Virus record (IMG/VR): IMGVR_UViG_3300047409_000848
Span: 1-20,303 of that record
Origin: a virus
Direction: 5' to 3' (one strand)
Length of the DNA: 20,303 nt
Below, one piece after another: positions 1-20,303 of this stretch. Both the position numbers and the translations under genes were made by a program. The notes under the pieces were generated by a model. The model searched no databases, was not told the DNA's origin, and saw nothing but the letters and a program-made list of their open reading frames with translations. The stretch's first letter is position 1. Every line of letters begins with the position of its first letter.

Positions 1-228
1 TCATCCGATGACCCCTTTCTGCAGGAGCAGGCCGAGGATGCCGGTGGCGACCACCGAGCCGACGACGCTGTAGAGAGCAGTGGTATTGCGGTCAACAGCC
101 TTGGTTAGCATCGCGACCTCCTTGCGCAACACGGGGATCTCGTTGGCCTTCGTCGTCGTCTCGCCCAGCTCGGACTCAAGCCGGTCCTGGCGATCGACGA
201 TCAGGCTCAGCAGCGAGGGCTCGGACAA
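1..228 (-). CDS. Small coiled-coil/membrane protein, possible holin or XhlA-like lysis accessory
   Basis: A 75-residue protein. Residues about 1-48 are charged and heptad-like, consistent with a coiled coil. Residues about 51-70 form one hydrophobic segment (LYSVVGSVVATGILGLLLQ) followed by a short tail. This soluble-coil-then-C-terminal-membrane-anchor layout is that of XhlA-type phage proteins and some small holin partners. The start is a TTG: the frame is closed by a TGA two codons upstream, so no longer form is possible. An AGGAGA about 10 bases upstream fits this start. The gene lies directly after the tail fibre, where lysis cassettes usually begin. Its stop codon is the first three bases of the window, so the next gene cannot be seen. 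A membrane-anchored coiled-coil protein is supported by sequence; the lysis role is inference from position and shape. Confidence 0.6.
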   Translation of the reverse strand: MSEPSLLSLIVDRQDRLESELGETTTKANEIPVLRKEVAMLTKAVDRNTTALYSVVGSVVATGILGLLLQKGVIG

Positions 229-298
229 GGTTCATCGGTCTCCTGAGAGGGTTTTGGTACGTAACGAGGGGCAGGCGACTAGGATCGGCGGCGCCGGC

Positions 299-1189
299 TC
301 AGGCGACGCGGATGATCTGGTTCACATTGAGGAAGGGCTGCAGGTTGTTGTGGGAGGCGCCGCCGCCAGCGGATTTGACTCTCCCTGCCTGGTTGGTGCT
401 GGTGTTGTTCGTGACGCCGCCGATCCCAGCCTGCGCCACCGGGAAGGCCGATCCGGCAACTCCAGAAGCGACCCCAAGTTCGTGTTCATGCGCCGGGATC
501 TCCGACGTGCTCAGCGTGTGGCGCTCCTCGCCGCCCGCACCGCCGAGCCGCTGCGGTTCAGTGCTGATCCGCCCGGCATCAGAACCGCCCATGTCGTCGG
601 GTGCCACATGGACACGCCCCTTGGAGTCCGGCAGGTTGAAGGTGGTCGATTCGTCGCCCACGCCGTAGGGCGCGACGACGAAAGCGCCGCCGGTTCCGGT
701 GCTGCTAGCCGTTTTGCTTAGGGTGATTTCGGTCCCGGAGTTGACAGTTTCAATCGTCGTCCCGGCCTGGATGCCCGTGCCGCTGATCGGCATCCCCGCC
801 TTCATGCCGGTGGTCGACGGGATCGATTTCATCGCTTTCGAGCCGCTGGTCCGGTTACCGGTGGTGCTGATCGTCAGGCGTTCAAAGAGGGTTTTGTAGG
901 TGGTGCGGGAGATGGCCGTGCCGTCGCACCATTTGAATTCCTGGCCTTCGACGGTGGGCAGACTGACCCCGGGCCACGTCTTCATCTCCCCGACCAGGGT
1001 GCCGCCGCCATCTTTGCCAGCCGGACCCTGAGGACCGGTGGCTCCCGTTTCGCCGGAGTCTCCTTTGTCGCCTTTCGGGCCTTCCGGCCCCGGCGGCCCA
1101 CCGGCCAAGGGCGTCGCCGGTGCCGCCAGCTTGCGCCGCGATAGCCGCTCGAGCACGCCCTCGATCGTCACCTTCCGCTGGACGATCAT
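299..1189 (-). CDS. Collagen-like tail fibre with phage tail collar domain
   Basis: A 296-residue fibre protein. After about 30 basic residues there are ten uninterrupted Gly-X-Y triplets (residues about 31-60), the signature of a collagen-like trimeric rod. Next comes a phage tail collar domain (PF07484 type): a GQEFKWCDG stretch near residue 85, an R-x-x-Y-x-x-L element just after, FNLPDSKGRV near 185, a GGEERHTLS...EIPAHEH segment near 220, and a C-terminal HNNLQPFLNVNQIIRV. Between the two halves of the collar domain (about 115-165) sits a Gly/Thr/Ser-rich insert with a SGTGIQAGTTI motif of the kind found in many phage fibres. The ATG overlaps the upstream stop as ATGA. It probably acts at the tail tip in host contact. 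The domain calls are strong; the receptor role is inference. Confidence 0.9.
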   Translation of the reverse strand: MIVQRKVTIEGVLERLSRRKLAAPATPLAGGPPGPEGPKGDKGDSGETGATGPQGPAGKDGGGTLVGEMKTWPGVSLPTVEGQEFKWCDGTAISRTTYKTLFERLTISTTGNRTSGSKAMKSIPSTTGMKAGMPISGTGIQAGTTIETVNSGTEITLSKTASSTGTGGAFVVAPYGVGDESTTFNLPDSKGRVHVAPDDMGGSDAGRISTEPQRLGGAGGEERHTLSTSEIPAHEHELGVASGVAGSAFPVAQAGIGGVTNNTSTNQAGRVKSAGGGASHNNLQPFLNVNQIIRVA

Positions 1190-2442
1190 TCTTCGACCAC
1201 TTCCGGCACGAGCAAAGTGATCGCTTCGCCCGTAATCCCTTCCGATTTCACCTCGGGGGAGCAGCTGAGCTTGACGACGACCTGGCCGGATTCCAGCTCG
1301 GTCACCACGGCGTCAGTGATCCGTCCGGTGAGTTTCAGCGGCTCGACCGGATTGCCCTCGACGTTGATCGATTCCCCGGCTCCGTCCACGTCGACCGCCC
1401 CCAGATAGGCGTGACAGGCGATCATGTCCCCGACCCAATAGTCGATGCCGAACCGGGGTGGCACGCCGTCGCTCCCAAGCACCTCGTCCTCAGCCTGCTC
1501 CGGCGCCGCGGTGAAGTCGAAGAACGGGATCGGATAAGCGTTCGCGGCAATGATGCCTTCCGCGTGGGCGCGCAGGGTGGCGACTTCGGTCACGTCTTCG
1601 AGCTGGACGACCTTCTCGAAGACACCGTATTTCGCGATTGAGGCGGCGTGTTCGGCGACGTAGCTGGGGAAGGTGGCGAGGGGGTTTTCTTCTTCGCCTT
1701 CTTCGTTCAGCGGTGCCCCGACGACGACGACCCGGTTCACGATCCCGTCGCCACCGGGCGCGTGGATGAAGTTCGAGGCGGTGTAGGGAGCGGCGCCGTG
1801 GACGAAGACGACGTCGGCGCTCTTATCGCTGCCCTGGCGCGGGTGGAAGGTATTAAGGCGAGCGAGCGTGTCGGTGCCCTCCCCTGCCACCGGCTCCAAC
1901 TCGAAGTCCGGCCCGCCAATCACCTCCGACATCTCGACCAGGGCGGCGCCGACTTCCTTGCCCGGCACGTAGGTCCGGTCTCGGTCGACCGAGACCGGGA
2001 GTGAGCCTTCCACGATGCCGTGATCGTTCGCCGCGACCCCGGAGACCAGCGACCACATGATCTGGGACTGGTCGATAGCGGCGAGGACGACTGGGTTCCA
2101 CACGGCGCCGACGGCGTTGCGGATCAGCGAGCGTTCGAGCTGGAAAAAGGGGTCGACCGCGTTGAGGCCCAGTTGCTCTTCGTCTTCGTTGCTGCCCTGT
2201 TCGGGGATGATTATGCGGGCGATCAGCAGCGGTAGGGAGAATTCTTCCGGCCCCTTCAGGGTGACCCGGAGCAGCGTCTCGACCGCTGTGGCCAGTTGGT
2301 AGGCAGAGTCCTCAAGGCTCAACGGGCAGAAGCCGCGGCGGGGCGCGTTGAGACCGACTTCCACCCACCCTCCCGGCCGACGGTTGTCAAGCCGCGTTAG
2401 GACGTTCTGATTCCTGTCGCACAGCTCAAAGTCGAGATGCAT
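1186..2442 (-). CDS. Tail tip protein, Siphovirus ReqiPepy6 gp37-like
   Basis: A 418-residue protein whose opening (LDFELCDRNQNVLTRLDN, then a GGWVEVGLNAPR segment) and late strands resemble the Siphovirus ReqiPepy6 Gp37-like family (PF14594), found in actinobacterial siphophages after the distal tail protein. Such proteins build the tail tip or baseplate hub and are thought to do the job of the tail-associated Tal protein. The middle is rich in Val/Ile strands and acidic loops (for example EEGEEE near residue 250) and there is no membrane segment. The ATG start at 2442 is preceded by a strong GGAGAGGAGG site, so its translation does not depend on coupling. That fits its position just past an opposite-strand gene. 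Family assignment is from remembered motifs, moderately sure; a tail structural role is nearly certain from context. Confidence 0.8.
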   Translation of the reverse strand: MHLDFELCDRNQNVLTRLDNRRPGGWVEVGLNAPRRGFCPLSLEDSAYQLATAVETLLRVTLKGPEEFSLPLLIARIIIPEQGSNEDEEQLGLNAVDPFFQLERSLIRNAVGAVWNPVVLAAIDQSQIMWSLVSGVAANDHGIVEGSLPVSVDRDRTYVPGKEVGAALVEMSEVIGGPDFELEPVAGEGTDTLARLNTFHPRQGSDKSADVVFVHGAAPYTASNFIHAPGGDGIVNRVVVVGAPLNEEGEEENPLATFPSYVAEHAASIAKYGVFEKVVQLEDVTEVATLRAHAEGIIAANAYPIPFFDFTAAPEQAEDEVLGSDGVPPRFGIDYWVGDMIACHAYLGAVDVDGAGESINVEGNPVEPLKLTGRITDAVVTELESGQVVVKLSCSPEVKSEGITGEAITLLVPEVVEE

Positions 2443-2445
2443 CGT

Positions 2446-2455
2446 CCTCCTCTCC
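2446..2455 (-). promoter_or_regulatory. Strong ribosome binding site for the gp37-like tail gene
   Basis: Read on the minus strand this is GGAGAGGAGG, ending three bases before the ATG at 2442. It is one of the strongest Shine-Dalgarno sequences in the window. It is notable because the preceding minus-strand gene ends almost 400 bases away, so this gene cannot use translational coupling as most of its neighbours appear to. Confidence 0.7.
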
Positions 2456-2479
2456 AGTGGTGGATTGAGCAGGACGCGC

Positions 2480-2485
2480 TACCCT
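2480..2485 (+). promoter_or_regulatory. Possible -10 box for the plus-strand gene (leaderless promoter)
   Basis: TACCCT matches the actinobacterial TANNNT -10 pattern and lies 8 bases before the ATG at 2494, which would put the transcription start at or next to that ATG. No good -35 is visible 16-18 bases upstream; a TTGAGC at 2465-2470 is too close. No Shine-Dalgarno precedes the ATG, which is consistent with leaderless translation. Weak, sequence-only evidence. Confidence 0.35.
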
Positions 2486-2493
2486 GCGGCGAA

Positions 2494-2835
2494 ATGGCTG
2501 AACGCTTGCCGAGTGAAGACATCGTTGTCTCTGCGCCTATGAGCTTCCACGGATCGGCGTCGCGGATCTGGAAATTGACCGAGGGCGCCGAGGAGAGATG
2601 GGGTCGCGTGATCCTCGGCGCGCTGGCCGTGGTCCTAATCGCCGTCGCGTGGACGGTGATTCTGTGCTGGTACCTGCTCTGGGGCCTCTTCCTGGTGCCC
2701 TACCGCCTGATTCGACGCGGACAGCGGAAGCGGCAGCTCGAAGATGTCAGACATCGAGAGCTACTGGCCGCTACACAACACGGCCTCTCGCTGACTAAGC
2801 CCCCGCCAAGCGGAGTGGAAACCCCAAGCCGCTAG
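2494..2835 (+). CDS. Opposite-strand small membrane protein, probable moron
   Basis: The only plausible plus-strand gene in the window. From the ATG at 2494 it encodes 113 residues: a short N-terminus, an amphipathic stretch with SRIWKL, then a long hydrophobic span (about residues 39-70, with WTVILCWYLLWGLFL) that could be one long or two short membrane helices, followed by a very basic RRGQRKRQ segment and a soluble C-terminus. By the positive-inside rule the basic tail should be cytoplasmic. The frame stays open upstream to 2437, but that extension overlaps the start of the divergent tail gene, and 2494 sits 8 bases after a TACCCT -10-like hexamer, suggesting a leaderless message. An ATG at 2539 (98 residues) is an alternative. 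It is wedged between two minus-strand tail genes and ends tail-to-tail, overlapping the propeller gene by 4 bases. Lone reverse genes in late operons are typical of lysogeny-expressed morons, such as superinfection exclusion factors. No family recognised; function unknown. Confidence 0.6.
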   Translation: MAERLPSEDIVVSAPMSFHGSASRIWKLTEGAEERWGRVILGALAVVLIAVAWTVILCWYLLWGLFLVPYRLIRRGQRKRQLEDVRHRELLAATQHGLSLTKPPPSGVETPSR

Positions 2836-3896
2836 TAGTACCCCTTCTCCCAACCGAAGTTAGCTACCGCTCCATAGGCCTGTTTCAGGCCCCAGCGGCC
2901 GATCGCGTCGGTAGCGGCGTCGGCCCAATAGATAACCCCGCTGCGGATCGCGACGTCTTCTGAAAAAGTGGGGCTCCTGAGAAACGAGGGTTCGACGCTG
3001 CTGCCGTCGAGTTTGGCGCGGCCGATCGCGCCAGCGTCAGCCCAGTAGATGTAGGTCGCGTCGACAGCTACACCGGTAGGACTACCAAGGCCCGCCGTGA
3101 TGAATTTTTTGTTCGGGCTGCTGCCGTCGAGTTTGGCGCGGCCGATCGCGCCAGCGTCAGCCCAGTAGATGTAGGTCGCGTCGACAGCTACGTCTGAGGG
3201 TAGGCCGCCTCCGGCGATGAAACCCGTATTGGGACCAGAAGCGTCGAGTTTGGCGCGGCCGATCGCGTTAAAGAATTTGTCAGCCCAGTAGATGTAGGTC
3301 GCGTCGACAGCTACACCGAGCGGTTCAACTGGCGCAGTCAAGAACCCCGCGTTCGGGCTGCTGCCGTCGAGTTTGGCGCGGCCGATCGCGCCAGCGGATA
3401 CCTGAGCGTAGTAGACGTAAGTTCCATCGACGGCTATCCCGCCTGGATCGCCCACCGTCGGATTTTTGAGCAATTGCGTGACGCTGCTGCCGTCGAGTTT
3501 GGCGCGGCCGACTTGGTTGACGGCGCCCCAGTAGATGTAGGTCGCGTCCGTGGTAAGGCGAGCTGGATTATTGACGGGGGAGATGAACTGTGGTTGGACT
3601 AGGTTGGCTTCAATCGCCAGATCATTCACTCCGGCCACGATCGGCGCCGTCGCCGTCCACAGCTCCAGGTCGTTGGGGTCCAGCCAAGCCGAGCGATCCA
3701 CTTCGTCCTGATCGCGCACCGTCCGCCGATACCAATCGAGGCGCAGATCCCCGCCTTCGTATTCAGCCGGCAGGTTGATCGTCAGCGTCTTCCCCGTAGT
3801 CTTGTTCCGCACGACCAGTTCGACTGCAGCTTCGCTTTCAGGAAGCTCCAAGTCGAGGATCGGCCCCCGCGAGTCGGTCGGAAGGATCAGGCTCAC
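2832..3896 (-). CDS. Tail protein with six-bladed YWTD-like beta-propeller
   Basis: A 354-residue protein. The first about 105 residues contain DLRLDWYRRTVRDQDEVDRSAW and a W-rich strand region and are probably the virion-attachment domain. Residues about 107-345 are six repeats of roughly 40-45 residues, each with a TYIYWAD-type strand followed by IGRAKLDGSS. This resembles the LDL-receptor class B (YWTD) and virginiamycin-B-lyase-like propeller blades, and six repeats is the right number for one closed propeller. The last blade is degenerate (VIYWADAATDAIGRWGL), as closing blades often are. The start is taken as the GTG at 3896 because it overlaps the upstream stop as GTGA; an upstream in-frame ATG at 4007 would overlap the previous gene by over 100 bases. 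Lying between the distal tail protein and the gp37-like hub, it is a good candidate for receptor or glycan binding. Fold and position are well supported; ligand unknown. Confidence 0.87.
   Translation of the reverse strand: MSLILPTDSRGPILDLELPESEAAVELVVRNKTTGKTLTINLPAEYEGGDLRLDWYRRTVRDQDEVDRSAWLDPNDLELWTATAPIVAGVNDLAIEANLVQPQFISPVNNPARLTTDATYIYWGAVNQVGRAKLDGSSVTQLLKNPTVGDPGGIAVDGTYVYYAQVSAGAIGRAKLDGSSPNAGFLTAPVEPLGVAVDATYIYWADKFFNAIGRAKLDASGPNTGFIAGGGLPSDVAVDATYIYWADAGAIGRAKLDGSSPNKKFITAGLGSPTGVAVDATYIYWADAGAIGRAKLDGSSVEPSFLRSPTFSEDVAIRSGVIYWADAATDAIGRWGLKQAYGAVANFGWEKGYY
2997..3071. repeat. 75-bp direct repeat, copy 1 (propeller blade)
   Basis: Identical over 75 bases to 3117-3191, exactly 120 bases (40 codons) away. 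It covers the YIYWADAGAIGRAKLDGSS core of one blade. A shared core of about 20 bases (gtcgagtttggcgcggccga) recurs at about 3006, 3126, 3243, 3366 and 3492. Confidence 0.95.
3117..3191. repeat. 75-bp direct repeat, copy 2 (propeller blade)
   Basis: Perfect copy of 2997-3071, 120 bases away, inside the same gene. DNA identity including wobble positions implies recent duplication or gene conversion between blades. The upstream flank (3111-3156) is in turn shared with 3351-3396. Confidence 0.95.
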
Positions 3897-4447
3897 CAGG
3901 AAACCTCCGTGTTGGTTTCTTTGACTTCGACGCTGTGGCTCTCGGTCTCCTCGTCGAAGTAACGTCGGTCGCTCATCCGCAGCCCGACCACAAAGGGCCG
4001 GTCCCATTGGGTCGTGCCCTGGACATCGACGATGTCGGCGGTCAGTGCCCGGGCCTCATAGAACTTCGCCGGCACCGCCGCGAACTCGGCCAGCAGTGGG
4101 TGCCAAGACACATCCATCCGCCCCTCGGTCTCCAGGCCGTCGAAGGCAGCGCTGAACATCGCCTCGGCTTCGCGTAGCTCGAGCAGAGATCGGGCTTTTA
4201 CTTCGCCCTCGTAGACCACCGATTTGCCACGGCGCCGGGAGAGGCGCGGCGTCTCCCGGTTCTGGCCGGGCGGGCGGTCGCGGTTGTCTTCCGCCTCGCC
4301 CGTACTACCGAGGCCGGTGATGCGCTGCAGCTTGAACCGGGGCCACACAGGCTCCCCGGCGTCGTCGTGGGCGCGTCCGAGCACGATCACTGGCCCATCC
4401 GCGCCCGGAGGCGTCCAGGCGTGGTGCCCCTCTATCTTGGCGATCAC
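3893..4447 (-). CDS. Distal tail (Dit)-like protein
   Basis: A 184-residue protein directly after the tape measure gene, the usual place of the distal tail protein that forms the hexameric ring joining tube and tip. It opens with strands and a GPVIVLGRAHDDAGEPVW segment. It then has an acidic/basic linker with a short Arg-rich stretch (LSRRRGKSVVYEG), and a second half of alternating strands and one helix (RSLLELREAEAMFSAAF). It ends in EVKETNTEVSW, a finish compatible with the Siphovirus-type tail component fold. The GTG start overlaps the tape measure stop as GTGA; the downstream propeller gene is joined in the same way. No family motif is decisive, so the Dit call rests mainly on position, size and likely strand content. 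It could alternatively be another upper tail-tip protein. Confidence 0.65.
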   Translation of the reverse strand: MIAKIEGHHAWTPPGADGPVIVLGRAHDDAGEPVWPRFKLQRITGLGSTGEAEDNRDRPPGQNRETPRLSRRRGKSVVYEGEVKARSLLELREAEAMFSAAFDGLETEGRMDVSWHPLLAEFAAVPAKFYEARALTADIVDVQGTTQWDRPFVVGLRMSDRRYFDEETESHSVEVKETNTEVSW

Positions 4448-6828
4448 CCGAGCGCCCCTTTCGCGCGAAGTTCACTGTCCCACTGAGCACGTGCGATACG
4501 CGGATCCGGCGAGCCAGTCCCCGGCGAGACGATCTTCACGTCGTTGTTGATGACGTTGCCGCCCCCGCCGCCGGCCAGAGGCGGTGCAGAGGCGCCGGCG
4601 CCCGCCGGGGCCGTGGCGCGGCCAGCCAAGGCTCGAAGGATACGCTGCGTCTCACCGGCGGTGTATATGTCGGCACCAGTCGGAACGAAGCGAAGCTCGG
4701 GGCCCTGCTCACCGACGAGACTAAGCGCCCCTTGGGGCATGTCCCGCACCCCGCTCGCGAAGCTCGGCAGCGACGGGTGTGGGATGTGAATGTCGATCGT
4801 GATGTCCGGGAGGGCGTCGTTGATCGCGTCCCAGATCGCCTTCGCGGCGGAGACGAGGCCACCGACCCCGGGCAGGCTCAGCACGAAGTTGATCCCGTCG
4901 GAGATGACGCCCTTGACCGCGTCCCAGATCCCTCGCGCCCGGCTCGCCAGGTCACCGGGCAGGCTCAGCACGAAGTTGATCCCGTCGGAGATGACGCCCT
5001 TTACGTCGCCCCACACGTTCCGCGCCCGGCCGGCCAGGTCGCCCGGCAGGCTCAACACGAAGCGGATCGCATCGGTGATCGCGCCCTTGACGGCGCTCCA
5101 GATCGACCGCGCCCGACTGGCGATATCCCCGGCGAAGCCGATGACGAACTTGATCGCGTCGGTGATGGCCGACTTGACGGAATTCCAGATATTGCGCGCC
5201 CGCTCGGTGATGTCGTCGGCGAAGCCGATGACGAACTTGATCGGCGTGGCGACCAGCCCCGTGATCTGGGCTACCACCCCGCCGACGAACTCGGCGGCGC
5301 CGGTGAAGGCGTCCTTGATCGCCTTGCCTACGTCGGAGAAGACGTCGCCCCATTTGCTGAAGGCAAGGGCGCGGTCGATGTCCTTCAGCCATTCGAGGAA
5401 GTCGCTGAACGCCTCAAGGATCTCGTTGAGGCCAGCGAGGATCGCAGCCGCCAGCGGAGCGAAGAACTCCCCGATCTGGAGCAGCACTTTCCCGACGTTG
5501 AGGATCAGCCGAGCGAGTTCGCGGGCGACAGGCCCGGTGTCCGTGAAAAATTCGTTGATCCTCTTCAGCCCGTCCTCGGAGCGCAGCCAGTCGGCAAGGT
5601 TGTGCGCGCCTTCGCCGAGCGACTCGACGATCGAGTCCCCGAACGGAGCAAACGCCTCGACGAAGGCCGCGACGAGGTCCGTCAGGCCACCCAGCAGCTC
5701 CCCCCAGGACTTCAGGGAGCCGACCATCCCGCCGATCACCTCGCGCAGCCCTTGGATATCCGAGGTCTTGTCGGCGATCGACTGGAGCCCGTCGGCCAGC
5801 CCCTCCATGCCCTTCACCAGGAACGGCATCGCCGCCACCGAGATGTTCTTCAGGATGTCGGAGAAGGCGCCGAAGCTCTCGGCGAACAGCGGCGTCAGCT
5901 TCGCCAGCGAGTCGATCGTGAACTCGAAGAACTTGCCCCACTGCGGCGAGGAGAACTGCTCGCCCAGGAGGCGGAGCGCGTCGCCGCCGGCTTTGCCGAG
6001 GTTCGTAAATGCCGGCCCCAGCTCATCGATCATCGGCGTCAGCTCGCTGATCGCGTCGGAGATGCCGCCGAAGAGGGCATCGGCACCGCCGGCCGTCGCG
6101 TCCTTGAAGACATCGGCCAGTTCGGAGACGTTTTCCTTCAGCTCATAAGCCGCCGTCCCAACGGTTTCCGCCTCCTCCTTGAAGTTGGCGATGGCGCCAA
6201 CGGCGAGGGCGATCCCCGCGGGCAGGGTCGAGAGGAAGGCGACCCCCAGCGCAACCAGGCCGCCGACCGCGCTCCCGGCCGATGCGACCACCGCCAAGAG
6301 CTGGCCGGCGACGGCGACCAGGGCGGCGATCACGAACGGCGCAGCGACGGCGATGGCCCGCAGGCTCACACCGAAGATCGACGCCCCCTGGAACGCCTCG
6401 CCGATGCCGCCGATGAAGGAGGCGATGCCTCCGCTCGAAGCCTGCGAGGTCGCCACGTCGAGCCGATCGATCTGCCCGGTGAGGGCGCCGATTTTCTCGA
6501 CGATCCCCCGCCGAACATCGACGTCGACCGTCACGTCCTCGCCGTCGATCCGGTCGAGCTCTGCCTGTAGGACCGCGATGTCCGACTGCGCTTTCGCGAT
6601 CAGGACGTTCACCTCGGCCGTGGCGTCTTCAGCCGAAAACTCCGTCAGCCGAGCTTCCAGCTCCTCTAGGTTCGCCCGGGCCGACGCCGTATTGACGTCG
6701 ACTTCCGCTTCAGCGGTCTCGCGCCCGAACAAGGCGAGATCTCGAGATATGTCCGCCAATGCGCGCTGGGCGTCATCCGGATCCCCTGAGATCTGGAGCA
6801 AGAGGTTCGCAACGCTCAGGCCGCCCAC
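4444..6828 (-). CDS. Tape measure protein
   Basis: A 794-residue protein, the longest gene in the window, placed after the frameshifted chaperone pair. It would fix tail length and is expected to leave the tube at DNA ejection. Residues about 15-120 are Ala/Glu/Asp-rich helices (coiled coil). About 150-220 is a long hydrophobic Ala/Val/Gly region with probable membrane-spanning segments. About 220-520 is helical. Residues about 533-655 hold four tandem 29-residue repeats with a conserved Trp (core RAR-x-x-W-x-x-VK) plus a degenerate fifth. After it come PHPSLPSFASG and an Ala/Gly-rich C-terminus with a GEQGPEL motif, common near the end of actinophage tape measures. The start is a GTG preceded by a GAAAGGA site five bases away. 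No lytic transglycosylase or peptidase motif was seen. Confidence 0.95.
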   Translation of the reverse strand: MGGLSVANLLLQISGDPDDAQRALADISRDLALFGRETAEAEVDVNTASARANLEELEARLTEFSAEDATAEVNVLIAKAQSDIAVLQAELDRIDGEDVTVDVDVRRGIVEKIGALTGQIDRLDVATSQASSGGIASFIGGIGEAFQGASIFGVSLRAIAVAAPFVIAALVAVAGQLLAVVASAGSAVGGLVALGVAFLSTLPAGIALAVGAIANFKEEAETVGTAAYELKENVSELADVFKDATAGGADALFGGISDAISELTPMIDELGPAFTNLGKAGGDALRLLGEQFSSPQWGKFFEFTIDSLAKLTPLFAESFGAFSDILKNISVAAMPFLVKGMEGLADGLQSIADKTSDIQGLREVIGGMVGSLKSWGELLGGLTDLVAAFVEAFAPFGDSIVESLGEGAHNLADWLRSEDGLKRINEFFTDTGPVARELARLILNVGKVLLQIGEFFAPLAAAILAGLNEILEAFSDFLEWLKDIDRALAFSKWGDVFSDVGKAIKDAFTGAAEFVGGVVAQITGLVATPIKFVIGFADDITERARNIWNSVKSAITDAIKFVIGFAGDIASRARSIWSAVKGAITDAIRFVLSLPGDLAGRARNVWGDVKGVISDGINFVLSLPGDLASRARGIWDAVKGVISDGINFVLSLPGVGGLVSAAKAIWDAINDALPDITIDIHIPHPSLPSFASGVRDMPQGALSLVGEQGPELRFVPTGADIYTAGETQRILRALAGRATAPAGAGASAPPLAGGGGGNVINNDVKIVSPGTGSPDPRIARAQWDSELRAKGALG
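4868..4914. repeat. 47-bp direct repeat in tape measure gene, copy 1
   Basis: Identical over 47 bases to 4955-5001, 87 bases (29 codons) away, matching the protein repeat period. It encodes part of the SDGINFVLSLPG segment. Confidence 0.9.
4955..5001. repeat. 47-bp direct repeat in tape measure gene, copy 2
   Basis: Perfect copy of 4868-4914. A related pair with the same 87-base spacing is at about 5131 and 5218 (ggcgaagccgatgacgaac), so the whole 4868-5245 block is a tandem array of 29-codon units in two sequence subtypes. Confidence 0.9.
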
Positions 6829-6847
6829 GGGGTTCCTTTCTGGCCGC

Positions 6848-7590
6848 TCACCACCACTGGCTGCGGTCCCATTCGGTGTCTTCCTGGATGCCGATCAGCG
6901 GCTTGGGAGCTGGCAGCGCCTGCTCGACGGCCTGTGAGAAGTCCTTGGCGCCGGCGACGCGCACTGCGCTCGCGAAGGCGACGAGATCTCTGTGCCGACG
7001 GCGCTGCCAGCCGTCGTAGAGCGCGAGGAAACGCGGAACGGTTAAGCCACGCTCGGCGTCAAGATTGGGGGACTCGTCGTAGAACTCGTCGGGTCCGATC
7101 CCCCACTCGGAGGCGGCGAGGTCGGCGAGGGTGCCGAGGTCGGCTAGGGGGAGTCCTTCTTCTCCGCCATCTTCGCCACGATGAAGGCCAGCGCCCGCTC
7201 CTTCATCTCCGGCGCCAGCGCCTGCACCAGCCCTTTTAGGTGGTCCAACACCGCCCCACCGTTGACCTCCTTGACCGCCGCGAACGCAGCTTCGATCTGA
7301 GGAGCGTCGGGCGAGCAATCGGCGAGTTCGTTGTAGGCGTCGGCACGCAGCGCCTCCTCGGAGTCGTAGCCGAGGAACTCATATGCCGGCATCAGGTCGG
7401 GGACGAAAACGCTGAGCACGTCGTGCGCTTTCACTCCCACGAGCTTGATTCCGTCGACCCCGTCGATCTCGGCTTCGATCGCCTCCTGCAGGCGCGGCCC
7501 CAGCTTGTTCATCAGGTACCCGATTTTCTGGGGGAACACGACGTACTCGTGCTCCCCCAACTTGACGACCTTCCCCCGTGGCTGCGGCAT
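6848..7590 (-). CDS. Tail assembly chaperone, frameshifted long form (gpGT-like)
   Basis: Expected product of a -1 ribosomal frameshift near the end of the 7144-7590 gene. Reading continues from base 7147 in the -1 frame to the TGA at 6848-6850, adding 99 residues to the 148 of the short form (247 in all). The extension begins LADLGTLADLAASEWGIGPDEF and ends DRSQWW; it has no start codon of its own with a ribosome site. In lambda-like and many actinobacterial siphophages the gpG/gpGT pair, made by -1 slippage, guides tail tube polymerisation on the tape measure protein. The gene lies immediately before the tape measure, as expected. Expression by slippage is inference; the two overlapping frames and their position are seen directly. 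Confidence 0.75.
7144..7152 (-). other. Probable -1 frameshift site (C5 run abutting the stop codon)
   Basis: On the minus strand the short chaperone frame ends TCC-CCC-TAG. A proline tRNA on CCC can slip back one base and re-pair perfectly on CCC within the five-C run (7147-7151), after which CTA-GCC-GAC is read in the open -1 frame. The stop codon in the A site would give a pause. It is not the classical X-XXY-YYZ heptamer, because the preceding serine codon TCC would re-pair poorly on CTC. The exact slip position is therefore uncertain. Confidence 0.55.
7144..7590 (-). CDS. Tail assembly chaperone, short form (gpG-like)
   Basis: A 148-residue, mostly helical acidic protein between the major tail protein and the tape measure. 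It starts with a compact strand region (KVVKLGEHEYVVFPQKIGYLMNKLG), followed by helices and a helical C-terminus rich in Glu/Lys (ERALAFIVAKMAEKKDSP). Size, position and the overlapping downstream -1 frame fit the tail assembly chaperone family. The ATG overlaps the major tail protein stop by one base (TGATG), which suggests coupled translation. It is not expected in the mature virion. No enzymatic motif was seen. Confidence 0.85.
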   Translation of the reverse strand: MPQPRGKVVKLGEHEYVVFPQKIGYLMNKLGPRLQEAIEAEIDGVDGIKLVGVKAHDVLSVFVPDLMPAYEFLGYDSEEALRADAYNELADCSPDAPQIEAAFAAVKEVNGGAVLDHLKGLVQALAPEMKERALAFIVAKMAEKKDSP

Positions 7591-8276
7591 CAGCTACCGC
7601 CGATCTCGCCGGGCGTCTCTTCGATCCACAGGCCGGTCTCCTCGCCCTGCGCCTCTCCGCCCTCGGGGAATGCCTTAAGGGTCATCGGCGCCGAGGAGAG
7701 CGAGCCCTTCGCCATCTGGATCGCCGAGGAGTCGCCGGAGAGCCCGCACGTGTAAAGGACGCCGCAGACGATCGCGCCGCGGACGTGGCCGTTCTGCTCG
7801 ATCACGTCGGCGCCAACGCCGACCGGCCGGCGAGCCACGAAGGCAATCCGCCGTCGGCCAAGCGATTCGATCGAACCGAACTTCACATGCCTCTCCGGCC
7901 GACGCCCCGCCGCGGCCGGAACCTCCTCGATCGCGGCGGCCTGCTCAAAGTCCTGCAAGGTGTCTGCGTTCAGCTCGCCTCGGTTGAGTGAGACACCGCG
8001 AACGACGTCGGTCACGGACTCGGCGACGTTGCCGGTCGTGTTCTCGATCTCGTATCCGCTGGTCTCGATCGAGCGGTTGTAAGCCGCTCCCTCGACCAGG
8101 GCGCCGAAGTCGGTCCAGCCCTCAGCCGGGACGTACTCGTCGACTTTCTCGACCGCAAAGATGTCGAGGAGGCTGGTCGGGATAGAAGTCTCGCTCGGCA
8201 GTGCCCAGAGCGCGCGGCACGGGCCTGCAAGGAGCTGGGAGAGGTCGTAGGGGTTCAGCCCTTTGACGATTGCCAT
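7590..8276 (-). CDS. Major tail (tube) protein
   Basis: A 228-residue protein beginning MAIVKGLNPYDLSQLLAGPCRALW. Its composition is strand-rich and it carries a DVVRGVSLNRGELNADTLQDFEQAA segment and a late KGSLSSAPMTLKAF element, a pattern seen in tail tube proteins. The frame is open 19 codons further up, but the ATG at 8276 has an AGGAGG ten bases before it and no such site precedes the longer start. This is one of the few genes in the tail block with its own strong ribosome site and a leader (8277-8348), as expected for a very abundant product. It sits between the tail terminator-like gene and the chaperone pair. The function rests on gene order plus general features. Confidence 0.8.
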   Translation of the reverse strand: MAIVKGLNPYDLSQLLAGPCRALWALPSETSIPTSLLDIFAVEKVDEYVPAEGWTDFGALVEGAAYNRSIETSGYEIENTTGNVAESVTDVVRGVSLNRGELNADTLQDFEQAAAIEEVPAAAGRRPERHVKFGSIESLGRRRIAFVARRPVGVGADVIEQNGHVRGAIVCGVLYTCGLSGDSSAIQMAKGSLSSAPMTLKAFPEGGEAQGEETGLWIEETPGEIGGS

Positions 8277-8286
8277 CGGTGGTGGT

Positions 8287-8292
8287 CCTCCT
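8287..8292 (-). promoter_or_regulatory. Ribosome binding site deciding the major tail protein start
   Basis: AGGAGG on the minus strand, 10 bases before the ATG at 8276. It supports that start over the in-frame ATG at 8333. The surrounding sequence, acacaggagg, is the same as in front of the scaffold gene. Confidence 0.7.
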
Positions 8293-8348
8293 GTGTAGGC
8301 CCGGGTGAAGGGCGGTTGGTCATCTGCGAGCAAGTGCCCGCGTGAAGG

Positions 8349-8801
8349 TCAGAGCAGCTCGGCTAGGGCGAGCGAGAAGGTGGCGACGCGGCCTTTGGTG
8401 CCATCGTCGAATTCCACGAAGGGCGGCTCGTATGACGCCTGCCAGAAGGGGGAAGCTGCGGGAACGCGGCCGCCGAGGGTCCGGTCGGCCCGCAGAGATG
8501 CGGCGAGAGCGCCGACGAACCCCTGCAGTTGCTCGGTTGCCTCGGCGCCGTCTCCGGGGTCGACCATCAGGATCAGCGAGGCGCGGGTGGTGTGGAGCGT
8601 CGCCTCCTGCAGGCCGAAGTCGGAGATCTCCAGGCCGAGCGTCGGGTCGCTCTGGCTATCGCCCTCGGTCCCGACCACGGCCGCCACATCGGGAAGCGGC
8701 TGAGTTTTGGAGTCGGGGTCGTGGTCGTAGCCACCGTTCAACTCCGGGCAGGTAGCCAGTGCCCATGAGACCAGAGCGTCTGCAATCTGGTTGGCGTCCA
8801 T
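8349..8801 (-). CDS. Tail terminator/tail completion-like protein
   Basis: A 150-residue protein beginning MDANQIADALVSWALATCPELNGGYDHDPDSK. This resembles small alpha/beta tail terminators, which open with a helix and follow with a strand that names two Asp residues. The C-terminus (TKGRVATFSLALAELL) is a final strand and helix. Its place between the gp10-like protein and the major tail protein is the usual slot for the tail terminator, the ring that caps the tube and docks to the head. The ATG directly follows the upstream stop (TAGATG). Assignment is mainly positional. Confidence 0.65.
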   Translation of the reverse strand: MDANQIADALVSWALATCPELNGGYDHDPDSKTQPLPDVAAVVGTEGDSQSDPTLGLEISDFGLQEATLHTTRASLILMVDPGDGAEATEQLQGFVGALAASLRADRTLGGRVPAASPFWQASYEPPFVEFDDGTKGRVATFSLALAELL

Positions 8802-9314
8802 CTAGAACCTGCTCTCGATCTTGCGGCCGAGCCGCGTCGCCACTCCCTGTGCGGCCACCTCGACCTCTGGCAGGGCATCGGTCGCCCAGTCGCTCGCCGG
8901 GTGGTAGCCGGCGACGGAGGCCCGGTAGAGCACCCGGCCGCCGATCGAGAAGCGCAGGGCGCCGCGCTTCTTTTTGCCGTTCGCCAGCGTCGATGCGCTG
9001 CCGGTGGAGTGTTTGGGGAAGATCCGCGCGACGCTGTGCCCGAACCGCGTCACGCCGATGTAGTCGTAGCCGGACTGCGGGTTGCGGGCGACGTCGGTCA
9101 CCGTGACGCCAGCACCGAGCACGTCAGAGCTGATCCCTCTCAGCGCCCGACCGGAGCGGACCGGGACGTAGGCGCCGAAGACGACCTCGGCGGCCTTGCC
9201 GAGTTCACGCTGAGCGTCCAACGTGTCAGAGGGCAGAAGCGAAGCCGCGACGAGGAAGCGGCGAAGCACGCTCTCAACCCCGAGAGTCCGGGCCTTGAGA
9301 GTGATGGAGGCCAC
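8802..9314 (-). CDS. HK97 gp10-like head-tail joining protein
   Basis: A 170-residue protein with the pattern of the HK97 gp10 family: an N-terminal helix (VESVLRRFLVAASLLPSD), then a YVPVRSGRALRGI segment (the 'P-x-x-S/T-G-x-L' hallmark near residue 51), then a basic segment with FGHSVARIFPKHS, and a helical C-terminus. Members act at the head-tail interface or tail completion. Start is GTG, one base after the upstream stop, with GAAGG nine bases before. Downstream it abuts the tail terminator-like gene. The family call is from motif and position. Confidence 0.7.
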   Translation of the reverse strand: MASITLKARTLGVESVLRRFLVAASLLPSDTLDAQRELGKAAEVVFGAYVPVRSGRALRGISSDVLGAGVTVTDVARNPQSGYDYIGVTRFGHSVARIFPKHSTGSASTLANGKKKRGALRFSIGGRVLYRASVAGYHPASDWATDALPEVEVAAQGVATRLGRKIESRF

Positions 9315-9315
9315 G

Positions 9316-9927
9316 TCAGCCGACCTTCGTTAGCTGCATCGCCACGAATGGCACCTCGCGGGAAAGCGAGAAGCTACGGACCTTCCACCGCTCCCCGCCC
9401 TCGAAGCGCAGCTCCACGTTGGAGCCGCTGACGCCCTCCAGCACACTGAGCGCGGTCACCGGTGCCTCGCCGAAGGAGTCGTCGTATTCGCCCCGCGAGG
9501 CGTTGCGGTGGGCGAGGGAGAAGACGCTGCACTCGATCTCGCCGGCCGGGTCATCGACGCCAAGCGGGTGGACCGCCGCGGTGCGGGGGTACAGCTCGGC
9601 GATCGGCAGCACCGGCGCCCGGTAGCCGACCGTCGAACGCCCCTCCGTGACTTCACGGGCCGCTGAGAGCAGCTCATACACCGTCTCGCCAACCTCGATC
9701 CGATCCGAGGGGTGGAGCAGGATCGGAAGGCGCGGGCCGAGCCAGAGCGTCGAGGTGGCGCGGCCCTGGCGCGGGCTGATGTCGGAGGTGGAGTTCTCGC
9801 CCTGCGGTTGGGCGACGTGGGCGGGGAAGAACGAGGACGGGGTGTCGTCGAGCTGAAGGGCGTTGCCGGCGTCGAGCGAGACGCTGAGGACGCGGCGGAT
9901 GCGCTGGTTGAGGGGGACGCCGCGCAT
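9316..9927 (-). CDS. Putative head closure protein with extra C-terminal domain
   Basis: A 203-residue protein. The first half includes TLWLGPRLPILLHPSDRIEV followed by ETVYELLSAAREV, resembling the 'D-x-I-x-x-G-x-x-Y-x-V-x-G' barrel of small head-closure (stopper) proteins. The second half (about 108-203) begins GEIECSVFSLAHRNASRGEY and is another strand-rich domain ending in FSLSREVPFVAMQLTKVG. Stoppers are usually near 100-120 residues, so this may be a fusion of a stopper with a second small domain. The ATG overlaps the upstream stop (TGATG). The gene is certain from packing and codon use; the function is a moderate inference. Confidence 0.6.
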   Translation of the reverse strand: MRGVPLNQRIRRVLSVSLDAGNALQLDDTPSSFFPAHVAQPQGENSTSDISPRQGRATSTLWLGPRLPILLHPSDRIEVGETVYELLSAAREVTEGRSTVGYRAPVLPIAELYPRTAAVHPLGVDDPAGEIECSVFSLAHRNASRGEYDDSFGEAPVTALSVLEGVSGSNVELRFEGGERWKVRSFSLSREVPFVAMQLTKVG

Positions 9928-10190
9928 CAGGAGTCCTCCTCTTCACCCTCGATGTCGGACGGCTGCCGGTGAAACTCCAGGCCAGCATGCAGCATCCCGC
10001 GCTGCACCCACTCGCGCTCGTCGGAACATCGGAAGGCGATGTACGTATACGTACCATCGTCGTCCGTGCCTCGCACCTCAGCGAGCAACATCACCTCGCC
10101 AACGCGCTCCTCGCCGCCAAGGCTCTTCTCGCCATCGGCCAGCTTGTCCGTGAGCTGCGCAGCGACGACCCCCACCTTGCTCGTATCCAT
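9927..10190 (-). CDS. Small hypothetical head-module protein
   Basis: An 87-residue acidic protein beginning MDTSKVGVVAAQLTDKLADGEK, with a strand region (VGEVMLLAEVRG, GTYTYIAFRCSD) and a very acidic end (EGEEEDS). I do not recognise it. The longer in-frame start at 10319 would run 130 bases into the upstream gene, so the ATG at 10190, which overlaps that gene's stop by one base (TGATG), is chosen. It lies between the minor head protein and the head closure-like gene, so a head completion or morphogenesis role is likely. Confidence 0.65.
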   Translation of the reverse strand: MDTSKVGVVAAQLTDKLADGEKSLGGEERVGEVMLLAEVRGTDDDGTYTYIAFRCSDEREWVQRGMLHAGLEFHRQPSDIEGEEEDS

Positions 10191-11014
10191 CACGCGCCTT
10201 CCGGCGCCGGGGCGATGTTGTGCTCGCAGAAGGGGTGCCAGGGCGGCAGGATGAGAAGCACAGGGACTCCCGGGGTTCGGCCGGTCAGCGAGAGCGTTTT
10301 GCCCTCGAAGACCCGGCATGGGTTGGTCGGATCGGTCGGGTGGTGCGTGCAGCGGTGGCCCTCCGGCGTCGTGACCCGGATCAGGTCGCGCCCGGTGGCC
10401 CGCACCGCGTCGGCGACGCCGCGGTTCGCGGCCTCTGAGGCCGTCGTCTTCAGCGCCATCCGCGAGTAGTTGGAGAGGGTCCAGCGGGCGCCGCGTTTAT
10501 CGACGAAGCCGGTCACGCCCCGCTGCTGAAGGGCCCGGCGCATCAGGTCGACGGCGGCCTCCTGGGGCAGCTCACGGGCGAGTTGCCGAGCAGCGTGCTT
10601 CAGCCCGGCCTCGCGGAAGATGTCGTCGACCTGCCGGCCGACCGTGTCGAGGGCGAAGTCGAGGCGCTGTGCGGTGCCGTTGACCAGCCGTGCCATCGCC
10701 GCGCGCTGGATCGCGCCGGGCGGGCGGGCGCCGGCAAGGCGGGCACCGGAGCCGTAGGCGGACTCCAGTAGGTCAGCGAGGCGCTCGCGGTAGTCGCGGC
10801 GGAAAGAGTCGATCAGGCGGCGAGACTCGCGCTGGACACGGCGCCGGCCGAGGATCGTGTCGAGCTGCTCGCCGGCAAGCCCCTGCTGCGCCACTTCCGA
10901 CAGCTGCAACTCCAGCGCGGCGAAGGCCAAGATTAGCTCCGAGCTGGCCTGGGAGGGCGGCTGAGAGACGACGGGACCGGCGGCCCGGCGGCGGGTCCGG
11001 GCGGGGGCGGCCAT
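10190..11014 (-). CDS. Minor head protein (SPP1 gp7/MuF-related)
   Basis: A 274-residue protein with a basic N-terminus, a long helical middle (Glu/Gln/Ala/Arg-rich, about 25-190) and a C-terminal Cys/His-rich module. This module contains HRCTHHPTDPTNPC and, near the end, PPWHPFCEHNIAP. A terminal P-x-HP-x-C-x-H motif is typical of minor capsid proteins of the MuF/gp7/minor-capsid-2 group, which are packaged inside the head next to the portal and may be ejected. The Cys/His residues could bind a metal. The gene lies further from the portal than usual because the capsid and the modification cassette come between. Its ATG overlaps the adaptor gene stop (TGATG). Confidence 0.72.
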   Translation of the reverse strand: MAAPARTRRRAAGPVVSQPPSQASSELILAFAALELQLSEVAQQGLAGEQLDTILGRRRVQRESRRLIDSFRRDYRERLADLLESAYGSGARLAGARPPGAIQRAAMARLVNGTAQRLDFALDTVGRQVDDIFREAGLKHAARQLARELPQEAAVDLMRRALQQRGVTGFVDKRGARWTLSNYSRMALKTTASEAANRGVADAVRATGRDLIRVTTPEGHRCTHHPTDPTNPCRVFEGKTLSLTGRTPGVPVLLILPPWHPFCEHNIAPAPEGA

Positions 11015-11436
11015 CAGCGGCAGCGCCGCCGCGTCCCGCCGCTCATCCGCGCCGTGTTGCGGACGAGGCCCGACTGGTTCAGCAGCGCGGCGCCCAGCTC
11101 CCCGAAGGCCGGCCCGTAGAAGCCGCTCACGCTCACGTCGCCGGAGCTGAAGCGCGCGCGCTGGCGGGAGGCGACGTCGGGGTCGCGGAAGATCACCGCG
11201 GCGACCTCGATCGTGGCGCCGGCCAGCTTCTCCAGCCGCCAGGGCTTGATCGACTCGTCCTCGACGTCGATCTTGCGCCCGGTCTCCTCGTTGATCGGCC
11301 AGACGCCCAGCCGCTCGTCGACCAGAGTCTCGGCTTCGACCAGAAGCTCGACCGCTTCCTCGTCGGGCAGCACCTCTTTGGCGACCTTCAGCTTTTTGCG
11401 CAGCGCCTCGGCGGTCGCGTAGTAGGGCTCGGCCAT
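11014..11436 (-). CDS. Head-tail adaptor (connector) protein
   Basis: A 140-residue mostly helical protein beginning MAEPYYATAEALRKKLKV, with a helix (LPDEEAVELLVEAETLVDERLG) and a KPWRLEKLAGATIEVAAVIF segment. This matches the pattern of gp6/gp15-type head-tail connectors that bind the portal ring. The N-terminal 'Y-A-T-x-E-x-L' start is common in that family. The ATG overlaps the stop of the glycosyltransferase gene (TGATG), which ties the modification cassette translationally to head completion. A longer in-frame start upstream lies entirely inside that other gene and is rejected. Confidence 0.72.
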   Translation of the reverse strand: MAEPYYATAEALRKKLKVAKEVLPDEEAVELLVEAETLVDERLGVWPINEETGRKIDVEDESIKPWRLEKLAGATIEVAAVIFRDPDVASRQRARFSSGDVSVSGFYGPAFGELGAALLNQSGLVRNTARMSGGTRRRCR

Positions 11437-12122
11437 CAGGTCTCCTCGATCTCGGCGAGCAGCGCTCGCATCTGCTTCGGCTTCTGAATGGCGCGGACGT
11501 ATCGCTTGCGCAGCGCGGCGTTCTCCTTGTTGCCGATGAAGCGGTTGATCCGGGGTGCCGGCGGGTGCCAGAGGTGGATCAGCGGAGCAGCGCCGGCCCA
11601 CGGCTTCCCGACCAGCGTCAGCATCGCGTCGCGCCAGGAAGCGTCCTCCCCACCCCAGCCGGTGAAGCGCGGGTCGAAGGGGACCTCGAGCAGCACGTTG
11701 CGGCGCACCACCACGATCCCGCCGCCGTGGATGCCGTTGTAGGGGCCGTCGCCGTTGGTCTCGCATCTCTCCACCTCCAACGCGAGCGGGTCGCGGCACC
11801 CGGCGAGCAGGTAGCGCGTGGACTTCTCAGTCAGCCGGTGGACGGTCTTGTGCGGGACGGCCCAGGGTGCACCGGCCTCGACGGCAGCAATCGCGTCAGC
11901 GATGCCCTCGGTCCAACAGTCGGCGTCGGCAATGACGACGATCGGGTCGGCGCTCGCGATCTCGCTGCGGATCGCCGCGCCCTTGCTCCAGGGGCCGTCC
12001 CGCATCCAGCAGTTGCGCCAGTCGAGGTCGAGCTGTAGATCGAACCAGCGATCCGCCACCCAGTGAAGCGCCCGCTCCCGGTGCCGATCGCCAGCACGCC
12101 ACGGCACCAGCACAGTCGCCAT
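11436..12122 (-). CDS. Glycosyltransferase, GT-A fold
   Basis: A 228-residue protein. It opens MATVLVPWRAGDRHRERALHW, typical of GT2/GT27-like enzymes. IADADC near 64-69 supplies the D-x-D metal/nucleotide-sugar motif, and GWGGED at 155-160 is the C-terminal galactosyltransferase-type motif that holds the catalytic Asp/Glu. LIHLWHPP after it offers a possible metal-binding His. The enzyme should transfer a sugar from a nucleotide donor to an unknown acceptor in the cytoplasm. There are no membrane segments. It overlaps the bidomain glycosyltransferase upstream and the head adaptor downstream, both as TGATG. The glycosyltransferase call is strong; sugar and acceptor are unknown, though a virion protein is a reasonable guess from context. 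Confidence 0.85.
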   Translation of the reverse strand: MATVLVPWRAGDRHRERALHWVADRWFDLQLDLDWRNCWMRDGPWSKGAAIRSEIASADPIVVIADADCWTEGIADAIAAVEAGAPWAVPHKTVHRLTEKSTRYLLAGCRDPLALEVERCETNGDGPYNGIHGGGIVVVRRNVLLEVPFDPRFTGWGGEDASWRDAMLTLVGKPWAGAAPLIHLWHPPAPRINRFIGNKENAALRKRYVRAIQKPKQMRALLAEIEET

Positions 12123-13444
12123 CAGTACCCCCGCCCTGCCTGCTCCAGGCCAATGTGTTGGACCCGGGGTTCGTCCTCGATCGCGCCGAGGATGCCGGCG
12201 CGCGCACGCGGGTCAGCGAAGACGGAGTGACCGAAGCGAAGCTCGGAACGGCGACCCTGCGGCCAGCGGTGCTCAGCGAGCAGCGACCGGCGGGTCAGCA
12301 TCGGGTTCATCGTCCAGTAGGCGCGGTGCTCGATCCAGCCGTTCCGCTGGGTGAAGGCGTCCGGGTTGGCCGCGATCACGCCGCCGGCCTCGATCTCAGG
12401 CTCGTACCAGGGCTGGCGCATGAGCGAGAGCTGCGCGAGGCCCTCGCGCTCGACGATCTCCTGCATCGCCAGCAGGTCGACCGGCTCGTTGAAGGTGAAG
12501 TCGTCCTCCAGCCAGAAGACCCACGGCTGCCCGCAGCCAAGCGCCTGCTCGATCGCCGCTGCCGTCGCCTTCGGGTAGCCGCCGCCACGAATCTGCTCCA
12601 CGTCCCAGCCGGGGTGCGCATCTTCGACCGCTTCGACGCGGCAGCGCGGCCCGTCCACGCAGACCAGCCGGCGCCCGATCGGGCCGGTCAGCATCTCCTC
12701 AGCAGAGGCGATCGTCGGCGCCAGAGTGTCCCGGTCGCCGGTGGTCAGGGCGACGACGGCAACCTGATCGCTCGACCGCGGCTCCGCGAGCAACCGGCGC
12801 ATCTCGAACTCGCGATGGGCGTTGGCAAGGTAGCGCTGCGTCAGCCTGAGCGCCTGCCGGTGTAGCGGGGAGTTGCGGTCGTGGTGGGGCGAGGCGGCGT
12901 GGTAGAGGTGCCAGTTCGCGCCGTCGAGCCGGCGGACACCGCCGAGGGCCCCACACGCGGCGTGGAAGGCTTCGTCCTCCCCTCCCCAGCCCTCGAAACG
13001 CTCGTCGAACCCGCCGACGGCGTCCCAGAGGGCGCGAGGCACGATCACACAGCACGAGACGCGGTTGCGTTCGCGGGCGGTGACCCACGGCTCCCAGGTG
13101 CCTATGTGGCCGTCGATGATCGCCCGCGTCCCCACCTCGGAGAGCATGTTGCGCAGCTTGTAGGGGAGGACAAGGGCACCGGTCTCCTCGGCCAGCTCGA
13201 TCCCGGAGATGACCTGCTCGGCGTCGAGGATCGTGTCGGAGTCGAGGATCACCGCTAAGTCCCACTCGCCCTCTGCGGCGCGGTTGATCGCGGCGGAGCG
13301 GTTGAAGAACCCATCGCCCTCGTGGTGGCCCTCGAAGATCTGTAGCGCTGGCAGCTCAGCCTCCCAGTGGCGCCGGCAGTAGGCCCAGAGGCGGTCGCGC
13401 TCACTGCCGTCGGCGAGCCGAGGGACGACGATGCGGGCCTTCAT
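12122..13444 (-). CDS. Bidomain glycosyltransferase (two fused GT-A domains)
   Basis: A 440-residue protein. Domain 1 (about 1-220) starts MKARIVVPRLADGSERDRLW, has D-S-D at 68-70 in LAVILDSDTIL and GWGGED at 152-157, the same two motifs as the neighbouring single-domain enzyme. Domain 2 (about 225-440) starts afresh with VAVVALTTGDRDTL, a typical first strand of a family-2-like enzyme, and has WLEDDF at 311-316 as its D-D motif. Two start-like strands and two acidic motifs point to two catalytic domains in one chain. The ATG at 13444 overlaps the methyltransferase stop as ATGA; the in-frame upstream extension lies inside that gene and is rejected. Each domain could add a different sugar. Fusion is inferred from internal layout, not from alignment. 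Confidence 0.82.
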   Translation of the reverse strand: MKARIVVPRLADGSERDRLWAYCRRHWEAELPALQIFEGHHEGDGFFNRSAAINRAAEGEWDLAVILDSDTILDAEQVISGIELAEETGALVLPYKLRNMLSEVGTRAIIDGHIGTWEPWVTARERNRVSCCVIVPRALWDAVGGFDERFEGWGGEDEAFHAACGALGGVRRLDGANWHLYHAASPHHDRNSPLHRQALRLTQRYLANAHREFEMRRLLAEPRSSDQVAVVALTTGDRDTLAPTIASAEEMLTGPIGRRLVCVDGPRCRVEAVEDAHPGWDVEQIRGGGYPKATAAAIEQALGCGQPWVFWLEDDFTFNEPVDLLAMQEIVEREGLAQLSLMRQPWYEPEIEAGGVIAANPDAFTQRNGWIEHRAYWTMNPMLTRRSLLAEHRWPQGRRSELRFGHSVFADPRARAGILGAIEDEPRVQHIGLEQAGRGY

Positions 13445-14088
13445 CGGTGCCCGAAGTGCGCCCACGCGCCGGGGTGGATGACGGGACGCGGCGCCTCGTG
13501 AGCGAGGTCGAACCGCGAGGAGGCGACGAAGATGTTCTGGCGATACCACCAGCAGACCTGCTCGTCGTACCAGAGATCCCACCGGAGCTGATCCGAGCAG
13601 GAGAAACCGTTGGCGAGGACGAGGTCGACCCAGTAAGGCGGCCACTGCTCGTTCAGGTGTCCGGTGCCGCCCTGCCCGGGGACGGCGGCGGAGAAAAGGA
13701 TGGTGTGCGAAAGGCCGCACAGCTCGGCGATGAAGGTCTCGGCGCGCTCGGGTGGCAGGTGCTCCGCCACCTCCAGGCACACAGCGAGGTCGAAGTCGTG
13801 CTCGAAGCTCGGCAGCGTGTCCGTCAGGTCGACGTTGCGCGCCGGAATCAGCGGCTCGGGATGGCAATCGAGGCCCAGCACCTCACAGCCGGCGTCCTCG
13901 AACGCCTTCCCCCACAGCCCCTCACCGCAGCCGACGTCGACCACGGTGGATAGGGAGAAGCGCTCAACCACCAGCGGCACGACAGCGGCGGCAGAGGACT
14001 GGCTCCCCTCGCGGATCGAGTCGAAGAACACGGGGGAGTACGACGAAGCGCCCCCGACGGCGCTGGGGCGGTCGGGGGCGCTGGTCAT
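13441..14088 (-). CDS. SAM-dependent methyltransferase (class I)
   Basis: A 215-residue Rossmann-fold methyltransferase. Motif I is VVDVGCGEG at 49-57, followed by an acidic strand end (VLGLDCHPE), then FDLAVCLEVAEHLP (motif IV-like) and a HLNEQWPPYW segment near 145. Such class-I enzymes with 'EVAEHL' act on small molecules or sugars more often than on DNA, and no DPPY/NPPY DNA-amino-methyltransferase motif is present. It starts two bases after the major capsid stop and overlaps the bidomain glycosyltransferase, so the three genes form one cassette. The likely job is O-methylation of a transferred sugar or of a virion protein; the substrate is inference. An end-of-chain W/H-rich tail (HPGAWAHFGHR) is unusual. 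Confidence 0.87.
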   Translation of the reverse strand: MTSAPDRPSAVGGASSYSPVFFDSIREGSQSSAAAVVPLVVERFSLSTVVDVGCGEGLWGKAFEDAGCEVLGLDCHPEPLIPARNVDLTDTLPSFEHDFDLAVCLEVAEHLPPERAETFIAELCGLSHTILFSAAVPGQGGTGHLNEQWPPYWVDLVLANGFSCSDQLRWDLWYDEQVCWWYRQNIFVASSRFDLAHEAPRPVIHPGAWAHFGHR

Positions 14089-14090
14089 CG

Positions 14091-15083
14091 CTAGCTACCG
14101 ATCGCGTCGGTCGAGAGACCCTCGATCTTGGCGTGCTTGCGCTCGTCTCCGTACTCGAGGCCGATCTCACCGTAGATCTGGGTTTTGTCCGCGGCGCCCT
14201 CCTTAGCAAGAGGCTCCTCGAAGAAGTGCCCCTTGCCGGGGATGTTCAGGAACCGCGGCGCCAGATCCTCCAGTGAGGCCGCGACCAACGTGTCGGCCGG
14301 CATGAACCGGTCGAGCATCACGTTCAGGCGACCGAAGTCCGTCTCGATCGTCTCGACGTGAACGCCCCCAACAGTCCGGCTTTCCTGGCGGTAGTTCGCC
14401 TCGGTGACGTATGCCCCCGTGACTCGGCGCTTCTGGGTCGCGTTACAGAGCAGCGTCCGCGTCTCATCGACCTGCAGACCACCATTCTCCCATGCCTCCT
14501 GCATGAGGTTGTCGATCATCTCCTTGGTGAGAACTTGACCGAAGGCGTCCAGCGCGACGGTCTCGATCGCCTCGAGGAGGCCGCGGGTACGCCGGGCCGT
14601 GCCGTTGTCGCCGGGGTCGTGGTAGGTCCCCGTGGTAAAGGACGCCTCCACATCCCGGGCGATCTGTTTCAGCGTCTGGATAAGCTGCCAGTCCATCTCG
14701 TCGGTGACGGCGTTCCGCTCTCCAGTGATGCCGGCGACGTTCGGGTTGTTGACCCCGATATCCGCGACCTGACCAATGGCAGCTTGCTTCGTGTAGCTGA
14801 GTTCGACCGACTCCTGGTGGATCTCCAGGATGTTGTGCCCGGTCCCGCGAGTCCGCGCCTCTGGCGTCGGGGCTTTCGCTCCCTCAAGCCGCTGGCGAGA
14901 GTCGTCAGGGTCGCGCAGGTTGTAGGTCGACCAGTCGATGTAGACGCTGCCGTGCGTCTCTTTGCCGCCGGTCAGGCCGCCGATCGACGAGAGCAACGGC
15001 GTGTCCTGCGGGGAGACCAGGAACAGCTCTCCCGTGTAGTTCGGCAGGTCGAACGTGTCGCCCTGCCCAGTGATGCCAGGCAT
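14091..15083 (-). CDS. Major capsid protein, SU10/DUF5309 type
   Basis: A 330-residue HK97-fold capsid protein resembling the SU10 MCP family (DUF5309, PF17236). The opening LPNYTGELFLVSPQDTPLLSSIGG is the family's characteristic start. It is followed by VYIDWSTYNLRD, an EG acidic turn, and NILEIHQESVELSYTKQAA. Next come a long spine helix (DEMDWQLIQTLKQIARDVEASF) and a TKEMIDNLMQEAW helix. It ends in strands including HVETIETDFGRLNVMLDR and KTQIYGEIGLEYGDERKHAKIEGL. Length is normal for the family. There is no N-terminal delta domain, fitting the separate scaffold gene upstream. A strong AGGAGG five bases before the ATG suits an abundant product. The methyltransferase begins two bases after its stop. 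Confidence 0.94.
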   Translation of the reverse strand: MPGITGQGDTFDLPNYTGELFLVSPQDTPLLSSIGGLTGGKETHGSVYIDWSTYNLRDPDDSRQRLEGAKAPTPEARTRGTGHNILEIHQESVELSYTKQAAIGQVADIGVNNPNVAGITGERNAVTDEMDWQLIQTLKQIARDVEASFTTGTYHDPGDNGTARRTRGLLEAIETVALDAFGQVLTKEMIDNLMQEAWENGGLQVDETRTLLCNATQKRRVTGAYVTEANYRQESRTVGGVHVETIETDFGRLNVMLDRFMPADTLVAASLEDLAPRFLNIPGKGHFFEEPLAKEGAADKTQIYGEIGLEYGDERKHAKIEGLSTDAIGS

Positions 15084-15088
15084 CGCTT

Positions 15089-15094
15089 CCTCCT
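15089..15094 (-). promoter_or_regulatory. Strong ribosome binding site of the major capsid gene
   Basis: AGGAGG on the minus strand with a five-base spacer (aagcg) before the ATG at 15083, in a 41-base gap. It makes capsid translation independent of the scaffold gene. Confidence 0.8.
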
Positions 15095-15124
15095 AGTGAA
15101 GGGCTCTCGTCGGTCGAAGACGGT

Positions 15125-15757
15125 TCAGCTCTTTGAGCCGAACTTCTTCTGGCGCTTGAGCCTGGTTGACAGTCCGACATCGCCCGCCTTTTCCGCCTCG
15201 CGGATCTGGTCGTCGATGTCAGTAGGTGCGGGTGGCGTGTTGCCGCCGCCGGGTGCTCCGGTGCGGTCGCCCTGGCCGTTGACGAGGTACGCCTTCTCCT
15301 CGGCGACTTTCTTCAGGGCTTTCTCGATCGACGCCTCGTCGCTCAAGGTGTCGGCCGGAAGGAAGGCGAGGGCGTCGGCGGGGTCGGCGAAGTTGAGGCG
15401 GCCGGCGACGGTGGTGACCGTCTGGTTCCGTTCGACCTCGGCGACTTTGGCCTCGGCGGCCTCACGCGCAGCTTTTTCGGCATCGCGTTCGGCCTCGCGT
15501 TCGGCCACCACCGCCTGGTGATTGCCAGCGTCTTCCTGCTCTTTCTGTTTCCGTTTGCGCTCGGCAGCGTCCGCCTCGGCGACCCTTCGACGCAGGCGCT
15601 CGGCCTCGTCTCTCGGCATCGTCACGGTCTCGGGTGCGGGGGTCGGCTCCGGGGTCGGCGTCGGCTCAGGCGCGGGACTCGGCGTCGGCGCGGGAGCAGG
15701 AGTCGGCTCTGGGGCAGGGGTGGGTGCCGGCGCGGGGGCCGGGGTCGTCACGGTCAC
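15125..15757 (-). CDS. Scaffold-like capsid assembly protein with Pro/Ala repeat N-terminus
   Basis: A 210-residue protein directly before the capsid gene, the normal scaffold position. Residues about 5-43 are a low-complexity Pro-Ala/Pro-Thr/Pro-Glu repeat. About 47-115 is a long charged helix (Glu/Ala/Arg/Lys, coiled-coil-like). Then follow FADPADALAFLPAD, which resembles a motif in actinophage scaffolds, and a basic end (STRLKRQKKFGSKS) that could bind capsid or portal. No protease motif is visible. The start is the GTG at 15757, nine bases after AGGAGGT. The frame has another ATG at residue 47, just after the repeat, but no ribosome site there. Confidence 0.82.
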   Translation of the reverse strand: MTVTTPAPAPAPTPAPEPTPAPAPTPSPAPEPTPTPEPTPAPETVTMPRDEAERLRRRVAEADAAERKRKQKEQEDAGNHQAVVAEREAERDAEKAAREAAEAKVAEVERNQTVTTVAGRLNFADPADALAFLPADTLSDEASIEKALKKVAEEKAYLVNGQGDRTGAPGGGNTPPAPTDIDDQIREAEKAGDVGLSTRLKRQKKFGSKS

Positions 15758-15766
15758 GGTGCTGCT

Positions 15767-15773
15767 ACCTCCT
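15767..15773 (-). promoter_or_regulatory. Ribosome binding site of the scaffold gene
   Basis: AGGAGGT on the minus strand, nine bases before the GTG at 15757. It supports that GTG rather than the next in-frame GTG two codons later or the internal ATG at 15619. Confidence 0.75.
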
Positions 15774-15781
15774 GTGTGGGC

Positions 15782-15841
15782 CAGCGGTTTTTGATCTCCG
15801 GGCTCCTACGCCCGCGCCTAGCTGGTCTCGGCGAACCGCTG
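15782..15841 (-). other. Inverted-repeat structure in the scaffold leader
   Basis: An 8-base perfect inverted repeat (cagcggtt at 15782-15789, aaccgctg at 15834-15841) encloses a smaller 5-base-pair hairpin (CGGGC/GCCCG at 15799-15814, six-base loop). It lies in the longest non-coding stretch of the window (15758-15892), between the tRNA 3' end and the scaffold ribosome site. There is no T-run after it, so it is not a standard terminator. It could be an mRNA 5'-end stabiliser or chance. Confidence 0.35.
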
Positions 15842-15892
15842 AGTAAATGCAGCGGAAAAGCGGCCACCGGCCTGCGAGGTCTCGGTGGTCCA

Positions 15893-15964
15893 TGGCGCCG
15901 GCGGGACTCGAACCCGCGATCTCCGGCTTATGAGGCCGGCGAGATGCCGCTTCTCTACAGCGCT
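15893..15964 (-). tRNA. tRNA-Met (anticodon CAT), elongator type
   Basis: A full 72-base cloverleaf on the minus strand. Acceptor AGCGCTG pairs with CGGCGCC except for an A1-C72 mismatch and one G-T pair; U8-A9 is present. The D arm is GAGA/TCTC with loop AGCGGCA. The anticodon arm is CCGGC-CTCATAA-GCCGG. The variable loop has five bases, and the T arm GCGGG-TTCGAGT-CCCGC is perfect. A73 is the discriminator and CCA is not encoded. The anticodon stem lacks the three G-C pairs of initiators. A73, G2-C71 and C3-G70 match known methionyl-tRNA synthetase identity bases in E. coli, which favours elongator Met over Ile-CAT. Its first two bases are the last two of the portal stop codon. Confidence 0.92.
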
Positions 15965-17432
15965 ACGAAGTGGGGACTGGGTCCGACTTGGGCACCGGTG
16001 GATCCTCGGTCGGCGGCGCGAACGGGTCGGGAGCCGGAGCCGGGTGGTCCTTGAGGATGCGCGCCATCTCCTCCAGCACACGCCCCTTGTCCCAGTCCGG
16101 GTGCCGTTCTTCGATGCCGGTCTGGGTGGAGAGGATTTCGGCGCTGATCTCCGAGGCGATGCGTTCGACCTCGTCGCCGGCATCGACCGGAAGCGCGTCG
16201 CCGCGCTCCACGCTCGGCCGGCCCACCGCGTCGCTCCAATCGCGGCCGAAGCCGCCCAGGGCCTCCGTCAGGTCGTCGACCATCTGGGCCGCGAGGAGGC
16301 ACTGGGGCAGCTCGTCATCCCAGAAGCGGCCTTTGCCCATCCGGGCAAGCAAGGTGTCCAGTAGGCGGGCGCGGAGTGCCGGCCCCGTGAGGGCGCCTTC
16401 GGTGTTCTGCCCAATCAACTGCGGGGCGATGCGCGCCCGGGTGATCGCCCGTTCCTCCAGGTGGTCGTCCCACTGGATCAGCGCCGTGGCATCGAATTCC
16501 CACTCGAGCTGTACCAGCGGGTCGGCGGGTTTGTCGGGATCCTTGTCGGTCTGCTGGCGGATGAAGAAATCGGCGTCGCTCGGGAACTTCCCGTCCGGGC
16601 CGAGCATGTCCGGGGTGATGAAGGCGCGCTTCTTCCCGGTCGCCCGGGCGTTCTCCTGCCCGATCGCAAAGTTCTCGTTCAGCGCCAGCAGGTAGTCCCT
16701 GATGCCGTGGTACACGGACCGGCTGCGATTGCGCGCCGCGCGCTTATTGACGACGCGGCCAAGCAGCATCGAGGAGAGGCCGTGATGCCACACCTCCTTC
16801 AGATCGGCGACGGCCGGGTGGTCGCTGAGCTGTTTCTGCTCGCCGAGCCGGGTATCCTCGCCCTTGAAAAGGAGGTTCAGCATCGACTCCTCCTCGTGGA
16901 TGGCGATGTAGCGCCAGACGCTCGGCTTTCCCGTCTGCTCGCCCTCTTCGCGGCCGACCTCCGAGACGACGGCCGCGGCGGCGAGCTTGCGGCCCACGTA
17001 CTCCGGGATCACGTCAAGACGAGAGTGCCACTCGATCGTCGGCACCGAGAGCACCGTGGAGTCCTTGAAGACCCGCCACCACACCTCACCCTCGGCGGCG
17101 CAGGTCTCCTCGGCCTCCTGCAGGCTGGAAGGCAGGTCGTTTTCCTCGACGATCTCTTCCAGCCGGGTCTCGTCGCCCTCGTTCGCCGGCTCAATCGTTG
17201 GGTCGTCGCCGAACAGCAGGTCCGCCCAGGTCTCCGGGATCCGCTCGGCGAGAGGGTCCAGGTAGTAGGCGCGGTCGTCCTTCCATTCGACAAAGCGGGC
17301 GAGGTAGTTGCGATCACCTTCGCGCAGCGCGCGCCACAGGGCGATCTCATCGTGGATCTTGCGCTCGCTCTTGAGCGGCCATTCCTCGGCGGCGAGGAGG
17401 CGTTTGAGCAGCTTGTCAGCGTTGGCGCCCAT
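15963..17432 (-). CDS. Portal protein (SPP1 gp6-like type)
   Basis: A 489-residue portal, the dodecameric DNA gate of the head. It starts MGANADKLLKRLLAAEEW, passes through a helical N-terminal region with ERIPETWADLLFGDDP, then strand-rich wing segments (EVWWRVFKDSTVLSVPTIEW, VWRYIAIHEEE). A clip/stem region follows with KRAARNRSRSVYHGIRDYLLALNENFAI. Then comes WDDHLEERAITRARIAPQLIGQ, a typical portal crown/stem helix motif, and a Pro-rich C-terminus. The start chosen at 17432 overlaps the large terminase stop (TGATG); the frame is open far upstream but only inside the terminase gene. The TAG stop is shared by two bases with the tRNA. Family assignment from pattern and order. Confidence 0.92.
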   Translation of the reverse strand: MGANADKLLKRLLAAEEWPLKSERKIHDEIALWRALREGDRNYLARFVEWKDDRAYYLDPLAERIPETWADLLFGDDPTIEPANEGDETRLEEIVEENDLPSSLQEAEETCAAEGEVWWRVFKDSTVLSVPTIEWHSRLDVIPEYVGRKLAAAAVVSEVGREEGEQTGKPSVWRYIAIHEEESMLNLLFKGEDTRLGEQKQLSDHPAVADLKEVWHHGLSSMLLGRVVNKRAARNRSRSVYHGIRDYLLALNENFAIGQENARATGKKRAFITPDMLGPDGKFPSDADFFIRQQTDKDPDKPADPLVQLEWEFDATALIQWDDHLEERAITRARIAPQLIGQNTEGALTGPALRARLLDTLLARMGKGRFWDDELPQCLLAAQMVDDLTEALGGFGRDWSDAVGRPSVERGDALPVDAGDEVERIASEISAEILSTQTGIEERHPDWDKGRVLEEMARILKDHPAPAPDPFAPPTEDPPVPKSDPVPTS

Positions 17433-18955
17433 CACCCTCCGATCTCCAGCCGCTCGGCGGCGCCGGGTGGCGTCGAGACGGGCTTCTGTGGTTGCGCCAG
17501 CGCGGCTTTGCGCTTGGCCTCTGCGATGTCCTTCTCGACGACGGCGCGGTGCTTGCGCGCCACCGGCGTCACTCCGGCAATCAGGGCGTCGACATGGTCG
17601 TCGTTGCCCTTGACAAACTGGTCCTGCCCGTCTTCCTCCTTGTAGCTGTAGTCCCGCATCTGCTCGATCAGGCGCACCGCCTCGGGCGAGATGGCCAGCA
17701 GGCGCGTCAGTCTCTCGCCAGGCGGCCAGCCGGCTTCCTTGGCTTCGAGGGTGCGACGGAGCAGTAGGCGGATATAGCGAACGGCGAGCAGCTTGTACTT
17801 GCCGAACTGCACCGGGTAGGTGTTCGGCCGCCCCGTGCGGGCGACCATGTTGTGCATGCCGAGCGCCTGCGTGGCGACCCGGACGAAGGTCCGGTTGGAC
17901 TGAGCGAAGGAGGAGTCGTAGCGCTCCTCCGACCACCAGTAGGGGTACCGACCCATCGCGGCAAGCATCTGGCCGGCGATGTCCTCGACATCAGAGCGAC
18001 TGGCTGCCACCTCGCCGGGTGGGATGTAGATGCCCCCGCGCTCCAGGGGCCAGATCGGCTCGAAAGCGGAGGCGAAGTCACCCCAGTCCGTCCCGGACTG
18101 CATCGCGTGTTCGACGGGCGACACCATCTGACCGATGCCGCGCAGCCGGTCGTACTCGGTGCCGAGTTCCACTGCGGCGTCGATCGCCTTGGAGTTGAAG
18201 ACCCAAGGCCCCGGCGGGCGAGCGTCCCAGTTCCCGTCAAGGAGCTGTTCCTGCTCCTGCGGGTCAAGCTGCTTCAGTGCGACTTCGTAGCCGACCTGGT
18301 CGATGCCGGGGTTGTCCGTCAGCTTCGCTGGGATGAAGATGCGCTCGGCGCACTTCTCCGACGTGTCGCTCAGGTCGTCGGGGTCCGGCTTACGTTCGAT
18401 GAAACGCCGCTTGACCCACCTGTGGCCCTTGCCTCCAGGGTTGGAGGCACTGCGCATGCGAGAGGGGATCGGCGAGTCGATACGGCGACGAAGCCGAGAG
18501 AAGAGGTAGCGGTACTCGACCTCCGAGAAGTGCGTCAGCTCGTCGAAGCCGATGAAGTCAAACTCGGCGCCTTGGTAGTTGAAGCGGTCGTTCTCGTGCT
18601 GGAGGTGGCCGAATTCGAGGATCGCACCGCTGGGGAAGGTCCACCGGTGCTTCGTCTCGTTCCAGGTCGCCTTGCCGGTCAGCCATTCCTTTGAGCGGTC
18701 GATGAGGCCGCCGGCCTGGGAGAGCTGCGAGAAGGTCTTGCGAAAGAGGATGGCCTTGTAGCCGGGGAACTCGACGTACTGCAAGGCCGCCCGTAGGAGG
18801 GCGTCGGACTTGCCCCCGCCGGCCGCGCCGCCGTACAGCGCCTCCATGTGCGGAAGCGAGAGGAACGCAGCCTGCGGGACCGAGACCCCGTAGGCCGGCC
18901 AGAACGCCGATTCCTTGATCGGGACTCGAGGGCTAGGTGGAGCTGCCGGCGGCAT
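17432..18955 (-). CDS. terL: Terminase large subunit
   Basis: The 507-residue DNA-packaging motor ATPase and headful/end-generating nuclease. Walker A is GGAAGGGKS at 42-50, the adjacent arginine motif region is FRKTFSQL near 71-78, Walker B is FIGFDEL with D138-E139, and the coupling motif is SNPGG at 171-175. The nuclease half has the first Asp in GTDWGDF near 297, and GNDDHVDALIAG near the C-terminus provides the last acidic residues. The ATG at 18955 is taken as start: the open frame extends 33 codons further up, but those codons are Arg/Ser-rich shadow of the small terminase gene, which this start overlaps by 23 bases. Translation is probably coupled to that gene, as the upstream ribosome site is weak. 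Confidence 0.97.
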   Translation of the reverse strand: MPPAAPPSPRVPIKESAFWPAYGVSVPQAAFLSLPHMEALYGGAAGGGKSDALLRAALQYVEFPGYKAILFRKTFSQLSQAGGLIDRSKEWLTGKATWNETKHRWTFPSGAILEFGHLQHENDRFNYQGAEFDFIGFDELTHFSEVEYRYLFSRLRRRIDSPIPSRMRSASNPGGKGHRWVKRRFIERKPDPDDLSDTSEKCAERIFIPAKLTDNPGIDQVGYEVALKQLDPQEQEQLLDGNWDARPPGPWVFNSKAIDAAVELGTEYDRLRGIGQMVSPVEHAMQSGTDWGDFASAFEPIWPLERGGIYIPPGEVAASRSDVEDIAGQMLAAMGRYPYWWSEERYDSSFAQSNRTFVRVATQALGMHNMVARTGRPNTYPVQFGKYKLLAVRYIRLLLRRTLEAKEAGWPPGERLTRLLAISPEAVRLIEQMRDYSYKEEDGQDQFVKGNDDHVDALIAGVTPVARKHRAVVEKDIAEAKRKAALAQPQKPVSTPPGAAERLEIGG

Positions 18956-19544
18956 CGGCCTTGACCGCCTCGGCCTCGGCGAGCAGCTTGGCGACGTCCT
19001 CGTGAAACTCCTGATCCGTGGGCACGCTGACGTGCTCGTGCTCGATCGGGCCACCGCCGGGGCCGCTGATCTCCGTGGACTGCTTCGGCTTCCCGTAGAC
19101 GCGGTTCCACAGGCGCTCGGCGGCCTCTTGCATCGCGTTCAGGTCGAGGTGGTCGGAGACGACGATCTGCCCGTCCTTGGATTCCCCGTGGACCTTGACG
19201 CCGCCGCCGGGGATGTAGACGAGGTCAAGGCCGTCCTTGCCGGGCACCACGTCGTAGCCGAGCGCGAGCCAGTAGGGACGCTGCAGGGCAAGCTCATTGG
19301 CCTCGATCAGCTTGCGGGCGATGTCGGTCGGCTTCGGCATCGCGGGCCGGCCGCCCTGTTCGCCAGCGGCTTTCGCCTGCGCGTGAGAGCCAAAGCGGGC
19401 GTGATCGGGGATATCCGGGTCGTGCCGTTTGCAGTGCAAACCCTTGACGACGACGCCCTCGATCTCAGTTCCGGGCTTCAACGGAGTAGCGCCGCAAGGC
19501 TCGCCCTGCGCGTTCTTCCCGTGACAGCTCCGCTTCTCAGCCAC
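18933..19544 (-). CDS. Probable terminase small subunit with N-terminal zinc motif
   Basis: A 203-residue protein directly upstream of, and overlapping, the large terminase. N-terminal Cys/His residues (C at 6 in RSCHGK, C near 15 in GEPCGAT, then HCKRH near 40) look like the small treble-clef zinc motif found at the start of many phage proteins. The middle is helical (TDIARKLIEANELAL, LDLNAMQEAAERLWNRVYGK), followed by PKQSTEISGPGGGPIE, a segment common before the end of phage small terminase-like proteins, and an acidic helical tail. The start is the GTG at 19544, ten bases after GGAGG; a TTG at 19553 is only one base from that site and is less likely. The terminase role is inference from position plus the PKQ-x-E-x-SGP segment. 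Confidence 0.65.
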   Translation of the reverse strand: MAEKRSCHGKNAQGEPCGATPLKPGTEIEGVVVKGLHCKRHDPDIPDHARFGSHAQAKAAGEQGGRPAMPKPTDIARKLIEANELALQRPYWLALGYDVVPGKDGLDLVYIPGGGVKVHGESKDGQIVVSDHLDLNAMQEAAERLWNRVYGKPKQSTEISGPGGGPIEHEHVSVPTDQEFHEDVAKLLAEAEAVKADAAGSST

Positions 19545-19878
19545 GGCGTCCAAACCTCCGTAGAAACCGCGAGACCGGGTTCCGCAGCGCGTCCCCCACC
19601 GTTGAAACCTTGCGTCGCTCCAGCTCAGCGGCGGCGAGGAGCGAGACCTTTGCGTTCGCCCTCTGCTCCTCCGCCCGTCGAGCTTTGGCGAGCTGACGGG
19701 CTTTGCGGCGGTTGCCCGCCATCGAGGAGACGGCCAGGCGGTCGCGCCGCTCGGCGTCCCTGCCGAACATCTCGGCCTCCCAACGAAGCCAGTCAGCGGT
19801 CTTCTCCTTCCCCCTCGGGGACGCGGCGACCATGCGCAGCGCTCGATCCGGGGAGAGGTGAGCGACGGCGTCGGTCAT
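19537..19878 (-). CDS. Small basic hypothetical protein
   Basis: A 113-residue helical protein rich in Arg and Ala (RDAERRDRLAVSSMAGNRRK, then QLAKARRAEEQRANAK), ending in RFLRRFGRRG. I do not recognise it. It overlaps the basic protein upstream by four bases (ATGA) and the small terminase by eight, so the three form one translational unit. Its basic charge and position suggest DNA contact during packaging, possibly as an accessory or alternative small terminase subunit. That is inference only. Confidence 0.65.
   Translation of the reverse strand: MTDAVAHLSPDRALRMVAASPRGKEKTADWLRWEAEMFGRDAERRDRLAVSSMAGNRRKARQLAKARRAEEQRANAKVSLLAAAELERRKVSTVGDALRNPVSRFLRRFGRRG
19555..19559 (-). promoter_or_regulatory. 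Ribosome binding site deciding the small terminase start
   Basis: GGAGG on the minus strand. It is 10 bases from the GTG at 19544 but only one base from the in-frame TTG at 19553. The spacing favours GTG and a 203-residue product. Confidence 0.6.
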
Positions 19879-20303
19879 CGGCCCCGGCGCCTCGGGCGTG
19901 CACCGGAGGTGGCCTTGCGTGGCTTGACCGCTGGCCGTTTGGAGCTGGTCGACTTCGGCCCCTTCCCGCTGACCTTCGGGGCGCTCTTGGTCGTGGTGAC
20001 CTTTCCCCCGCGGTTGACGGTGGTGACTTTGCGGACCACTTTGCGGCCCTTCTTGACGCGGGTGATCGTCCGCGTCTTCTTGACGACGCGGTTGGCGCCC
20101 GAGCCCGTGGTCGTCTTCGAGACCTTGGCGGTTCGCTTCAAGCCGCCTTTCGTCTTGACGGTCGCCTTGCGCTTGGTCGAGGACGAGCCGGGAGTGGCAG
20201 CGCCGAACGGAGGAGTGGACCGGGGAGTGCGGGTGTGCGTCCGGGTGACCGAGCGCTTGCCGCCCTTGGCGCGGCCGACTCGTTTACGGGTGCGGGAAGC
20301 CAT
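19875..20303 (-). CDS. Histone H1-like lysine/arginine-rich protein
   Basis: A 142-residue protein with roughly 23 Arg and 24 Lys and no Asp or Glu at all. It has no visible globular domain: Lys/Arg are spaced by Thr, Ser, Pro, Ala and Gly, with a central stretch TITRVKKGRKVVRKVTTV and a C-terminus of PRRRGR, like the tails of histone H1 or bacterial HU/Hc1-like DNA-binding proteins. Non-specific DNA or RNA condensation is the natural expectation. Being first in a packaging cluster and overlapping the next gene (ATGA), it may bind or compact DNA for packaging, or be carried in the head. The ATG is the last three bases of the window, so a longer N-terminus outside cannot be excluded. Confidence 0.75.
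   Translation of the reverse strand: MASRTRKRVGRAKGGKRSVTRTHTRTPRSTPPFGAATPGSSSTKRKATVKTKGGLKRTAKVSKTTTGSGANRVVKKTRTITRVKKGRKVVRKVTTVNRGGKVTTTKSAPKVSGKGPKSTSSKRPAVKPRKATSGARPRRRGR

What the first reader, a model, noticed from the sequence alone, without database searches (positions are those of the whole stretch)
2832..3896. Six-bladed YWTD-like propeller as a tail-tip protein
Six TYIYWAD/IGRAKLDG repeats after a virion-type N-terminus, encoded between distal tail protein and tip hub. Such blades are familiar in bacterial surface and lyase-like proteins and in eukaryotic receptors, but a complete one as a siphophage tail component would be an unusual adhesin. It may have been captured from an actinobacterial host.
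Basis: partly seen in the sequence, partly recalled or inferred. Interest (0 to 1): 0.75.

Follow-up and report, generated by a model that had tools for sequence, protein, structure and literature searches.

The report
Phage tail-tip protein carrying a β-propeller
A soil-type bacterial virus carries, built into the ring protein at the tip of its tail, a six-bladed β-propeller of the kind known from animal LDL receptors and exported proteins of soil actinobacteria; it is most likely a swappable host-gripping module and was not found in any of about 50,000 catalogued phage genomes.

Summary
The ORF is on the minus strand (GTG at 3896, Shine-Dalgarno GGAGG) and encodes 354 aa with exactly six YWxD/GRAKLDG repeats (Pfam Ldl_recept_b 2e-13). 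AlphaFold2 gives a confident propeller (pLDDT mostly above 90) that matches six-bladed LRP/LDLR/nidogen/Pizza6 structures. The placement needs refining. The protein is best read as the second half of a split distal tail protein (Dit): ORF 3893-4447 is the Dit belt half, residues 1-103 plus the last ~16 residues are the Dit C-terminal (galectin-like) domain, and the propeller is inserted in the loop before its last strand. A related phage (G763) has one undecorated, fused Dit. L001 has a different ~150-aa domain in the same loop. L101 independently shows the split Dit with a six-repeat propeller (44% identical). This is an 'evolved Dit' with a new kind of decoration, probably displayed in six copies and used to bind the host surface. 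The nearest cellular relatives are secreted propellers of Thermoleophilia, so an actinobacterial source is plausible but unproven. In each phage some blades match at codon level far above expectation, which implies recent DNA-level blade copying. Virion presence and receptor are untested.

The parts
2832..3896 (-). Decorated Dit C-terminal half: 354-aa protein, galectin-like domain + inserted six-bladed propeller + last strand
3588..3896 (-). Residues 1-103: Dit C-terminal (galectin-like) domain, all strands but the last
   Evidence: 43-44% identity to L001 and L101; hhalign to plain Dit C-domains E=1.2e-4
2883..3566 (-). Residues 111-338: six-bladed YWTD-type beta-propeller insert
   Evidence: Pfam PF00058; AF2 pLDDT mostly >90; Foldseek to LRP6/LDLR/nidogen/Pizza6
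3447..3566 (-). Blade 1 (residues 111-150)
3324..3446 (-). Blade 2 (151-191)
3201..3323 (-). Blade 3 (192-232)
3081..3200 (-). Blade 4 (233-272)
2964..3080 (-). Blade 5 (273-311)
2883..2963 (-). Blade 6 (312-338); three strands, presumably closed by an N-terminal strand
   Evidence: closure by residues ~103-105 is inferred
2832..2882 (-). Residues 339-354 (AYGAVANFGWEKGYY) and stop: last strand of the Dit domain, conserved in L001 and L101
   Evidence: low pLDDT in the model
3893..4447 (-). Dit belt (N-terminal) half, 184 aa, overlapping the decorated half by 4 nt
   Evidence: 40.6% identity over 170 aa to the N half of the fused Dit of G763, E=1e-30; 3-sequence profile E=1e-30
1186..2442 (-). 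Tail-tip hub / Tal-type minor tail protein
   Evidence: phrog_1885 minor tail protein 1.7e-5; 59-63% identity to L001 hub
4444..6828 (-). Tape measure protein, upstream of the Dit pair
   Evidence: phrog_305 1.1e-23

Best explanation
The gene encodes the C-terminal half of a split distal tail protein (Dit), in which a six-bladed YWTD-type beta-propeller is inserted into the last loop of the Dit galectin-like domain. With the belt half (3893-4447) it would form the hexameric Dit ring at the tail tip, so six propellers would stand out around the tip and act as host-surface adhesins that strengthen or specify adsorption before the hub engages. The decoration is an exchangeable cassette, and its blades are remodelled by DNA-level copying within the gene. 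Shown computationally: the repeats, the propeller fold, the belt homology, the insert position, the module swap, a second phage with the same architecture. Inferred: Dit ring assembly from two chains, six-fold display, ligand binding, the nature of the receptor.
For: Propeller: Pfam PF00058 2.2e-13; PDB sequence hits are LRP2/4/6, nidogen, Pizza6; AF2 mean pLDDT 82.9, pTM 0.74, propeller mostly >90; Foldseek E down to 3e-14, target TM ~0.8 to six-bladed Pizza6, 0.76 to nidogen. Dit identity: the fused 316-aa Dit of G763 covers both ORFs; belt half E~1e-30; the domain flanking the insert matches plain Dit C-domains by hhalign, E=1.2e-4 over 94 columns on both sides of the insert; those Dit C-domains hit SPP1 Dit 2x8k residues 148-235 as best PDB hit (E=0.005); the L001 homologue model lists SPP1 Dit at ranks 3-4 (E 0.5). 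Gene order TMP-Dit-hub. Swap: L001 has a different insert in the same loop although its TMP and hub are 60% and 66% identical to L101. Recurrence: L101 has split Dit + six-repeat propeller + hub. Blade copying: most pairs among blades 1-5 share 80-94% of codons for identical residues, ~50% expected; between phages 44%. No histidine in the protein, against lyase-type catalysis. Precedents: evolved Dits (PMC7291167), phi11 gp45 (PMC4901313).
Against: No virion proteomics or binding data. The Dit-like C-domain assignment is modest by sequence: an HMM of the three sequences gives E=0.64 for the G763 Dit, although it ranks first of 3451 ORFs, and no Pfam Dit model matches. The last 18 residues are unmodelled (pLDDT ~28). 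A Dit on two chains is unusual and I recall no precedent. Propeller domains can also be scaffolds or enzymes.
Confidence: 0.68

Rival explanations
1. The propeller is a structural docking or scaffolding module at the tip that holds another tail component (for example the collagen/collar fibre encoded at 299-1189), not a host-binding domain.
For: YWTD propellers are generic protein-binding platforms; p2 and mycobacteriophage Dit domains anchor other baseplate proteins (PMC7291167, PMC13252515). A fibre gene lies two genes downstream.
Against: The insert is swapped for an unrelated domain in L001 and absent from the Dits of G763 and G093, while hub and TMP stay related, a pattern more typical of host-range modules. 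G763 has extra tailspike and lectin genes instead.
Confidence: 0.17
2. The ORF is an independent accessory tail protein with its own attachment domain; it is not part of Dit, and the belt ORF alone is the Dit.
For: Separate ORF in three phages; weak sequence similarity of its N-terminal domain to Dit C-domains. Some phages have belt-only Dits (lambda gpM, PMC7291167).
Against: Fused Dit of G763 covers belt and C-domain collinearly; hhalign aligns both sides of the insert to the Dit C-domain; overlapping stop/start codons in window and L101 suggest coupled expression.
Confidence: 0.13
3. The propeller is an enzyme (lyase or esterase-like) that modifies host surface polymers.
For: Vgb_lyase Pfam match 9.7e-8, below its curated cut-off; phage tail enzymes are common, including propeller sialidases.
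Against: No histidine anywhere in the protein; near-identical blades leave little room for an asymmetric active site; best matches are binding propellers.
Confidence: 0.07
4. Chimeric assembly or host gene mis-binned next to phage genes.
For: Single metagenomic contig; the propeller resembles bacterial exported proteins.
Against: Seamless in-frame fusion flanked by phage sequence on both sides; same architecture in an independent contig, L101, at 44% identity.
Confidence: 0.01

Closest known systems
Evolved Dit proteins (Lactobacillus, lactococcal, streptococcal siphophages; PMC7291167)
   Same: Dit at the tail tip with a foreign binding domain inserted in a loop of the peripheral galectin-like domain; decoration varies among relatives
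   Different: The known inserts are carbohydrate-binding modules on one-chain Dits; here the insert is a six-bladed YWTD propeller before the last strand, and the Dit is split into two ORFs
phi11 gp45 receptor-binding protein (five-bladed propeller; PMC4901313)
   Same: Beta-propeller in a siphophage adhesion device, with a cavity proposed to take GlcNAc
   Different: Five blades, no detectable sequence relation (absent hits), separate trimeric RBP with stem and tower, not part of Dit
Corndog Dit/DTP gp58 (PMC13252515)
   Same: Actinobacterial siphophage Dit with a large inserted domain, 6:6:3 core
   Different: Rossmann-like insert placed between the two Dit domains, single chain
Secreted YWTD/LDL-class-B-like propellers of Thermoleophilia (e.g. 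Solirubrobacter deserti, L006)
   Same: Same IGRAxLDGS / VAVDGTYxYW blade type, 40-53% identity
   Different: Bacterial, exported by signal peptide, fused to other domains; not on virions
LDL-receptor family / nidogen YWTD propellers and Pizza6 designed propeller
   Same: Fold and blade motif
   Different: Animal receptors or synthetic; ~20-27% identity

Membership tests
Distal tail protein (Dit) | Gene between tape measure and tip hub | tested here: met
   TMP 4444-6828, belt 3893-4447, this ORF, hub 1186-2442
Distal tail protein (Dit) | N-terminal belt domain | tested here: met
   Adjacent ORF 3893-4447 matches belt half of fused G763 Dit, E~1e-30; that the fused protein is a Dit rests on synteny and its C-domain
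Distal tail protein (Dit) | C-terminal galectin-like domain | tested here: inconclusive
   hhalign E=1.2e-4, prob 55%; SPP1 Dit at ranks 3-4 in Foldseek, E 0.5; no Pfam PF22768 match
Distal tail protein (Dit) | Hexameric ring in the virion | not testable with these tools
   Needs cryo-EM or virion proteomics
Evolved Dit | Foreign domain inserted in a loop of the Dit C-terminal domain, absent or different in relatives | tested here: met
   Propeller in window and L101, other domain in L001, none in G763 and G093 Dits; conditional on the C-domain being Dit-like
Evolved Dit | Insert binds host saccharide or surface | not testable with these tools
   No binding data
YWTD / LDL-receptor class B propeller | Six YWTD-type repeats over the Pfam cut-off | tested here: met
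   PF00058 50.9 bits, cut-off 21; six repeats
YWTD / LDL-receptor class B propeller | Closed six-bladed propeller fold | tested here: met
   AF2 model and Foldseek to Pizza6/nidogen/LDLR over ~245 columns; prediction only
Virginiamycin B lyase | Over curated cut-off and catalytic histidine (from memory) | tested here: not met
   31.6 bits against cut-off 50; no histidine
phi11 gp45-type propeller RBP | Detectable homology, stem-platform-tower trimer | tested here: not met
   No gp45 hit in sequence search of the PDB; no stem or tower regions in the ORF

The most novel reading that the evidence does not exclude
These phages run a self-diversifying adhesin. A propeller module of host type sits on a separately encoded, exchangeable half of Dit, and its binding surface is renewed by repeated copying of blades within the gene and by swapping the whole cassette, so that receptor specificity changes without touching the essential Dit ring.
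Probability: 0.2. Interest if true: 0.7.

Novelty: new variant of a known kind. Interest (0 to 1): 0.52.

Why it matters
It adds a large propeller scaffold to the list of domains a siphophage can hang on its Dit, shows a Dit split into a conserved ring half and an exchangeable decorated half, and gives a first lead on how phages of the little-cultured soil class Thermoleophilia may recognise their hosts. The near-identical blades offer a natural case of ongoing propeller remodelling in a binding protein.

Tried and rejected
Searches for the whole protein, its repeats and its N-terminus in viral contigs found nothing at first or only L001; the second propeller phage appeared only with a degenerate blade profile. 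tblastn of both propeller proteins against 50,697 phage records: no match. An N-terminal domain search in 399 Thermoleophilia genomes: none. A first hhalign with two-sequence profiles was uninformative and was superseded. AF2 of the L001 homologue was poor overall (pLDDT 43; only the N-terminal domain usable). Including the G763 Dit in the structure alignment misaligned it, so it was dropped. Host-contamination and lyase readings rejected (see rivals). A whole-propeller tree was not attempted because blade copying makes the register of blades unreliable.

Full report
Observation. Window ORF 2832-3896 lies on the minus strand, starts at a GTG with GGAGG eight bases upstream, overlaps the preceding ORF by GTGA and encodes 354 aa. 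Repeats begin at residues 119, 159, 200, 241, 281 and 320. The repeat pattern occurs six times, against at most one in 5000 shuffles, and Pfam Ldl_recept_b scores 50.9 bits against a cut-off of 21. The window is a 20.3-kb virus record with the late genes on the minus strand: large terminase, SU10-type major capsid protein, tape measure, hub and collagen/collar fibre.

Fold. PDB sequence relatives are LRP2, LRP4, LRP6, LDLR, nidogen and the designed six-bladed Pizza6. AlphaFold2 with 13 aligned locus sequences gave mean pLDDT 82.9 and pTM 0.74, with most of the propeller above 90. It shows five four-stranded blades and a sixth with three strands that needs one strand from elsewhere, probably residues 103-105 (inferred). 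Foldseek finds LRP/LDLR/nidogen/Pizza6 structures, with target-normalised TM ~0.8 to Pizza6. Viral structure hits are propellers at 8-17% identity.

What it is attached to. Related contigs decide this. G763 (L047/L079, capsid protein 76% identical) has a single 316-aa Dit between the tape measure region and the hub. [quoted passage not shown]). A profile of three such domains with the inserts removed aligns to plain Dit C-terminal domains with E=1.2e-4 (probability 55%) over 94 columns, including the segment after the insert. Those Dit domains have SPP1 Dit (2x8k, residues 148-235) as their best PDB hit (E=0.005), and one carries a Pfam SPP1_Dit match (L039, 1.4e-6). The model of the L001 homologue, whose N-terminal domain is the only confident part, lists SPP1 Dit at ranks 3-4, though not significantly (E 0.5). 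I therefore read the protein as a split Dit whose second half carries the propeller before its last strand. The belt assignment is firm; the C-domain assignment is moderate.

Module exchange. L001 has the same belt (44%), the same N-terminal domain (43%) and the same C-terminal WEKGY strand, but a different ~150-aa insert; a similar domain occurs in tail tubular proteins of two environmental phages at ~29%. L101 has belt, six-repeat propeller (44% to the window over the insert), WDRGYY strand and hub. L001 and L101 share 60% tape measure and 66% hub identity but carry different inserts. Two Thermoleophilia prophages with related hubs have a one-chain Dit, plain in G093 and with an inserted extra domain in G017.

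Blade evolution. Among blades 1-5 of the window most pairs use the same codon for the same residue 80-94% of the time, against ~50% expected from codon usage; L101 shows this for blades 2/3 and 2/4; between the two phages the figure is 44%, below expectation. Blades are thus being copied at the DNA level separately in each lineage. Third-position GC is lower in the propeller (0.72 in the window, 0.52 in L101) than in neighbouring genes (0.80-0.88), which suits a cassette with its own history.

Origin. The closest cellular proteins are exported propellers of Thermoleophilia: 21 of 149 genomes, best E 2e-34, 40-53% identity for the best hits. Polyangia have many, but more distant (best E 3e-25, mostly 28-39%). 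Hub relatives were found only in Thermoleophilia genomes. An actinobacterial source and a Thermoleophilia host are therefore plausible; neither is proven, and both phage propellers are too diverged for a recent capture.

Function. The known analogues are evolved Dits with carbohydrate-binding inserts in galectin-domain loops (PMC7291167), phi11 gp45 with a five-bladed propeller proposed to bind GlcNAc of teichoic acid, and the propellers of PRD1 P2 and PhiKZ gp131C (PMC4901313). Mycobacteriophage tips have six Dits per tail, and Corndog Dit carries a Rossmann-like insert (PMC13252515). By analogy the six propellers would be host-surface adhesins. A lyase role is unlikely: no histidine in the protein and a sub-threshold Vgb match.

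Novelty. No match to either propeller protein in 50,697 phage records, no PHROG above noise, and no paper found in this library that describes a propeller in a Dit. I score it a new variant of a known kind.

Noticed in passing
window 11436-14088 (-): Two glycosyltransferase genes (galactosyltransferase-like) and a SAM methyltransferase sit between the capsid gene and the head-completion genes; they may glycosylate virion proteins.
   Followed up: partly
window 4868-5243: Tape measure gene carries an 87-bp (29-aa) tandem repeat array.
   Followed up: no
window 19875-20303 (-): Very Lys/Arg-rich 142-aa protein at the contig end; no Pfam match at E 0.01.
   Followed up: no
window 299-1189 (-): Tail fibre with collagen-like stretch and phage collar / Gp10 C-terminal domains, next to the hub.
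   Followed up: no
L079 2986-6263: Closest relative phage has an 870-aa pectate-lyase-like tailspike and a 222-aa LamG lectin inserted between tape measure and Dit.
   Followed up: partly
L040 3497-4891 (-): Thermoleophilia prophage Dit (464 aa) with an extra, carbohydrate-binding-module-like domain between belt and C-terminal domain.
   Followed up: partly
L005 / genome G002: MAG named Bifidobacterium breve (TrH-03may19-71) is 71% GC in the locus read, 5 Mb and full of Thermoleophilia-type propellers; the name looks wrong.
   Followed up: no
window 2832-4447; L001 4130-5565; L101 7084-8756: All three phages with an insert have Dit split into two overlapping ORFs; the undecorated relative G763 has it fused.
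   Followed up: partly
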